Assembly: GCF_030816015.1 (NCBI RefSeq)
Contig: NZ_JAUSXN010000001.1
Location: 806,001 to 870,000, forward strand
Length of the DNA stretch: 64,000 bases
Direction of reading: 5' to 3'
Origin: Pedobacter sp. W3I1
GTDB lineage: Bacteria > Bacteroidota > Bacteroidia > Sphingobacteriales > Sphingobacteriaceae
In this document: one piece after another, positions 1-64,000 of the stretch
How positions within the stretch are numbered: position 1 is the stretch's first letter
Layout of the letters: each line of letters starts with the position of its first letter
Notes under the pieces: model-generated
Told to the model about the DNA's origin: nothing
Seen by the model: the letters and a program-made list of their open reading frames with translations, nothing else
Databases searched by the model: none
Position numbers and translations under genes: made by a program

Positions 1-1
1 T

Positions 2-1072
2 CAAAATACAGATCGGACAAATAATAACATCAGTAAAGGATATGTACTGAAGCAAAATGTTTTTAATTATACACCTTCCGCCATGTTCAGGTATAATTTT
101 AGCAATAGCAAACGCCTGGTATTTAACTATAGGGGTAGTACCAACCAGCCAACCATTCAGCAGTTACAGCCAATCAGAAACAATACCAACACACAAAGTA
201 TTCCTGTTGGTAACCCCGATCTGAAACCCGAATTCAATAATACCCTTCGTGTAGCCTACAATACATTTACGGTTGGGAAAAACAGATCGTTATTTGTGAA
301 TTTAAACCTTACCCAAACCTCTAACCGGATTGCAAACAGCAGTAGCTTAATTCAGAGTGGTGAGGATCAGGGAAAACTGGCCATTACCCCGGTTAACGTA
401 AACGGCGTTTACTCAGGATCTATTTCCTCTTCATTAAGTTTGCCGATTATGGCAGAGAATAAGCTGAATTTCCATATCAATGTTAGTGGTAGTTATGATA
501 GAGATGTAAACTTTACCAACTCCTTAAAAAATATTACCAACAGCTGGTCTGTTACCAACGGTTACCGTTTGGTTTCCAATTTAGATAAGCTCGATTTAAC
601 AGCAGGCGTAAATGGTTCAATTAATCGTGCAACTTACTCCGTTCAACCTAATTCCAATACACGCTATTATACCTTCAGTCCAAATGTAAGTGTAAGTTAT
701 CTGTTTCCTGGAAATATCCGCTGGGCAATCGATGCCGATTATAATCAGAATACCGGAAGAGGAGAGGGTTTCGATACGCACTTCACTTTGGTTAATTCAT
801 ATATCAGCAAACAGTTTTTTAAAAACAGAGGAACCTTTAAAGCTGCGGTAAACGATATACTGAACGAAAATCAAGGCGTAAGCCGTACAGCCAATAACAA
901 CACCATCCAGGATGTAAGTTACAATGTATTGCAACGTTATTTTATGTTTTCATTTACCTATTCGTTAAACCGTATGGGCGGTAAAAACCGTATCAGAGGA
1001 GGCGAGGAAAGCGGCAGAGAACGTGGTGGTAACGGTGGCGGTGGCTTTGGCGGGGGCAGACAGCGGAACTAG
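2..1072 (+). CDS. Outer-membrane beta-barrel protein, 3' part (5' end outside window)
   Basis: The reading frame is open from base 2, before the first ATG at 83, so this is the C-terminal part of a longer gene. The protein is rich in alternating polar/aromatic beta strands with many Asn and Ser (for example QTSNRIANSSS, LNLTQTSNR), includes the segment PVGNPDLKPEFNNTLRVAYN typical of TonB-receptor-like barrels, and ends in a Gly/Arg-rich tail (GGNGGGGFGGGRQRN). This matches the outer-membrane beta-barrel family (PF14905-like) in which a carboxypeptidase-like N-terminal domain and plug precede the barrel. The Gly-rich tail is unusual, since most barrels end in an aromatic residue. The substrate cannot be told. 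It lies upstream of feoAB, separated by about 100 bases that contain a candidate iron operator, so it is probably a separate transcription unit. Confidence 0.8.
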   Translation, partial: QNTDRTNNNISKGYVLKQNVFNYTPSAMFRYNFSNSKRLVFNYRGSTNQPTIQQLQPIRNNTNTQSIPVGNPDLKPEFNNTLRVAYNTFTVGKNRSLFVNLNLTQTSNRIANSSSLIQSGEDQGKLAITPVNVNGVYSGSISSSLSLPIMAENKLNFHINVSGSYDRDVNFTNSLKNITNSWSVTNGYRLVSNLDKLDLTAGVNGSINRATYSVQPNSNTRYYTFSPNVSVSYLFPGNIRWAIDADYNQNTGRGEGFDTHFTLVNSYISKQFFKNRGTFKAAVNDILNENQGVSRTANNNTIQDVSYNVLQRYFMFSFTYSLNRMGGKNRIRGGEESGRERGGNGGGGFGGGRQRN

Positions 1073-1120
1073 ATCATCTTAGGGTAAAGCTGTGTAATTT
1101 ATATCCCGCACGTCATTATC

Positions 1121-1140
1121 TTATTTGGAATAAATCTAAA
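1121..1140 (+). promoter_or_regulatory. Candidate metal-repressor operator upstream of feoA
   Basis: TTTGGA at 1124-1129 and TCTAAA at 1135-1140 form an imperfect inverted repeat (one mismatch) with a 5-base spacer, about 30 bases before the feoA start. It overlaps a weak -7-like element (CTTATTTG). DtxR/MntR- and Fur-type operators in Bacteroidota often have TTTAGA...TCTAAA-like arms. This is a weak match and is inferred mainly from its place before an iron-uptake operon. Confidence 0.3.
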
Positions 1141-1169
1141 GAAAGGTTAACTTGCGCCAAATTTAGCAC

Positions 1170-1385
1170 ATGAAGCTGTCGCACCTAAAAGTTGGAGAAA
1201 AGGGAACAATTGTAGCTTTTACAGATTTAGATATGTCTGTAAAGTTAATGGAGATGGGCTGCTTGCCGGGCGAGGAGGTAGAGGTAGAGCGTTTTGCTCC
1301 TTTGGGCGATCCTATGGCGATCCGTGTTGCTGGTTATCAGCTTTGTTTGCGTAAAAGCGAAGCCGATGTTATCATTATTCAATAA
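1170..1385 (+). CDS. feoA: Ferrous iron transport protein A
   Basis: A 71-residue protein of the FeoA SH3-like family, a small cytoplasmic partner of the FeoB ferrous-iron permease. The sequence shows the family pattern: an N-terminal MKLSHLKVGEKGTIVAF strand, then LMEMGCLPGEEVEVERFAPLGDP and a closing IRVAGYQLCLRKSEADVI segment. Its length fits the family (about 75 residues). The ATG at 1170 is the only sensible start. It precedes feoB by 11 bases, so the two are cotranscribed. The spacer upstream carries a possible metal-responsive operator. Confidence 0.92.
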   Translation: MKLSHLKVGEKGTIVAFTDLDMSVKLMEMGCLPGEEVEVERFAPLGDPMAIRVAGYQLCLRKSEADVIIIQ

Positions 1386-1396
1386 AAGAGCTGGGT

Positions 1397-3506
1397 TTGG
1401 ATATTAAAGTTGCGTTAGTTGGTAATCCCAATACAGGTAAATCTACTTTATTTAATCGTTTAACAGGGTTAAATCAAAAAATTGGAAATTTTCCAGGCAT
1501 CACTGTCGATAAGAAAACAGGTTTTACCAAACTTGCCAGCGGTAAAGAAGCCGAGATAATCGATTTACCAGGAACGTATAGCTTATATCCGAAAAGTGCT
1601 GATGAAAGCATCGTTTTTCAAGTACTTGCCGATAAAAAAAACAATAGCCATCCTGATGTTATTGTACTCATTGCCGATGCTTCCAATTTAAAGCGCAACA
1701 TGCTTTTGTATTCGCAAGTGGCAGATTTAGGTATCCCTATGATTCTGGCCTTGAATATGATCGATCTTTCTACTAAACAGGGGATCGAGATTAATCTGGA
1801 TAAACTGGCTGAAAAACTGGGCATCCAGGTGGTTTCCATTTCGGCCAGGAATAATATCGGAATTGATAAACTGAAACAGGCCATTGCCAATACCAATAAA
1901 ATTGCCACGCAGTTTCAGGATGTAGACGTAAATTTTCTGGCTCCAGAAGCTATTAATGCCATAAAATCGAAACTTAATTCCGACAACGATTATTATGCGC
2001 TGCAAGTTTTGCACCAGCATGAACATTTAACTTTCTTTACTGAAAAAGAGCAGGAAGAAATTGAACATATAGAACAATCTCACCATTTCGAATCTTCTAA
2101 AATTCAGGCTGCAGAAACTATTGCCAGATATAAACACCTCAGCACTATTTTATCTGATGTGGTTATTGACAAAGGAACTGCAAATAAATTTTCTTTCAGT
2201 GATAAATTAGATGCTATTTTAACTCATAAAGTATGGGGATTTGCCATTTTCTTGCTTATCCTTTTTGTAATTTTCAATGCTATATTTGCCTGGTCGTCCT
2301 ATCCAATGGATTGGATTGAGACTGGTTTTGGGTTTATTACCAGTATTGGGCACGAATATTTGCCAGCAGGCATGCTTACTGATCTGTTGTTGGATGGTGT
2401 AATTGCGGGTTTAGGTGGTATTTTTGTTTTTATTCCACAGATTGCCATTCTTTTCGCATTCATATCCATTTTAGAAGATACGGGTTATATGGCCCCGTGT
2501 TACCTTTATGATGGATAAAATTATGAGCAAGGTTGGCCTTAACGGTAAGTCGGTGGTGCCGATGATTGGTGGTTTGGCCTGTGCAGTTCCATCTATTATG
2601 GCTGCCAGAAATATCGAAAACTGGAAGGATAGAATGATTACCATCATGGTTACCCCATTGGTAAGCTGTTCGGCAAGGCTTCCCGTATATATTTTAATCA
2701 TTTCGTTAATTATTCCTTCTCAAACCGTTCTAGGTGTTTTTAACCTGCAAGGACTGGCGCTAATGGTGATGTATCTGGTAGGTATTATTGCTGCGGTATT
2801 GGTAGCATGGGTAATGAAATTCATAATCAAAACCAAAGAAAGGTCTTATTTTATTATGGAGTTACCGGTTTACCGCATGCCAAGGTGGAAAAATGTGTTC
2901 TACACCATGTACGAAAAATCGAAAACCTTTGTGTTCGAAGCCGGTAAAGTAATCATCGCCATTTCCATCATCCTTTGGGTAATGGCTTCTTTCGGACCAG
3001 GAAACCGCTTTGAAAGCATTGATAAAAAATACGAATCTGCCCTGGCTGATACAACAAAAAATACCGATCACATTAAAACCTTGGTGGCTACCGAGAAGTT
3101 GGAAAACTCTTATGTAGGTATTCTTGGTCATTGGATCGAGCCTGCCATCCGCCCTTTGGGGTACGATTGGAAGATTGGTATTGGTTTAATTACCTCTTTT
3201 GCGGCTCGCGAAGCCTTTGTTGGTACAATGGCCACCATTTATAGTGTTGATGGCGGTGATGAAGATACCTCCACCATTCGGGAACGGATGTCAGCCTCGG
3301 TTAATAGCCGCACTGGTTTGCCTGTTTATACTTTTGCTACAGGTATTTCACTGATGCTTTTTTATGCTTTTGCCATGCAATGTATGAGCACAGTTGCTGT
3401 AGTTTACCGCGAAACCAAAGGCTGGAAATGGCCGGTAATCCAATTGGCCTATATGACGGCGATGGCTTATGTTGCTGCACTGATTGCTTATCAGTTGTTG
3501 AAGTAG
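1397..3506 (+). pseudogene. feoB: Ferrous iron transport protein B, split by a +1 frameshift
   Basis: FeoB is the inner-membrane GTPase-linked Fe(II) permease. The N-terminal part (1397-2518, TTG start) has the G domain: G1 GNPNTGKST, G3 DLPGTYSLYP, G4 NMID, then the first membrane segments. The rest (open frame from an ATG at 2508 to 3506) has MSKVGLNGKSVVPMIGG, the SCSARLPVY segment and the C-terminal membrane helices. The normal joint would read GYMARVTFMMDK; instead a C4 run at 2493-2496 (CCC expected) puts the first frame into an early stop after GYMAPCYLYDG. Removing one C gives 702 codons plus stop, the usual length. Either a sequencing indel or a real inactivating mutation; every other domain looks intact, so I favour error. 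Confidence 0.88.
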
Positions 3507-3519
3507 CTTAATCTTTTCT

Positions 3520-4460
3520 CGGTTGTCACCCTGAGCGGAGTCAAAGGACCTCGTTATAAATATGATGATTAAGATTAGAAGAGCAGGGTCTGTATAATTA
3601 TTTGAGTTTGCTCCCGCTTTCCGTTTTACTTTGCCTGCGGCTTCGTGTTCACTCCAATCGGGTTTAGGTGGCTTTTGAGGTGGTGCTATTTTTGGCTAGG
3701 AGCATATGTGCCTTTTTCCGAGTACTTATCTTGAACAGGTTGTTGCATTTGTCACCCTGAGCGGAGTCGAAGGGCCAATAGGCGAATTGCTATTTATTGC
3801 ACAAACCTTTGTTTCTACACCCGGTAGCAGCGGCAGCCTCCGATATAAAAGTATTACTTTCTCGGTTGTCACCCTGAGGGATAATTTATTTAATAAAAAT
3901 CAATATAAATAACAAGAGATTTAAGGAGATAAATCTCCTCAGATTATCGTCATTGCGAGAAGGCTTTTTCAGCCGACGAAGCAATCTTTATAGCAGGATT
4001 ACTAGCAGGAAAGATTGCTTCGTCGTTCCTCCTCGCAATGACGACCTTGCTATAGGAATCTGTCAATGGTAGCGTAGTCGAAGGACCTCGTTATAAATAT
4101 GATGATTAAGATTAGGAGAGCAGGGTCTGTATAATTATTTGAGTTTGCTCCTGCTTTCCGTTTTACTTATCCCGATGAAATATCGGGATTGCGTGTTCAC
4201 TCCAATCAGGTCTAGGTGGCCCGATAGGTAGTGCTATTTTTTGGTTGGGCGCTTAGCTGCACAAACCTTTGTTTCTAAACCCGACAGCAGCGGCAGCCTC
4301 CGATATAAAAGTATTACATTCTCGGTTGTCACCCTGAGCGGAGTCGAAGGGCCAATAGGCAATTTGCTATTTATTGCACAAACCTTTGTTTCTAAACCCG
4401 ATAGCAGCGGCAGCCTCCGATCCTTATCGGAGCTATAGCGAATAACGGGACTGCTGTTCC
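3520..4460. repeat. Intergenic block of interspersed direct repeats
   Basis: This gene-free block is a mosaic of repeated modules. About 95 bases at 3534-3631 (starting around AGGACCTCGTTATAAATATG) recur almost exactly at 4077-4167. A second module with CTGAGCGGAGTCGAAGGGCC, CAAACCTTTGTTTCTA and CAGCGGCAGCCTCCGAT occurs at 3749-3875 and again about one and a half times at 4259-4422. Short open frames inside (for example 3706-3912 and 4241-4438) merely translate the repeats in two orientations and are not genes. GTCACCCTGAGCGGAGTCGAAGG is also found at other gene ends in this window. Confidence 0.85.
3948..4043. repeat. REP-like palindrome (GCAATGACG family)
   Basis: A long inverted repeat: CGTCATTGCGAG on the left pairs with CTCGCAATGACG on the right, and inside it CGACGAAGCAATCTTT pairs with AAAGATTGCTTCGTCG. 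The whole hairpin spans 96 bases with a short central loop. It sits inside the larger repeat block after feoB. A decayed relative starts around 18052 (CATTGCTAAGAGCGCAGCGATGTGGCAATC). Confidence 0.85.
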
Positions 4461-4605
4461 CGAAATCACACTGAGCGTTCATTTCCTGATTATTAAGAAT
4501 AACTAATAGCGTTTTACCATATAAGGCATATAAGATCATTTAAGCTATGTGCTTAATAGCATCTTTTTTACTTTAGCCTTCACCTTTAGTCTTTCAGCTT
4601 TGGTC

Positions 4606-5082
4606 TTACCCCAGTTCAATCTGACGCTTAATGCTCTCTTCTAATGAGATTAAAGTCTCTGTACGCTGGATTCCGTTCACGGCCTGAATTTCTTCGTTTA
4701 AAACATGGCGTAAATGATTGGTATCCCTGCAAATAATTTTGGCAAACATACTGTAGGCACCTGTGGTATAATGCAATTCTACTACCTCTTTAATCTTGCT
4801 CAATTGTGCAACTGCATCTTTATACTGGATCCCTTTCTCCAGGTAAATACCCAAAAAGGCACAAATATCATATCCAGCCTTTTGCGGATCGATGATGAGG
4901 TGGGAGCCTTTTATAATGCCCATTTCTTGCAGTTTCTTCATCCTAACGTGTATCGTTCCGCCCGAAACAATCAGATCTTTAGCGATTTCTGTATAGGGTT
5001 TAGTGGCATCCTGCATCAATTGTTTCAATATATCGATATCGAGGTTGTCAATTTCTAAATTGGAATTGTCTTTTTTAAGCAT
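4606..5082 (-). CDS. Lrp/AsnC-family transcriptional regulator
   Basis: A 158-residue regulator. The N-terminal winged helix-turn-helix is visible at about residues 14-60 (DIDILKQLMQDATKPYTEIA ... VSGGTIHVRMKKLQEMGIIKG), followed by an AsnC ligand-binding/RAM domain (YDICAFLGIYLEKG ... VVELHYTTGAYSMFAKIIC). Lrp/AsnC proteins form dimers to octamers and sense amino acids. It is divergent from the tRNA-like genes at 5239-5571. The likely target pathway cannot be told, because no amino-acid operon is adjacent. Length and domain order are normal, and the ATG at 5082 fits the family start. Confidence 0.92.
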   Translation of the reverse strand: MLKKDNSNLEIDNLDIDILKQLMQDATKPYTEIAKDLIVSGGTIHVRMKKLQEMGIIKGSHLIIDPQKAGYDICAFLGIYLEKGIQYKDAVAQLSKIKEVVELHYTTGAYSMFAKIICRDTNHLRHVLNEEIQAVNGIQRTETLISLEESIKRQIELG

Positions 5083-5155
5083 ATTTTTGAATTATGATAA
5101 GCGAATTTACAAATATTTATCAATATTATAAAAATAAAATTAAATGTTTAAAATA

Positions 5156-5187
5156 TTTGCAAGGTATTGGTTGTTCCTTTACATTTG
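5156..5187 (+). promoter_or_regulatory. Bacteroidota-type promoter driving the tRNA-like genes
   Basis: TTTG at 5156-5159 and TACATTTG at 5180-5187 are separated by 20 bases, which fits the Bacteroidota -33/-7 consensus (TTTG, TAnnTTTG, spacer about 19-20). The start site would fall near 5193, about 45 bases before the first tRNA-like gene. No protein gene follows before the LacI gene at 5711. Confidence 0.6.
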
Positions 5188-5238
5188 TATCAAGCAATTA
5201 ACAAAAAGGAAACGTTCTTTCAAAATTGCATAACATAA

Positions 5239-5355
5239 TGTAGGGTGGTGAAACAGGCAGACACACCTCCTTGTCTCGGTGGCGGAGAATAATGGGAATA
5301 TACCGGTTTCGGTACTAACCACTCCTTGAAGGTTCGATTCCTTCCCCTACAGCCA
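5239..5355 (+). tRNA. Unusual class-II tRNA-like gene, apparent GUC anticodon, CCA encoded
   Basis: A cloverleaf can be drawn: acceptor TGTAGGG/CCCTACA (5239-5245 and 5345-5351), 3-bp D stem GTG/CAC with a Leu-like D loop, anticodon arm CCTCC-TTGTCTC-GGTGG, and a perfect T arm GAAGG-TTCGATT-CCTTC, then G73 and an encoded CCA. Oddities: a T-T mismatch in the middle of the anticodon stem; loop TTGTCTC giving GUC (Asp) with U at position 37, where a purine is nearly universal; and a variable region of about 45 bases with a GGAG/CTCC stem and an inner TACCG/CGGTA hairpin. Normal tRNA-Asp has a short variable loop, so this is not an ordinary Asp tRNA. G34 U35 C36, C38 and G73 are nevertheless AspRS identity bases. 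It could be a decoding tRNA, a non-decoding tRNA or a pseudogene. Confidence 0.65.
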
Positions 5356-5426
5356 GTTCAGTTGGCAATTTACAGTTGGCAGTTAAAAACTGAAAATTGG
5401 AAATTGAAAACTGTTAACTTTTAAAA

Positions 5427-5571
5427 TGTTGGGTGGTGAAATTGGCAGACACGCCTCCTTGTCTCGGTGGTGGGGAATAATGGGACAAACGCAGTTTATT
5501 GGGTTGACCACAAATTAATTTTTTGAACTGTAGCTAACTACCCCTTGAAGGTTCGACTCCTTCCCCAACAG
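5427..5571 (+). tRNA. Second class-II tRNA-like gene with an about 80-base variable region
   Basis: A paralogue of the element at 5239. Acceptor TGTTGGG/CCCAACA, D arm GTG-AAATTGGCAGA-CAC, the same anticodon arm CCTCC-TTGTCTC-GGTGG (same mismatch, same GUC, same U37) and T arm GAAGG-TTCGACT-CCTTC are all present, with discriminator G at 5571 but only CA, not CCA, after it. The acceptor stems of the two copies differ at one base pair and both pair, which argues for selection on structure. The variable region begins GGGGAATAATGGGA and ends CTAACTACCCC as in copy one, but the middle is longer and unrelated. Function is unknown. Confidence 0.6.
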
Positions 5572-5601
5572 CATTTTTTATGAATAATAAGTTAGTTAAT
5601 C

Positions 5602-5632
5602 GAGCAATCCTGGATAGGTTGCTCTTTTTCTT
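5602..5632 (+). terminator. Terminator after the tRNA-like pair
   Basis: GAGCAA (5602-5607) pairs with TTGCTC (5618-5623), with an inner CCT/AGG, and is followed directly by TTTTTCTTTTT. This closes a transcription unit that contains only the two tRNA-like genes. Confidence 0.75.
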
Positions 5633-5710
5633 TTTAGACTAGTTTTTTTCATATCCCTCCTATATTTATAGATATATTGTTATATTACCAATCAAAATTT
5701 TATTCGTTCA

Positions 5711-6736
5711 ATGCCTGTGATGAAGAAACGCGTTTCGATTAAAGATATCGCTAAACAATTAAATATTTCCATTACAACTGTATCGTTTGTAATTAATGGG
5801 AAAGCAAGAGAAAAAAATATCAGCGAATCGCTTACCAAAAAGGTTTTAGACCTGGTAGCTGAATTAAATTATCAGCCCAATACCCTTGCTACAAGTTTAA
5901 GAACAGGTAAAACAAAAATTATAGGTTTCTTAGTTGATGATATTTCTGAACCTTTTTTCTCTGGGATAGCACGCCGAATTGATGAAATTGCTTCGAGCCT
6001 TGGTTATAAAATCCTGTTTAGCAGTACCAGAAACGATACCGAAAAAGCAATAGAATTGCTGCAGATTTTTAAAGACAGGCATGTTGATGGCTACATTATG
6101 GCCTTGCCTGAGGGATTGGAAGAAGAAGTTAAAAAATTGATTCAAACAGATGCGCCTGTGGTACTATTTGATCGGTATGTACCGGATGTTAAAACGGATT
6201 ATGTAATAATTGATAACCAGAGCAGCACATATGAAGCTACGGAGCACCTTATTAAAAATAATTATAAAAGAATAGGTTTTGTAACCATCGATACCTTGCA
6301 GCAACAGATGGTAGACCGCTTGGCTGGTTATGAAAGCGCTGTCGAAAAATATAAATTGCCTTCAATTGTAAAGAAGATAAAATATGTAAACTCTGCCGAA
6401 TCAATTGAGGAGATGATAAAGTTTTTTAAATCAGAGAAGCAGCTTGATGCGGTTGTTTTTGCGGCTAACTATATTTGTTTAGATGGCTTAAGAACTTTTA
6501 GAAAATTGGGTATTAAGATCCATAAGGATATCGCTGTTGTTTCTTTTGACGATTTCGAAATCTTAGCGTTTTGTGAGCCTCCGGTTACGGCTATTGCACA
6601 GCCTCTTGAGGCCATTGCAGAAAACGTGATGAAGATTTTATTGAACAAGCTTAAAAAGGCTGGAAAGCCTATCGGAAATACGCAGGTATCGTTACCCACC
6701 ATTTTAAACGTTAGGGGCTCAAGCGCAAAGAAATAA
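5711..6736 (+). CDS. LacI-family transcriptional regulator
   Basis: A 341-residue LacI/GalR regulator. Residues about 8-30 form the DNA-binding helix-turn-helix (VSIKDIAKQLNISITTVSFV), followed by the hinge (YQPNTLATSLRTGKTKIIGF) and a periplasmic-binding-protein-like effector domain (LVDDISEPFFSGIARRIDEI ... IAVVSFDDFEILAFCEPPVT). Such proteins usually sense sugars and repress neighbouring carbohydrate genes. No sugar operon is adjacent here, so it acts at a distance or the partner genes are gone. Met1 or Met4 could be the start. It converges with frr across a shared terminator. Confidence 0.93.
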   Translation: MPVMKKRVSIKDIAKQLNISITTVSFVINGKAREKNISESLTKKVLDLVAELNYQPNTLATSLRTGKTKIIGFLVDDISEPFFSGIARRIDEIASSLGYKILFSSTRNDTEKAIELLQIFKDRHVDGYIMALPEGLEEEVKKLIQTDAPVVLFDRYVPDVKTDYVIIDNQSSTYEATEHLIKNNYKRIGFVTIDTLQQQMVDRLAGYESAVEKYKLPSIVKKIKYVNSAESIEEMIKFFKSEKQLDAVVFAANYICLDGLRTFRKLGIKIHKDIAVVSFDDFEILAFCEPPVTAIAQPLEAIAENVMKILLNKLKKAGKPIGNTQVSLPTILNVRGSSAKK

Positions 6737-6743
6737 GGCAATA

Positions 6744-6780
6744 AAAAAGGGAATAGATTTAAGTCCATTCCCCTTCTTGT
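6744..6780. terminator. Bidirectional terminator between lacI-like gene and frr
   Basis: GGGAAT (6749-6754) pairs with ATTCCC (6767-6772), extended by GGAC-like pairing inside. An A-run lies on the left and a T-rich tail on the right, so it can serve both converging genes. Confidence 0.65.
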
Positions 6781-6791
6781 ATTTATACAGA

Positions 6792-7355
6792 TTAAACTGT
6801 CATTACATCTTTTTCTTTAGCTTCAGCATGTTTATCAATCTTGATGATATAAGCATCGGTTAATTTTTGCACTTCACCTTCACCTGTTTTAATTTCATCA
6901 TCAGAAACCCCTTCACCTTTCAGTTTTTGAATTTTGGTATTGGCATCTTTACGGATATTACGAATGGTAATGCGGCCTCTTTCGGCTTCTTCCTTCACTT
7001 TTTTCACCAGGTCTTTTCTACGTTCTTCTGTCAAAGGCGGCACAACCAGGCGGATAACAATACCATCATTTTGTGGATTGATGCCAATATTAGCTACTTG
7101 AATAGCTTTTTCAATTGCAGTTAAAAGTGATTTTTCCCAAGGTTGGATTACGATTGTTCTGGCATCAGGCGTATTAATACTGGATACTTGTGATAATGCT
7201 GTAGCTGCGCCATAATAATCCACGAAAATACCATCCAACATTCCAGCTGATGCCTTACCAGCTCTGATTTTAGTTAATTCAGATTCACAATGATCGATGG
7301 CCCTTTCCATTGCAGATTGAGCATCCATTAATTGTAATTGTATGAGGTCGTTCAT
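6792..7355 (-). CDS. frr: Ribosome recycling factor
   Basis: A 187-residue RRF, which with EF-G splits the post-termination ribosome. Family features are clear: an N-terminal long helix (AMERAIDHCESELTKIRAGKAS), the beta-sandwich segment VDYYGAATALSQVSSINTPD, and the C-terminal helices with PPLTEERRKDLVKKVKEEAE and IRNIRKDANTKIQKL. Length is normal. It is the downstream gene of pyrH-frr (39-base gap), a widespread pairing. A TATTTTTG box at 7373-7380 in the gap could be an internal promoter. Confidence 0.97.
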   Translation of the reverse strand: MNDLIQLQLMDAQSAMERAIDHCESELTKIRAGKASAGMLDGIFVDYYGAATALSQVSSINTPDARTIVIQPWEKSLLTAIEKAIQVANIGINPQNDGIVIRLVVPPLTEERRKDLVKKVKEEAERGRITIRNIRKDANTKIQKLKGEGVSDDEIKTGEGEVQKLTDAYIIKIDKHAEAKEKDVMTV

Positions 7356-7394
7356 AATTGTGTGTATTTCTACAAAAATAATAATTTTTATTCC

Positions 7395-8099
7395 TTATTT
7401 AACCAGGGTTCCAATAGGTTCGCCATTAGCAATTTTCATGAAATTACCATGTTTGTTCATATCAAACACAATAATCGGCACTTGGTTTTCTTCGCAAAGC
7501 GTAAAGGCAGTCATATCCATTACATTAAGGCCTTTATCGTAAACTTCTCTAAAAGAAATTTCTTCATATTTAGTGGCCAATGGATCTTTTTCAGGATCTG
7601 CGGTATAAATTCCATCAACACGTGTTCCTTTTAAAACAACATCGGCTTTGATTTCGATAGCACGTAAAGCCGCAGCAGAATCGGTTGTGAAGTATGGATT
7701 TCCGGTTCCTGCACCAAAAATAACCACACGGCCTTTTTCTAAATGTCGAACAGCCCTTCTGCGAATAAACGGCTCGCAGATCTGCTCCATTTTAATTGCA
7801 GTAAGTAAACGCGTTTTAATACCAACTTTTTCTAAAGCATCTTGCAAGGCCATAGAGTTGATTACCGTAGCCAACATGCCCATGTAATCGGCCTGCGCCC
7901 TGTCCATACCACTTTTTTCGGCGCTTAAGCCCCTAAAAATATTTCCTCCTCCAATTACGATTGCGATTTCTAAACCTTTATCGTGTACCGCTTTGATATC
8001 TTCAGCATATTGTTTAACGCGTTCATTATCAATACCGTATTGTTTGTCGCCCATTAGCGATTCTCCGCTAAGCTTAAGTAGGATGCGTTTGTATTTCAT
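7395..8099 (-). CDS. pyrH: UMP kinase
   Basis: A 234-residue amino-acid-kinase-fold enzyme that phosphorylates UMP to UDP in pyrimidine synthesis. Visible motifs: [14 protein letters not shown] at the N-terminus, the glycine-rich [11 protein letters not shown], the UMP-binding segment [20 protein letters not shown], and [17 protein letters not shown]. It heads the pyrH-frr unit. A TATTTTTG element lies at 8105-8112, only five bases before the ATG, so the message may be nearly leaderless if that box is used. Confidence 0.97.
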
Positions 8100-8184
8100 G
8101 ACCTCAAAAATATTAACAATTTTTTAATACCTGGCTATGCTTTTTAACAATTGATGTAATTATTTAAATAGAAATACGGATTTT

Positions 8185-8218
8185 AAGAAAAAGGAGCAAT
8201 ACGTTGAAATATTGCTCC
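8185..8218 (-). terminator. Terminator of the TonB-dependent receptor gene
   Basis: On the minus strand GGAGCAAT pairs perfectly with ATTGCTCC (8193-8200 and 8211-8218) around a 10-base loop and runs into TTTTTCTT. It separates the receptor gene from pyrH. Confidence 0.75.
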
Positions 8219-8272
8219 TCTTATTATATTACTTTTATTGCACTACGGTTCGCCTTAGTGACCCGTTTCACC

Positions 8273-11200
8273 TTAGTTAAAGATGTAACGGACACCAAAT
8301 TGTGCCTGCCAGCGCGAAATCTGATCGGTAATGTTTTTATAGGTGGTGGTATATGGAGTTAAATTAGCTTTATCCTGGTATGGAAAAGAGTATGTGGCTT
8401 TTCCTGAAACAGGATCCAAACCCTTATAAGCTAATAATACCGCCGTGTTATAGGTAGATAGTGGAATATTTGGCGTTTGGTAGAGGCCCCAATCACTATT
8501 TAACATATTGCCTAAGTTGATGATATCCAATGTAAACTGAAGTGTATTTCTTTTTCCTTTCGGACCAACAAAGAAATCCTGTGCAATGTGTAAGTCGGCT
8601 CTTTTGAAGTACGACATGATCGCGCCATTTCGTTTGGCAAATTCGCCTCTGTGTTTGCTCAGGTAACTGTCCTGGCTGATGTAAGCATTTAGTTGATTCC
8701 AAATCTGCGCAGGGGTGCGGGTATCGCCAACAAAATCGGGAACTAAGGTGATATCGCCCTGATTTTGTGGGATGTAAAGCAGATCGTTTGCACCACCGTC
8801 ATTGTTGATATCGCCTGATGAAACATAACTGAATGCACCGTTATTGGCTGATTCAAAAATTAAACCGATTGTGGTTGCGGCATGTTTAAAATATTCTCTT
8901 TTATAACTTAATGAAGCAATAGCCCTATTTGGCTGAATAAAATTGGTATTGGCTAAAACATCTGAATTTGCATCACCAGCAATGGCCCTTTGCGACCAGA
9001 TTGAGCTTGCCGTAGAACCACCATCATTAACCGATCGCGACTGGCTGTAGGTATAGGCCGCACTGGCATTAAATCCGTTTAAAAAAGATTTTTGTAGTTG
9101 ACCCGTGATGAAATACGAATAACCTTTTTTGGTATTCTGCATATAAATAAACGGCGATATAGAAGGGTTTGCCGCAGTTGTACCTGTTTGTGTAGATTTT
9201 ACAGTATAACGTTGTTGTCCTTCAATGCCTGGAAGGGTAATTAAACCTGTAGAATTATTAGGCAATGCTGCATTGGAGAAATTTACAGCATTGATATCCT
9301 TCGTGTAAGATGCTTCTATGGTGGCAATGATACCCATTGGTAATTTCTGGTCAACCGCAACATTGGTTCTCCAGATTTGAGGGTATTTGAAATCTTTTGA
9401 TGTCGCATCTACTTCGTATGAAGTATTGGCATTAACCGTACCTGGTGCGGGGCGGTTTGCATTTACATTCGGATTAAAGATCAATCGTGGGTCTCCAACG
9501 GTTGAAACAGTGCTTGAACTAAACAATGTTCCGGTATTTGAGGCCTGGTTGGATATCCAAACATAAGGAACCTGACCAGTGAAAATTCCCGTTCCACCTC
9601 TTAGCTGCGTGGTTTTATCACCAAAAAGATCATAATTGAAACCTACACGTGGAGAGAATAATAATTTTTTGTTCGGAAATTTAGAAATATCTACCTGTAA
9701 ACCGTTTTGAAAGGTTAGTGCCGCTAAATTGGGGTTCGGATCTAATTTGGTAGGAAAATAGGTATAATCTGCCCGTATACCATAGGTTAATTTGAAATTA
9801 TCGCTAACCTGATATTTATCCTGTGCGTATAAGCTGAGGTTGTAGGACGACATTTTTGCGAACGGGAAAGCACCATCAGCCAATGCAGAATTGCGGTAAG
9901 AATAACTTACTGCAGGCGCATTGTTCATAAAATCATCGGCAGTTCTAAAATAATACAACCCATTGTAGTTAGGCGCAAAACCATTTAAAAATTTATTCAG
10001 CTGGTTACTGGTACCAATGGTGATTTCGTGTTTGCCGGCGTAGATGGAGAAATCATCAGAAAACTGGTAGATATCTGAGTTTAATAAGTTGTTTGCGGTA
10101 AAAACCTCATAACCAAAACTGGTTAAAATACCGCCGTTTCCATTACCGATATCAACCATTGGCAATTCTGCGCCATTAGAGGCCCGAAAGTCTCTCAAGG
10201 CTGAATACCCAAGTGTTAACTTGTTCGACATGCTGTTGCCAATCCTTGTGTTCAACTCAACTATACCGATGTTAAAGTTGTTGTTGATGGTATAGCTGGA
10301 TCCAAAGTAGGGCATAGAGGTTGAAGAAGGTGAACGGCTGCCGTTTAAGCCTGCCGGGATACCCGAACCACTGGCCACAACCTGTCTGTTCGATTTTAAA
10401 TAAAAATACTTTGCGCTTAAAGTATTATTGGCATTGATGTTCCAATCGATTTTGGCAGTTATTTTATCACTTTGCGTCTCGTATGGATAATTCTCGTATG
10501 GACCTGTAGCGTAATTATATTTGCTCATTAAATAGTTCGATAATTTATCTAAGGTTGCTGCATCTGCTGTGGAAACATTGGCTCCGGATAAACCTGGTCT
10601 TGAAGCTACGAAGGATGTAGCGGGTGTACTGATACGCTCTTGTTCGCCCGAAACAAAGAAGAATAATTTGTCTTTGATGATGGGGCCGCCAATATTTAAA
10701 CCACGTTGGTTATATTTAAAGTCTACAATTGGTATTTTTGTAACTCCTGCAGAATAGCCTGTTAAATCGGTCCCTCTCGTATAGTAATAAGCCGAGCCTT
10801 TAAAGTTATTCGTTCCCGATTTTACAATCGTATTAATACCTGCTCCGGTAAACGATCCCTGGCGTACGTCATAAGGCGCGATATCTACCTGTATCTGTTC
10901 GATCGCATCCAATGAAATCGGTTGAGAGTTGGCCTGTCCGCCCAAGCTACCTGATAGTCCGAACGAATTGTTAAACAAAGCACCATCTACGGTTAAGTTG
11001 TTATAAGAACCGCTTCTTCCACCGAAACTTAAACCGCCAACTGTTGTAGAGTTTGCTGATGGGGTTAATTTGGTGAAATCGGATAATGAACGGCTAATCG
11101 TTGGCAAATTATCAATCTGCTGTCTTGTAATGGTTTCCCGCGCTCCGGTTCTGGATGAATTGATCACTTTATCCTGCGTCCCCTTTACCATAACATCAGC

Positions 11201-11542
11201 TAAGTTTTGCGATGTTTCGGTTAAGGAAGCATCAACCCTTAAATCTTCTCCAATGGTTGTACTCAGATTTTCTTTAACCAGTTCATTGTAGCCGATATAA
11301 CTTATTTTAACAGTGTATGGCCCACCCACACGCACGTTAGGTAAATTGTACCTACCATCCGCCCTGGTAATTGTTGCGTATTTTGTGCCTGATGGAATAT
11401 GTACCGCGGTAACTGTTGCACCTGGTATCACCCCTTTTTGATCTTTAACCGTACCGATAAATGATGCAGTTGTAACGCCTTGAGCAAAACCATAAACGGT
11501 TATTGCAAGCATAAATGAGAATAATAGTAGTAGTTTTTTCAT
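8273..11542 (-). CDS. TonB-dependent receptor with carboxypeptidase-like regulatory domain (Oar-like)
   Basis: A 1089-residue outer-membrane protein. It begins with a signal peptide (MKKLLLLFSFMLAITVYGFAQ), then a carboxypeptidase-regulatory-like domain at about 25-105 (ASFIGTVKDQKGVIPGATVT ... GRYNLPNVRVGGPYTVKISY), a TonB plug at about 125-260 (TRQQIDNLPTISRSLSDFTKLTP ... GINTIVKSGTNNFKGSAYYY) and a long 22-strand-type barrel ending in FGVRYIFN. The NNLTVDGALFNNSFG and SLDAIEQIQVDIAPYDVRQG segments are typical of Oar-like receptors. No SusD partner is adjacent, so it is probably not a classical Sus transporter; the ligand is unknown. A TATTTTTG box lies about 90 bases upstream (11633-11640). 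Confidence 0.93.
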   Translation of the reverse strand: MKKLLLLFSFMLAITVYGFAQGVTTASFIGTVKDQKGVIPGATVTAVHIPSGTKYATITRADGRYNLPNVRVGGPYTVKISYIGYNELVKENLSTTIGEDLRVDASLTETSQNLADVMVKGTQDKVINSSRTGARETITRQQIDNLPTISRSLSDFTKLTPSANSTTVGGLSFGGRSGSYNNLTVDGALFNNSFGLSGSLGGQANSQPISLDAIEQIQVDIAPYDVRQGSFTGAGINTIVKSGTNNFKGSAYYYTRGTDLTGYSAGVTKIPIVDFKYNQRGLNIGGPIIKDKLFFFVSGEQERISTPATSFVASRPGLSGANVSTADAATLDKLSNYLMSKYNYATGPYENYPYETQSDKITAKIDWNINANNTLSAKYFYLKSNRQVVASGSGIPAGLNGSRSPSSTSMPYFGSSYTINNNFNIGIVELNTRIGNSMSNKLTLGYSALRDFRASNGAELPMVDIGNGNGGILTSFGYEVFTANNLLNSDIYQFSDDFSIYAGKHEITIGTSNQLNKFLNGFAPNYNGLYYFRTADDFMNNAPAVSYSYRNSALADGAFPFAKMSSYNLSLYAQDKYQVSDNFKLTYGIRADYTYFPTKLDPNPNLAALTFQNGLQVDISKFPNKKLLFSPRVGFNYDLFGDKTTQLRGGTGIFTGQVPYVWISNQASNTGTLFSSSTVSTVGDPRLIFNPNVNANRPAPGTVNANTSYEVDATSKDFKYPQIWRTNVAVDQKLPMGIIATIEASYTKDINAVNFSNAALPNNSTGLITLPGIEGQQRYTVKSTQTGTTAANPSISPFIYMQNTKKGYSYFITGQLQKSFLNGFNASAAYTYSQSRSVNDGGSTASSIWSQRAIAGDANSDVLANTNFIQPNRAIASLSYKREYFKHAATTIGLIFESANNGAFSYVSSGDINNDGGANDLLYIPQNQGDITLVPDFVGDTRTPAQIWNQLNAYISQDSYLSKHRGEFAKRNGAIMSYFKRADLHIAQDFFVGPKGKRNTLQFTLDIINLGNMLNSDWGLYQTPNIPLSTYNTAVLLAYKGLDPVSGKATYSFPYQDKANLTPYTTTYKNITDQISRWQAQFGVRYIFN

Positions 11543-11674
11543 TATTTTATGGTTTTTTTATTGGTGATGAAGCGATTATAATTATTATTGCCCATATGGC
11601 TCTAAAATTATGATGTTTCATTCACTTTTCCACAAAAATACAATGACTTAATACTGCTAATGTTCTATTTAAAG

Positions 11675-12637
11675 TTAATTAATTGTTAAGCGCTTGCCCT
11701 GTTGAGGAAATATTAGCTTTATACTATTCGAATTCCTTGAAATCAATTGTTTTTTTACTTTTTCGGCAGTTTTCTGTGGCGGTTTTGTATGGGTTACAAT
11801 AAAAGATATTTTTTTAAAAGCTTTTTCATCTGTTAAACTTTCGAGTTTTGATAATTCACTATAAAAAAGCTTTGGGGTAAGGTGTCCGAATAATTGTTTA
11901 TCAGGCTGTTCATTAGGGAAAGAAACCTCCATAAAAATTGCTTTTAGCTGTCCTGAATTAACAATTGGTGCTATAACACGCCATAACTTAGCAAGTTTAT
12001 CTGATTTTTCAATTTCATCTGCTCCGGTATCGCCGAGATACAAAGCGTAACTTTCATTATGACTGATTAAAAATGCGGTGCTTTTGTAAGGGTTTCCATG
12101 GCTTAGTTCAAATGCCCTAACCTTCATTTCTGTTCCCTCAAGTGGATAGGTAATGCTTTCAAGTAGCGGTGAGTAGGTATATTTTTTTAATTGTGGTTTT
12201 TCCCCCTCATTTGCGAAATTAGCCCAGGCATCCCATGTAAAATATTTGTCCCTTAAGATATTCAGCACCGAGGGCAAGCCGTAAATGTTTTTTGCAGTGT
12301 CTGCTGGTGAGTTGATAATTAAGCCAGCTACATGATCTAAATGCGCATGTGAGATCAGATAACCCTTTATTTGTGTACGCTGAATTTCCTCACTTACTCC
12401 TTTTAATGATTTATGATCTATTGCCTTTTGAATACCTGCTTTTATGGTACCTGCATCAAGACAAATATATTTTTCACTGCCTTTTGGGGCAATCATATAA
12501 GAAGATAAATTGCTCTCATCATCGCCGCCTTTAATACCAAGTGGTATAACGGTAAAAGAAGTACTTATTTCTTGTGCCCAGGAATTACTGCCATAAACAA
12601 ATAAGAATATTAGCGCTGAAAGGATTTTTTTGAACAT
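11675..12637 (-). CDS. cpdP: Class-II 3',5'-cyclic-nucleotide phosphodiesterase (CpdP-like), secreted
   Basis: A 320-residue metallo-beta-lactamase-fold hydrolase. The segment SHAHLDHVAGLIINSPA fits the class-II phosphodiesterase signature (HxHLDH followed by hydrophobics and S-[AP]) that sets these enzymes apart from other MBL-fold hydrolases. Further metal ligands are plausible in LGDTGADE and VTHTKPP. A signal peptide (MFKKILSALIFLFVYGSNSWAQ) indicates export, as for the periplasmic Vibrio enzyme. It starts 6 bases after the nagA stop and is clearly cotranscribed with it. Activity on cAMP or cGMP outside the cytoplasm is inferred from the family. Confidence 0.85.
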   Translation of the reverse strand: MFKKILSALIFLFVYGSNSWAQEISTSFTVIPLGIKGGDDESNLSSYMIAPKGSEKYICLDAGTIKAGIQKAIDHKSLKGVSEEIQRTQIKGYLISHAHLDHVAGLIINSPADTAKNIYGLPSVLNILRDKYFTWDAWANFANEGEKPQLKKYTYSPLLESITYPLEGTEMKVRAFELSHGNPYKSTAFLISHNESYALYLGDTGADEIEKSDKLAKLWRVIAPIVNSGQLKAIFMEVSFPNEQPDKQLFGHLTPKLFYSELSKLESLTDEKAFKKISFIVTHTKPPQKTAEKVKKQLISRNSNSIKLIFPQQGKRLTIN

Positions 12638-12643
12638 GTTGAA

Positions 12644-13738
12644 TTAATTAATCGTTTCTCCCCTAAATAGGACCTCTTTTAAATTTAAGCTTTCATCAAT
12701 GACCAATAGATTTGCCTGATGTCCAATCTCAATGTTTGCTGTTAGGTTTTCGATCCCAATTAACTTAGCTGGATATAGTGTCCCCATCTTGATCGCATCA
12801 TTTAAACTGATACCACAGTGTGTTACACAGTTTTTAACAGCTTCTAACATCGTGAGCGACGAACCAGAAAGTGTACCATCGGGCATCACATATTTATTCC
12901 CCTTTTTAACATGCTGATATGGGCCAGTAGAACAAGCGGTAACCGCATCAGTAATTAAGAATAAACGTTCTTTTAAAAGTTTCTGTGCAAATTTAAGCAC
13001 TTCAAAATCTACATGCTGCCCATCGGCAATAATGCTGGCCATTGCCTTATCATGATTAAAAACAGCCGTTGGTATTCCAGGCTCACGATGGTGGATGGGG
13101 CTCATGGCGTTAAAAAGGTGTGTAGTGGTTTGTACACCCCTGTTATAAGCAGCTGTTGCCTCATTAAAGGTTGCGTTACTATGCCCTAATGAAACCACAA
13201 CGTCATGGTCTAACAAGTATTGAATTACTTCATCATCTTGGATCTCTGGCGCTATTGTCATCATTTTAATTACGCCATCCCCAAAATCAATTAGTTTCTT
13301 AATTTCGTCTAACGAGGCCTTGCGTACAAATGCGGGTACATGGGCACCTAAACGTTTTGGATTCAAGAACGGACCTTCTAAGTGTAATCCCAAACAATTT
13401 TTTGCAGATGATCGATGTTCTTTAGCTGCTTTGATACATTCATCAAAAACTTCGGGAGAATTTGTTGCCATACAGGCTAAAAATCCTGTAGTCCCTTTTT
13501 TAAGCAGATCATCTTCCATTATGGTTAATGATTCGACAGTTGGATCGGCAGAGAATAACCTTCCCCCTGAACCATAAATCTGTAGATCAATAAATCCAGG
13601 AACAGTTAAGGATTGATTCGTTTCTTTATTTTCGGAATGGTTAATAAAAGAAATTGTACCGTCTTCAATTAAAATATCCTGATTTCTTTTTATAGCGTTA
13701 TCCTGAAAGTAGGAGGTATTGGTAATTACTTTTGACAT
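12644..13738 (-). CDS. nagA: N-acetylglucosamine-6-phosphate deacetylase
   Basis: A 364-residue amidohydrolase that removes acetate from GlcNAc-6-phosphate in amino-sugar and cell-wall recycling. Diagnostic segments: GFIDLQIYGSGG, GLHLEGPFLNPKRLGAH (metal/substrate site), VSLGHSNATFNEA and TTHLFNAMSPIHHREPG (metal-ligand histidines), and LITDAVTACSTGP with the catalytic Asp. Length is slightly short of the usual 380. It is first in a two-gene unit with the phosphodiesterase and divergent from a metallophosphatase gene. No nagB or nagK is nearby. Confidence 0.95.
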   Translation of the reverse strand: MSKVITNTSYFQDNAIKRNQDILIEDGTISFINHSENKETNQSLTVPGFIDLQIYGSGGRLFSADPTVESLTIMEDDLLKKGTTGFLACMATNSPEVFDECIKAAKEHRSSAKNCLGLHLEGPFLNPKRLGAHVPAFVRKASLDEIKKLIDFGDGVIKMMTIAPEIQDDEVIQYLLDHDVVVSLGHSNATFNEATAAYNRGVQTTTHLFNAMSPIHHREPGIPTAVFNHDKAMASIIADGQHVDFEVLKFAQKLLKERLFLITDAVTACSTGPYQHVKKGNKYVMPDGTLSGSSLTMLEAVKNCVTHCGISLNDAIKMGTLYPAKLIGIENLTANIEIGHQANLLVIDESLNLKEVLFRGETIN

Positions 13739-13810
13739 ATCAAACGTTTGAGTAAATTTAATCTTACACGGTCAAAGTTAAATATTGTAACTATATATTT
13801 GATTAATAAG

Positions 13811-15031
13811 ATGAATCCTGACCAAATGAATGAAAATCAGCCAAATAGAAGAAGTTTCTTAAAGGCCGGCCTAACTTTAAGCGCTGCTACCTTAGTAGCG
13901 CCATCTGCAGCCATTGCAAGCATACCCCTTAGTGAAGATGAATTTAAAATAGCAGTTGGCCCTTATTTACAAACCAACTTTAATAACTCAATGACCATTC
14001 TTTGGTTAACCAATAAAAATGCTGCAGGTTGGGTAGAATTTGGTGAACAGGCTGATCAGTTGAATCAAAAAGCTTATGGGAAAGCTGAATTGGGCTTAAT
14101 GCAAGCCAATAGCAAGCTGAATGCAGTAACGTTAAAAAATTTAAAACCAGGAACAAAATATTATTATAAAATTGTTTCGAAAGAAATTAAAGATTTTCAG
14201 CCTTATAAATTAACCTATGGGGGAACGGTAAGCAGTTCAGTCGAAGAATTTGTGAATGCCGATCTTCGTAAAGAAGAAGTTTCGTTTTTAATGCTGAATG
14301 ATACACATGATCGCCCGGAATCAATCCCTCAGTTGTTAGGGCTTGTTCCCGATAAGAAGCAGGATTTTATTTTCTTTAATGGAGACATATTCGATTATCA
14401 AACCGATGAGAAACAGATTATAGAACATATGCTTCAGCCCTGTGTAGATAATTTTGCAAAGCATACGCCTTTTATCTACGTAAGGGGTAATCACGAAACA
14501 CGTGGTAAATTTGCACGCGAATTTCCACAATATTACATGCATGTTGGGCATGCCGCTTTTACCTTAGGGCCTGTGCGCTTTGTAATTTTAGACACCGGTG
14601 AAGATAAAGAAGATGCACATCCGGTGTATGCAGGGATTGTAGATTTTGACGATTATAGAGTTCAGCAGGCAGAATGGCTTAAAACAGAAATAAATTCAAA
14701 GGAGTTTAAAAAAGCGCCATTTAGAGTGGTATTGATGCATATTCCGCCACGCTTTTCTGGCGATGCACACGGACCAAAACATTGCACCGAACTTTTTGAA
14801 CCTTTTTTGAATCAAGGTAAAGTAGATTTAGTTTTAAGTGGCCATACCCATAAATATATGGTACACCGACCCGATAAAGCGCTAAACCATTATCCTTTAA
14901 TTATTGGTGGCGGCCCTAAAACAGGGACAAGAACAATCACCAAGATAAAAGCAGATAAAAATAAAGTGGTGGTGAGTATGCTCGATGATTCGGGTAAGGA
15001 AGTGGGCGCTTATACTGCACTTAGAAAGTAG
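13811..15031 (+). CDS. Tat-exported metallophosphatase (purple-acid-phosphatase-like)
   Basis: The frame is open from 13748, but the ATG at 13811 gives a normal twin-arginine signal (NRRSFLKAGLTLSAATLVAP), so that start is chosen; it leaves 406 residues. After it comes a fibronectin-like domain (VGPYLQTNFNNSMTILWLTN ... NLKPGTKYYYKIVS) and a calcineurin-like phosphoesterase domain with all the metal motifs: DTHD, FNGDIFD, VRGNHETRG, LMHIPP and LSGHTHKY. It therefore hydrolyses a phospho-ester outside the cytoplasm, substrate unknown. A TATATTTG box at 13794-13801 sits just before the chosen ATG. It is divergent from nagA. Confidence 0.88.
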   Translation: MNPDQMNENQPNRRSFLKAGLTLSAATLVAPSAAIASIPLSEDEFKIAVGPYLQTNFNNSMTILWLTNKNAAGWVEFGEQADQLNQKAYGKAELGLMQANSKLNAVTLKNLKPGTKYYYKIVSKEIKDFQPYKLTYGGTVSSSVEEFVNADLRKEEVSFLMLNDTHDRPESIPQLLGLVPDKKQDFIFFNGDIFDYQTDEKQIIEHMLQPCVDNFAKHTPFIYVRGNHETRGKFAREFPQYYMHVGHAAFTLGPVRFVILDTGEDKEDAHPVYAGIVDFDDYRVQQAEWLKTEINSKEFKKAPFRVVLMHIPPRFSGDAHGPKHCTELFEPFLNQGKVDLVLSGHTHKYMVHRPDKALNHYPLIIGGGPKTGTRTITKIKADKNKVVVSMLDDSGKEVGAYTALRK

Positions 15032-15044
15032 GCAAGCCCAAGTG

Positions 15045-15148
15045 GTCGTCATTTCGAGCGGAGTGCAACGTAGTCGAGAAATCTATCTAGAGAGCGTTTT
15101 TGAATTAGATCTCTCCATTTCACTGCGTTTCAGTCGAGATGACGATGC
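15045..15148. repeat. REP-like palindrome (CGTCATTTCGA family)
   Basis: CGTCATTTCGA at the left pairs imperfectly with TCGAGATGACG at the right, with inner arms GAGAAATCT and AGATCTCTCC. It lies directly after the metallophosphatase gene. A second copy of this family closes mscS at 22375-22469. Confidence 0.8.
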
Positions 15149-15213
15149 CTTCTATTGAAATGCACAATGGTATTGGAATGGAGAGAGGAAGGGAATTGTA
15201 GGAATACCACGCA

Positions 15214-15245
15214 TAAAAAAAGCCCCAATTTCTTGGAGCTTTTTA
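15214..15245 (-). terminator. Terminator of the rplM-rpsI-rpsB-tsf operon
   Basis: On the minus strand AGCTCCAA-GAAA-TTGGGGCT forms an 8-bp stem with a tetraloop (15222-15240) followed by TTTTTTT. It is 20 bases past the tsf stop. Confidence 0.85.
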
Positions 15246-15261
15246 AACATATTTTTAATGC

Positions 15262-16107
15262 TTATGCACCTAATTGTACACGTTTGAAAGCCGTTACTGT
15301 TAAACCTTTAGAAGTGTTATCTAAAAATTTACGAACATCTAGTGAACTGTCTTTAACAAACTCTTGGTTTAATAAAGTACTGTCTTTGTAGAATTTATTC
15401 AATTTACCAGCAGCTATTTTCTCAACCATTTCTTCTGGTTTACCTTCAGCACGGATCACATCTTTAGCGATTTCAATTTCGCGTTGAATAGTAGCAGGAT
15501 CAACACCTTCTTTATCAACAGCAACTGGGTTCATTGCAGCAATTTGCATTGCAACATCCTTACCAGCTTCCGTAATATCTACGCCATTAGTACCTTCAAA
15601 TACCACTAAAACACCCATTTTACCATTAGAATGGATATAAGAAACAATTTTCTCACCAGAGATATTTGCGTAATCTTGAATAACGATTTTCTCTCCGATT
15701 TTACCTGTTAGTTCAGTTATGGTTTCGGCAACAGTACGTCCATCTTCCAAAGTAACCGCTGATAATTCTTCGGTAGAAGCAGGATTATTGGCAACTGCTG
15801 CAGCTAAAACAGCCTGAGCTAGATTACGGAAATCTTCAACTTTAGAAACTGGCTCAGTTTCGCAAGCTAAAGCAACTAATTTACCATTTGTGCCATCCGC
15901 TGAAACATTGATTGATACCAGACCTTCAGAAGTAGCATTACCAGAACGGGCGGCAGATACTTTTTGACCTTTTTTGCGCAATAAATCAACAGCTGCTTCG
16001 AAATCGCCATTAGCTTCAACTAAAGCTTTTTTGCAATCCATCATACCAGCGCCAGTTTGTTGGCGTAGTTTATTTACATCTGCGGCAGTAATTTGTACTG
16101 TAGACAT
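15262..16107 (-). CDS. tsf: Translation elongation factor Ts
   Basis: A 281-residue EF-Ts, the GDP/GTP exchange factor of EF-Tu. The N-terminal UBA-like domain (TAADVNKLRQQTGAGMMDCK, KKALVEANGDFEAAVDLLRK) and the core (LVALACETEPVSKVEDFRNL, VDKEGVDPATIQREIEIAKD) are intact. Its closing part NKFYKDSTLLNQEFVKD is the conserved C-terminal segment. It is last in the ribosomal operon after rpsB, with a 111-base spacer that holds a CCCGAT/ATCGGG hairpin. Confidence 0.97.
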   Translation of the reverse strand: MSTVQITAADVNKLRQQTGAGMMDCKKALVEANGDFEAAVDLLRKKGQKVSAARSGNATSEGLVSINVSADGTNGKLVALACETEPVSKVEDFRNLAQAVLAAAVANNPASTEELSAVTLEDGRTVAETITELTGKIGEKIVIQDYANISGEKIVSYIHSNGKMGVLVVFEGTNGVDITEAGKDVAMQIAAMNPVAVDKEGVDPATIQREIEIAKDVIRAEGKPEEMVEKIAAGKLNKFYKDSTLLNQEFVKDSSLDVRKFLDNTSKGLTVTAFKRVQLGA

Positions 16108-16127
16108 TTTATTTCCTTTTTACCCCC

Positions 16128-16152
16128 AAATCCCGATTTAGCATCGGGATTT
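16128..16152. repeat. CCCGAT/ATCGGG hairpin in the rpsB-tsf spacer
   Basis: AAATCCCGAT (16128-16137) pairs perfectly with ATCGGGATTT (16143-16152) over a 5-base loop. Similar CCCGAT...ATCGGG hairpins occur at about 4169-4192, 36570-36590 and 44910-44935. Without a T-run it is unlikely to be a strong terminator; it may be a small repeat or an attenuator that lowers tsf relative to rpsB. Confidence 0.6.
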
Positions 16153-16218
16153 GCGAGTGATTAAATAATTTATGAATTTTGAATTTGTAACCTTATTACT
16201 TCCCTTTAGGGGATGGGG

Positions 16219-17079
16219 TTATTCTTCTGTTTTAGTTTCTTCTGATGAAGGCGCTTCAACTTCTGCTTCAGCAGTTACCTTTTTAGTAGTTGGTCTTTTT
16301 TCACCAGCTGCTCTAGGCTCTTTTGCTTCAGGAGCATCAGCTGCAACTTTCGCTGCTACTGCTTCTTTTTCAGCTTCATCATCTTTTTCGCGTTTACGCT
16401 CATCTAAGCCTTCTTCAATAGCTTTGATAATTACATCAGTAATTAAAGAGATTGATTTTGTAGCATCATCATTCGCTGGAATAGGGAAATCGATGTTAGA
16501 AGGATCAGAGTTAGTATCAACCATCGCAAAAGTAGGGATGTTTAATTTTAACGCTTCAGTAACTGCAATGTGTTCTTTCTTAACATCAATTAAGAATAAA
16601 GCTGCAGGTAAACGGTTTAAATCAGCAATACCACCTAAAAGTGATTCTAATTTAATACGCTCACGTTGAATCATTAAACGCTCTTTTTTAGATAAGATCG
16701 AATAAGTACCGTCTTTAGTCATTTTATCGATGTTAGACATCTTTTTGATTGACTTGCGAACAGTAGCAAAGTTGGTTAACATACCACCTAACCAACGCTC
16801 GGTTACGAAAGGCATGTTTACTTTTTTAGCTTGTTCAGCTACGATTCCTTTTGCTTGTTTCTTTGTAGAAACGAATAATACTTTACGTCCTGATTTTACG
16901 ATTTGTTTAATCGCAGCCGCAGCTTCTTCAGTTTTAGTTAAAGTTTTATTTAAATCTATAATGTGAATTCCATTACGCTCCATGAAAATGTAAGGAGCCA
17001 TTTTTGGATTCCATTTACGGGTAAGGTGACCAAAGTGTACACCTGCATCCAATAAGTCTTGATAAGTTGTTCTTGCCAT
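16219..17079 (-). CDS. rpsB: Small-subunit ribosomal protein uS2
   Basis: A 286-residue S2. The core is standard: DLLDAGVHFGHLTRKWNPKM, IDLNKTLTKTEEAA, VLFVSTKKQAKGIVAEQA and RWLGGMLTNFATVRKSI. The last 55 or so residues are a low-complexity Lys/Glu/Ala-rich extension (EKEAVAAKVAADAPEAKEPR and onward), longer than in E. coli S2 (241 residues) and common in this phylum. Third gene of the operon. Confidence 0.97.
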   Translation of the reverse strand: MARTTYQDLLDAGVHFGHLTRKWNPKMAPYIFMERNGIHIIDLNKTLTKTEEAAAAIKQIVKSGRKVLFVSTKKQAKGIVAEQAKKVNMPFVTERWLGGMLTNFATVRKSIKKMSNIDKMTKDGTYSILSKKERLMIQRERIKLESLLGGIADLNRLPAALFLIDVKKEHIAVTEALKLNIPTFAMVDTNSDPSNIDFPIPANDDATKSISLITDVIIKAIEEGLDERKREKDDEAEKEAVAAKVAADAPEAKEPRAAGEKRPTTKKVTAEAEVEAPSSEETKTEE

Positions 17080-17097
17080 TGTCTTTGCCTCCTGTGA

Positions 17098-17484
17098 TTA
17101 ACGTTTACTGAATTGGAATTTCTTACGGGCTTTAGCACGTCCTGGTTTTTTACGCTCAACCATACGGTTATCACGTGTCATTAAACCTTTAGCACGTAAA
17201 GCAGGTTTTTTCTCCGCATCTAGTTCAACAATCGCTTTAGCAATAGCCAAACGAACAGCTTCTGCTTGTCCTTTTACTCCACCGCCTTGTACGTTTACAG
17301 TGATATCATAACGGCCGGTAAGTTCAGAAACTTCTAAACTTTGGTTTACGATATATTGCAAAGGTAAAGTAGGGAAATATACTTTGTGATCTTTACCGTT
17401 AACGGTAATTGCGCCAGCACCATCTTTTAAGTAGATGCGTGCAACAGCTGTTTTTCTTCTTCCTGAAGTGTTAGTAACTGACAT
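17098..17484 (-). CDS. rpsI: Small-subunit ribosomal protein uS9
   Basis: A 128-residue S9. It contains SGRRKTAVARIYLKDGAGAI at the start, VQGGGVKGQAEAVRLAIAKA in the middle and the basic tail KKPGRAKARKKFQFSKR that reaches into the P site. Starts 3 bases after the rplM stop, the usual L13-S9 pairing. Confidence 0.98.
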   Translation of the reverse strand: MSVTNTSGRRKTAVARIYLKDGAGAITVNGKDHKVYFPTLPLQYIVNQSLEVSELTGRYDITVNVQGGGVKGQAEAVRLAIAKAIVELDAEKKPALRAKGLMTRDNRMVERKKPGRAKARKKFQFSKR

Positions 17485-17487
17485 TTC

Positions 17488-17931
17488 TTAAAGTTTAATG
17501 GTTTTTGGAGATTGAGCCGAATGTGGATGAGTTTCACCAGCATACACAAAAAGATTGGTATACAATTTTTTGCCCAATTTAGTTTTCGGTAACATACCAC
17601 GTACCGCTTTCTCGATTACACGTTGAGGGTGTTTCGCCATTAACTCCTTAGGAGAAATAAAACGTTGACCACCTGGATAACCAGTATAAGAAACATATTG
17701 CTTTTCGCTGAATTTGTTTCCTGTCAATTTAACCTTGTCTGCATTGATAACAATTACGTTATCTCCGCAATCTACGTGTGGGGTGTACTCAGGCTTGTTT
17801 TTACCACGGATGATCATAGCGATCTTCGATGACAAGCGCCCCAAAATCTCGCCTTGCGCATCAACAACAATCCACTGTTTGTTAACAGTTTTCGCATTGG
17901 CCGAGACAGTTTTGTAACTTAACGTATTCAC
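17488..17931 (-). CDS. rplM: Large-subunit ribosomal protein uL13
   Basis: A 147-residue L13, first gene of rplM-rpsI-rpsB-tsf. Conserved parts: WIVVDAQGEILGRLSSKIAM, YTPHVDCGDNVIVINADKVK, YVSYTGYPGGQRFISPKELM and VRGMLPKTKLGKKLYTNLFV. Its start lies about 50 bases after a clear promoter, and the leader can form a small CCCA/TGGG hairpin. Confidence 0.98.
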   Translation of the reverse strand: MNTLSYKTVSANAKTVNKQWIVVDAQGEILGRLSSKIAMIIRGKNKPEYTPHVDCGDNVIVINADKVKLTGNKFSEKQYVSYTGYPGGQRFISPKELMAKHPQRVIEKAVRGMLPKTKLGKKLYTNLFVYAGETHPHSAQSPKTIKL

Positions 17932-17985
17932 TTGCTTGTATTTAATTTATTAAACAATTTATTATTCCCATTAAATTTGGGACTG

Positions 17986-18016
17986 CAAAGATAGATAGAA
18001 TACTTTTATTATCAAA
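17986..18016 (-). promoter_or_regulatory. Promoter of the rplM operon
   Basis: On the minus strand TTTG (18016-18013), a 19-base spacer and TATCTTTG (17993-17986) match the Bacteroidota -33/-7 consensus exactly. The leader of about 50 bases contains TCCCA/TGGGA (about 17967-17982), a possible site for ribosomal-protein feedback. Confidence 0.75.
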
Positions 18017-18168
18017 TAGTTGGAGAGAAAATTTTTGATATAAAATTATCATCATTGCTAAGAGCGCAGCGATGTGGCAATCTAATTGGTGATTTTTTTG
18101 TAAAGCAAATACTGTAGTTCTTCGGTTGGTTCCAGTCGGGCTTTACGCTAAATCTTTTAAACGCTGCT

Positions 18169-18229
18169 GTCATGCTGAGGTACGAAGCATCTGTTTCGTC
18201 GGCTGCAGATTCTTCGTGCCTCAGAGTGA
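18169..18229. repeat. REP-like palindrome (GTCATGCTGAGG family)
   Basis: GTCATGCTGAGGTACGAAGC at 18169 pairs with the segment CTTCGTGCCTCAGAGTGA near 18212-18229, with inner CATCTG/CAGAT. It is an imperfect copy of the near-perfect hairpin at 26058-26120. The remainder of the 17932-18310 spacer holds the rplM promoter, a decayed GCAATGACG-type repeat near 18052 and no gene. Confidence 0.8.
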
Positions 18230-18310
18230 GATTATTAAAGAAGGTACTTCATATTAAATCTTCATGAACGTTTTACTATAACAGTAAACGAATACCTTCT
18301 GGTTTATTTT

Positions 18311-18862
18311 CTAATTGAAAGAATCATTGTAAGCCTTGATCAATTTCTGTATTGATTGAAAACTATATTCATTAATAGATTTAAAGGATTCAATTAAATC
18401 AGGTCTATCGCTAATTAGGTCAAATAAACTTCGTTGTCTTTCATTTCTTGATGAAGTGAAAATCCCATTAGTTTTTACTCTTAATAATGGGGAGTTACCT
18501 TTTGAAACATAATAGTCAACATGAGTAAACTGACCCGAAGACCTGTAATAACTAAAAAAATCTACCTTACCTTTTTCCCATATTTTTAAATAAACAGTAT
18601 CTGTAGTATTGGGTAAAACTTTCTTTGTAAAGGTAGATTGGATCTTTTCTTTGTAGTATTCCCTTATCTCGCTATTATCAATTTTAACAAACGATTTTTC
18701 ACCTATTGCTTTTATTTTTATGATTTCTTTCCCTAAAAGGGCCTGTTCGCGAATTTTTCCTTTTATGGTATCGCCATTTAACTTAACAATGTAATCGTCT
18801 TGAGCATATATTATTTTGCTGAATGCTAAAGTTAGGAAGATGATAATAAAGATTTTTTTCAT
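18311..18862 (-). CDS. Secreted protein of unknown function
   Basis: I do not recognise a named family. The frame opens at 18877, but the ATG at 18862 starts directly on a signal peptide (MKKIFIIIFLTLAFSKIIYA), so it is preferred; this gives 183 residues. The mature part begins QDDYIVKLNGDTIKGKI, a pattern (strand, then NGDTIKG) often seen in exported Bacteroidota proteins of unknown function, and is mixed alpha/beta and rich in Lys and Ser. It stands alone, upstream of no obvious partner, and points away from the ORF6N gene's upstream side. Confidence 0.6.
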   Translation of the reverse strand: MKKIFIIIFLTLAFSKIIYAQDDYIVKLNGDTIKGKIREQALLGKEIIKIKAIGEKSFVKIDNSEIREYYKEKIQSTFTKKVLPNTTDTVYLKIWEKGKVDFFSYYRSSGQFTHVDYYVSKGNSPLLRVKTNGIFTSSRNERQRSLFDLISDRPDLIESFKSINEYSFQSIQKLIKAYNDSFN

Positions 18863-18954
18863 TTTAATGAAGTTCAAGGCTTAGTATTTGTTTAGTTACG
18901 ATGTTGTTACAGGGTTTATCTGATTAATATCTAATAGTATTTTCTTAAAAAAAA

Positions 18955-19494
18955 TCACAAATCATCAGGCATATAACCAATCCTTTTTCTTGGTCCAATT
19001 TTCTTATCAATAAGTCTATCCAAGTAGGTAAAAACCAATTCGATGTTTTTATCGTGATTATTCAGCGTCTTTTTAATCTCTTCGATTTCAAGTTTGAGTT
19101 CGCCATTATCCACAATGAATTGACGGATACGTGAGAAAATCCTTACAATTTGGATATTTACCTGAATGGCTTGCTTACTGTTTAATACACTCGAAAGCAT
19201 TAATATGCCATGCTCGGTAAAAACATTTGGTAAATAGGTTCTTCCTCCTCTTCCCTTTTTTGAGGTCACAAATTGTGACCTCAAAGATTCCCATCCCTCA
19301 CTAGTTAGTTGGAACATGAAATCATTTGGGAAACGTTCTATGTTTCTGCGGATGCTTTGATTTAAAACTTTAGTTTCTACACCATAAAGCTCAGCTAAAT
19401 CACTATCTAGCATGACTTTTAGGCCTCTTAACTCGTAAATTTTATTAACTACAATATTATCAGGGATGATAGGAAGCATTTGTTTCGCCGTCAT
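18955..19494 (-). CDS. ORF6N-domain DNA-binding protein
   Basis: A 179-residue protein. Residues about 10-95 form an ORF6N domain (IVVNKIYELRGLKVMLDSDL, AELYGVETKVLNQSIRRNIE, RFPNDFMFQLTSEGWESLRS), a DNA-binding module first described in phage and virus proteins, followed by FTEHGILMLSSVLNSKQAIQ and a coiled C-terminal helix (LKLEIEEIKKTLNNHDKNIE). The family is linked to phage and mobile elements and to antirepressor-like regulators; its role in bacterial chromosomes is unclear. No other phage genes lie near, so it is an isolated relic or a domesticated regulator. Confidence 0.85.
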   Translation of the reverse strand: MTAKQMLPIIPDNIVVNKIYELRGLKVMLDSDLAELYGVETKVLNQSIRRNIERFPNDFMFQLTSEGWESLRSQFVTSKKGRGGRTYLPNVFTEHGILMLSSVLNSKQAIQVNIQIVRIFSRIRQFIVDNGELKLEIEEIKKTLNNHDKNIELVFTYLDRLIDKKIGPRKRIGYMPDDL

Positions 19495-19534
19495 ATCATT
19501 TTGGATTTAAGTTGAAGATAAAAAAATAGATTCT

Positions 19535-20498
19535 TTAAACCAAAATCGAATCAATAATTTTCTTAATCTTTTCTTCCCGCGCTTTATAATTTCCGCTGAT
19601 CTGAATATAGGCAATTCCACGTTTTTCTAGTTCACCTTTAAAAAGGCTGAACATTTCTAAACGTTTGTCTCCAAAATCGCGGAGGTGATCGGCTACCCAT
19701 TCTACATCAATATCAATAGCAAATATAGATCATAACAGATTTCGTTTTCCAGGTCATTCAGGATCTGTGGAACTTCATTCAGGTAATATTGCGAATAAAT
19801 CTTTGTAGTAATCAGATCGGTATCACAAAAAACAACCTTATTGGCGCTAATGGTTTTTTCTTTTACCCTTTCGGTTTGTGCTGTCCCGATTTCGATGATG
19901 TCATCAATTGTGATATCGTTCGAGCTGATTAATTCGCGCGCAACTTCAGGAGCAAAGGTAGTTTGATAGTGCAAAGCCATTTTTTCGGCCATAGTCGATT
20001 TTCCTGTGCTTTCTGGTCCATAGAAACATATTTTCTTTACAAAATATGGGCGCACTTCTTTCGGGATAAATTCCCAGTATTGGAATGGCTTAGTTCTGAT
20101 TAAGGTAGCAGAAACGGGGATAAATTTTCTTGGTTCATCAAACAAAATATGTTCAGCATCTAAATTGAAAGCAAAAGGCTCCCCATAAAATTCTGAACTA
20201 AAAAGAATGTCGATCTTAGAGTAAACCTCCCGCATTTTAATCGCCCAAATATTTGTACGCTCGTTTAAAGGAAGGCTTTCGTCATCAAAATCGTCAGTAA
20301 TAATGGCGGGTTTGATATTCGGCTGGTTCTTAAATATTTCCTTGATCCATTTGAAACGCACAGCCGGATCAATCTCATCGGCAGGAGTAAAACTCATCGA
20401 AACAATCAATTCATCGCAATGTGAAGCAGCGAAATTAATAATGCAATATGCCCGTTATGAATGGGCATAAATTTGCCAATCACTAAACCCCTTTTCAT
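19535..20498 (-). pseudogene. nadR: NadR-type nicotinamide-nucleotide adenylyltransferase / ribosylnicotinamide kinase, two -1 frameshifts
   Basis: NadR makes NMN and NAD from salvaged nicotinamide riboside. From the ATG at 20498 the frame reads MKRGLVIGKFMPIHNGHIAL (the HxGH nucleotidyltransferase site), then loses one base near 20437; the central frame (20409-19702) has SMSFTPADEIDPAVRFKWIK and the kinase P-loop FYGPESTGKSTM; one base is lost again at 19715-19716, after which VEWVADHLRDFGDKRLEMF and ISGNYKAREEKIKKIIDSI complete the C-terminus, with stop at 19535. Restoring both bases gives 321 residues, normal for this family. The ATG overlaps the pnuC stop (ATGA). The domain content is intact, so sequencing indels are a serious alternative to gene loss. 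Confidence 0.85.
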
Positions 20499-21157
20499 GC
20501 CGTTTTAGGGTAGCTTCTGTATTCTTTTATCCAATGCCACAATGCAAAAGCAGCAATAATGGTGAAGATGAAATATTCTACCCCCATAAACTTGATGCCT
20601 TTTAAAAAGTACAGGTAAGTGGCTACAATATCGATAATCAGCCAGATAATCCAACATTCTACTCTTTTCTGGATCATCAGGAAAGTGGTAATCACACTCA
20701 TTACAAAAATAAATGAATCAATAAAAGGATAAGCGCTAGGTAAATTAAATAATAGTGGCAGCCAGTTGTGTAACTGACTGGCCAAAGTACCCATTAATAA
20801 TGTGCCAATGATGCCAATGGCCAGTAAGACTAGAAATTGCTTTAACGGCATAAAACTGATTTTAAGCTCCTTGTTTTTATCTTCTTCTCCAGGTTTTGGA
20901 TTAGTCCATCGCCACCAGCCCATAATGTTGGTTATAAAAAAGAAAACCATCAAAAACATATCGGGATAAAGTTGGCTTTGATAATATAAAAATGCCGATA
21001 AGAATACATTGACAATGCCTGCAGGCCAGCTCCAAACACTGGCTTTTGCTGAAAGTATAACGGAAATAATCCCTGTAATTACAGCAAAGAATTCTAAATA
21101 GCTCATTTTATAGCCAAGAACCGTGAAAAATATAGTGTGGGCATCGAAAAAATCCAT
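20495..21157 (-). CDS. pnuC: Nicotinamide riboside transporter
   Basis: A 220-residue membrane protein of the PnuC family, which brings in nicotinamide riboside by facilitated diffusion, trapped by NadR phosphorylation. Family marks are SVWSWPAGIVNVFLSAFLYY, NIMGWWRWTNPKPGEE and the C-terminal WIIWLIIDIVATYLYFLKG. About seven membrane segments are visible. Met1 and Met18 are both possible starts. It overlaps nadR by 4 bases; the pair is a complete salvage module if nadR works. Confidence 0.93.
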   Translation of the reverse strand: MDFFDAHTIFFTVLGYKMSYLEFFAVITGIISVILSAKASVWSWPAGIVNVFLSAFLYYQSQLYPDMFLMVFFFITNIMGWWRWTNPKPGEEDKNKELKISFMPLKQFLVLLAIGIIGTLLMGTLASQLHNWLPLLFNLPSAYPFIDSFIFVMSVITTFLMIQKRVECWIIWLIIDIVATYLYFLKGIKFMGVEYFIFTIIAAFALWHWIKEYRSYPKTA

Positions 21158-21304
21158 TTTTTCTTTTTGAGGAATCTAAAAAATACTAATGTAAATAATT
21201 TATTTGCGGCTATTGGTTTTCTATTGGAAAACAATCCAAAAATATAGCTGTTATAACAATATCTAATGACTAATCGCCGTATTTATTAACCAGCAGATTT
21301 CGTT

Positions 21305-22393
21305 ATGCAATATCTCGACCATGTTTTCGGTTATCCTATCCCTTTGTTTTTTAAGAACCTAATCATTGGCTTAATAGCTGTATTTCTTGGCATTTTAATC
21401 AAGTTTATCATTCACAGAACTTTCATCCTGCTTTCGCGTTGGTGGGATTTTATCATTATAAAATCGACAGTAAAGCATTTAAGGAGACCTGTTGCTATTT
21501 TTATTCCATTATTGATCCTTAACTTCTCGTTAACGCTGATGGAGATGGCGCCAACATATCGCCTTCCAATAACCAAAATATTAGAAATTGCCCTAACGAC
21601 TACTTTTGCACTGATTTTGGTGAGGGCAATTAACGTTTTGGAAGATTATTTCTACCTGAAATATGATCTTAACAAAGAAAATAACCTGAAAGAGCGTAAA
21701 ATCAGAACGCAATTGCAGTTTGTTCGAAAATTTATTGTTTCGCTTATTATTTTAATTACTGCGGCTATTATTTTATTGAGTTTTGAAAGTATGCGTAAAA
21801 TCGGAGCCGGACTGCTTACTGGTGTTGGTATAGGAGGGATTATCATCGGTTTTGCAGCACAGAAATCGCTTGGAAATTTATTGGCAGGCTTTCAGATCGC
21901 TTTTACCCAGCCAATAAGGATTGATGATGTTTTAGTTGTAGAAGGTGAATGGGGTAAGGTAGAGGAGATCACCCTAACCTATGTGGTGGTTAATATCTGG
22001 GATCAACGACGGTTAATCCTGCCGATTACCTATTTTATAGAAAAGCCCTTCCAAAACTGGACACGCGTTTCTGCTGATTTGCTTGGAACGGTTTTTTTAT
22101 ATCTTGATTATACCATCCCGATCGAACCATTGCGACAGGAATTAACCCGGCTTTTAAATGCTGATCCGCTTTGGGACAAACGTGTAAATGTGGTACAGGT
22201 TACAGATAGCACAAAAGATGGTGTTATTGAAGTTCGTTTTTTGATGAGTGCTTCTAACTCTTCAAGAACTTTCGATCTGCGTTGTCATGTAAGAGAAGCG
22301 ATGATTACTTTTATTCAAAATAATTATCCAGAGAGTTTGCCCAAGAGAAGGCTGGAGTTTAAGGATATAGAAAAATCGTCATTTCAACCGTAG
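21305..22393 (+). CDS. Mechanosensitive channel of the MscS family
   Basis: A 362-residue membrane protein. Four N-terminal membrane helices precede the pore helix and beta domain: KIGAGLLTGVGIGGIIIGFA with AAQKSLGNLLAGFQIAFTQP is the TM3/hinge segment, and RIDDVLVVEGEWGKVEEITL plus NIWDQRRLILPITYFIEKPF the beta domain. These channels open on hypo-osmotic shock. The last codons (IEKSSFQP) lie within the left arm of a REP-like palindrome at 22375, which means the repeat has supplied the stop codon. Confidence 0.92.
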   Translation: MQYLDHVFGYPIPLFFKNLIIGLIAVFLGILIKFIIHRTFILLSRWWDFIIIKSTVKHLRRPVAIFIPLLILNFSLTLMEMAPTYRLPITKILEIALTTTFALILVRAINVLEDYFYLKYDLNKENNLKERKIRTQLQFVRKFIVSLIILITAAIILLSFESMRKIGAGLLTGVGIGGIIIGFAAQKSLGNLLAGFQIAFTQPIRIDDVLVVEGEWGKVEEITLTYVVVNIWDQRRLILPITYFIEKPFQNWTRVSADLLGTVFLYLDYTIPIEPLRQELTRLLNADPLWDKRVNVVQVTDSTKDGVIEVRFLMSASNSSRTFDLRCHVREAMITFIQNNYPESLPKRRLEFKDIEKSSFQP

Positions 22394-22469
22394 TGGAGAA
22401 TCTACAAAGGTGTTGTTGAAAGATTTCTCTCCCGAAAGTTCGGGACTGCGCTTCAGTCGAAATGACGAT
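22375..22469. repeat. REP-like palindrome overlapping the 3' end of the mscS-like gene
   Basis: ATCGTCATTTC (22375-22385) pairs perfectly with GAAATGACGAT (22459-22469); inside, a TTTCTCTCCCGAAAGTTCGG segment adds a small hairpin. Same family as 15045-15148. The left arm is coding sequence. Confidence 0.85.
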
Positions 22470-22487
22470 CTTTTTTTAAAATTTATA

Positions 22488-24779
22488 TTATTTAAACATG
22501 CCTTTCAGTTTTGCTAATTTTTCCTGCAGATCGCCATCAGCATCTTTTGGCTCATTGCGGGGCTTGAAATTGGATTTACTGTTATTCTGTTTAAAATCTT
22601 GTTTCGGTTTATGCTCCTTAGTCTCCCGACTACGGACTTCCGATTTCGGACTGGCTTCAGTTTTCATTGATAGCGAAATCCTTTTACGGGCTACGTCAAC
22701 TTCCATAACCGTAACTTCGACCTTTTGATGCACTTTAACCACATCATTTGGATTAGCCACGAAACGGTTGGCAAGCTGACTGGTGTGAACCAGACCATCT
22801 TGATGCACACCGATATCAACAAAGGCACCGAAATTGGTAATGTTGGTTACAATTCCAGGAAGCTTCATACCTACTCTTAAATCTGAAACCTCATTCACAC
22901 CATCGGTAAAGCTAAAGGCCTCAAACTGTTCACGCGGATCGCGGCCAGGTTTTGCCAGTTCTTTTAAAATATCAGTTAGTGTTGGTAAACCGATTTCGTC
23001 CGTTACATATTGCTGTGGTTTAATCTGCTTTTGCAATTGTGTATCTTTCATTAAAGCAGAAACGGTAGTGCCCAGGTCCTTTGCCATTTTATCTACTACT
23101 GCATAACGCTCAGGGTGTACACCGCTGGTATCCAAAACATTTTCTGCATTGCGGATCCGTAAGAAACCTGCCGCCTGCTCGTAAGCTTTGTCACCCAAAC
23201 GAGATACTTTTTTCAAGCTTTCACGGTTTTTAAAAGCACCATGAGTATTTCTATAGTCTACGATATTCTGTGCTAAAGTTGGTCCTAAGCCAGAAACATA
23301 GGCTAAGATCTGTTTTGAGGCGGTGTTTAATTCTACACCTACAGCATTTACCGCACTGATTACGGTATCATCTAAACTTGCCTGTAATTTATGCTGATCA
23401 ACGTCGTGCTGGTATTGGCCCACACCGATCGATTTTGGATCAATTTTTACCAGTTCGGCCAATGGATCCATTAAACGGCGACCGATTGAAACGGCTCCCC
23501 GTACGGTAATGTCCTGTGTAGGGAATTCTTCCCTGGCTACTTCTGATGCCGAATAAATCGAAGCGCCACTTTCGTTAACCATTACAATGGTGATGTGCGG
23601 TAAATTCAACCCACGAACAAACGCTTCGGTTTCTCTTCCTGCAGTACCGTTACCAATGGCGATGGCTTCAACGTTGTGTTTCTCGCAGAGCTGTTGAATG
23701 GTAAATTCGGCATTTTTCACATTCCCTTGTCCGGTATGCGGATAAATGGCCGTGTTTTCTAACAGCTGACCTTGTTTATCTAAACAAACCACTTTACAAC
23801 CGGTACGAAAACCGGGATCGATAGCCAGTACATTTTTTTGTCCCATTGGAGCTGCCAATAACAATTGACGTGCATTTTCGGCAAAAACCCGGATAGCTTC
23901 TTCATCTGCTTTTTGTTTGGTAAATACACGGAGCTCTGTTTCCATTGCCGGCTCCAACAAACGTTTATAGCCATCTTCTAAAGCCTGCTGAACCTGCTTT
24001 GAAGCAGCATTATTGCCCAAAATAAACTGGTTTTCTAAAATGGCAATAGCATCTCCTGCTGGTGGAAGTGCATCTAATCTTAAAATCAGTTCCTTCTCAC
24101 CACGGCGCATAGCCAGCACACGGTGTGATGCAGCTGTTTTAACCGGCTCGCTCCATTCGAAATAATCTTTATATTTAATGCCTTCTTCTTCTTTTCCTTT
24201 GATCACTTCTGATTTAAAAACAGCTTTTTCCTGAAAATAAGTTCGCATTTTGGTACGTGCCTCTACATTTTCAGAAATCATTTCAGCAATGATATCCCGT
24301 GCGCCCGCTAAAGCTTCATCAAGCGAATTTACACCTTTCTCTGCATCGATAAATTTATCTGCTGATGCCTCTAAATCAAAAGCATTCTGTTCAAATATCT
24401 GTAAGGCCAAAGGCTCTAAGCCTTTCTCTTTTGCAACCGAGGCACGTGTTTTACGTTTAGGTTTAAATGGCAGATAAATGTCTTCCAGAAGTGAAATGGT
24501 TTCGGCTTCGTTGATCTTTTTTTCCAGTTCGGGCGTTAACTTGCCAAGCTCTGTCATCGATTTCAAAATCGCTTCCCGGCGCTTGTCTAAATCGCGCAAT
24601 TGCAAAACCCGATCGCGGATTGCTGCTACCTCAACCTCGTCTAAGCTGCCTGTTGCTTCTTTACGGTAACGTGAAATAAAGGGTACGGTTGCACCTTCAT
24701 CTAACAGGTTTATGGTTGCGGTTACTTGTTTTTCTGCAACTTTTAATTCGGCTGCAATTATTTTATGGTGGGTTAACAT
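22488..24779 (-). CDS. tex: Tex-family S1 RNA-binding protein
   Basis: A 763-residue Tex protein (nucleic-acid binding; implicated in transcription and RNA quality control). Order of domains: N-terminal helical part (TVPFISRYRKEATGSLDEVE, LLEDIYLPFKPKRKTRASVA), an RNase-H-like YqgF domain (VLAIDPGFRTGCKVVCLDKQ), helix-hairpin-helix region (LNTASKQILAYVSGLGPTLA, LGDKAYEQAAGFLRIRNAEN), and a C-terminal S1 domain at about 635-705 (GMKLPGIVTNITNFGAFVDI, GVHQDGLVHTSQLANRFV). The tail is a basic, low-complexity extension. Length is normal. Monocistronic. Confidence 0.96.
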   Translation of the reverse strand: MLTHHKIIAAELKVAEKQVTATINLLDEGATVPFISRYRKEATGSLDEVEVAAIRDRVLQLRDLDKRREAILKSMTELGKLTPELEKKINEAETISLLEDIYLPFKPKRKTRASVAKEKGLEPLALQIFEQNAFDLEASADKFIDAEKGVNSLDEALAGARDIIAEMISENVEARTKMRTYFQEKAVFKSEVIKGKEEEGIKYKDYFEWSEPVKTAASHRVLAMRRGEKELILRLDALPPAGDAIAILENQFILGNNAASKQVQQALEDGYKRLLEPAMETELRVFTKQKADEEAIRVFAENARQLLLAAPMGQKNVLAIDPGFRTGCKVVCLDKQGQLLENTAIYPHTGQGNVKNAEFTIQQLCEKHNVEAIAIGNGTAGRETEAFVRGLNLPHITIVMVNESGASIYSASEVAREEFPTQDITVRGAVSIGRRLMDPLAELVKIDPKSIGVGQYQHDVDQHKLQASLDDTVISAVNAVGVELNTASKQILAYVSGLGPTLAQNIVDYRNTHGAFKNRESLKKVSRLGDKAYEQAAGFLRIRNAENVLDTSGVHPERYAVVDKMAKDLGTTVSALMKDTQLQKQIKPQQYVTDEIGLPTLTDILKELAKPGRDPREQFEAFSFTDGVNEVSDLRVGMKLPGIVTNITNFGAFVDIGVHQDGLVHTSQLANRFVANPNDVVKVHQKVEVTVMEVDVARKRISLSMKTEASPKSEVRSRETKEHKPKQDFKQNNSKSNFKPRNEPKDADGDLQEKLAKLKGMFK

Positions 24780-24916
24780 ATTCTAAAGGTAAAAATTAAA
24801 GGAAGCAAAGCTAATCAGGATTTGCGGGATTTAATGATTTTTAGAATGAAGTTTTCCACCGAAATTTGTGAGTAAGTTTCTTGCCATGGAAGCAATAATG
24901 CATACTGTTTCCCAGA

Positions 24917-25291
24917 TTATACTTTCTTTTTTTTAGCTTTTTCTAAATCCCGTTCTGCTTTAAACTTTGTTATTTTCGTAATTAAATCTAAAGGCAAAGG
25001 TTTATCTAAAGGAAACTGGATGGCTCCTTTACTCCATTTGTAATTGGCAAACTCATCTTTAAATGCTTCGATTCCTGAAGATGTTGGATAAAAGCCGATA
25101 TGTCTTGCATAACCGGCAAAGTACACCAGCACGGTATTTTGTTTAAAGGCCGGCATGCCATAACTGATTACTTCTTTAGCTTCTGGTACGGCTTTGTGGA
25201 TTGTTTCGCGGACTTGCTGAAGCAATTTCTGTGCTTCTACAGGAAAGTTGGCAATATACTGATCGATATTTTCTGGTTTAGGCTGATCCAT
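24917..25291 (-). CDS. DUF1801-domain protein
   Basis: A 124-residue cytoplasmic protein of the DUF1801 (YdhG-like) family. Shared features: ENIDQYIANFPVEAQKLLQQ, VRETIHKAVPEAKEVISYGM, PAFKQNTVLVYFAGYARHIG and FYPTSSGIEAFKDEF. The Bacillus relative YdhG has been proposed as an iron chaperone, but that is not established for this group. It ends in a Lys-rich tail (EKAKKKKV). No operon partner. Confidence 0.88.
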   Translation of the reverse strand: MDQPKPENIDQYIANFPVEAQKLLQQVRETIHKAVPEAKEVISYGMPAFKQNTVLVYFAGYARHIGFYPTSSGIEAFKDEFANYKWSKGAIQFPLDKPLPLDLITKITKFKAERDLEKAKKKKV

Positions 25292-25335
25292 GACTGATCG
25301 TTTTGTAAGATGAATTTACAAAACTTCTTAAAAAA

Positions 25336-25929
25336 CTATTCGCTGATCAGGATGTCGTATTTCTGTAGTAAGCCTGCAATGCCCGATTTTGAGAATTTTG
25401 CTTTTTTGATCCTATTGTTATCCGGGTCGATTGAATAATTATAGGCAGTTCTGAAATCTACTTTTTCAAGGATAGTCTTGTCGAAGGTAGCGTTCAACAA
25501 ATCGCAGTTATGGAGCACTGCGCTTGATAAGTCGCATTCTGAAAAATCTACTTCGTGCAATTGTGAACTTTTGAAGTCCGTTTTCTTGAGCTTTAGTTTG
25601 TAGAAAGATGAGTGATCTAGTTTGCAGTTGTTAAAATTGAATGCCAAACCAAAATCGTTGCAGTTTTCGAACCTTATTCCCAACATTTTGCAATCCTGAA
25701 AATTGACATCAATAAATGAGGTTTTAGTAAGACTGGCAAGACTTAAGTTACAGGAGATGAATTCGCAATCTAAAAATTTAACACCGCTTAAGTCTGAACT
25801 GGCGAAATCGCAATTGATGAATTTACAGTTTTCGTATTCTGCTTTTGGGAGTGCTCGTATGGTAAAATCGGCTTTTTCAAATGTTTGGTCGGCTATGTAT
25901 TCGGACATTGGAGGAATTTTTTTATGCAA
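25336..25929 (-). CDS. Pentapeptide-repeat protein
   Basis: A 197-residue right-handed beta-helix protein. From about residue 15 to 165 it shows A(D/N)LXX-type repeats (YENCKFINCDFASSDLSGVK, FLDCEFISCNLSLASLTKTS, CDLSSAVLHNCDLLNATFDK). The start may be Met8 rather than Met1. The layout resembles Qnr/McbG-like gyrase-protecting proteins, which are about 215 residues, but I cannot see features that prove gyrase binding. It stands alone, followed by DUF1801 on the same strand at a 44-base distance. Confidence 0.88.
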   Translation of the reverse strand: MHKKIPPMSEYIADQTFEKADFTIRALPKAEYENCKFINCDFASSDLSGVKFLDCEFISCNLSLASLTKTSFIDVNFQDCKMLGIRFENCNDFGLAFNFNNCKLDHSSFYKLKLKKTDFKSSQLHEVDFSECDLSSAVLHNCDLLNATFDKTILEKVDFRTAYNYSIDPDNNRIKKAKFSKSGIAGLLQKYDILISE

Positions 25930-26057
25930 CGAATATAAAAATTATCATGCAGTTTTTGGTTTGAGCAAGGAACTGAATTGTGTTTATTGTACAGGCCATG
26001 GTTAACTAAACCCGACAGAAATGGAAATACTTTTTGGTTGCAGCAACCTTGAATTAC

Positions 26058-26120
26058 TGTCATGCTGAGGCACGAAGCATCTGTTTCATAGCCCCAGATG
26101 CTTCGTGCCTCAGCATGACA
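26058..26120. repeat. Perfect REP-like hairpin (GTCATGCTGAGG family)
   Basis: Two perfect 26-base arms (26058-26083 starting TGTCATGCTGAGGCACGAAG, and 26095-26120) flank an 11-base loop. It is the cleanest palindrome of the window. The 25930-26345 spacer holds this element, two CTTCGAC...CTCAGA(A/C)TGACA half-palindromes (about 26211-26233 and 26320-26343) and the pdhB terminator, but no gene. Confidence 0.92.
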
Positions 26121-26274
26121 AAGTTTGTCAAAAAGATTGCAATGAATGGCAGGGCTAATGGAACCGAAGCATTGCCAGAATTCCTTTTCTGAAAATATCG
26201 GAATGGATATTCTTCGACAGGCTCAGAATGACAATGTTTAACATACTCGTCCTTTAGGCCTATAAGGAGGGAAA

Positions 26275-26306
26275 TAAAAAAATCCCCCAAATTACTTTGG
26301 AGGATT
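26275..26306 (-). terminator. Terminator of pdhB
   Basis: On the minus strand AATCCTCCAAA pairs with TTTGGGGGATT (26296-26306 and 26281-26291) around GTAA and runs into TTTTT. It lies about 40 bases past the stop. Confidence 0.75.
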
Positions 26307-26345
26307 TATATCTTTTGGTCTTCGACTACGCTCAGACTGACAATT

Positions 26346-27332
26346 TTATTTTTTAACGTACATTACTTCTTTTACTGCTTTAACCACACGCTCAGCATTT
26401 GGTAAGCTTGCTGCGATTAAAGTTGGTGAGTATGGAAGTGGAACGTCGGCACAAGTGATACGTAAAACTGGTGCATCTAAATAATCGAATGCATGTTTTT
26501 GTACCATAAAAGCAATCTCTCCGGAAAGAGATGCCAAAGGCCAAGCCTCTTCTACAACAACCAAACGGTTTGTTTTTTTAACAGAATTGATAATGGTATC
26601 ATAATCGATAGGACGTACTGTACGTAAATCGATCACCTCTACATTGATTCCTTCTTTAGTTAATTCTTCTACAGCTGGGTTTACAACGCGGGTTAACATT
26701 TTACCAAAAGTTACGATGGTTACATCAGTACCTTGTTTGGTTATGTTTGCTTTTCCTAATTCGATATAGTACTCTTCTGCAGGAACATCGCCCTTATCGC
26801 CGTACATTACCTCAGACTCCATGAAAATAACTGGATCCTGATCTATAATTGATTGTTTTAATAAACCTTTTGCATCGTAAGGAGTAGCTGGAACTACCAC
26901 TTTTAATCCTGGTGTATTTGCAAACCAGTTTTCGAAGTTTTGAGAGTGTTGTGCACCTAATTGACCTGCGTTACCTGTTGGACCGCGGAAAACCATAGGG
27001 CATGAGAACTGACCACCACTCATTGATAAAATTTTAGCAGCACCATTTATAATCTGATCGATAGCTACTAATGAGAAGTTAAAGGTCATAAATTCCACAA
27101 TTGGAATAAGGCCTGCTGTTGCTGCACCAGTTGCAATACCTGCGAAACCTAGTTCGGCAATCGGGGTATCGATAATGCGTTTCGCACCAAACTCATCAAG
27201 CATACCCTGACTTACTTTGTACGCACCGTTATATTCTGCTACTTCTTCACCTAATAAAAAAACGCGGTCATCTTTACGCATTTCTTCGCTCATGGCTTCG
27301 CGTAGTGCTTCTCTAAATTGGATTTCTCTCAT
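26346..27332 (-). CDS. pdhB: Pyruvate dehydrogenase E1 component, beta subunit
   Basis: A 328-residue transketolase-like subunit that, with the alpha subunit, decarboxylates pyruvate in the pyruvate dehydrogenase complex. It has REIQFREALREAMSEEMRKD, VFLLGEEVAEYNGAYKVSQG, DTPIAELGFAGIATGAA and the C-terminal VVVEEAWPLASLSGEIAFMV. The frame extends to 27356, but that codon falls in the -7 box of a good promoter, and MREIQFREAL at 27332 is the family start. The alpha subunit gene is not beside it, so the two subunits are encoded apart, as is common in this phylum. Confidence 0.94.
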   Translation of the reverse strand: MREIQFREALREAMSEEMRKDDRVFLLGEEVAEYNGAYKVSQGMLDEFGAKRIIDTPIAELGFAGIATGAATAGLIPIVEFMTFNFSLVAIDQIINGAAKILSMSGGQFSCPMVFRGPTGNAGQLGAQHSQNFENWFANTPGLKVVVPATPYDAKGLLKQSIIDQDPVIFMESEVMYGDKGDVPAEEYYIELGKANITKQGTDVTIVTFGKMLTRVVNPAVEELTKEGINVEVIDLRTVRPIDYDTIINSVKKTNRLVVVEEAWPLASLSGEIAFMVQKHAFDYLDAPVLRITCADVPLPYSPTLIAASLPNAERVVKAVKEVMYVKK

Positions 27333-27353
27333 TGTAAATTTTAATAACGGTGG

Positions 27354-27385
27354 CAAATATAATTATTAATCGCTTTGAAACCAAA
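27354..27385 (-). promoter_or_regulatory. Promoter of pdhB
   Basis: On the minus strand TTTG (27385-27382), a 20-base spacer and TATATTTG (27361-27354) match the Bacteroidota consensus. It lies 22 bases before the chosen ATG. Confidence 0.6.
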
Positions 27386-27690
27386 GGCTAAAACGCCTAT
27401 GTTTTGTAATAATTATAGGTAATCTGACTAATTATGTGGCTTTTTTGTAGCCGTATTTTTTGTTTATCTGTAAAAGGAAGAAATAATATTGGGCAATTGT
27501 GTTTTTGATAAGCTTATTGTATTAAAGCTTAAGCTTTTTCCGAAATTTCTTCTACAAAATGAGTTTTATAACTTGAGTTCGATTAATAATGTGGGTTTGG
27601 TTCATGATATTGGCATTTTGTATTCGGTGGTCGTCACCCTGAATTTATTTCAGGGTCTTAATTGCCTAAAAAGATGCTGAAACAAGTTCA

Positions 27691-29069
27691 CTGTTGTCCG
27701 GTAAAAATAGATTTTAACGATAAAACAAGTTTTATCCGCATTCTAGAGGTGTTTATGTCTTAAAATCTATTTCCAAGGCCCCCAATTTTAGCTGGTTGTT
27801 ATTACCTTTTCCCATACTTAGCTTTTCAGGATTGTTGAGGAATTTGTACAAGCTAATGTAGCTCATCATGTGTAGCCTGATAATTGACCTTAAATTGGAA
27901 AATGCCCATTTTCTTTTGAGCTGTACCTGTACAACTTTTATCAGCAGATCGGATATAAAAGCACACCATATCTGGATTTTGATTGCGTTTTCATTGTCCC
28001 CAAGGAAATATTTAAGGGGAAAGTTCTGCTTTACCCTTTTGAAGAGCACCTCGATGAGCCAGCGCTTTTTGTATATTTCTGCGATTTCTTCGGGCAACAG
28101 GGAGAAATTGTTGGTTAGGAATTCGAATGTCCGTCCCGATTCCGCATCAAAAAAGGTAACCATACGTACGTTCAGCCTGATCTTTTCCCGTTGCGTACGT
28201 GTCCCCTGTATCAATATCTGATCATTCTGCACACCTGCCATCATGCTCTGCAGGGTCAGTTCCCTACTTTCAACGATCTCATATCTTGCATCTTTTTTCT
28301 GTCTGGTGACAAAAAAGCGCCCTGTTTTCCGATTCTCTCATACTCCGAATAATCCACATAACCTTTGTCAAAAACAATAAATGACCCTTCTTCAAGGTCT
28401 ATCTCTTTCAGGAAGGGCATGTCATTCGCACTAGCGGCAGTAAAACTGATTTTTAAGGGCACATGCTCAGCTGCACCGATCAGGGTGTGAACCTTGATCC
28501 CGCCCTTTCTTTTTCCGTTCATCTTCCCAGGGCTGGGCGCATCGAGTATCCGTTGGAAAAGCGTGATGGTGGATGAATCCGCAATGAAGAGCTTATCATA
28601 CTGTTTTAATCGGCTGTCCGGTAAAAGATGCCGGTGCCGTTTGTATAAAAGCTCGTAAATCTGTTGAAAAACATCGAAAGGCCTTTTACTGTTGGCATCG
28701 CACAGGGTACTTCTTGCCGGGGGGCTGCTTATACCCAAATGAAGAAGTTTAGAGTGGCATGCGTGCATCCCGCTGACCACTTCGCGGGTGCTGGTGCAAT
28801 TGTTCAAGCTACAATAGAGCATTGTAACCAAGTGGCAAAAAGTATCAAAATACTTATAATAATGGTCGTAACCGCCACGGCGTGACAATGACCTCACAGA
28901 ATTCCGGTCGATCAAACTTAATAGCTGGTTTAAGATCGGCTGTCCGGTAAAAAATGTATTTTTGCTCATGCTGTTGGTTTAAGCGTCGTAACTCAAATAT
29001 AACAGCATAAAGGGTAGCTTTAATCGCTACCTTTTTTTATTAATAAAAAATAATTTCTCCGGACAACAG
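27691..29069 (-). mobile_element. IS4-family insertion sequence
   Basis: The ends are inverted repeats, CTGTTGTCCGG at the left and CCGGACAACAG at the right. The flanks carry the 13-base direct repeat TGAAACAAGTTCA, the kind of long target duplication seen with IS4-type elements (if the outer CA/TG belongs to the element, the duplication is 9 bases). Size about 1.38 kb with one transposase gene. It is inserted in a REP-like hairpin. The sharp duplication and intact ends suggest a recent insertion. Confidence 0.88.
27753..28969 (-). pseudogene. IS4-family DDE transposase, -1 frameshift at a T6 run
   Basis: The N-terminal frame (28969-28256) has the DUF4372-like domain (TGQPILNQLLSLIDRNSVRS) and the first catalytic Asp segments (KLFIADSSTITLFQRIL, FIVFDKGYVDYSEYERIGKQ). 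The C-terminal frame (28244-27753) has FEFLTNNFSLLPEEIAEIYK and the Y(2)R-x-E(6)K-like KKRWLIEVLFKRVKQNF with the catalytic Glu. The normal joint is GAFFVTRQKKDARYEIVESR; a T6 run (A6 on the plus strand, 28311-28316) where T7 is expected breaks the frame. Restored length is 405 residues. The run T TTT TTG in the zero frame is also a classical -1 slippery heptamer, so programmed shifting is possible though not usual for this family. Confidence 0.88.
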
Positions 29070-29255
29070 TGAAACAAGTTCAGCATGACGTAACGCCTAG
29101 TTGGGTAAGAAAATAATCGAACTCAAGTTTATAGTCACTATTGTCTTAAATTGAAACTACCGCATCCCCAGGGCATATTTTTAAGTTCCTGTTTGGATGA
29201 AATTACACCTTGCTAAGTATAGTATACTCGGAGTAAAGTTCTAAACAGCGCCAGG

Positions 29256-29813
29256 TTAATGATTTGGGTTTAGTAATCCATAAATCTCACTGTCGAGAAA
29301 CTGGCCTCTGAAATAATAATCTTGCTTAAAATGTGCTTCTTTTACAAAACCGTGTTTGATCAGCATTTGTCTTGACGCATCATTCTCTACGTTAATATTA
29401 GCGCTGATGGTGTGTAAATTTACTTCTTCAAAGCCAAATGCAATTGATTTTTTGAGTGCTTCGGAAATAATTCCTTTTCTCCAATAATCAGGATAGAGCA
29501 TATAGCCAATCTCAGCTCTATGATTGGCAAAATCTGTCCGCCAATAACCTACTGATCCTATCATTTGTTTAGGATTTTCTTTCAAGGCAATTACCCAGGC
29601 CAGGTTATCACCATTTTCGTAGCCATTTCTGAAACGTGAGATAAAATCTTTAATCTCGAAAATATCTTTTGGCCTTTCTCTATCAATATATTTCATTACT
29701 GTTTCATTGGTACGCATGGCAAAAAGTGCTTCGGCGTCTGAGAGGTCGTGTTCGCGGAGGATTAACCGTTCGGTTTCGAGTACAGGGAAATTTGTGAAAT
29801 TTAAGGTTAGCAT
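29256..29813 (-). CDS. GNAT-family N-acetyltransferase (RimJ/RimL-like)
   Basis: A 185-residue acetyltransferase. Segments FPVLETERLILREHDLSDAE, AWVIALKENPKQMIGSVGYW and the acetyl-CoA loop AEIGYMLYPDYWRKGIISEA (Q/RxxGxG/A-like), plus NINVENDASRQMLIKHGFVK, place it among RimJ/RimL-type enzymes that acetylate protein N-termini or small amines. The substrate cannot be told. The start at 29813 matches the family. It lies 19 bases downstream of the RAYT gene on the same strand. Confidence 0.92.
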   Translation of the reverse strand: MLTLNFTNFPVLETERLILREHDLSDAEALFAMRTNETVMKYIDRERPKDIFEIKDFISRFRNGYENGDNLAWVIALKENPKQMIGSVGYWRTDFANHRAEIGYMLYPDYWRKGIISEALKKSIAFGFEEVNLHTISANINVENDASRQMLIKHGFVKEAHFKQDYYFRGQFLDSEIYGLLNPNH

Positions 29814-29832
29814 TTTTAAAGATCATCTTTTT

Positions 29833-30255
29833 CTAAGGAAATCCATACTTGTCTGCAAATTCTTTGACCTCAAATTCAAAAGATTTTTTTGCATGATGGA
29901 TTTCTTGATTCTTAATATAATTGGTAACTGCTTGCAAACCGGATTCGCTAATGGATACGGCAAAATAGTCATCTTGCCACATAAAAGGTTTATCGGTTAA
30001 CATGTTTTTATTGATCCAAAATGATGATTCTCCTTTTATGAGCTGTGCTACTTTTGCAATTGTTTGTTCTCTTCCTAAGGATATTAGACAATGCATATGT
30101 TCGGTGTGCCCATTAATTGCCTGTAGAAAAATAGATTTTTCTCTACAATTTTCCATAATGTGCTTCTGAACTTTATAGCGGATGTTTTTTGTTAAATAGG
30201 GATGTCGGTTTTTGGTTGAGAACACTAGGTGAACCCAAATTCTTACATACGACAT
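29833..30255 (-). CDS. REP-associated tyrosine transposase (IS200/IS605-like, RAYT)
   Basis: A 140-residue Y1 transposase. It has VRIWVHLVFSTKNRHPYL at the start, the HUH metal motif in GHTEHMHCLISLG, AQLIKGESSFWINKN, and the nucleophile region LQAVTNYIKNQEIHHAKKSF with a likely catalytic Tyr. The length is close to that of IS200-type TnpA. No IS200 ends or TnpB are seen; instead it is next to nested palindromes (30337-30458) and lives in a region full of REP-like elements, which is how RAYT genes occur. It probably nicks and moves such palindromes as single strands. Confidence 0.88.
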   Translation of the reverse strand: MSYVRIWVHLVFSTKNRHPYLTKNIRYKVQKHIMENCREKSIFLQAINGHTEHMHCLISLGREQTIAKVAQLIKGESSFWINKNMLTDKPFMWQDDYFAVSISESGLQAVTNYIKNQEIHHAKKSFEFEVKEFADKYGFP

Positions 30256-30336
30256 AATTGATGGTTTTATTAGTCTAATATAAGGATTTTTTGAATTAGA
30301 CTAACCAAACCATTGCTAATTGGTCAGGTTTATTTT

Positions 30337-30458
30337 TTGGCTAAAGCCATTAACGATATCTCTAATGCGGTCCGCTGAAGCGGACTGCGAGGAAGTGCAA
30401 GCTGCTTGTTCCATGATGTTAAGGAACTTTGCTATTCATTGCAATTGGCTTTAGCCAA
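30337..30458. repeat. Nested palindromes upstream of the RAYT gene
   Basis: TTGGCTAAAGCCA (30337-30349) is inverted at 30445-30458 (TTGGCTTTAGCCAA); between them is a GCGGTCCGCT-GAAGCGGACTGC hairpin (30367-30388). A separate TTAGTCTAAT/ATTAGACTAA pair lies at about 30275-30303. Such paired palindromes next to a RAYT are the expected substrate of the enzyme. Confidence 0.75.
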
Positions 30459-30470
30459 TCGCAATGAAAT

Positions 30471-33332
30471 TTATTTCCCAAACAAAGTTTTATAAATAGA
30501 ATATTTGTAATTATCTTCAACTGCACTGGCTACAAAATAAGGTGCTTCGAAAAGTTCTGTCAACTTTTTTCTTAGCTCAGCAAGAAACTCCGGTTTAATT
30601 TCTTCCAAATAAGCCCCCGATAGACTTTGCCTCCCTGATTTAAACCAAACGCCATCTACGCTCATTGTTTTCACTACGTATAGATTGGGCTCTACAAAAG
30701 TTCTGCCCGAGAATTGTTCATAAGCATAGGTGTATAATAAGGTTTGGATTAAGGCTTTATTGATATGCTTGCCATCAGAATTAAACAACTCGGGGATATC
30801 TTTAAAAGTTAATTTATCACTCCCGGTTTTGTAGTCGATAATTTTGGTAATGCCATCTTTTACATCCACACGATCGATGAAACCAAAAATTTTGACACTT
30901 GCTTCTTTCCCCTTTAACGGAAAACTGATTTCTGCCTCTACTTTTTGCTCCAGGTTAATGATGGTAAATGGCGTTTGTGCTTCATCCTGATTTAAAATGA
31001 TGTTTACATAAGCATCTACAATGGATAAAATCACCTTTTGCATGCCTTTATATTCCATTACCTTATCTGGATTTTTGAACATTACTGCATTAAAAGCCTT
31101 TTGTATCAGCGATGGAACTTTTTTGCGTTTTTCTTTAATGCGGTCTGCTGTAATTTCGGCAGACATTAAATCTACATAAAAATATTCCATCACTTTGTGT
31201 AAAATCGACCCGATCTCATTGGCTTCAACCACAGCACTTACATCCTTAGGTTCTTTAATACCAGCAATGTAATTAAAGAAGAAATCTATCGGATTGGAGA
31301 TGTATTGTGTAAGTGCCGATGGCGAAAGTACTTTCTTTTTATCTAAGTATTTCTGAAGCGTTTCCTGAATAAAAGCATTATTAGTTTTTTCGATCTTTAC
31401 TTCTTTAAAGGCTTCGGTTTTTACCTCGAGATTAAGTTCATTGTAAGTGAAATCGAAGCCACTTTCATATTCGAGCTGCTTTAAAATTCTGCTGGCTTCG
31501 CCCGAAGTAGATTCGTCGGTTAAGCTGTTATAAACAAAGTTGATATTCTTTGCCCTTTGCATCAGGCGGTAAACCATATAAGATGAAATGGCATCGAGGT
31601 TTTCGAGTACAGGCAAGCCGTAAACACGGCGGATGGAGTCTGGTATAAAACTGTTTCCTATGGATGATTTTGGGATAATGCCTTCATTGAAGCCTAAAAT
31701 GACAACTTTATCGAAGTTTAAGTTTCGGGTTTCAAGCAATCCCATCACCTGGATGCCGTTTAACGGATCGCCGGAAAGCGGGACGGCGATGGCTTGTAGT
31801 GATTTCTGAACCAGGTAAATTACGAAAGGAATTTCTTCTTTGCCGATGTGGTTGCTAAAGGTATCGTGCAGTCTGTTTAATTCCTGAATGGTTTTTACAA
31901 ATAATTCTGCGTCGATTTTTTTTAGTGTTTTAGCATTGGATAAACGTGTTAACACATAATCGAGCACATCCAATAAATTGGTGACCACATGCCGTGGATC
32001 GTCGATTTTTTTATAGAAGGCTTCAAACAACCCACTTTGGCGCAATAAACGCTTATGGTCTATCTCCACTTCGTTTTCTTCCAGTAATGCGGTTAAAATT
32101 TTATCACGCATTTTCTGCGTCAAACCTGTTAAGGGGTGGGTTAAAAACGCCTCGACATTTTTATAAGTTACTTTATCGCGCTGTAAAATCTCTAATTGGC
32201 TGCCCAACCATAAATCAACCAAGCCAAAAATACTTGAGGTTGATAAGGCAAAACCCATGGTTACGTTGAGGTCGATTTCTTTTCCGTTAAGGGAGGTTGG
32301 AATAGTCTGTAAAGTAGGAATCAACAAACTTTCATCTGCTAAAACCACCACAGTTTTCCCAACGGTTGCTGCATCTGTATAATCTTCTTCTAATATATTG
32401 TTTAAGATTTTAGCCTGAGCCGATTGCCCCTGAACTTTGAAGACGTTTACCTGATGTTTTGTTGATTTCATTAAACTTTCCTGCTCAGCAAATACATTTT
32501 TTAAGCCTAGCTGGTTGATGTTTTTCCTTAAGAATAAACCTGCTTCCTGCGATGCATCATCTAAATAATAAGTGTCGGCATCAAAATAAAACAATGCTTT
32601 GTCGGCGTCTTGCAGTTGCGTAAATATTTTAGCTTCGGCGCTGCTTAATGCATTAAAACCAACAAAAATGATCTTTCCCTTATCAAAATTCGAAATAAAT
32701 TCCTGGTGATTGGTAATATCATCGGCAAGGTGGCGGTAAACAGCGCCATTGGTTAAATATCCCTGTTCTTTAAGTGTTGCATGGAATTTATGGTAAAGCT
32801 TGGGCATCCTTCGCCACATCTTGATGAACAGTTCTTGTTGTTTTTTGTGTTTTCCTTCGGAATAGGATGTCCAGAACTGGGAAAGAAATTCATACTGCTC
32901 GGGACTTAAATAATCGAAATCTTTATTGATAACCGATATATCTTCCAGATCGCGGTACAATTTTTCTGCATCAACCAAATCAGCATCAATCTGATTAAAA
33001 TCGCTTAAGATGATCTTAGCCAGTGGAAAAAACTTATGGCTCGAAATACTTTCTAATTTTTCTTCAGCAAGCAGTTGGTTATAAATACGGTGTAAAGTGA
33101 AAAACTGGAGGTAAAAATCGGCTATTTTATAACTGGTAGAACTGGCGAAAAATTCTTGGATGGTAAAAAATGAGGGACTGAAAAAAGGCTTGTCGATAAT
33201 ATCGGCGAAGTGTTTCTGTAAATAGGCTGATGGACGCTTATTATTAAAAACAATGGCACAGTTTTCCAGCTGATTTCCAAATCTGGCTACTAAATCTTCG
33301 GCAACTTCCTGTAAAAATGGTTTCATCTGCAT
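30471..33332 (-). CDS. addB: AddB-like helicase-nuclease subunit (PD-(D/E)XK family)
   Basis: A 953-residue partner of the AddA-like gene upstream. The N-terminus is a degenerate helicase-like region (NCAIVFNNKRPSAYLQKHFA) without a classical Walker A; the middle has VMGLLETRNLNFDKVVILGF and NEGIIPKSS typical of AddB; the C-terminal part has the PD-(D/E)XK nuclease core (LSPSALTQYISNPIDFFFNY, EIGSILHKVMEYFYVDL, GITKIIDYKTGSDKL). It starts one base after the addA stop. The complex resects double-strand breaks for RecA-dependent repair. The chosen ATG at 33332 or Met3 are both possible. Confidence 0.9.
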   Translation of the reverse strand: MQMKPFLQEVAEDLVARFGNQLENCAIVFNNKRPSAYLQKHFADIIDKPFFSPSFFTIQEFFASSTSYKIADFYLQFFTLHRIYNQLLAEEKLESISSHKFFPLAKIILSDFNQIDADLVDAEKLYRDLEDISVINKDFDYLSPEQYEFLSQFWTSYSEGKHKKQQELFIKMWRRMPKLYHKFHATLKEQGYLTNGAVYRHLADDITNHQEFISNFDKGKIIFVGFNALSSAEAKIFTQLQDADKALFYFDADTYYLDDASQEAGLFLRKNINQLGLKNVFAEQESLMKSTKHQVNVFKVQGQSAQAKILNNILEEDYTDAATVGKTVVVLADESLLIPTLQTIPTSLNGKEIDLNVTMGFALSTSSIFGLVDLWLGSQLEILQRDKVTYKNVEAFLTHPLTGLTQKMRDKILTALLEENEVEIDHKRLLRQSGLFEAFYKKIDDPRHVVTNLLDVLDYVLTRLSNAKTLKKIDAELFVKTIQELNRLHDTFSNHIGKEEIPFVIYLVQKSLQAIAVPLSGDPLNGIQVMGLLETRNLNFDKVVILGFNEGIIPKSSIGNSFIPDSIRRVYGLPVLENLDAISSYMVYRLMQRAKNINFVYNSLTDESTSGEASRILKQLEYESGFDFTYNELNLEVKTEAFKEVKIEKTNNAFIQETLQKYLDKKKVLSPSALTQYISNPIDFFFNYIAGIKEPKDVSAVVEANEIGSILHKVMEYFYVDLMSAEITADRIKEKRKKVPSLIQKAFNAVMFKNPDKVMEYKGMQKVILSIVDAYVNIILNQDEAQTPFTIINLEQKVEAEISFPLKGKEASVKIFGFIDRVDVKDGITKIIDYKTGSDKLTFKDIPELFNSDGKHINKALIQTLLYTYAYEQFSGRTFVEPNLYVVKTMSVDGVWFKSGRQSLSGAYLEEIKPEFLAELRKKLTELFEAPYFVASAVEDNYKYSIYKTLFGK

Positions 33333-33333
33333 A

Positions 33334-36300
33334 TTATACTAATTTCAACTTGCCTTTAACTGCGTAAAAAAGATAGGTTTTAATGTTCTGATAACCCATT
33401 TCAGTAAGTAATATTCTGTAATTATTTACCTGCTCGATGTGTTTATCACTTTCTTCCAGCGTAAATTTATAATCAAGAATAATTACTTCATCTGCATTAA
33501 TCAAAACTCGATCCGGACGGTGGAGTTTTCCATGGGCATCAATGATATTTTTCTCTACAATGTTTTCGCTCGCTTTACTCAAAATGGCCTTAAGTTCGGG
33601 ATTGTTTAATACCTCAAGTGCTGAATCGATTAATTTCTGCTTTTCTTCCTCTTTGATAATGCCCTGCAGAACCAGATTGGCGCTATAATCACTCACCTCT
33701 TTTTCGGTACTGGCACTGGCCAAAATATCATGTAATAAGGAACCTTTTCTTCCTGATTTTTCGATGTTGACTAAATGCTTTAGATGTTTGTCTTCAGAAG
33801 GGATATAAAGCTCTGATAATCGGGTAGTGGTTGGGTAACTTTTTAAATTGATAAAGTTCGAATCCTCTGATTTACTTCCAACAGTTACATAATCAACAAT
33901 TTCGTACACTCCATTTTCATCAAACTGCTCATCAAAAGTGAAGTTAATTACATCACCCATATTGGAGAGCTTTAGCTCCTTTTTTGCCATCGTGGCGATG
34001 TACAAAAAATCTTTTGAGCGTGTAGTAGCCACATAAAGCATATTCAGGGCATCCATGTTGTTATAAAGTAATTCCTCATAATATGCTTTTGCAATTGCCG
34101 AATCGGCCAGTGCTTCGTTGTATTTTAATGGAATCCCTTTTAACTCTTTGTAAACCGTTTCTTCTGAGGATACCCAAAAAGTGCCATTGGGTTTGCCCTT
34201 AATTTCCCAGTTGCAGAATGGGACAAAAACAGCTCTAAAGGCCAATCCTTTAGATTTGTGGATGGTAATAATCTGTATTGCATCGGCACCTTCGGGCGAG
34301 GGTAATGATTTTTTGATACCATCTTCTTCCCACCAGGTTAAAAATGAAATAATTCCTTTTTCGCCAAGCTTACCAGCAGAAGCAGTTAAATCTCTAAAAG
34401 CCAATAGATATGGCAAATTAGCGGTCAGGTTTTTTAAACTATAACTTTCAATTAAAATTTCAACAAGTTCAGGCAATGGAAGTTGTAACCAGCTTTGCCA
34501 GTTCTCGCACAAAGCTACAGGTAAAACTTCTGTGAGTGTATTTAAAGGCTTATTGTTAAGGTTCAGGTAATGATTGGCATTGATCTCTTTATCGTGCAGG
34601 GAATGATACAGCGCAATACAATTGGCTTTATATAATGCCGTTTGCGATTCTAAACCGATGAGCAACTTCAAGGTATTAATGATGAGCTGTATGGCCGAGT
34701 TGTTCGAAATTAATAAAGCATCGCCCGATAAAACCGGTAAGTTATGCCCCATTAATTTTTTAACGGTCAGTAAGGCTTCGCTGTTTGAACGAACCAAAAT
34801 GGCAATATCTTTTAGTGCATATTGCTGTTCGTTTTTGAGGTTGTTTATTTCTTCAAGGATATCGTCTAAAGCAATATCCCTGAAAACAGTTTCCGTAAAC
34901 CGCGCTTCATTCGGTGCATGATCTTTACCGAACTTTTTAATCTTTATGGTTCCACCTTTTAAGGTATTGGTGGCAAAGTTCTGGGTCGAACCTCTATAAA
35001 TATCAGTAATAATGTGTTGGTAATGCTGCTGTTGCCACCACGAAGAAATACTTTCTGGTTTGGTAGCCAGGTTTTCGTTCAGCTCATTCTGCAGCGTCAG
35101 TGGGATAGCCTTGTAAAGGAAATTGTTGAAAGTGATGATGTTCTCCGCACTTCTGTAATTTTCTTCCAAACTTTCTTCCAATACATTTTCTGCGCCAACA
35201 TCCAGCTTGGCATGTTTATGCAGGATGTTCCAATCGCCATTGCGCCAGCGGTAAATAGATTGTTTGGTATCGCCAACAATCAGGTGATCAATTAAATCCT
35301 GACTAGGCGTAGCCATTGCGTTTGTTAAGAGCGATTTAAAACTTCCCCATTGGCTGGTGGAGGTATCCTGAAATTCGTCGAACAAAAAGTTGCGGTAACG
35401 ATTGCCTACTTTTTCCCAGATAAAAGAAGGGTTATCGCCTGCATCTTCGGTAATACCTGAGATCAGTTTTTGGGCATCGCTGATGAGCAGGTTGTCATTT
35501 TCAGCCCGGTATTGTTTCAGTAACACGGCAATTTCCTGCATCAACCTTAAATAATAAAGGTTCTTATTAAAAGCGATGGCGAGACTGTAATTTGGTAAAT
35601 GTGCTAAATAATGCGTTTTTAATTTCTGTAGGATAGGATTTACCGTATCGTAAGCCTCAGGGAAATTTACATTTTTTTGAAACCACTCATCGGGTTCGTC
35701 AATTAAATTGAAAAGCGGTTCTATCTTAGAAAAATCGCCTCTGGCAACCAGGATGATTTTAGCAAGCGGACTGCGCGATTTCCCTTTGAGGTGCTCGGTT
35801 TCTACGCCGATTACGTTCATGGCTTCGTTCGCTTCGGTAGCTAATGCAATCAGCTCCTCTTCAAAGTTTTTAATTTCTGCTTTGGTAATACTGATATATT
35901 TGTTAAATAATTCATCGATGTTTTCTAACCCAAGTGCGCTTACCGCATCTTCAAAAATCTGGAAACGCTCAGAAAATATCTCTCCAATTAAATTATAAAG
36001 CTCGAATTTATAATTCCAGCTTTTGTTATCGCTGATGCGTTCTATGGCAAGATCGATGATCCATTGTAGAAGCTGTTTGTTGTGGTCTAAGGCTTCGTCG
36101 AGTTTGTTTACAAGGTCATCTTTAACCTTATCATAATTCATTTCTAAATTATAATCGGCATTTAGTCCCAACTCGAAAGCAAAACCGCGGATTACTTTTT
36201 GCACAAAACCATCAATGGTGCTTACCGAAAAGCGGCTATAATCATGCAAAATTTTACGATAGATCTTATCTGCTTTAAACTGTAACTCCTCAGCGCTTAG

Positions 36301-36552
36301 TGCCGGGTAAGCCAATAAGATCAGTTTTCTGTAATCTTCAATTTTTTTCGATGGACTGCCCTTTGCCAGCCCAAGTAGCACTTCAAGGATCCTGGTTTTC
36401 ATTTCCTCCGTTGCCTTATTGGTAAAGGTTACCGCTAAAATTTCGCGGTATTTATTCTCGCCACTAAAAAGCAGCGTAAGGTAATGTGCAGTAAGACTGA
36501 ACGTTTTACCTGAACCAGCGGAGGCTTGAAGAATTTTAAGTGGTTGGGGCAT
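33334..36552 (-). CDS. addA: AddA-like UvrD-family helicase/nuclease subunit
   Basis: A 1072-residue UvrD/RecB-type helicase. Walker A ILQASAGSGKTFSLTAHYLT at the N-terminus, TFTNKATEEMKTRILEVLLG (motif Ia), FLFDEFQDTSTSQW (Walker B), VGDTKQSIYRWRNGDW (motif III), ITIHKSKGLAFRAVFVPFCN (motif V) and NMLYVATTRSKDFLYIATMA (motif VI) are all intact. The C-terminus carries PDRVLINADEVIILDYKF, the PD-(D/E)XK nuclease core. With the next gene it forms an AddAB-type end-resection complex. No RecC or RecD gene is nearby. Confidence 0.93.
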   Translation of the reverse strand: MPQPLKILQASAGSGKTFSLTAHYLTLLFSGENKYREILAVTFTNKATEEMKTRILEVLLGLAKGSPSKKIEDYRKLILLAYPALSAEELQFKADKIYRKILHDYSRFSVSTIDGFVQKVIRGFAFELGLNADYNLEMNYDKVKDDLVNKLDEALDHNKQLLQWIIDLAIERISDNKSWNYKFELYNLIGEIFSERFQIFEDAVSALGLENIDELFNKYISITKAEIKNFEEELIALATEANEAMNVIGVETEHLKGKSRSPLAKIILVARGDFSKIEPLFNLIDEPDEWFQKNVNFPEAYDTVNPILQKLKTHYLAHLPNYSLAIAFNKNLYYLRLMQEIAVLLKQYRAENDNLLISDAQKLISGITEDAGDNPSFIWEKVGNRYRNFLFDEFQDTSTSQWGSFKSLLTNAMATPSQDLIDHLIVGDTKQSIYRWRNGDWNILHKHAKLDVGAENVLEESLEENYRSAENIITFNNFLYKAIPLTLQNELNENLATKPESISSWWQQQHYQHIITDIYRGSTQNFATNTLKGGTIKIKKFGKDHAPNEARFTETVFRDIALDDILEEINNLKNEQQYALKDIAILVRSNSEALLTVKKLMGHNLPVLSGDALLISNNSAIQLIINTLKLLIGLESQTALYKANCIALYHSLHDKEINANHYLNLNNKPLNTLTEVLPVALCENWQSWLQLPLPELVEILIESYSLKNLTANLPYLLAFRDLTASAGKLGEKGIISFLTWWEEDGIKKSLPSPEGADAIQIITIHKSKGLAFRAVFVPFCNWEIKGKPNGTFWVSSEETVYKELKGIPLKYNEALADSAIAKAYYEELLYNNMDALNMLYVATTRSKDFLYIATMAKKELKLSNMGDVINFTFDEQFDENGVYEIVDYVTVGSKSEDSNFINLKSYPTTTRLSELYIPSEDKHLKHLVNIEKSGRKGSLLHDILASASTEKEVSDYSANLVLQGIIKEEEKQKLIDSALEVLNNPELKAILSKASENIVEKNIIDAHGKLHRPDRVLINADEVIILDYKFTLEESDKHIEQVNNYRILLTEMGYQNIKTYLFYAVKGKLKLV

Positions 36553-36566
36553 ATCGTTTTTTTAAT

Positions 36567-36617
36567 TCCTCCCGATTGTAAATCGGGAGGTGCCCGCAGG
36601 GCGGGGTGGTTTAATTA
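36567..36617. repeat. GCCCGCAGGGCGGGGTGG repeat, left of the DUF559 gene
   Basis: A CCTCCCGAT/ATCGGGAGG hairpin runs into TGCCCGCAGGGCGGGGTGGT. The same tail, in the same orientation, follows a CCCCTCC-TTT-GGAGGGG hairpin at 37171-37210. Confidence 0.85.
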
Positions 36618-36634
36618 GTGCTTTTAATTTAATA

Positions 36635-37150
36635 TTAGGTTGATTTAACCCCATATTCTGCTATGATATATTCTTCTAAACCCATGATTACAAAATCCAT
36701 TTTTTTCATTATATCATCAACAGTAATACGATATATTTTTAATCCCAGTGAGATTAAATAATCTTCCCTTAATTTATCGTAAGCCTGTTTGTCATCATGG
36801 CTACAGCCATCAATTTCAATTACCAAACCTAGGTGTTTGATATAAAAATCAACTATATAATTGCCAATTATACGCTGCCTGTCAAAATCAATTTTATGAA
36901 AGCGTTTTTTAGTTACCTGCATCCAAAATAATACTTCTGGTAAATTGCCAGCTTGACGAAGGGCTTTTGCCCTTTCTTTTAACCGAGGTTGATAAGGTAA
37001 ATCAGTAATTGGTGTTGTAGTTAAAGTGATCCCATTTACTACAATTTCTTTTTGCAAAATGTTTTTTAACACCCCGTCCTTCGGACACCCCTCTGGGAGA
37101 GGGGAATTCTGGGTGCCTAAATCGGCAGGTGTGTGAGTTTTCCTTTGCAT
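36635..37150 (-). CDS. DUF559-domain protein (Vsr-like endonuclease fold)
   Basis: A 171-residue protein whose C-terminal two thirds is a DUF559 domain, related to the very-short-patch-repair and restriction-endonuclease fold: LKERAKALRQAGNLPEVLFW, FHKIDFDRQRIIGNYIVDFY, GLVIEIDGCSHDDKQAYD (the acidic nuclease core ExDGxxH) and YLISLGLKIYRITVDDI. The first 65 residues are unusual: codons for NSPLPEGCPKDGVLK are an inverted copy of the flanking repeat (37066-37105). The gene is therefore both flanked and entered by one repeat family. Nuclease activity is inferred from the fold only. Confidence 0.85.
   Translation of the reverse strand: MQRKTHTPADLGTQNSPLPEGCPKDGVLKNILQKEIVVNGITLTTTPITDLPYQPRLKERAKALRQAGNLPEVLFWMQVTKKRFHKIDFDRQRIIGNYIVDFYIKHLGLVIEIDGCSHDDKQAYDKLREDYLISLGLKIYRITVDDIMKKMDFVIMGLEEYIIAEYGVKST
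37066..37105. repeat. Inverted copy of the GGGCGGGGTG repeat inside the DUF559 coding region
   Basis: On the minus strand this reads CCCCTCTCCCAGAGGGGTG, then a diverged CCGAAGGACGGGGTGTT. It is the same hairpin plus tail as at 37171-37210 but in the opposite orientation, and it is translated. Confidence 0.8.
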
Positions 37151-37170
37151 TTTTTTGCTTTGGGTTTCAT

Positions 37171-37210
37171 TCCCCTCCTTTGGAGGGGTGCCCGCAGGGC
37201 GGGGTGGTTA
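37171..37210. repeat. GCCCGCAGGGCGGGGTGG repeat, right of the DUF559 gene
   Basis: The CCCCTCC-TTT-GGAGGGG hairpin is followed by TGCCCGCAGGGCGGGGTGGT. It lies 20 bases upstream of the DUF559 start and is a direct repeat of 36567-36617. Confidence 0.85.
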
Positions 37211-37304
37211 AGTATGTTCGCTATTTTGATTTAGTTTTAACCTTACCCTAACTTACAACAATTTAAAATTTTCCCGAAATCATGATATCAACATTTCATA
37301 GGGA

Positions 37305-38099
37305 TTAAGCTTTTTTACTTTTTCTTTTATTGAGTGTTTTATGGCTGATCCTTGCAGGGCGTTCGGCCATTTCTATGGGAAGACCAAGCAGATCGCGGAT
37401 CACTACCGATGCACATGCGCCACCAAATGCTGCGGGCAGATAAGAAACTGTACCATAAGCAGAGCGTTTGAAATTGCTTCCATCAGTCATGATCATCGAA
37501 TTTTTATCCATCTCCTCTGTGGAGAAAACAGCTTTGATTTTACTGGCATTGGAGAGTTTATTCAATCTTTTCCGAACATAACTGGCAAAAACGCACTGAT
37601 AAGTATCAGGGAGCAACGTAATCCTTATTCTGGTGGGATCCATTTTACCACCTGCACCCATCGAACTCACTATAGGAATGTTCTTTTCTAATGCAGTTCC
37701 TAACAAAGTGATTTTTGGCATTACACTATCGATGCAATCCATAATATAATCGAAACCCGATTCTAAAATTTCCCTGCATTTCTCCGGGCTAAGAAAGGTA
37801 TTCACCACATGAAGCTTTAATTCGGGGTTTATGGCCAATAAACGCTCTTGCATAATTGCGGCTTTACTCACACCATGATTGGTAGCCAAAGCAGGCAGCT
37901 GCCTATTCCTGTTGGTTGGATCAACCACATCGCCATCCACAATGGTCATTTCGCCAATTCCAGAACGGCAGATAAATTCGGCAGCAAAAGAACCCACTCC
38001 ACCTAGACCGATCACCAGAACATGTTTCGATTGGAGTTTTTCTATTCCGTCGTTTCCAACAAGTAGGGCAGAGCGCGAAAGCCAGGTAACATCAGACAT
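37305..38099 (-). CDS. tcdA: tRNA threonylcarbamoyladenosine dehydratase
   Basis: A 264-residue E1-like (ThiF/MoeB) enzyme that cyclises t6A37 to ct6A37 in ANN-decoding tRNAs. It starts with WLSRSALLVGNDGIEKLQSK, the nucleotide-binding HVLVIGLGGVGSFAAEFICR, and has TNRNRQLPALATNHGVSKA and GAGGKMDPTRIRITLL, hallmarks of the TcdA/YgdL branch. The C-terminus KTLNKRKSKKA is basic. Length agrees with the family. Probably monocistronic. Confidence 0.94.
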   Translation of the reverse strand: MSDVTWLSRSALLVGNDGIEKLQSKHVLVIGLGGVGSFAAEFICRSGIGEMTIVDGDVVDPTNRNRQLPALATNHGVSKAAIMQERLLAINPELKLHVVNTFLSPEKCREILESGFDYIMDCIDSVMPKITLLGTALEKNIPIVSSMGAGGKMDPTRIRITLLPDTYQCVFASYVRKRLNKLSNASKIKAVFSTEEMDKNSMIMTDGSNFKRSAYGTVSYLPAAFGGACASVVIRDLLGLPIEMAERPARISHKTLNKRKSKKA

Positions 38100-38118
38100 A
38101 TCAATTTTTTATATTTAA

Positions 38119-38247
38119 CCACAGATGAAAAGGATGAACACAGATTTTGGATTTTTAATCTGTGTGTATCTGTACTAATCTGTGGGTAGTTTTTTACTAT
38201 ATTTTTGCCACGGAGACACGGATAACATGAAAATATTTTCTCCGTGG
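38119..38247. repeat. Two hairpin repeats (CCACAGAT and CCACGGAGA types)
   Basis: CCACAGAT (38119-38126) pairs with ATCTGTGG (38178-38185) with inner ACACAGATT/AATCTGTGT arms; next to it CCACGGAGA (38208-38216) pairs with TCTCCGTGG (38239-38247). These fill the tcdA-tatD spacer. Degenerate relatives are visible near 40105-40125 and 59240-59295. Confidence 0.75.
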
Positions 38248-38262
38248 TTTCCGTCCCAGTGG

Positions 38263-38916
38263 TTAACTTTTTAAATTGTTCCAGTCAGCAAAAATACGAG
38301 CTTTAAGTTCATCAACTGTACATTTTTTTAAAATGGCTGCGGCCTGGTAAATCTCTTCAATCGAAACATCAGCATCATCTGTTTCCAGGAAGAAGTTATT
38401 GGTACTTTGAATCAGTTTTGCCGCACCTGAGTTTTCCTTCAACGCAGCCAAACCAAAAGAAAGTAGAAATCCTTTATCCAACAGTTGTTTGCCAAGTTCT
38501 TCATTTTTATTAAAGCCGTGAATAACCATGGGCACTTTAACTTTTAACCGGTCTTTAATTGCAATTAATTCTGGAAAACATTTGACACAATGCAAAATCA
38601 ATGGTTTATTAATTTTTTCTGCCAATTCGATTTGTTTTTCTAAGATTATGGTCTGGTTTTCCAGATTTTCGCCCCTTAGCCGATCTAATCCGCATTCGCC
38701 GATCTGTTTCACATTGGGTTGATTAGCCACAACAGTTAAATACTTCATTTGGAGCTCCAAGTGATCAATTTTGGCAAACCATGGGTGTAAGCCAACCGAA
38801 ATTGGCTTTGTTTTAGGCATTGCTAAAAAGACATCGCTGGTTAACGATAGGCTTTGAATGCTAATTACCCCAGGTTGAGTAGCAGTTTGATGGGTATGTA
38901 TGTCTAAAAAATCCAT
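38263..38916 (-). CDS. TatD-family metal-dependent hydrolase
   Basis: A 217-residue TIM-barrel hydrolase. The frame is open from 38973, but MDFLDIHTHQ at 38916 is the family start with the HxH metal site. Further marks: ISVGLHPWFA, IGECGLDRLRG, EKINKPLILHCVKCFPELI, VIHGFNKNEE and FFLETDDADVS with the last metal Asp. It is shorter than typical TatD (about 260). Family members are 3'-5' DNA/RNA exonucleases. A heptamer tandem repeat lies just upstream. Confidence 0.88.
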   Translation of the reverse strand: MDFLDIHTHQTATQPGVISIQSLSLTSDVFLAMPKTKPISVGLHPWFAKIDHLELQMKYLTVVANQPNVKQIGECGLDRLRGENLENQTIILEKQIELAEKINKPLILHCVKCFPELIAIKDRLKVKVPMVIHGFNKNEELGKQLLDKGFLLSFGLAALKENSGAAKLIQSTNNFFLETDDADVSIEEIYQAAAILKKCTVDELKARIFADWNNLKS

Positions 38917-39021
38917 TGTTATCAAAGATAATATATTGATGGATGATGTGGAACGTAAGATGTATGATGGCAAACTTATTTTAAAATCAATTAAACCTTC
39001 TTTCCAAATTCAAATCCATTT

Positions 39022-39095
<74 letters not shown>

Positions 39096-39176
39096 TTCCC
39101 ACTGTAAAGAACTCGCGAATAATTCATTATAACACTATACTTTATTAAATTTGCTTAATTATTATTCAAAAAAATC

Positions 39177-39710
39177 ATGAAAAAATTAGTCATTTTATTA
39201 ACGGCTGTATTGATTTCGACAGCGGCGTTTAGTCAGGCGAAAAAAGAAGGCGTTCATATCTATAACCCTCAAGCGGACGCTAAAGCTGAAATTGCTGTTG
39301 CGGTTGCAAAAGCTGCCAAAGAAAATAAACATGTTTTGCTACAGGTTGGCGGGAACTGGTGCAGCTGGTGTATTGCCTTCCATAATCTGGTTGACAGCAC
39401 AGCAACGCTAAAAAAATACATTAACGATAATTTTGAAACCGTTCTGGTTAATTACAGTCCTGAAAACAAAAACGAAAGTGTTTTGGCTAGTTTAGGTTAC
39501 CCTCAGCGTTTTGGCTTTCCGGTATTTTTAATTCTTGATGGGAAAGGGAAAGTATTACACATCGAAAACTCCTCTTACTTAGAAACAGAAGAAATTGGCG
39601 CTAACGGTAAAAAGAAAGTCGGACATGATGTAAAGAAAATCACCTCGTTTTTAAAAGGATGGACAACAACCGCGGTTAATCCTGAAACTTATAAACCTAA
39701 GGCCAAATAG
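39177..39710 (+). CDS. Secreted thioredoxin-family protein
   Basis: A 177-residue protein with a signal peptide (MKKLVILLTAVLISTAAFSQ) and a thioredoxin-like domain with the active-site motif NWCSWC at about residues 60-65 (VLLQVGGNWCSWCIAFHNLV), then LVNYSPENKNESVLASLGYP and FGFPVFLILDGKGKVLHIEN with the cis-Pro. It likely acts as a periplasmic disulfide reductase or chaperone of the DUF255/thioredoxin-7 type. The CSWC dipeptide differs from classical CGPC. Monocistronic. Confidence 0.88.
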   Translation: MKKLVILLTAVLISTAAFSQAKKEGVHIYNPQADAKAEIAVAVAKAAKENKHVLLQVGGNWCSWCIAFHNLVDSTATLKKYINDNFETVLVNYSPENKNESVLASLGYPQRFGFPVFLILDGKGKVLHIENSSYLETEEIGANGKKKVGHDVKKITSFLKGWTTTAVNPETYKPKAK

Positions 39711-39774
39711 AGGTTTAAGGTAGAGGGTGTAAGGTTTAAGGCCTAACGACAATAACCGAATCCTAAAAAAATAA

Positions 39775-39815
39775 GAAAGCCGTCTCGATTTTTACATCAG
39801 GACGGCTTTCTTTTT
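39775..39815. terminator. Bidirectional terminator
   Basis: GAAAGCCGTC (39775-39784) pairs perfectly with GACGGCTTTC (39801-39810), with an A-rich left side and TTTTT on the right. It serves the converging thioredoxin gene and the small acidic gene. Confidence 0.85.
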
Positions 39816-40017
39816 AATCGTCTAAATCGTCGTCCTCATCGTCGAGGTTTAACTCGTAAGAGGCTCTTGATGCTTCGTCGGCTTGCTCGAGCAGATCTTT
39901 ATCGTGCTCAATGTTGGTGTCATCACCACTAATTTCATTGATATTTTCTACATCATCCTCTCTGCGTAAAGCATCGTTCGGATCATTCGAATAATTGTCA
40001 TCTTCAGGATCTATCAT
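39814..40017 (-). CDS. Small, very acidic protein of unknown function
   Basis: A 67-residue protein, about 40% Asp and Glu, ending DDEDDDLDD. I do not recognise a family beyond a general likeness to short acidic Bacteroidota proteins. Support for a real gene: a clean ATG, its own spacer, and a stop that sits directly on a terminator. No membrane segment or signal peptide. Confidence 0.55.
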   Translation of the reverse strand: MIDPEDDNYSNDPNDALRREDDVENINEISGDDTNIEHDKDLLEQADEASRASYELNLDDEDDDLDD

Positions 40018-40212
40018 AACATTAAGATTTATTATTAGATAATCGTTTTGAATGGGAAATTGTTTTAGGAAAAGCTAAAATAGCAAAGCTCAAGACCAGT
40101 GAGAAAATGCTCTGTGCAAATCTGTGTTTCCTTGGCTAAAAACTGCTTTTATAAGATTCTTCGCTGCGCTCAGAATGACAAACAATAATTCTTTGTGCCT
40201 TGGTGTCAACAA

Positions 40213-41913
40213 CTACAACCCATCTCCGAACTTATAAAACGGAGCCACACTCACTGGTAACTTGCCTGTAGGCACCATACGGTTATTGATTACAGCAGCA
40301 GCTGAAATTTGCATGTAATCTTCTTTTTGGTACGCCACAACCAAACCTTTACTGTTTTCCAGTCCGGATAAACCTGCCAGGTTATAAGGGTTTGCAAACA
40401 AAGCGAAGACCGCATTTTTGGCTGATAATTCTTTAATAAAATTCTTTACACCTGCATTTAATGGGATATTGTTTGCTGGTCTGGCACGGCTATCATGAAT
40501 ACCCACAATCACCTGATCAAATGCGCCGATTTCGCGGGCAATGTTCGAAATCTGTGTGGCAGTTGCATCCTTATCCAACACATAATAAACTGAATTATAA
40601 TAACCTTTCGAAATCTCTTTTTGGAAAGTGGTAACTGAAGGTACACCAATACTGATAATGGCTGTTCTTCTGATCGGAATAAGGCGTTTAATATAATCTT
40701 TACCTTTTAGCAAAGTAACCGATGCATTGGCCAACTCCTGTACTAAAGCATTGCTCGCATTGCGGTTAACCCCGGCAATAATGCCTTGGGTTACAATGGT
40801 ATCGCGCTTGGCTAAACCAGCCCAGTATTTTGCGGTTAATATTTTACGTACGCTTTGATCGATTTCGGCCATGCTCACACGGTCTTGCCTTACGGCCTTA
40901 CGCACCAGTTTAATCGCCCTATCACTATTTTCTGAAAGTTCTATGATATCGTTACCCGCAATAATGCCCATTAAATCAGCTTCGCCATCTTTAAAGTATT
41001 TTACCACACCTTTCATATCCATTGCATCCGAAATGATCAATCCTTTAAAACCTAATTTCTGTTTTAAAATGCCTGTAACAATCGGCTTGGAAAGCGTAGA
41101 AGGTAAATTTGGAGTATTATCTAACGAGGGAATGTTCATGTGCGCAATCATTACTCCAGAGGCACCTTGTTTAATCAGCTCCTTGAAAGGATACATTTCT
41201 AAAGTATCCAAACGTGTAGCAGAGAAAGTAAGTTGAGGCAAATCGTAATGCGAATCAACATCGGTATCGCCATGACCAGGGAAGTGCTTCAATGTGGTTA
41301 ATAAACCGCCATCTTGCATGCCTTTCATATAAGCGGCAACCTTGCTTGCTACATTGTATTTGTTTTCTCCGAAAGAGCGGTAATTGATAACCGGATTCTT
41401 GGGGTTGTTATTGATGTCAGCATCGGGTGCCAAATTCATTTGCATACCCATGCGCTTATAATCTTTGGCTATTTCTAAACCCATTTTATACAACAGCTCT
41501 TTGTTTTGGATTGCGCCAAGCGCCATTTGATAAGGATAAGCAATGGTGCTGTCTAAACGCATTCCTAAACCCCATTCTCCATCGTTGGCTACAATTAATG
41601 GTATCCTGCTTAATTTTTGATAGGCATTAGTGGCTAAAGCTTGTCGGCCGGGACCTCCCTGAAAAAAGATAACTCCGCCCAACTGCTCTTTTTTAATTAC
41701 CTGACCAACTGAATCGGTATATTTTTTACCCAGGTTGGTATGCGCTCTAACAAAGAACATCTGCGCAATACGCTCTCTACGATTAAGTTTGTTGAAAACC
41801 GAATCGACCCATTTGGGTTGATTGGCCAATAATTCTAAATAAGTTTTTTGTTGTGCACTTGCAGAAAATGCGGTGCCACAAAGGGCAATAAATATAAATA
41901 AGTTTTTTCTCAC
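40213..41913 (-). CDS. Glycoside hydrolase family 3, NagZ-like beta-N-acetylhexosaminidase, exported
   Basis: The frame opens at 41952; a GTG at 41913 gives a good signal peptide (VRKNLFIFIALCGTAFSASA), so that start is chosen (566 residues). The catalytic part has LGGVIFFQGGPGRQALATNA, IVANDGEWGLGMRLDSTIAY, the NagZ-type acid/base loop LKHFPGHGDTDVDSHYDLP and the nucleophile motif GLIISDAMDMKGV. A C-terminal domain follows (about 380-566). It probably removes beta-N-acetylglucosamine from peptidoglycan or chitin fragments outside the cytoplasm. Confidence 0.88.
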   Translation of the reverse strand: MRKNLFIFIALCGTAFSASAQQKTYLELLANQPKWVDSVFNKLNRRERIAQMFFVRAHTNLGKKYTDSVGQVIKKEQLGGVIFFQGGPGRQALATNAYQKLSRIPLIVANDGEWGLGMRLDSTIAYPYQMALGAIQNKELLYKMGLEIAKDYKRMGMQMNLAPDADINNNPKNPVINYRSFGENKYNVASKVAAYMKGMQDGGLLTTLKHFPGHGDTDVDSHYDLPQLTFSATRLDTLEMYPFKELIKQGASGVMIAHMNIPSLDNTPNLPSTLSKPIVTGILKQKLGFKGLIISDAMDMKGVVKYFKDGEADLMGIIAGNDIIELSENSDRAIKLVRKAVRQDRVSMAEIDQSVRKILTAKYWAGLAKRDTIVTQGIIAGVNRNASNALVQELANASVTLLKGKDYIKRLIPIRRTAIISIGVPSVTTFQKEISKGYYNSVYYVLDKDATATQISNIAREIGAFDQVIVGIHDSRARPANNIPLNAGVKNFIKELSAKNAVFALFANPYNLAGLSGLENSKGLVVAYQKEDYMQISAAAVINNRMVPTGKLPVSVAPFYKFGDGL

Positions 41914-42049
41914 GTGTTTTGTTGTATCAGCTGGCGCTAAATTAATAATCAAAAGGCGAATTAAACAAAAACCAATCCAAGTAATCGATTTAATACAATA
42001 TGTTGTAAATCTCTTGCTTTATTAATAGTAAAATTTATAGGGTATTGTG

Positions 42050-42643
42050 TTATTTGTACATCCCTTTGCCTTCAATAAAATCGACCACTTTGTCGGGCAG
42101 GAAAAACTGAACATTCTTTTTCTCTTTAATGGCTCTGCGGATAAAAGTTGACGAAATTTCCATTAAAGGGGTTTTGGTAAAAGTGATGGAAGGATGATTT
42201 TCCCACTCGTTCACATTTGCTTCAGGTCTTGGGTAAACGTAAATCTGGTAGTTTTTTAAAAGCACCTCGTAGTTTTTCCATTTTTTGAACGATACCAAAT
42301 TATCGGCACCCATAATCAGCACAAATTCCTTTTCAGGATATTTCTCATGAAGATAGGTTAAGGTATCGATGGTGTACGATGGCTGCGGCAATGCAAACTC
42401 AATATCACTCACACGGATATGTTCGGCATTTTCTGTAGCCAGTTTGGCCATTTCCAAACGATCATACATGTTGGTTAAACCACTTTTGTCTTTTAAGGGA
42501 TTATGTGGAGAAACTACCAACCATACTTCATCAAGCTCGGTATGGTTCGCCATATAGTTGGCAATAATTAAATGTCCGGTATGGATGGGGTTATATGAAC
42601 CGAAGAAAAGACCAGTTTTCAGTTTATAGTTTACAGCTGACAT
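42050..42643 (-). CDS. nadD: Nicotinate-nucleotide adenylyltransferase
   Basis: A 197-residue NadD, which adenylates NaMN in NAD synthesis. It has the nucleotidyltransferase site GLFFGSYNPIHTGHLIIANY, WLVVSPHNPLKDKSGL, LIMGADNLVSFKKWKNY and ISSTFIRRAIKE. It is the last gene of the yicC-gmk-nadD cluster, separated from gmk by a four-helix-bundle gene with repeat-like flanks. Confidence 0.96.
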   Translation of the reverse strand: MSAVNYKLKTGLFFGSYNPIHTGHLIIANYMANHTELDEVWLVVSPHNPLKDKSGLTNMYDRLEMAKLATENAEHIRVSDIEFALPQPSYTIDTLTYLHEKYPEKEFVLIMGADNLVSFKKWKNYEVLLKNYQIYVYPRPEANVNEWENHPSITFTKTPLMEISSTFIRRAIKEKKNVQFFLPDKVVDFIEGKGMYK

Positions 42644-42704
42644 TTTTTTAGTTTTCAGTTAACAGTTGGCTGTTTTCAGTTGGATCACGCTAATTGACAA
42701 TTCT

Positions 42705-43073
42705 TTAAAGAACACCATACTTCTCCGGAAAATTTATCATGTGATTTAACAATTTCCCAACTTCGTCGCTTTGTAATGTTAATTTCTCATAATGGTTTAT
42801 GGCAAGGTATTTACATTCGAATGCAAACTTTAGCCAGCCTTTGGTTTCACTATTTTCCATGTCACTATCTGAAAGTTTACTGATGAAGTGAGCTCTATAT
42901 CTACGTTTTCTGTAGGCTTCTACTAAGCAAATATTTGTAGATCGGGATGATCTTCTTATCTGATCAGTTAGTGAATACGTTTCATCCTTAGGAAAGGTCT
43001 TACTGATTTCAAAAATATCCATGGCCAATTCAAATGACTTTTTATAAACTAATAAATCAGAAAAATCGCCCAT
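42705..43073 (-). CDS. Four-helix-bundle protein (23S rRNA intervening-sequence type)
   Basis: A 122-residue protein of the S23/TIGR02436 family: LLVYKKSFELAMDIFEISKT, FPKDETYSLTDQIRRSSRST, NICLVEAYRKRRYRAHFISK and YLAINHYEKLTLQSDEVGKL. The family was named for coding regions inside 23S rRNA intervening sequences but is mostly found elsewhere; function unknown. Here it separates gmk from nadD and is flanked by AACTGAAAA/AACAGTT-type short repeats, which suggests a later insertion. Confidence 0.9.
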   Translation of the reverse strand: MGDFSDLLVYKKSFELAMDIFEISKTFPKDETYSLTDQIRRSSRSTNICLVEAYRKRRYRAHFISKLSDSDMENSETKGWLKFAFECKYLAINHYEKLTLQSDEVGKLLNHMINFPEKYGVL

Positions 43074-43141
43074 AAATTGATTTTATATTTATTGAATAAC
43101 TTCTTATACATCCAAAACTGAAAATTGGAAACTATAAACTG

Positions 43142-43708
43142 CTAACTTTTTAAAAAATCTCCTACCAATTGCTCCGCTTCTGCGCAAGCTGTAGCCAGAT
43201 CGTAATTTTTTAAAATCACATCAAACTTATCTGCATAAAGCAATTCTTTTTCAGCTTTGATAAAACGTTCCTGTAATTTTTCAGGACTATCTGTCCCGCG
43301 GCCACTTAAACGTTCTTTTAAAACATCTAAAGATGGTGGCTGAACAAAAATGGCCAAAGCATCTTCTTCGTATTTTCTTTTCAAACGGATACCGCCTTCT
43401 ACATCAATATCGAAAATAACATGTTTGCCATCGTTCCAGATGCGCTCGATCTCGGAGCGTAAGGTGCCATAAAAAGTTCCGTTATAAACTTCTTCAAACT
43501 CCACAAACTCCTGGCGGGCAACTTTGTGTAAAAACTCTTCCTTACTAATAAAATAGTAATCGTTTTCATGTGTTTCAGCGCCTCTCAATTCGCGGGTGGT
43601 TGCAGAAATAGAAAAGCTTAGCTCAGGAAATTTCGTTAATAAATGATGTACTATAGTGGTTTTACCTGCTCCTGATGGTGCTGAAAATATGATTAATTTG
43701 CCTTGCAT
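43142..43708 (-). CDS. gmk: Guanylate kinase
   Basis: A 188-residue kinase that turns GMP into GDP. P-loop IIFSAPSGAGKTTIVHHLLT, the GMP-binding segment SISATTRELRGAETHENDYY, FVEFEEVYNGTFYGTLRSEI and HVIFDIDVEGGIRLKRKY are intact. Lies 59 bases after yicC on the same strand, a common pairing. Confidence 0.97.
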   Translation of the reverse strand: MQGKLIIFSAPSGAGKTTIVHHLLTKFPELSFSISATTRELRGAETHENDYYFISKEEFLHKVARQEFVEFEEVYNGTFYGTLRSEIERIWNDGKHVIFDIDVEGGIRLKRKYEEDALAIFVQPPSLDVLKERLSGRGTDSPEKLQERFIKAEKELLYADKFDVILKNYDLATACAEAEQLVGDFLKS

Positions 43709-43767
43709 TTTTAAAAGTTTTGCGATTGGGCGTCTGGCGTTAAGCGCTTATCGCTTGCCGCCTAACG

Positions 43768-44643
43768 CTACAACACATTCAGTAACTGTTCTTTTATCTT
43801 TTCTAATTCTTCTTTCATACCTACAACAAACTGTTGCATCTGGGCATCGTTTGCCTTAGCGCCCATGGTATTAATTTCTCTTCCTATTTCCTGAGAAATG
43901 AAACCCATTTTTTTACCGTTTGCTTCTTTGCTAGCTAAAGTTTGCAAGAAATAATCGCAATGGCTTTTTAAACGTGTTTTTTCTTCCGTAATATCAATTT
44001 TATCGATGTAATAAATCAGTTCCTGTTCGAAACGGTTCTGATCAATATTTACTTTGCCTACCGCATCATCCAAAAACTGGGTAAATTTATCGCGGATTGC
44101 ACTAATCCTTTTAGGTTCCAGCTCCTCAACAGATTTGAAATAAGAAAGAATGTTTTTAATTCTCAACTCTAAATCCGCCTTTAAAACAGCACCTTCATCT
44201 TCCCTGAATTTATTGAAGTTGGCCAAAGCCGAATTGAAAATCTCGAATAAATGGTTCCACTCATCTTCACTCACACTTTCTTCCTTGTAACTGATTACAT
44301 CAGGAAAAGTTAATGCGGTTTGCAATAAGTTACTGCTGTCAGCGCCCAGTTCGTTGTTAACAGCAATAAGCTGCTTGTAATAGTGACTTAATAGTGCAGT
44401 ATTGATGGTGGCGCCTGTAACTTCACCATTGGTGCGTTCTATATTGATACTTAAACTTACCTTTCCTCTTTCGATGTCTTTACTGCAGATGTTGCGCAGA
44501 ATTAACTCTTTATCAGAAAAAGCTTTAGGATATTTTAAATTCAGCTCCAGGAATTTACTGTTGAGCGATTTGATTTCGACACTATACTTTGCATTTGCAT
44601 AATCGGCTGTTGCTAAGCCGTATCCTGTCATGGATTTTATCAT
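43768..44643 (-). CDS. yicC: YicC/YloC-family endoribonuclease
   Basis: A 291-residue protein of the YicC family, recently linked to RNA cleavage and degradation. The start is the ATG at 44643 (MIKSMTGYGLATADYANAKY), as in relatives; a TTG six bases upstream is in frame but less likely. The C-terminal DUF1732 is visible (SQEIGREINTMGAKANDAQM, VVGMKEELEKIKEQLLNVL). A TATCTTTG -7 box at 44654-44647 ends three bases before the ATG, so the message could be leaderless. Confidence 0.93.
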   Translation of the reverse strand: MIKSMTGYGLATADYANAKYSVEIKSLNSKFLELNLKYPKAFSDKELILRNICSKDIERGKVSLSINIERTNGEVTGATINTALLSHYYKQLIAVNNELGADSSNLLQTALTFPDVISYKEESVSEDEWNHLFEIFNSALANFNKFREDEGAVLKADLELRIKNILSYFKSVEELEPKRISAIRDKFTQFLDDAVGKVNIDQNRFEQELIYYIDKIDITEEKTRLKSHCDYFLQTLASKEANGKKMGFISQEIGREINTMGAKANDAQMQQFVVGMKEELEKIKEQLLNVL

Positions 44644-44649
44644 GCGCAA

Positions 44650-45003
44650 AGATAGGGTTTTAAGCGGAAAGGAAAAATAATAATGGGCAAGGAGTCAGAG
44701 TTGTAGCATACCGGCATAAAATACCTTAACATTTAGAAAACCAAAGTTCAGTATTTCTTCGGAAGCTGTAGACCCGCTTTCGCTTATAGTCCTCGCTGCG
44801 CTCCGGGCTATTCCGCTCTATCGGGTTTATGTACATGTTGGCTAGCTTTTGGCAAGGCCTGTTACCTGCAAGGTGCAGAACCCTTGTTCCTAAACCTGAT
44901 GGGAGTGAGCATCCCGATTCTTCCATCGGGATAAAATGGACAGCAGGATTGATTTAGCCCAAAAGTGTCGGAGCCTTCATTTCCTAATAAAATGCACATT
45001 ATG
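44650..45003. repeat. Spacer with decayed repeat modules, no gene
   Basis: Between yicC and plsC lies a decayed version of the 3.5-4.5 kb block: AGAACCCTTGTTCCTAAACC and a CATCCCGAT...ATCGGGATAAAA hairpin near 44905-44937. A 66-codon frame at 44726-44926 translates it and is not convincing. Confidence 0.6.
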
Positions 45004-45732
45004 CTACTTTTTTAACAAGGTCAAAATGGCATTAAAAGCTTTTTCCTTCAATTCTTCCAAATCTTCTGCAACCAAACCCTTCACTTCAATGGCTTCTCCA
45101 AATACGGTTCTAATTATTCCTGGGTTAAGCATCAGCGGATCTGTTCTTGGTAAATGGATTTTACTATTTAAAATGGCAAAAGGTAAAATGGGTGTTTGAG
45201 TTTCTATCGCCAAACGGAATGCGCCATCGTAAAACGGGTTTAAAAGTTGATCTGATTTATTCATCGTGCCTTCCGGGAAAATCAATATGGATTGACCATC
45301 GGCTAAATCTTTTCTCAGTTCGGCTACAGAATGGTCGCGGCTTTCTCTGCTGCTTCGGTCAATCATCACAACCAAACGCCTGTAAATCCATCCAAATACA
45401 GGAATTTTAAGCATTTCTATCTTCCCCAGCGGACTAAAAGCCTGTGGAATGCAGATTACAATGGCAACAGCATCTAAAAACGAACTGTGATTGCCAACAT
45501 AGATGTAAGCCCGCGAGGTATCAATTTTCTCTCCACCGGCAGCAAACCATAAAAAAGTGAAAAGACTAAAACTCCATGCCCAGAATTTTAAAAAATAGAA
45601 AGCGATTTTTCTTCCTGTTCTCTCTTTAAAAATACCTGTACTGATCAGGATAAAGGGGCAAACAATAAGCATGAGTATAAAAAATACAATTGCCGAACAC
45701 ATTAAGTAAAATCCGCCCAATAGTTTTCTCAT
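45004..45732 (-). CDS. plsC: 1-acyl-sn-glycerol-3-phosphate acyltransferase
   Basis: A 242-residue membrane acyltransferase that makes phosphatidic acid. One or two N-terminal membrane helices (GGFYLMCSAIVFFILMLIVC) precede the catalytic NHX4D motif (VGNHSSFLDAVAIV), the substrate loop LIFPEGTMNKSDQLLNPFYD and GAFRLAIETQTPILPFAI. The frame continues to a TTG at 45771, but the ATG at 45732 (MRKLLGGFY) is preferred. Probably monocistronic. Confidence 0.92.
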   Translation of the reverse strand: MRKLLGGFYLMCSAIVFFILMLIVCPFILISTGIFKERTGRKIAFYFLKFWAWSFSLFTFLWFAAGGEKIDTSRAYIYVGNHSSFLDAVAIVICIPQAFSPLGKIEMLKIPVFGWIYRRLVVMIDRSSRESRDHSVAELRKDLADGQSILIFPEGTMNKSDQLLNPFYDGAFRLAIETQTPILPFAILNSKIHLPRTDPLMLNPGIIRTVFGEAIEVKGLVAEDLEELKEKAFNAILTLLKK

Positions 45733-45802
45733 GGTTATTAACGTTTCTTTAACAGTTTGCAAGGTTAACAAGTGTTAATTTTACAAAAAATTTCTTATAG
45801 AT

Positions 45803-46513
45803 ATGAAAGCATTTTTGATTACGCTATCACTTTCATTCCTATTGTTCATTTTGCCTAAAAAAACGCTCCCCCAAATTACTTCGGCCAAAGGCGTTATTCT
45901 AGAAAAGGGAACACAGATCCGCATTGCATTGGCTGTGGTGACCAATATTAGCAACAAGCAATCAGTCGGCAGTAATGATATGGGTTTCTTTCAGATTAGG
46001 GCCAAAATTGGTGATACCCTGGTCATCAGTAAAAGGCACTTTGATAATATTACTGTTGTGGTAATCAATGATCAGGATTTGGTTGTAAAACTTCTTAGGG
46101 CCGATATGCTGTTGGAAGATGTAACAATTAAGGCAGAGAACAAACAACAAAACTTATCTGCTGTTAGGTTAGAACACCGTAAGAAAACTTATTTTTATGG
46201 AAAAAAAAGGAACCCGCTCTATTATATGCGGTATCCTTTGGCGGCCATTATGGAATTGTTTAGTACGGAACGGAAAAATGCCCGACGGTTTGATCGCTAT
46301 TATGATAAAGAAACAGAAGAATTAGAGATAGACCGATTTTTTAACATTAGGATTGTTAAAAATAATACAACATTAACAGCTAAGCAAATGGATAAGTTTA
46401 TGTTGGATTACAGGCCAAAATATAAACAGATTAAAGATTGGAATACTTACGATGCCGTTGGATACATTAAGAAATCGGCTAAACAATATTTAGATACTTT
46501 AAGTACACCATGA
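45803..46513 (+). CDS. Secreted carboxypeptidase-regulatory-like protein, paralogue 1 of 3
   Basis: A 236-residue protein with a signal peptide (MKAFLITLSLSFLLFILPKK) and a carboxypeptidase-regulatory-like beta-sandwich at about 25-110 (GVILEKGTQIRIALAVVTNI, DMGFFQIRAKIGDTLVISKR), then a charged helical region with KNARRFDRYYDKETEELEID and a C-terminal motif TLTAKQMDKFMLDYRPKYKQ ending in AKQYLDTL. Function unknown; probably periplasmic or surface-linked. It overlaps the next gene by 4 bases (ATGA) and shares its whole layout with it. Confidence 0.85.
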   Translation: MKAFLITLSLSFLLFILPKKTLPQITSAKGVILEKGTQIRIALAVVTNISNKQSVGSNDMGFFQIRAKIGDTLVISKRHFDNITVVVINDQDLVVKLLRADMLLEDVTIKAENKQQNLSAVRLEHRKKTYFYGKKRNPLYYMRYPLAAIMELFSTERKNARRFDRYYDKETEELEIDRFFNIRIVKNNTTLTAKQMDKFMLDYRPKYKQIKDWNTYDAVGYIKKSAKQYLDTLSTP

Positions 46514-47226
46514 AGCATTTAAAACTTATTCTTTTACTGCTCATCTTAACACAAGGCCTAAAAATTAAGGCACAAGATTTTGTACTGAAAGGTGTGGTGA
46601 TTGAAAAAGGCTCAAATGTGCGGATTGCCCTGGCTGGGATTACCAATATCCGTAGTAAAATAGGCACAACCAGTAACGATATTGGAATGTTTCAGTTAAG
46701 TGCCCGTATTGGTGATACCCTGCTGATCCAAAAAAGAAATTTAACTGATCGAAAAGTAGTCATTAAAACAGACGATGATCTGGTTGTTTATCTGGTTAGA
46801 GGAAGCACAATGTTAGAGGAGGTGACGGTTAAAGGCCAGACCAAAAAGCAGGAAATGGAAAGTTTAAAAAGAGATCTGAAAAGAAATGGCTCATTTTATG
46901 CAGGTAAACCGCCATTAATTTTGTTAAACCCATTTGGTGGAAGTCCGATAACATTTTTTTATGAGCTTTTTGGAAAAACACCGGCAAGAGCGCGTAATTT
47001 TAACCGTTATTATAAAAAGGAGCTAAGTTTGATTGAGGTAGACAAGTTTTTTAATAAAAGTTTAGTCTCGAACAATACTACATTAACAGGGAAAGATCTC
47101 GACAAATTTCTGCTCGATTATTACCCAACACGCAGCATGACCATTAATTGGAGCAATTACGATGCTGTTAAATACATCAAAGAATCGGCTAAAAAATATA
47201 CCGATACCTTGAAACACACAAATTAA
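46510..47226 (+). CDS. Secreted carboxypeptidase-regulatory-like protein, paralogue 2 of 3
   Basis: A 238-residue paralogue of the preceding gene. Signal peptide MKHLKLILLLLILTQGLKIK; regulatory-like domain GVVIEKGSNVRIALAGITNI, DIGMFQLSARIGDTLLIQKR; C-terminal motif TLTGKDLDKFLLDYYPTRSM and AKKYTDTL. It is closer to paralogue 3 than to paralogue 1. The tight coupling (overlap before, 6 bases after) says the three are made together. Confidence 0.85.
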   Translation: MKHLKLILLLLILTQGLKIKAQDFVLKGVVIEKGSNVRIALAGITNIRSKIGTTSNDIGMFQLSARIGDTLLIQKRNLTDRKVVIKTDDDLVVYLVRGSTMLEEVTVKGQTKKQEMESLKRDLKRNGSFYAGKPPLILLNPFGGSPITFFYELFGKTPARARNFNRYYKKELSLIEVDKFFNKSLVSNNTTLTGKDLDKFLLDYYPTRSMTINWSNYDAVKYIKESAKKYTDTLKHTN

Positions 47227-47232
47227 CACACC

Positions 47233-47943
47233 ATGAGAAACTTTAAATTTGCCGTTATACTCTTCGTTTTTACCTCAGTCAGCTTTTTCGCAAAGGCTCA
47301 GGATTTTATTTTAAAAGGTGTAGTGATCGAAAAAGGTTCAAATATCAGGATTGCCTTATCAGAAATTACCAACCTGCGTACTAGAATTGGTGTGGGGAGT
47401 AATGATATTGGCATGTTTCAGTTAAAAGCCAGAATTGGCGATACACTGCTGGTCATTAAAAGGGATCTGATCGATCAGCGTGTTGTGGTGAACAGCGAAA
47501 AAGATCTGGTAATTTATCTAGTTAGGGGAAGTACTACGCTGGATGATGTAACCATTAGGGGAAATACCAAAAAAGAGGATTTAGATGAAATTAAGCGAGA
47601 GTTTAAAAACAAGGGTGTATACAACGGAGGTAAAACGACAGTTTTGTCGGCTATATTCAGTCCGTTAAATGCGCTCTATAACCTATTTGGTACTGATCCT
47701 AAAAACGCAAGGAGATTTGGCCGGTATGCTGATAATGAAATTAAACAATCACAAATTGATGTATACTTTAACCAGAGTATTATTAAAAACAATACCGAAT
47801 TAAGAGGCGATACCTTAGAAAAATACATGCTAAACTGTCGCCCTGAATTTGATAAAGCACAGTATTGGAACAGTTACGATTACATCAAATACATTAAAGA
47901 ATCTTCAAAGAAATTTACAGATACGCTAGGGAAGGGGAAGTAG
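47233..47943 (+). CDS. Secreted carboxypeptidase-regulatory-like protein, paralogue 3 of 3
   Basis: A 236-residue paralogue. Signal peptide MRNFKFAVILFVFTSVSFFA; regulatory-like domain GVVIEKGSNIRIALSEITNL, DIGMFQLKARIGDTLLVIKR; C-terminal RGDTLEKYMLNCRPEFDKAQ with KKFTDTL. The C-terminal motif is the most diverged of the three. After it lies a 200-base spacer with short TTTGGAGT-type repeats and no gene. Confidence 0.85.
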   Translation: MRNFKFAVILFVFTSVSFFAKAQDFILKGVVIEKGSNIRIALSEITNLRTRIGVGSNDIGMFQLKARIGDTLLVIKRDLIDQRVVVNSEKDLVIYLVRGSTTLDDVTIRGNTKKEDLDEIKREFKNKGVYNGGKTTVLSAIFSPLNALYNLFGTDPKNARRFGRYADNEIKQSQIDVYFNQSIIKNNTELRGDTLEKYMLNCRPEFDKAQYWNSYDYIKYIKESSKKFTDTLGKGK

Positions 47944-48143
47944 GTTTTAGTTTGGAGTCCTAAGTCAGTTTGGAGTTTAGCGTTTGGAGTGCTGAGTTTT
48001 GGGCGTGAATGGATCAAATAAACAATTAGCTTAGCGTTGTGCGTTTAGCGGAAAATTTAATCCACCTGGACAATTAACCGATTAACCAGTTTATACAGTT
48101 AACCCAGTAACCCAATAAACAAATGACTATTAAACCAATGAAC

Positions 48144-48872
48144 TTATATACTCAATGCTTCGCAAGCTTTTTCGGCGGCTAATTTTTCTGCATTTTTCTT
48201 GTTATAATCCCGTCCGGTACCCACTTTTTCGCCTTCTACTACCGCGCTGATGGTAAATAACTTGGCACTTTCACCTTCGCTGTTCTCAGCCAGTTCGAAC
48301 ATTACATCTTTGCCATGGCGTTGGCACCATTCAATTAATTTACTTTTAAAATTGGTTTCAGTAAGTTCCAGGGTATGGATATCGATATGCGGTTTTACAA
48401 TTCTACGTAATAAAAATTCTTTGGTAAAATTGTATCCCTTATCCATATAAATGGCACCAATAATGGCTTCGAAAGCATCGCCCAGCATTGAATTGTGCTT
48501 GGTTTGTATGCTAACTGAACGCTGATCAAACTGAATAAGCTTATCAAAACCAATTTTCTTTGCCAACTGGTTTAAATTAGCCCGGTTCACAATCTTCGAG
48601 CGCATTTCGGTTAAAAAACCTTCTTCTTTGTAGGGGTAATGTTTAAAAAGCAGCTCTGCTATCACCGAACCCAGAACAGCGTCGCCTAAAAACTCTAAGC
48701 GTTCGTTGCTGCTCCTGCTTCCATTTTTTAGCACTTTTGCTACAGAACGATGTCTGAACGCCATTTTATAGAGCGTAACATTGCCTGGAACAAAGCCTAA
48801 AATATTTCTCAGCTTTTTAACAAACTCCTTTTCAGGAGAGAGATAAAGTTTATATAATTTGAATATCGGCAT
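48144..48872 (-). CDS. rnc: Ribonuclease III
   Basis: A 242-residue double-strand RNase that processes rRNA and mRNA. Catalytic signature NERLEFLGDAVLGSVIAELL, NRANLNQLAKKIGFDK, MLGDAFEAIIGAIYMDKGYN, and a C-terminal dsRNA-binding domain (FKSKLIEWCQRHGKDVMFEL, VGTGRDYNKKNAEKLAAEKA) are complete. Third gene of acpP-fabF-rnc, an arrangement kept in many bacteria. Confidence 0.97.
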   Translation of the reverse strand: MPIFKLYKLYLSPEKEFVKKLRNILGFVPGNVTLYKMAFRHRSVAKVLKNGSRSSNERLEFLGDAVLGSVIAELLFKHYPYKEEGFLTEMRSKIVNRANLNQLAKKIGFDKLIQFDQRSVSIQTKHNSMLGDAFEAIIGAIYMDKGYNFTKEFLLRRIVKPHIDIHTLELTETNFKSKLIEWCQRHGKDVMFELAENSEGESAKLFTISAVVEGEKVGTGRDYNKKNAEKLAAEKACEALSI

Positions 48873-48967
48873 TAAATAAATAACACAATTAACGGCTAAT
48901 TAGCATATTGAACTAAGTTATCTATTTTTAATTAGCATACAAAATTATATAGCAGGGCTGTTTTAAA

Positions 48968-50221
48968 TTAATCTTCGTATTTCTTAAAAATAACAGAAGC
49001 GTTATGGCCGCCAAAACCGAATGTATTACTTAAAGCAGCTCTAACGGTACGTTTTTGCGCCTTGTTAAAAGTAAAATTCAATTTAGGGTCAAATGCAGGA
49101 TCGTCTGTAAAGTGATTGATCGTTGGAGGAACAATATCATTTTTAACAGCAAGAATTGCTGCAATAGCTTCAATAGCTCCGGCTGCACCTAAAAGGTGGC
49201 CAGTCATCGATTTGGTTGAGCTGATGTTTAAACGATAAGCATCTTCACCAAATAATGTACCAATGGCTTTGGTTTCACTAATATCACCCAGTGGTGTAGA
49301 AGTACCGTGTACATTGATATAATCTATATCAGCAGTTGTTAAACCAGCATCTTTTAGTGCATTGGTCATTACCATTCTAGCGCCCAAACCTTCAGGATGT
49401 GGTGCCGTAATGTGATTAGCATCGGCACTCATACCACCGCCAACAAGCTCTGCATAAATTTTTGCACCTCTTGCTTTTGCATGTTCAAGTTCTTCTAAAA
49501 TAATAGTTCCTGCACCTTCACCAGCTACAAAACCATCACGATCTTTATCAAAAGGACGTGATGCCGTTGCCGGATCTTCGTTACGTGTTGATAATGCATG
49601 CATGGCGTTAAAACCACCCATACCCGCTTCGTTAATGATCGCTTCAGAACCGCCACTGATAATTACATCAGCCATACCCAAACGGATATAGTTAAATGCA
49701 TCAATCATTGCGTTTGTTGAAGAAGCACATGCCGAAACAGTTGCAAAATTTGGCCCACGCAGGCCGTATTTGATCGAGATATGCCCTGGAGCAATATCAA
49801 TAATCATTTTAGGAATAAAAAATGGATTGTATCTTGGCGTACCATCTCCCTTGGCGAAATTCGAAATTTCATCCAGGAAAGTTTTCAATCCACCTATGCC
49901 CGCACCCCAGATTACACCGATCCGGTTGGTATCTAATTTTTCAAAATCAAAACCACCATCTTTTACAGCTTCATCTGTTGCTACAAGAGCATATTGTACA
50001 AACGGATCTAGCTTGCGGGCTTCTTTTTTCTCCAAAAAGTCTTCAGGATTAAAATTTTTAACCTCGCATGCGAATTTGGTTTTGAACTTTTCAGTATCAA
50101 AACCTTTAATAGGAGCAGCGCCACTCACCCCGTTAGTCAATCCTTCCCAAAAATCAGGAACATTATTGCCTATAGGAGTGAGCGCACCCAACCCTGTTAC
50201 TACTACTCTTTTTAATTCCAT
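48968..50221 (-). CDS. fabF: 3-oxoacyl-ACP synthase II
   Basis: A 417-residue condensing enzyme of fatty-acid elongation. The catalytic Cys is in TVSACASSTNAMIDAFNYIR, the two His in INVHGTSTPLGDISETKAIG and STKSMTGHLLGAAGAIEAIA; the N-terminal RVVVTGLGALTPIGNNVPDF is typical. It starts 21 bases after acpP and is cotranscribed with it. Confidence 0.97.
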   Translation of the reverse strand: MELKRVVVTGLGALTPIGNNVPDFWEGLTNGVSGAAPIKGFDTEKFKTKFACEVKNFNPEDFLEKKEARKLDPFVQYALVATDEAVKDGGFDFEKLDTNRIGVIWGAGIGGLKTFLDEISNFAKGDGTPRYNPFFIPKMIIDIAPGHISIKYGLRGPNFATVSACASSTNAMIDAFNYIRLGMADVIISGGSEAIINEAGMGGFNAMHALSTRNEDPATASRPFDKDRDGFVAGEGAGTIILEELEHAKARGAKIYAELVGGGMSADANHITAPHPEGLGARMVMTNALKDAGLTTADIDYINVHGTSTPLGDISETKAIGTLFGEDAYRLNISSTKSMTGHLLGAAGAIEAIAAILAVKNDIVPPTINHFTDDPAFDPKLNFTFNKAQKRTVRAALSNTFGFGGHNASVIFKKYED

Positions 50222-50242
50222 TTATACTGAAAAAGCGTAATT

Positions 50243-50479
50243 CTATTTAACGTTTTTTTCCAAATAAGCAATCGCTTGGCCAACAGTACCGATGGTTTCA
50301 GCCTGATCATCAGGAATAGCTACATTGAATTCTTTTTCAAATTCCATAATCAACTCTACGGTATCTAAAGAATCTGCACCTAAATCGTTGGTGAATGAAG
50401 CCTCTGGCGTAACTTCGCTTTCGTCAACACCTAGTTTTTCTACGATAATAGCCTTAACTCTTGAAGCAATATCAGACAT
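50243..50479 (-). CDS. acpP: Acyl carrier protein
   Basis: A 78-residue acidic carrier. The phosphopantetheine Ser lies in [20 protein letters not shown]. It starts a unit acpP-fabF-rnc. The upstream region carries TTTG and a partial -7 box (TTTCTTTG) about 40-70 bases before the ATG. Confidence 0.98.
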
Positions 50480-50637
50480 AATTTTATAATTTAATGGTTA
50501 AATAATTCTGTGCAAAGAAAAATAAATTCTTACAATTTTCAAATGTTTTTATTTCGATACGTAATTTTGGTATCTCAATAACACAGCGAATATAGAATTA
50601 GTTTTTTAATTTCGTTCTGTAAATAATTTATTTCGCT

Positions 50638-51057
50638 TTGAATAAGACTTACCTAAAACTTACCTTAGACCTTGATTTTATACTAATTGCGATCACAGCA
50701 CCCCTAAAAGACTATGTGCTTTGCCACAAAATTAATACCCGGTTAAATACACAATTTGAAAAAATAGAAGACCATGAAATATTTTTTAATATCGACGAAC
50801 CAGCCTGGTCTTTCTCTAAATATTACTTTTTTGTTGAGCAGGGTGAGGTCGAATATTACTTAATTTGCAACAAAAGCAGCGATGGTTTTCTGATTCCGGA
50901 GATGAACAAAGTAGATTTCTTTATTATTATTAAAGAATTTATTGATAAGGAAGATTTGGATTATTTAATCAGTGGTTTAAATAAACTGCCTGATATACAG
51001 GTAGCTGCAAAGATAGATCCAACCAAGTTAAAGAGCCGTGAGAATTTGGTAATATAA
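50638..51057 (+). CDS. IPExxxVDY-family protein
   Basis: A 139-residue protein of the IPExxxVDY family, known only from Bacteroidota and without assigned function; the naming motif appears as IPEMNKVDF. Other parts: NKTYLKLTLDLDFILIAITA, FFNIDEPAWSFSKYYFFVEQ. The only start in reach is a TTG at 50638. Its position between acpP and pyk, divergent from acpP, is often kept in this group. Cytoplasmic. Confidence 0.88.
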   Translation: MNKTYLKLTLDLDFILIAITAPLKDYVLCHKINTRLNTQFEKIEDHEIFFNIDEPAWSFSKYYFFVEQGEVEYYLICNKSSDGFLIPEMNKVDFFIIIKEFIDKEDLDYLISGLNKLPDIQVAAKIDPTKLKSRENLVI

Positions 51058-51068
51058 AAATTATATAC

Positions 51069-51094
51069 TTGGTGTATTAAATACACTATATTTG
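51069..51094 (+). promoter_or_regulatory. Promoter of pyk
   Basis: TATATTTG at 51087-51094 matches the -7 consensus exactly; TTGG at 51069 is a reasonable -33 element at a short 15-base spacing. A small palindrome TGTATTAAATACA (51073-51085) lies between them and could bind a regulator. Confidence 0.5.
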
Positions 51095-51206
51095 ACGGTT
51101 ACAAACAAAGAACAAAAGAACAAAATATATAAAATTTAATGCAGTTTGATTATTTTAGATAATAATTTGCTTTCTTAAACTGCATTTGCTAAAATCAATT
51201 AATTAA

Positions 51207-52637
51207 ATGAAACCTTTTCATTCGAGAACTAAAATTGTTGCCACGCTTGGGCCTGCATCAGCAAAACCAGATGTATTATATAGTATGTTTAACGCAGGTT
51301 TAGATGTTTGCCGCTTAAACTTTTCACACGGATCACAAGCAGATCACCAGGCGGTTTTGGATACCATCCGCGAATTAAACAAAAAATACGATTATAATGT
51401 AGGTATCCTTGCCGATTTACAAGGTCCTAAAATCCGTATCGGTTTAGTAAAAGAAGGTGGTATTAACCTGATCAATGGTAAAACTACCGTAATTACCACT
51501 ACCGAATGTATAGGTAATGAGGAACGGATTTACATCACTTACCAAAGCTTCCCTCAGGATGTTCAGGCTGGCGAAATTATCCTTTTGGATGATGGAAAGC
51601 TTCAAATGAAAGTAATTTCTACCAACTTAAAGGATGAAGTAGTTTGCGAGATTGTTCATGGTGGTATTTTAACTTCACGAAAAGGTGTAAACCTGCCAAA
51701 TACTAAAGTTTCTATCCCTTCATTAACACCAGAAGACCGCGAAAACTTAGAGTTTGTACTGGAAAACGACGTAGAATGGATCGGTTTATCTTTTGTGCGT
51801 AAGGCTGATGACATTATCGAACTTAAAAAGATTATTGCAGAGCGTGGAAAAACTGCCCGTGTAATTGCTAAAATAGAAAAACCGGAAGCTATCGCTAACA
51901 TCGATGAAATTATCGCTGTTTCTGATGGGATTATGGTTGCCCGTGGCGATTTAGGTGTTGAATGTCCGATGGAAGAAGTTCCATTGTTACAGAAAATGAT
52001 CGTTGCTAAATGTAGGGCAGCTTCTAAACCTGTAATTGTAGCAACGCAGATGTTAGAAAGCATGATCACTACCCCACGTCCAACACGTGCTGAGGTGAAT
52101 GATGTGGCCAACTCTGTTTTGGATGGCGCTGATGCCGTGATGTTAAGTGGCGAAACTTCAGTTGGAGAATTTCCATTGATCGTGATCGAAACTATGCAAA
52201 AAATCATTCAGAACATTGAGCAGAACAACTATCCGTTCAATCCTGATAAGTTTTTAAAACCAAAATCTCCATCTTTCTTAAGCGATGCCATTTGCGATTC
52301 AGCTTGTTTCTTAGCTAAACAAACCAACGCGGTAGGTATTGTATCGATGACTTTAAGCGGTTATACTGCTTTCGAAATTTCAAGTCACCGCCCGGAAGCT
52401 TTAACCTTTATTTTTACCAGTAACAGAGCGTTATTAAATGCGGTAAGTTTACTTTGGGGTGTAAGAGGTTTTTACTACGATAAGTGGGAAAGTACCGATA
52501 ACACCATTATTGAGGTAAACGAATTCTTAAAAAGCAAGAAATTGGTTAAACAAGGTGATATCATCATCAATACTGCGGCTATCCCAATGGAAGCAAAAGG
52601 TAAAACCAATATGTTAAAAATTACGGTTATAGATTAA
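51207..52637 (+). CDS. pyk: Pyruvate kinase
   Basis: A 476-residue enzyme making pyruvate and ATP from PEP and ADP. Typical parts: TKIVATLGPASAKPDVLYSM, DVCRLNFSHGSQADHQAVLD, ILADLQGPKIRIG, the active-site IEKPEAIANIDEIIAVSDGI with MVARGDLGVECPMEEVPLLQ, and VIVATQMLESMITTPRPTRA. Length is standard. Monocistronic with its own terminator. Confidence 0.98.
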   Translation: MKPFHSRTKIVATLGPASAKPDVLYSMFNAGLDVCRLNFSHGSQADHQAVLDTIRELNKKYDYNVGILADLQGPKIRIGLVKEGGINLINGKTTVITTTECIGNEERIYITYQSFPQDVQAGEIILLDDGKLQMKVISTNLKDEVVCEIVHGGILTSRKGVNLPNTKVSIPSLTPEDRENLEFVLENDVEWIGLSFVRKADDIIELKKIIAERGKTARVIAKIEKPEAIANIDEIIAVSDGIMVARGDLGVECPMEEVPLLQKMIVAKCRAASKPVIVATQMLESMITTPRPTRAEVNDVANSVLDGADAVMLSGETSVGEFPLIVIETMQKIIQNIEQNNYPFNPDKFLKPKSPSFLSDAICDSACFLAKQTNAVGIVSMTLSGYTAFEISSHRPEALTFIFTSNRALLNAVSLLWGVRGFYYDKWESTDNTIIEVNEFLKSKKLVKQGDIIINTAAIPMEAKGKTNMLKITVID

Positions 52638-52659
52638 TTTGTAATATCATATTTATAAA

Positions 52660-52692
52660 ATGCTCCTGATTTTAATCGGGAGCATTTTTTTT
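52660..52692 (+). terminator. Terminator of pyk
   Basis: ATGCTCCTGAT and ATCGGGAGCAT (one G-T pair) form an 11-bp stem with a TTTA loop, followed by a run of T (52685-52692). The next feature is tRNA-Ser. Confidence 0.9.
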
Positions 52693-52725
52693 ATCAATAA
52701 AAAATATACTTTTGCAATCCAGCAC

Positions 52726-52811
<86 letters not shown>

Positions 52812-52829
52812 TTTAGATCTATCCCATTT

Positions 52830-53753
52830 CTAATTAAAAGAATGCCTAAACTCCAAAGGTGATAAATGTGTTTTTGTTTTAAAGAACTTACTGAATGACT
52901 GTGGATGCTCAAAACCCAGCTGGTAGGCAATTTCACTCACAGACAATTCAGTCGTCGAAAGTTTTTCTTTTGCTTTTTCAACTAACTTTTCGTGAATAAG
53001 TTGCTGGGTATTTTGCCCGGTCAAAGCCCTGAGCATATCGCTTAAATAACGTGGCGAAAGGTTTGCTTCTGCGGCTAGATATTCGACTGTTGGCAATCCG
53101 CTAACCAAAGATTTTTCATCAGCAAAATAATCCTCCAATAAGTGCTCTATTTTAGTCAATACATCATTATTAACCACCTTGCGGGTAATAAACTGACGTT
53201 TGTAAAAACGGTTGCTATAATTGAGCAACACTTCGATGTAAGACACTAACACATCCTGGCTAATTTCATCAATTGAAGTGCCCAGCTCGTCGTTAATATT
53301 ATCGAAAAGCCCTAAAATTATTTTCTTCTCCTTATCTGATAGAAATAACGCTTCATTGGTTTCGTACGAGAAAAAACCATATTTCTTTATGGTCGATCCT
53401 AGCGGATAGTTCCGGATGAGGTCGGGGTGGAACAGAAGTGTAGCTCCGTAATATTTAGCTTCATTATCTGCAGAAATCAACTGATTTGGTGAAGTAAACA
53501 TCATACCGCCTTCGTTAAAGTCGTAATAACCCTGTCCATAGCCCATTCGCCCCGTTGTTGAATATTTATAGGAAATCTTATAAAAGTTGAAAAAAAACGG
53601 GCGGTCCAATATTTCTGTATTGGTGACCAGCAGCGAATTATCGACCAAACTGATCAACGGATGGACAGGTTTGGGAACCTGCAGTAACGCATGTATTTCA
53701 GAGATTGTTGAAATGCGTAAAGGGACTTTCTTTTCCATAATATAAAAGTACAA
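52830..53753 (-). CDS. AraC-family transcriptional regulator
   Basis: A 307-residue regulator. The N-terminal half is a cupin-like sensor region (MFTSPNQLISADNEAKYYGA), the C-terminal 100 residues the double helix-turn-helix (VEYLAAEANLSPRYLSDMLR, VSEIAYQLGFEHPQSFSKFF, KTHLSPLEFRHSFN). It is followed upstream by the SDR gene on the same strand (45-base gap), a frequent pairing in which the regulator controls the oxidoreductase; that link is inference. Confidence 0.93.
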   Translation of the reverse strand: MYFYIMEKKVPLRISTISEIHALLQVPKPVHPLISLVDNSLLVTNTEILDRPFFFNFYKISYKYSTTGRMGYGQGYYDFNEGGMMFTSPNQLISADNEAKYYGATLLFHPDLIRNYPLGSTIKKYGFFSYETNEALFLSDKEKKIILGLFDNINDELGTSIDEISQDVLVSYIEVLLNYSNRFYKRQFITRKVVNNDVLTKIEHLLEDYFADEKSLVSGLPTVEYLAAEANLSPRYLSDMLRALTGQNTQQLIHEKLVEKAKEKLSTTELSVSEIAYQLGFEHPQSFSKFFKTKTHLSPLEFRHSFN

Positions 53754-53798
53754 ATATTAGGGCAACACAAATCATTGAGGCTGCATTGCCCTTAATAA

Positions 53799-54603
53799 TT
53801 AATTACCTAAAAATACCTTGGCAAAATCGGCCCTGAAAGCTTCATCACCCTGTGCCAGTCGCTGTGCATATAAGGCCTTGGCATCTTCACCAGCTACATA
53901 ACGCAGTTTGTTTTTGCCATCTGTAGCTGCTTCGTACACAACTGCAGCAATTTGCTCAGGAGAAGAAGCCGTTTCCATCATTGAACCAAAACCGCGCCAT
54001 CATTGATTGTACCATCGGATCATAATCTTCGTTGCTTGCCAGTTCTAGAGAACGGCCCGAAAAATCTGTTGCAATACCACCTGGCGATACGGTTTTGATG
54101 TTTACACCAAAAGTGTTTAGCTCAAAAGCCATGCTTTCGCTCCAGCCTTCCAATGCCCATTTTGTAGCATGATAGGTTGAGCCTAGTGGGAAAGCGATTA
54201 ATCCGCCGATAGAAGTTGTAGATATAAACAAACCTTCTTTCTTTGCTCTGAAATAAGGAATGAATGCCTGCGTAACACGGATTACACCCAACAGATTTGT
54301 GTTAAGTTGTTTTACGATCTGTTCGTCGCTCAGTACTTCTAATGGTCCAATTAAGCCATAGCCAGCATTGTTAAATACTACATCTACACCATGTTCAATT
54401 GCTTTTTTTGCAGTCGATTGGATCTGAGCAAGGTCGGTCACATCCAAAGGAAGTACGGTAACGTTGCTTAATGCACTTAATTCTGTATCTTTTTCAGGGT
54501 TACGCATGGTGGCAATTACATTCCAACCTTTGCTCTGAAATAATTTGGCAGCAGCATTTCCCAAACCTGTAGAAGCTCCTGTAATAAAAATTGTCTTTTG
54601 CAT
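53799..54603 (-). pseudogene. Short-chain dehydrogenase/reductase, split by a +1 frameshift
   Basis: An SDR oxidoreductase. The first part (54603-53956) has the NAD(P) site TIFITGASTGLGNAAAKLFQ, NNAGYGLIGPLEVLSD, and the catalytic STTSIGGLIAFPLGSTYHAT with YHATK. The final part (in a second frame, to 53799) has METASSPEQIAAVVYEAATD and AEDAKALYAQRLAQ-like sequence. The break is a T4 run (A4 on the plus strand at 53988-53991) where T3 is expected; corrected, it reads MARFGSMMETASSPEQI and gives 267 residues, the family length. Substrate unknown. Sequencing error and real mutation are both possible. Confidence 0.87.
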
Positions 54604-57596
<2,993 letters not shown>

Positions 57597-57882
57597 GAAG
57601 AACAGGGTTTTGTTGGTGAATAATGAATTTTTTTTGCCCTTCGACGATACTCAGACTAACAAAAAAGTTTTTATGAATTGGTAAGTAAAATCGCTACTAT
57701 TTCAGCGTATTTATCTGTGAGATCTTCCCTAAGAATCACCTAACCAGATTAAATAAACCTGATCGCAGCAGCACGAAGTAGAGCGAATGAGCAGGACTTT
57801 CGGAACCGATATACACAGAAACCTGCTTTTCAAAAAAAAGAAGTATGAAATTAAACTTTGTAAGCACTATAGAAAAGAGATG

Positions 57883-57938
57883 AGCAGCGGATTAGGTTGA
57901 ACGGAACGGATGGATATATGGAAATATTAAAACATTAA
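57883..57938 (+). pseudogene. Fragment: duplicated 3' end of an rph gene
   Basis: These 56 bases translate as [17 protein letters not shown] and stop, matching the rph C-terminus [15 protein letters not shown] at 57546-57596 with several synonymous and a few amino-acid changes. No other part of a second rph is visible in the 286 bases between. It is the scar of a second, diverged rph copy or of allele replacement. Confidence 0.75.
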
Positions 57939-57946
57939 ACAAATGG

Positions 57947-58069
57947 GGTTGTATCATAAGTTGTGATTCCATTCGAACTTGTCACGTTGAGCTTGTCGAA
58001 ACGCTTTGTGGGGCATTTAAACAGGTCCTTCGACAGGCTCAGGATGACAATCTATATTATGATACAGCC
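57947..58069. repeat. REP-like palindrome with outer inverted repeats
   Basis: GGTTGTATCATAA (57947-57959) pairs with TTATGATACAGCC (58057-58069); inside, TTGTCACGTTGAGCTTGTCG pairs imperfectly with CGACAGGCTCAGGATGACAA. The rest of the 57597-58092 spacer holds a CTTCGACGATACTCAGACTAAC half-repeat (57640) and the rph fragment. Confidence 0.75.
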
Positions 58070-58092
58070 TCATTTGCATTGATAACTTCAAT

Positions 58093-58956
58093 TTATTTCC
58101 TCATCGAAATCACGGTTTGTAAAATAACCGATATTGTTACGAAAGCCAAACCGATATAAAAAGATAGGTTCAGTTCTTTGCCCTCATTAAAAAATATAAA
58201 GGCGAGTATGATCGCATAAACAGGTTCCAGATTAAAGCTGAGATTAACTGTGAAAGCAGAAATTCGTTTTAAAGATTCGGCAAACAAAACATACAGGCCA
58301 ACCGTACAAAAAGAGGCCAATAAAATGAGGTAGCCTGTATCCTTCAAATCTGGAATTATGGTTTCGACAGGGAAGAAATGCAAATAAATAGGGAGTAAAA
58401 TGCCCAAACCTACTGTCCCGCCAAGCATTTGATAATAGTTGATGAGTTTGCTATCGTAAACTTTTACCAGTTTTTCGTTATAAATGGTATAAAGTGCGGC
58501 AAAAGCAGAAGATATTATGCCTAAACCAATACCCAATTGATATGACGAATCGAAGTGGAAAATCAAAGCGATGCCAAACAAGGTTAGCAGGCTTAATAAT
58601 ATTTCTGATAAATTAAACCGGTGCCGGTTAATGAGGGGTGCAAAAATTGCTGTAAAAAAGCTTGTTAAACAGTAGCACACCACACCAACTGAGATATTCG
58701 AATACTTAATACTGGCATAGAAAAATACCCAGTGCACCGTAATAAACATCCCGATTTTTGAAATATTAAATTTTTCTCTTAGTTTAATATCTGTTTTTAC
58801 CTTGAATAGTTTTAAAACCAGCCATAAAATAATTGCAGAGAAAAAGACCCTGTACCAAACTAAAAGACCTTCATTAAGGGATATAAGCTTACCGAATATG
58901 CCGGTAAAACCTGCGAGTATTACAGCAAAGTGTAATACCAAATATGATTTTTTCAT
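58093..58956 (-). CDS. EamA-family (DMT superfamily) transporter
   Basis: A 287-residue inner-membrane protein with about ten predicted helices in two EamA halves (FAVILAGFTGIFGKLISLNE, GVVCYCLTSFFTAIFAPLIN; YQMLGGTVGLGILLPIYLHF, AFTVNLSFNLEPVYAIILAF). DMT proteins export amino acids, metabolites or drugs; the substrate cannot be told. Located just after the rph region but on the other strand, with a GTCCT-GAAAA-AGGAC hairpin 16 bases upstream of its start. Confidence 0.93.
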   Translation of the reverse strand: MKKSYLVLHFAVILAGFTGIFGKLISLNEGLLVWYRVFFSAIILWLVLKLFKVKTDIKLREKFNISKIGMFITVHWVFFYASIKYSNISVGVVCYCLTSFFTAIFAPLINRHRFNLSEILLSLLTLFGIALIFHFDSSYQLGIGLGIISSAFAALYTIYNEKLVKVYDSKLINYYQMLGGTVGLGILLPIYLHFFPVETIIPDLKDTGYLILLASFCTVGLYVLFAESLKRISAFTVNLSFNLEPVYAIILAFIFFNEGKELNLSFYIGLAFVTISVILQTVISMRK

Positions 58957-59374
58957 AAAGAGTTATCTGCCGTCCTGAAAAAGGACAAGAATTAAAAATT
59001 AATAAATAAACGCAATGTTAACTGCCAATAAAATAAACCGGCAACTCGATTATTGCATACAATTATGCTATTTATTAAGGTTTAGGGGGAGGAAGACAGC
59101 TCTTTCTGTTCATATCTATTGTTTGAGGTAAAGATAATAAAAAATATAAGAGGGAGAATGGGTGGATTTGCCTCTACGATGATCTGCGAAATCAACTAAG
59201 TACACGAAGTTAAAATTGCCGCAGATTGAAGAAGATTATGTGCTGGCAGCTCTGTGTCCTTCGCGCTTCTCTCTATGTTCTTTGTGGTTAAGCTATATAT
59301 CATCTAAGTTTATATCAAGATTAATACCTGTCATTTCCTAAAACAGTCTTATTTTTAGCGCAAGATTAACTAAC
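58957..59374. other. Gene-free spacer between divergent EamA and S9 peptidase genes
   Basis: 418 bases without a plausible gene. It holds a small GTCCT-GAAAA-AGGAC hairpin (58972-58986) and a degenerate stretch like the 38.1 kb repeats (CTCTGTGTCCTTCGCGCTTC near 59249). Presumably carries both promoters, but I see no strong -33/-7 pair. Confidence 0.5.
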
Positions 59375-61507
59375 ATGATGAATAAATATTGGCTTACTGT
59401 AACGGCTTGTACTTTGGCCATTACCGCAAATGCTCAGCATAAAGCTTTAACCGTTAAAGATTACGAACGAGCGGAAAGTTTTATGGGCTACAACACCGCA
59501 AAGTACATCGACCATGCCGGCGTGCAACCTAACTGGCTGGAAGGTGATAAATTCTGGTACACTGCTAAGGCGAATGGTGCTGAACAAACTTTTTTGGTAG
59601 ATCCGGTAAAGAAAACAAAAACTTTAACTACCGATTATAAAGGCAGTGCAACACCATCTCGACGTGGGGCCAGCCGGAATGAAGTTCTATCTCCTGATGG
59701 GAAAAAAGCCATTTTAATTAAAGATTATAACCTTTTTGTTAAAGATGTGACCACCGGAAAATTAACACAATTGACCACTGATGGCATTAAAGATTATGGT
59801 TATGCTACCGATAATGCAGGATGGAAACATAGCGATGCACCAATTTTGCGCTGGTCGCCAGATTCGAAAAAGATAGCCACTTTTCAGCAAGATCAACGGA
59901 ATTCGAACGATATGTACCTGGTAACCACTAATGTTGGTGCGCCGGAGTTAAAAGCCTGGAAATATCCTTTACCTGGTGATAAACAGATTGCAACCATTAG
60001 AAGAGTAGTTATTGATGTAGAAAACGCGAAGATGGTTTCGCTAAACATCCCTGCAGATCAACACCGTGCTACTTTAAGCGATGATATTTCGAGCAGTGGT
60101 ACTTTTGATGACATCGATTGGAAAGCTGATGGTACCGAAGTGGCATTTGTGTCTACTTCCCGCGATCATAAAAATGAAAAATTCCGTATTGCCAATACCA
60201 CAACGGGTGCCGTTCGGGAAGTTTTCGAAGAAACGGTAAAAACGCAGTACGAATCTGGTCAGGGAGCCATCAATTGGCGTTACCTTCCTGCGTCTAAAGA
60301 GATTATCTGGTATTCGGAAAGAGATAACTGGGGGCATTTATACTTATACGATGCAACCAACGGAAAATTGAAAAACCAGATTACCAAAGGCGATTTCGTG
60401 GTTACCCGTTTAGTTAAAGTAGAGGAAAAAACACGCATGCTTTACTTCATGGCCAACGGCCGCGAAAAAGGAAATCCTTATTTTAGTCATTTATACAAAA
60501 TCGGTTTCGACGGAAAAAATCTAGCATTGTTAACCCCTGAAGAAGGTAATCATCAGGTGGTATTTTCTCCATCGTTCGAATATTTTGTAGATACCTATTC
60601 GCAACCGGATGTGCCAGCCGTTACGGTTTTAAGAAGTATCAGCGGAAAACTGATCAACACCTTAGAGAAAACAGATGTATCTCGATTAACCGCTATAGGT
60701 TGGAAAGCACCTATTCCGGTTGCTGTTAAAGCTAAAGATGGTAAAACCGATATTTATGGACTGGTTTTTACACCAACCAAAATGCATGCAGGGCAAAAAT
60801 ATCCGGTTATCGATTATATTTATCCAGGTCCTCAGGGTGGTAGTGTAGGCAGTTGGTCTTTTGCGGCCTCACGTGGTGATAATCAGGCTTTAGCCGAACT
60901 GGGCTTTATTGTGGTGGTAATAGAAGGAACCAGTAACCCTGACCGCTCTAAAAGTTTTCATGATATGAGTTATGGCAATATGGCCGAGAATACCTTGCCC
61001 GATCAGATTGCAGCCATCAGACAACTCTCTGCTAAATATCCTATCGATACGACAAAAGTTGGCATCTGGGGGCATTCGGGTGGAGGTTTTGCCACTGCTG
61101 CGGCCATGTTCCGTTATCCGGATTTCTTTAAAGTAGGGATTTCAGAATCAGGTAACCACGACAACAGAAACTACGAGGATGATTGGGGCGAACGTTACAA
61201 TGGTTTGGTAGAAAACTCTGATTATGAAGCGCAGGCCAACCAGAATTATGCGAAAAATTTAAAAGGAAAACTGATGCTGGTACATGGTATGATGGATGAT
61301 AATGTGCCACCTTACAATACGCTATTAGTAGTTGAGGCATTAGAAAAAGCAAATAAATCTTTCGATCTGGTTATTTTTCCAAATAGTGCACATGGTTATG
61401 GTGAGTATTCACCTTATATGACCCGCCGCCGTTGGGATTACTTTGTACAACATCTTTTAGGAGCAGAACCGCCTAAAGATTATGAAATGAAAGCCAATAC
61501 GAAATAA
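59375..61507 (+). CDS. S9-family serine peptidase (dipeptidyl-peptidase IV-like), exported
   Basis: A 710-residue protein with a signal peptide (MNKYWLTVTACTLAITANAQ), an N-terminal DPP-IV-type beta-propeller (PILRWSPDSKKIATFQQDQR, NWGHLYLYDATNGKLKNQIT) and a C-terminal alpha/beta hydrolase. The nucleophile Ser is in GIWGHSGGGFATAAAMFRYP, the Asp in MLVHGMMDDNVPPYNTLLVV and the His in FPNSAHGYGEYSPYMTRRRW. It cleaves dipeptides from peptides, often after Pro, in the periplasm. The GHSGGG loop replaces the GWSYGG of classical DPP-IV. Met1 or Met2 may start. Confidence 0.93.
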   Translation: MMNKYWLTVTACTLAITANAQHKALTVKDYERAESFMGYNTAKYIDHAGVQPNWLEGDKFWYTAKANGAEQTFLVDPVKKTKTLTTDYKGSATPSRRGASRNEVLSPDGKKAILIKDYNLFVKDVTTGKLTQLTTDGIKDYGYATDNAGWKHSDAPILRWSPDSKKIATFQQDQRNSNDMYLVTTNVGAPELKAWKYPLPGDKQIATIRRVVIDVENAKMVSLNIPADQHRATLSDDISSSGTFDDIDWKADGTEVAFVSTSRDHKNEKFRIANTTTGAVREVFEETVKTQYESGQGAINWRYLPASKEIIWYSERDNWGHLYLYDATNGKLKNQITKGDFVVTRLVKVEEKTRMLYFMANGREKGNPYFSHLYKIGFDGKNLALLTPEEGNHQVVFSPSFEYFVDTYSQPDVPAVTVLRSISGKLINTLEKTDVSRLTAIGWKAPIPVAVKAKDGKTDIYGLVFTPTKMHAGQKYPVIDYIYPGPQGGSVGSWSFAASRGDNQALAELGFIVVVIEGTSNPDRSKSFHDMSYGNMAENTLPDQIAAIRQLSAKYPIDTTKVGIWGHSGGGFATAAAMFRYPDFFKVGISESGNHDNRNYEDDWGERYNGLVENSDYEAQANQNYAKNLKGKLMLVHGMMDDNVPPYNTLLVVEALEKANKSFDLVIFPNSAHGYGEYSPYMTRRRWDYFVQHLLGAEPPKDYEMKANTK

Positions 61508-61514
61508 CGTTTAC

Positions 61515-61545
61515 AAGAGCAGCTTAATCAGTTGCTCTTTTTTTA
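61515..61545 (+). terminator. Terminator of the S9 peptidase gene
   Basis: AGAGCA (61516-61521) and TGCTCT (61533-61538) pair over an 11-base loop and run into eight T. Confidence 0.8.
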
Positions 61546-61612
61546 TTTATATTACCTTCGCGATGAAACAAAGCGCTTTCTTTTAAGTTTTTGTTAATAA
61601 GCAAATCATATT

Positions 61613-62284
61613 ATGGGAAAAACCAGAGATCAGAATAACGTAATCATCACCGGTGCTACAGGCATGGTTGGCGAAGGCGTATTGATGCAATGTTTGAACA
61701 GTCCCGAAATAGACGGTATTTTAGTCATCAATCGCAAGCCTTGTGGTTATACTCATCCAAAACTAAAAGAGATTATCCATTCCGATTTTTTTGATTATTC
61801 GCAGATTGAAAATCAGCTTTTGGGTTATAATGCCTGTTTCTTTTGTTTAGGAATTACCTCAGTAGGTGTTGATAGCGATACTTATTACCAAATGACTTAT
61901 GTACTAACCATGCATGTTGCTGAAACATTAAGCAAGCTGAACGATAATATGACTTTTTGTTATGTTTCTGGAGGGGGAACCAATGCGAACGGCCGTTTGA
62001 AATGGGCGCAGGTAAAAGGTAAAACCGAGAATGATTTAATGAAATTACCTTTCGGGCAGGTGTTTAATTTTCGCCCGGGTTTTATTAAGCCACTGCCAGG
62101 ACAAAAATACGCACATAAATTTTATAAATATATCAATTGGTTATTTCCTATTGGAAGAGCCGTTTTTCCAGGTGGATTTTGCACCATGGCAGAGCTGGCG
62201 AATGCCATGATTAATACTTTAAGCCATAATGGCGAGCGGAGAGTTTTAGAAGGAAAAGACATTATTACCTTATCAAAAGAATAA
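61613..62284 (+). CDS. NAD(P)-binding Rossmann-fold protein
   Basis: A 223-residue extended-SDR-like protein. The nucleotide site is NVIITGATGMVGEGVLMQCL (GxxGxxG). The rest (CFFCLGITSVGVDSDTYYQM, FCYVSGGGTNANGRLKWAQV, KGKTENDLMKLPFGQVFNFR) matches NAD(P)H-binding proteins annotated as epimerases; the usual YxxxK is replaced by a QVKGKTE segment, so catalysis is uncertain. Stop overlaps its own terminator stem. Confidence 0.88.
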   Translation: MGKTRDQNNVIITGATGMVGEGVLMQCLNSPEIDGILVINRKPCGYTHPKLKEIIHSDFFDYSQIENQLLGYNACFFCLGITSVGVDSDTYYQMTYVLTMHVAETLSKLNDNMTFCYVSGGGTNANGRLKWAQVKGKTENDLMKLPFGQVFNFRPGFIKPLPGQKYAHKFYKYINWLFPIGRAVFPGGFCTMAELANAMINTLSHNGERRVLEGKDIITLSKE

Positions 62285-62316
62285 GCCCAGGTACTGCAAT
62301 GAGTTCCTGGGCTTAT
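62281..62316. terminator. Bidirectional terminator between converging genes
   Basis: ATAAGCCCAGG (62281-62291) pairs perfectly with CCTGGGCTTAT (62306-62316) around 14 bases. The left arm includes the stop codon of the gene before. On the right the M57 protease gene converges. Confidence 0.75.
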
Positions 62317-62369
62317 TAATCCTCAGCTGATTAAGGACTAGTTTAGGTTTGGTTGTTTATTTTAAAGGT

Positions 62370-63131
62370 TTAATATAAGGCTGCAACAGCATTTTTATCT
62401 TTTGTAGATAATACAGTAGCACCCGATCCACATTGGCCACCATTCATCAGTGATAAAGCATCTGTTCCGGTAACACCAGGAACATTTGTAGCTGTAGATT
62501 CGCCCTGAGCTGACCAATTTGTATGGCGCAAGGAAATATTATGACCAAATTCATGGCATATTGTTCTTGCACGTTGAGCAAATGAATTGCCTGCAATATA
62601 GTTTTTATTGATTCTAACCAAAGCACCTGCACTTCCGCCAGATGGGAATTGCCCTGAGCCACAAACACCATTTCCTAAATTTTCATCTTTGATCAGGATG
62701 TCATAAGGAGCTGTAGTTACGGTGCTGAATCGCAAAGTAGAATTTGGCACAGCGTTCCATTGCGCAATTGCACTGTTGATCTCGCTGCTCATAGAAGTCA
62801 TAGATGCATCTACAAAAATCCTGATATTCAGTTTTTTCGTAGCGTTTACAATGCTCCCGGTGTAATACTGCTCTGTTTTTGTGCCAGTGCCACTAGATGG
62901 GATTTCCATGTTTTTTGGAAATGTAATGTCTTCTTCTACAATAAATTCATTTCCATTGTCAACAATGCTCGATGCAGGGAAACCAAGATCTTTAATGTAC
63001 TGTAAAACCTTATCGGCGTTTTTTACAGTTTCCTGTGGTTCTGTTGTTGATGATTCCTGGTTTTTTTTACAGGCTGCAAATGTTACTGCAACCATCGCAA
63101 TAATAGCGATCTGTTTTAGGTTTTTTTTCAT
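62370..63131 (-). CDS. M57-family zinc metalloprotease lipoprotein
   Basis: A 253-residue lipoprotein: the lipobox is in IIAMVAVTFAACKKNQESST, then a Thr/Glu-rich linker, a propeptide-like region (IKDLGFPASSIVDNGNEFIV) and the protease domain with the zinc motif ARTICHEFGHNISLRHTNW (HExxHxxxxxH). This pattern fits the M57/dual-action HEIGH peptidase family (PF12388). Cell-envelope location; substrate unknown. A perfect palindrome overlaps its -7 element, so expression is probably regulated. Confidence 0.92.
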   Translation of the reverse strand: MKKNLKQIAIIAMVAVTFAACKKNQESSTTEPQETVKNADKVLQYIKDLGFPASSIVDNGNEFIVEEDITFPKNMEIPSSGTGTKTEQYYTGSIVNATKKLNIRIFVDASMTSMSSEINSAIAQWNAVPNSTLRFSTVTTAPYDILIKDENLGNGVCGSGQFPSGGSAGALVRINKNYIAGNSFAQRARTICHEFGHNISLRHTNWSAQGESTATNVPGVTGTDALSLMNGGQCGSGATVLSTKDKNAVAALY

Positions 63132-63168
63132 GAAGTTTAAGTTAGTTGGTCCTTAATAGCTGATAAAA

Positions 63169-63193
63169 CAAATGTAACAGAACATGTTACATT
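63169..63193 (-). promoter_or_regulatory. Palindromic operator overlapping the -7 box of the M57 gene
   Basis: AATGTAACA (63171-63179) and TGTTACATT (63185-63193) are perfect inverted arms with a 5-base spacer. On the minus strand the sequence TACATTTG (63176-63169) is an exact -7 element, so a bound protein would cover it. No matching -33 TTTG is seen. The rest of the 63132-63437 spacer holds no gene. Confidence 0.6.
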
Positions 63194-63437
63194 AATATCC
63201 GGCCTAAGTATTATTTTACACGAAAACTTAATTAGTATAGTGTGTAATGTTTTAAAGTTAAATTTGTATTTAAAAATTTACACCAACAGTCTGTTTTATG
63301 TGGTGATATTTTAGCCGGATTAATTTATAATCGAAAATAAAGTGTAACGGTACCGCTGGTAAATCGGAAAAAAAGCATAGTACTAGTTAATTCTTCTTAC
63401 CTTACCAAATTATGGCCAAAAGCCCAAATTTTATAGT

Positions 63438-63755
63438 ATGCAAAATGAGAGTATAGCCTTGCAGGCTAAGGTATTTTTATATCATTTAAATAATGCCAAC
63501 AACGAAAATGGCCTTCGGGCTAAAGAATCGTGGAAGTTTAGTCAGGTAAGTGAGCAGGGAAAGGCTGACATCGAACACAATTTCTTCCCTACTGTTTCTG
63601 TTCAGGTAGATCCAAAAAAGATACATGATTTTGCAGCGAGTGTATTATCGCAGCTTAAAGAGCAACCTAAAGTTAATGTGCCCGATCTTAATGTTAGTAT
63701 CCAAACCGGATCAGAATATTTTATCGCCTTTTCTCCTGACAGGGTGATTAGGTAA
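63438..63755 (+). CDS. Conserved-looking hypothetical protein
   Basis: A 105-residue soluble protein (NESIALQAKVFLYHLNNANN, WKFSQVSEQGKADIEHNFFP, VSVQVDPKKIHDFAASVLSQ). I recognise no family. It lacks a signal peptide and membrane segments. Normal codon use for the window and a clean ATG support it as real. The next 165 bases are a spacer with a (AT)n tract near 63798. Confidence 0.55.
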   Translation: MQNESIALQAKVFLYHLNNANNENGLRAKESWKFSQVSEQGKADIEHNFFPTVSVQVDPKKIHDFAASVLSQLKEQPKVNVPDLNVSIQTGSEYFIAFSPDRVIR

Positions 63756-63922
63756 GATTGGCATTACGCGGAATTATTTAGCATTCTTTTAAGAATATAT
63801 ATATATATATCCCTTAATCGCAGTAAATTTAGCTGGAGAAAAATTTTTTCAGATGAATTTTTACACTGCCATAGGGTTGTCAGTGGCCTGTATTTTCTTT
63901 GTGTAACTAAAACAAAAAAGAT

Positions 63923-64000
63923 ATGGTACAGGAACAATTATTCGCAGAAACAATGGAAGAAACTTCCCTTGTGTATTTAATGAAAAATTATGCAAACTAT
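63923..64000 (+). CDS. Start of a gene cut by the window edge
   Basis: An ATG at 63923 opens a frame (MVQEQLFAETMEETSLVYLM) that runs off the end of the window. Only 26 codons are seen, too few to name it. Confidence 0.4.
   Translation, partial: MVQEQLFAETMEETSLVYLMKNYANY

Follow-up and report, generated by a model that had tools for sequence, protein, structure and literature searches.

A DUF559 nuclease gene bounded by its own triplex-type palindromic repeats: a putative mobile cassette in Pedobacter and other bacteria

Why does a small nuclease gene in Pedobacter sp. W3I1 lie between copies of a palindromic repeat and carry a further copy within its own coding sequence? The locus lies in a 64,000-nucleotide stretch of the genome, which was analysed as a whole and is referred to here as the window. 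The gene (36635..37150, minus strand), recognized from its open reading frame (ORF) and by Pfam, encodes a DUF559 (YcjD-like) nuclease of 171 residues with a Vsr/EDxHD-type core. It is flanked by a UvrD-family helicase gene outside the cassette (33334..36552, minus strand) and a ThiF family gene (37305..38099, minus strand). A sequence-only reading had proposed that repeat tails lie on both sides of the gene in direct orientation and that an inverted copy is translated within the protein, and both proposals hold. Exact matches to the tail GCCCGCAGGGCGGGGTGG lie on the plus strand at 36592-36609 and 37190-37207, and no further position of the window matches it with up to three mismatches allowed (0 in 100 shuffles). 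Repeat copy 1, on the helicase side (36568..36609, plus strand), consists of a hairpin at 36568-36590 followed by a linker hairpin and tail at 36592-36609. Copy 3, on the thiF side (37171..37207, plus strand), comprises a hairpin, a linker hairpin and a third arm, GGGGTGG. Copy 2 (37069..37105, minus strand) is inverted and encodes NSPLPEGCPKDGV in the nuclease N-terminus; it is translated in the same frame in all ten aligned genomes. As single-stranded DNA, each outer copy is predicted to form two hairpins (z -3.6 and -5.9; 0/200 shuffles as good for each), and the predicted fold of the inner copy is weak (z -1.9; 12/200 shuffles as good). An Rfam search of 35800-38400 returned no match. In the 6.4-Mb genome, the GCCCGCAGGGCGGGGTGG tail pattern is found at 17 places with up to three mismatches, two of them at the window locus, and the backwards-pattern control at none. 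The only further DUF559 gene of this genome likewise lies between hairpin-plus-tail repeats, whose sequence differs. At about 6215 kb, the window repeat recurs at least six times, with repeated spacers, within some 0.9 kb (L007, 1190-2100), without a DUF559 gene there. Two other repeats were seen in the window. A second palindromic family, TGTCAYNCTGAG..., lies at 3525, 3751, 3868, 4328, 18169, 26059, 26109, 26222, 40169 and 58038, with a perfect inverted pair at 26058-26120, and recalls GTC/CGTC-type repeats; a minisatellite of about five copies of a 14-bp unit, TATGGACTATGGAC, occupies 39022-39098, upstream of an ORF at 39177-39710.

The window was scanned for three-arm motifs, defined as a C-arm, loop, G-arm, linker of up to 14 nt and third arm, with one mismatch permitted per comparison and the third arm required to fit antiparallel G·G and A·A/T. 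Only two motifs were found in the 64 kb, both at the DUF559 locus (copies 2 and 3), and 20 shuffled windows yielded one in total. Two of the three window copies thus meet the triplex rule of three arms and antiparallel purine triads; copy 1 has a different hairpin, CCTCCCGATT/AATCGGGAGG, and was missed by the scan. Judged from its predicted arms, the window repeat is a long-linker variant of the class known as BoxC, PIT or "intrastrand triplex motif". Such repeats (BoxC, PIT, TM) were described in more than 260 genomes by Holder et al. in 2015, and the E. coli motif is reported there to form a triplex in vitro (PMC4666352). Like these, the window family combines a C-arm and a G-arm with a third, purine arm compatible with antiparallel triads, and has many scattered copies, some of them in inverted pairs. 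Its second linker differs, being 11-12 nt long and forming a hairpin of its own. This is outside the ITxF loop limit of 1-6 nt, so by loop size the family is a variant and not an ITxF member. The copies described here also lie inside reading frames, unlike the E. coli motifs, which are reported to be always intergenic (PMC4666352). The sequence-only reading had spoken of an undescribed class; the repeat class itself is known, and what seems new is the long-linker variant and the link to a nuclease.

Base-triple co-variation suggests that the predicted triplex geometry is under selection. The fetched loci hold 82 distinct window-family copies, which were compared at the purine arm's 5' base and the third arm's 3' base: G accompanies G in 38 and A accompanies T in 38, no combination is swapped, and six copies have another base. 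A longer context for telling copies apart gave 39, 38, 0 and 6 of 83, respectively. Some of these loci had been fetched with a pattern containing one of the two compared bases; once every pattern-fetched locus is set aside, the counts are G-G 25, A-T 17, swapped 0 and other 1 (n=43). Among copies with a readable stem partner, 35 have the triple T-A·T, 24 have C-G·G and two have others. Furthermore, the linker stems vary on both sides together (CCC/GGG, TCC/GGA and CCT/AGG). Since the class of the linker varies in part independently of that of the triple, descent of two subfamilies is not a full explanation. The copies do share ancestry, and hence a Fisher value for this co-variation is no probability of independent events.

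We then ask how far such repeats accompany DUF559 genes elsewhere. The sequence-only reading had called for a survey of DUF559 genes and would have been refuted by a repeat equally common around random genes and absent from DUF559 genes elsewhere, which is not what we find. Two sets of loci were analysed. Set 1 was drawn from species genomes, where E. coli YcjD has 278 relatives, of which 80 loci were kept; it includes some DUF559 domains within longer ORFs; its loci are not independent, because many are enterobacterial. Set 2 comprises 80 stand-alone Bacteroidota loci, hand-picked and not all that could have been picked, two of them from the window genome and a few broken. Of the 160 loci, 135 have a strict motif no more than 500 bp from the DUF559 domain (71/80 in set 1 and 64/80 in set 2), and 63 have one on both sides (29/80 and 34/80). 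Its density falls from 7.2 (set 1) and 4.5 (set 2) per kb at 0-100 bp to 0.014 and 0.013 per kb at 2-3 kb, a 300- to 500-fold drop, and shuffled loci of both sets (one shuffle per locus) contain none. Among the 25 loci without a strict motif within 500 bp, 23 have some GC-rich hairpin there, a count of limited weight since such hairpins are common in GC-rich genomes. For that reason plain GC-rich hairpins were dropped as a measure of linkage; even after shuffling, loci of the named set contain 1.3-2.1 of them per kb. Exact repeats of at least 14 nt are common to both 450-bp flanks in 31 of 76 loci (set 1) and 50 of 79 (set 2), compared with 0/69 and 1/73 for flanks 1 kb out and with 1 and 0 in shuffles; loci with short flanks are left out of these counts. 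Inspection by eye of the flanks of 13 stand-alone DUF559 loci from the genus showed hairpin-plus-tail repeats at every one, in some cases on one side only. The same is true, again with some on one side only, of all 11 loci inspected from other phyla, namely E. coli ycjD, Synechocystis, Neisseria, Azospirillum, Sinorhizobium, Sphingomonas, Sphingobium, Pseudanabaena, Picosynechococcus, Deinococcus and Methylobacterium. BoxC-type repeats adjoin ycjD in E. coli and related loci (L079 by eye; L090 and L091 by scan). As far as sequence comparison can take it, we regard the linkage of gene and repeat, and its specificity, as established. Two settings are recorded for themselves: a DUF559 gene with repeats lies between sufB and sufC on a Sphingomonas plasmid (L084), and another within an hpa gene cluster on a Deinococcus plasmid (L088).

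The encoded protein is, by active-site pattern and fold, a Vsr/EDxHD-fold nuclease, although DNA cleavage is only inferred. Its ORF matches PF04480 (DUF559) with an E value of 2.4e-24 and 85.7 bits against a gathering cut-off of 20.6, and each element of the active-site pattern E, D, E-x-D-G-xx-H, D, R is present in at least 97% of the 160 domains. In the AF2 model (pLDDT 84.8, pTM 0.75), the repeat-encoded N-terminus is of low confidence (pLDDT about 53). The best Foldseek matches are 3hrl (E 5.7e-5) and the homing endonuclease I-Bth0305I (3r3p, E 3.6e-4), and a profile search agrees on both (I-Bth0305I E 2.3e-7); Vsr itself (1vsr) is a weaker match (rank 10, E 0.08, prob 0.97). YcjD has been connected to Vsr by profile (PMC1189080), a DUF559 gene has been placed in the EDxHD family (PMC9403480), and segments with a transposase and DUF559 are described as mutation hotspots in Legionella (PMC12308824). 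The nuclease core is intact and, with dN/dS of 0.06-0.09 in six comparisons (three others were not computable), is under purifying selection.

In related genomes, the interval between thiF and the helicase gene exists in several states. Across 30 thiF loci fetched from 99 genomes searched, it is empty in 12, holds a solo repeat in five (G011 being scored as solo by eye), a DUF559 gene in ten, a decayed gene in one and another gene pair in two. In the last two (L301 and L302, from G030 and G079), a nucleotidyltransferase/HEPN-like pair, identified by eye, occupies the interval without DUF559. Presence of DUF559 changes at least eight times on the thiF tree, with near sisters differing, and such counts cannot separate gain from loss. 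In an ungapped comparison with genome G000, DUF559 and thiF have diverged to a similar extent in most of seven usable rows, with G050 as an exception; the lack of gaps made rows G031 and G021 unusable. Since the two genes diverge about equally, the window-site gene looks inherited and repeatedly lost, that is, mostly vertical descent as far as these divergences indicate; in G050, transfer of the DUF559 gene is possible. These data bear on a rival explanation in which a resident, repair-type DUF559 nuclease merely trims or resolves repeats that were spread otherwise, the linkage arising via regulation or selected proximity to the substrate. It is favoured by the mostly vertical inheritance at this site, by the purifying selection on the nuclease core, and by related enzymes: Vsr itself acts in repair as an endonuclease, and Caulobacter VsrA, a protein with a DUF559 domain, has been linked to DNA damage and to predicted mismatch repair (PMC12907096).

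The rival of resident processing leaves unexplained the motif-nuclease-motif units found inside conserved genes. Among 29 DUF559 loci in large ORFs, 20 have a strict motif within 500 bp of the domain, and 15 have motifs on both sides of it, all 15 in frame. Large-ORF DUF559 proteins were consequently rejected as a negative control, and distance within loci together with shuffles served as controls instead. The remainder are mostly ORFs of about 400 residues, including HisF-type fusions (L029 by Pfam, L033 by eye); in these, DUF559 is fused to the HisF N-terminus with no motif left, possibly a case of domestication. Pfam, run on ten ORFs, placed DUF559 within LeuS at two sites (L024 and L044), MetH (L065), PriA (L122) and HsdR (L055), as well as in class I tRNA synthetases (L125 and L140) and GHMP kinases (L131 and L139), which we read as apparent IleS and IspE, respectively; further in-gene loci were judged by eye only. 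One IspE-like ORF (L139) contains two DUF559 domains beside its kinase domain. The IleS-like ORF of L140 also bears a GNAT acetyltransferase domain (PF13302, residues 544-686) downstream of the DUF559 insert, and the motif scan found none beside the GNAT domain.

At LeuS site 1, two of 30 genus loci read (from 58 matches in 60 genomes) carry the cassette, 27 have a loop of 10-24 residues, and one could not be parsed; at site 2, three of 13 loci are filled. Empty sites, which the sequence-only reading had proposed to look for, are thus seen at both LeuS sites and in the thiF-helicase interval. Each of the two genomes with a site-1 cassette has a single LeuS match, so LeuS should tolerate the insert. 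The site-1 cassettes end in CTCACCC-type and GGGTGAG-type arms, whereas the outer copies at the window locus are direct. The LeuS loop is replaced by the cassette with no clear target-site duplication seen, and in G008 the loop resembles a leftover third arm. The host genes of the in-gene cassettes differ, and the reading frame is open across both junctions. Translation can pass in frame through the repeats, and a cassette is therefore inferred to be able to persist within a gene.

Resident processing also fails to explain why repeat-rich genomes mostly carry the gene. Repeat matches in Enterobacteriaceae number 17-246 in the ten genomes whose DUF559 is strong and intact, and at most four in 72 of the 79 others. 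The other seven have 11-116; two of these harbour a broken or remnant DUF559, and in five genomes with 19-116 repeats the DUF559 match is absent or weak in a large ORF. The contrast at ten or more repeats (10/10 vs 7/79) gives a Fisher p of 4e-9, or 2e-6 for genomes of at least 4 Mb (89 genomes, kinship ignored); the enterobacterial pattern is nearly mirror-symmetric, and the backwards control is therefore invalid there. In E. coli, for which 60 evenly spread records were sampled and one 132-kb record dropped, 37 ycjD-positive chromosomes have 15-33 repeat places (median 23) and 22 ycjD-negative ones 2-23 (median 6). Some E. coli lineages have ycjD, and others the eef operon, between sapF and fabI (PMC12817139). 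Within the genus, at least four repeat matches occur in 15 of 18 genomes with the window clade vs 19 of 81 others. None of these three copy-number comparisons is phylogeny-corrected. A tree-based test of gene presence against repeat number in the genus had six independent pairs, of which one to three agree and none opposes (median p 0.25).

Finally, resident processing leaves unaccounted for a repeat type that tracks the enzyme clade at unrelated sites. Protein clade and repeat type are closely correlated in a set of 53 stand-alone genus loci (Mantel r 0.913; 0/2000 permutations), 52 of which carry a motif when 7-nt arms are allowed. Repeat similarity is 0.87 for the same clade in different genomes (264 pairs), 0.43 for different clades in different genomes (938 pairs) and 0.44 for different clades in the same genome (23 pairs). 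Even for the 83 same-clade pairs that lack similarity in their outer flanks it is 0.85, which rules out a shared locus as the cause. An Enterobacteriaceae genome (G318) likewise has a divergent DUF559 adjoining divergent repeats. Taking both sides together, we consider resident processing unlikely, while it survives better than any other rival. According to a second rival, breakage-prone triplex motifs are hotspots that collect foreign genes, DUF559 being a common guest. Loci around triplex motifs in E. coli do vary more than control sites, as Holder et al. report (PMC4666352), and the other gene pair in G030 and G079 shows the window site occupied without DUF559. A passenger leaves no reason for the correlation of repeat type with enzyme clade, nor for motifs of the same loci becoming 300-500 times rarer beside other genes 2-3 kb away, and we think this rival quite improbable.

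A third rival would have the repeats mobilized in trans by an HUH transposase (RAYT or IS200/IS605), with DUF559 as an accessory. The repeats are indeed REP-like hairpins with tails, and some loci have tandem inverted-pair arrays that resemble REPINs by eye. The GTAG tag is absent from either strand at 36560-36612 and 37165-37212, however, and Pfam found no HUH Y1 transposase in the window ORF or its two neighbours, the former matching only DUF559 and MTES_1575. In E. coli, Holder et al. likewise report no transposase or integrase remnants near the motifs (PMC4666352). We hold mobilization in trans to be very improbable. That the repeats are chance look-alikes or ordinary terminators, GC-rich hairpins after genes, is in our view already refuted, for although plain hairpins are as frequent in shuffled loci as noted above, the three-arm motif is absent there and occurs once in 20 window shuffles, its third arm co-varies with the stem, and copies lie inside reading frames.

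The arrangement had been likened, from the sequence alone, to RAYTs travelling with their REPs. The likeness gains from the linkage and the clade-specific repeats: in both systems, REPINs included, short palindromic repeats adjoin the enzyme gene, solo copies are scattered, and enzyme clade is tied to repeat type. Its limit is that the evidence is genomic alone, with neither cutting nor movement shown. In contrast to RAYTs, DUF559 is a Vsr/EDxHD-fold nuclease and not an HUH tyrosine transposase, and the window repeat lacks GTAG and has a third arm. Rickettsia palindromic elements are palindromic repeats without a known transposase that also occur inside genes, and their tag and stem differ from those of the present repeats. 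CGTC-tagged REPs, described as lacking a transposase (PMC3733652), are similarly palindromic and also found inside genes, again with a different tag and stem. EDxHD homing endonucleases such as I-Bth0305I share a related catalytic domain, genes inside conserved genes, and empty alleles of occupied sites, as at the two LeuS sites and the thiF-helicase interval. DUF559 cassettes have no intron or intein, occupy many unrelated sites and have flanking repeats. Moreover, I-Bth0305I is described as having an extended DNA-binding region (PMC3943268), for which the short stand-alone DUF559 proteins have no room. Vsr and Caulobacter VsrA share the fold (1vsr) and, in VsrA, the DUF559 domain; no repeat link is mentioned in the accessible part of the VsrA report (PMC12907096). 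Holder et al. found no mobility gene and leave the origin of the repeats open, and neither DUF559 nor ycjD appears in the main text (PMC4666352). The literature searched, from which preprints, most subscription papers and supplements were outside the scope, yielded no DUF559-repeat link. The novelty rests on enzyme and repeat both differing from the nearest analogue, RAYT/REP, and on the nearest enzyme relatives, the EDxHD homing enzymes, having no known repeats of their own in that literature.

At the level of sequence, the present data demonstrate the linkage in many phyla, clade-specific repeats in the genus and triple-like co-variation of the arms, together with an intact nuclease core under selection, in-frame cassettes, and orthologous sites that are empty, hold a solo repeat or have decayed. 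The window locus is probably a mobile, though here mostly resident, cassette in which a DUF559 nuclease gene is bounded by its own triplex-type palindromic repeats. On balance, we also favour a broader model, if with somewhat more reserve: stand-alone DUF559/YcjD nucleases would be the mobilizing enzymes of BoxC/PIT repeats, forming a class of triplex-ended transposable elements that spread by nuclease-triggered repair and leave non-autonomous solos, and that are tolerated in frame inside essential genes such as leuS. In this putative model, the nuclease would recognize the folded repeat of its own family, hairpin plus third arm, and nick or cut at it. Repair of the break would then copy or move the repeat elsewhere, either alone, as BoxC-like solos, or paired with the gene in between. 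The scattered solos would be non-autonomous offspring, like the REPs of RAYTs, and gene loss would leave solos or decayed remnants.

If this model is true, the origin of the long-puzzling triplex repeats may be explained, and the existence of a cognate nuclease opens that question to experiment in E. coli K-12, which carries ycjD as well as the repeats. A large protein family without a known function would also gain a role, mobile systems would be joined by one whose enzyme belongs neither to the HUH transposases nor to the intron or intein homing enzymes, and odd in-frame inserts in essential proteins would be accounted for.
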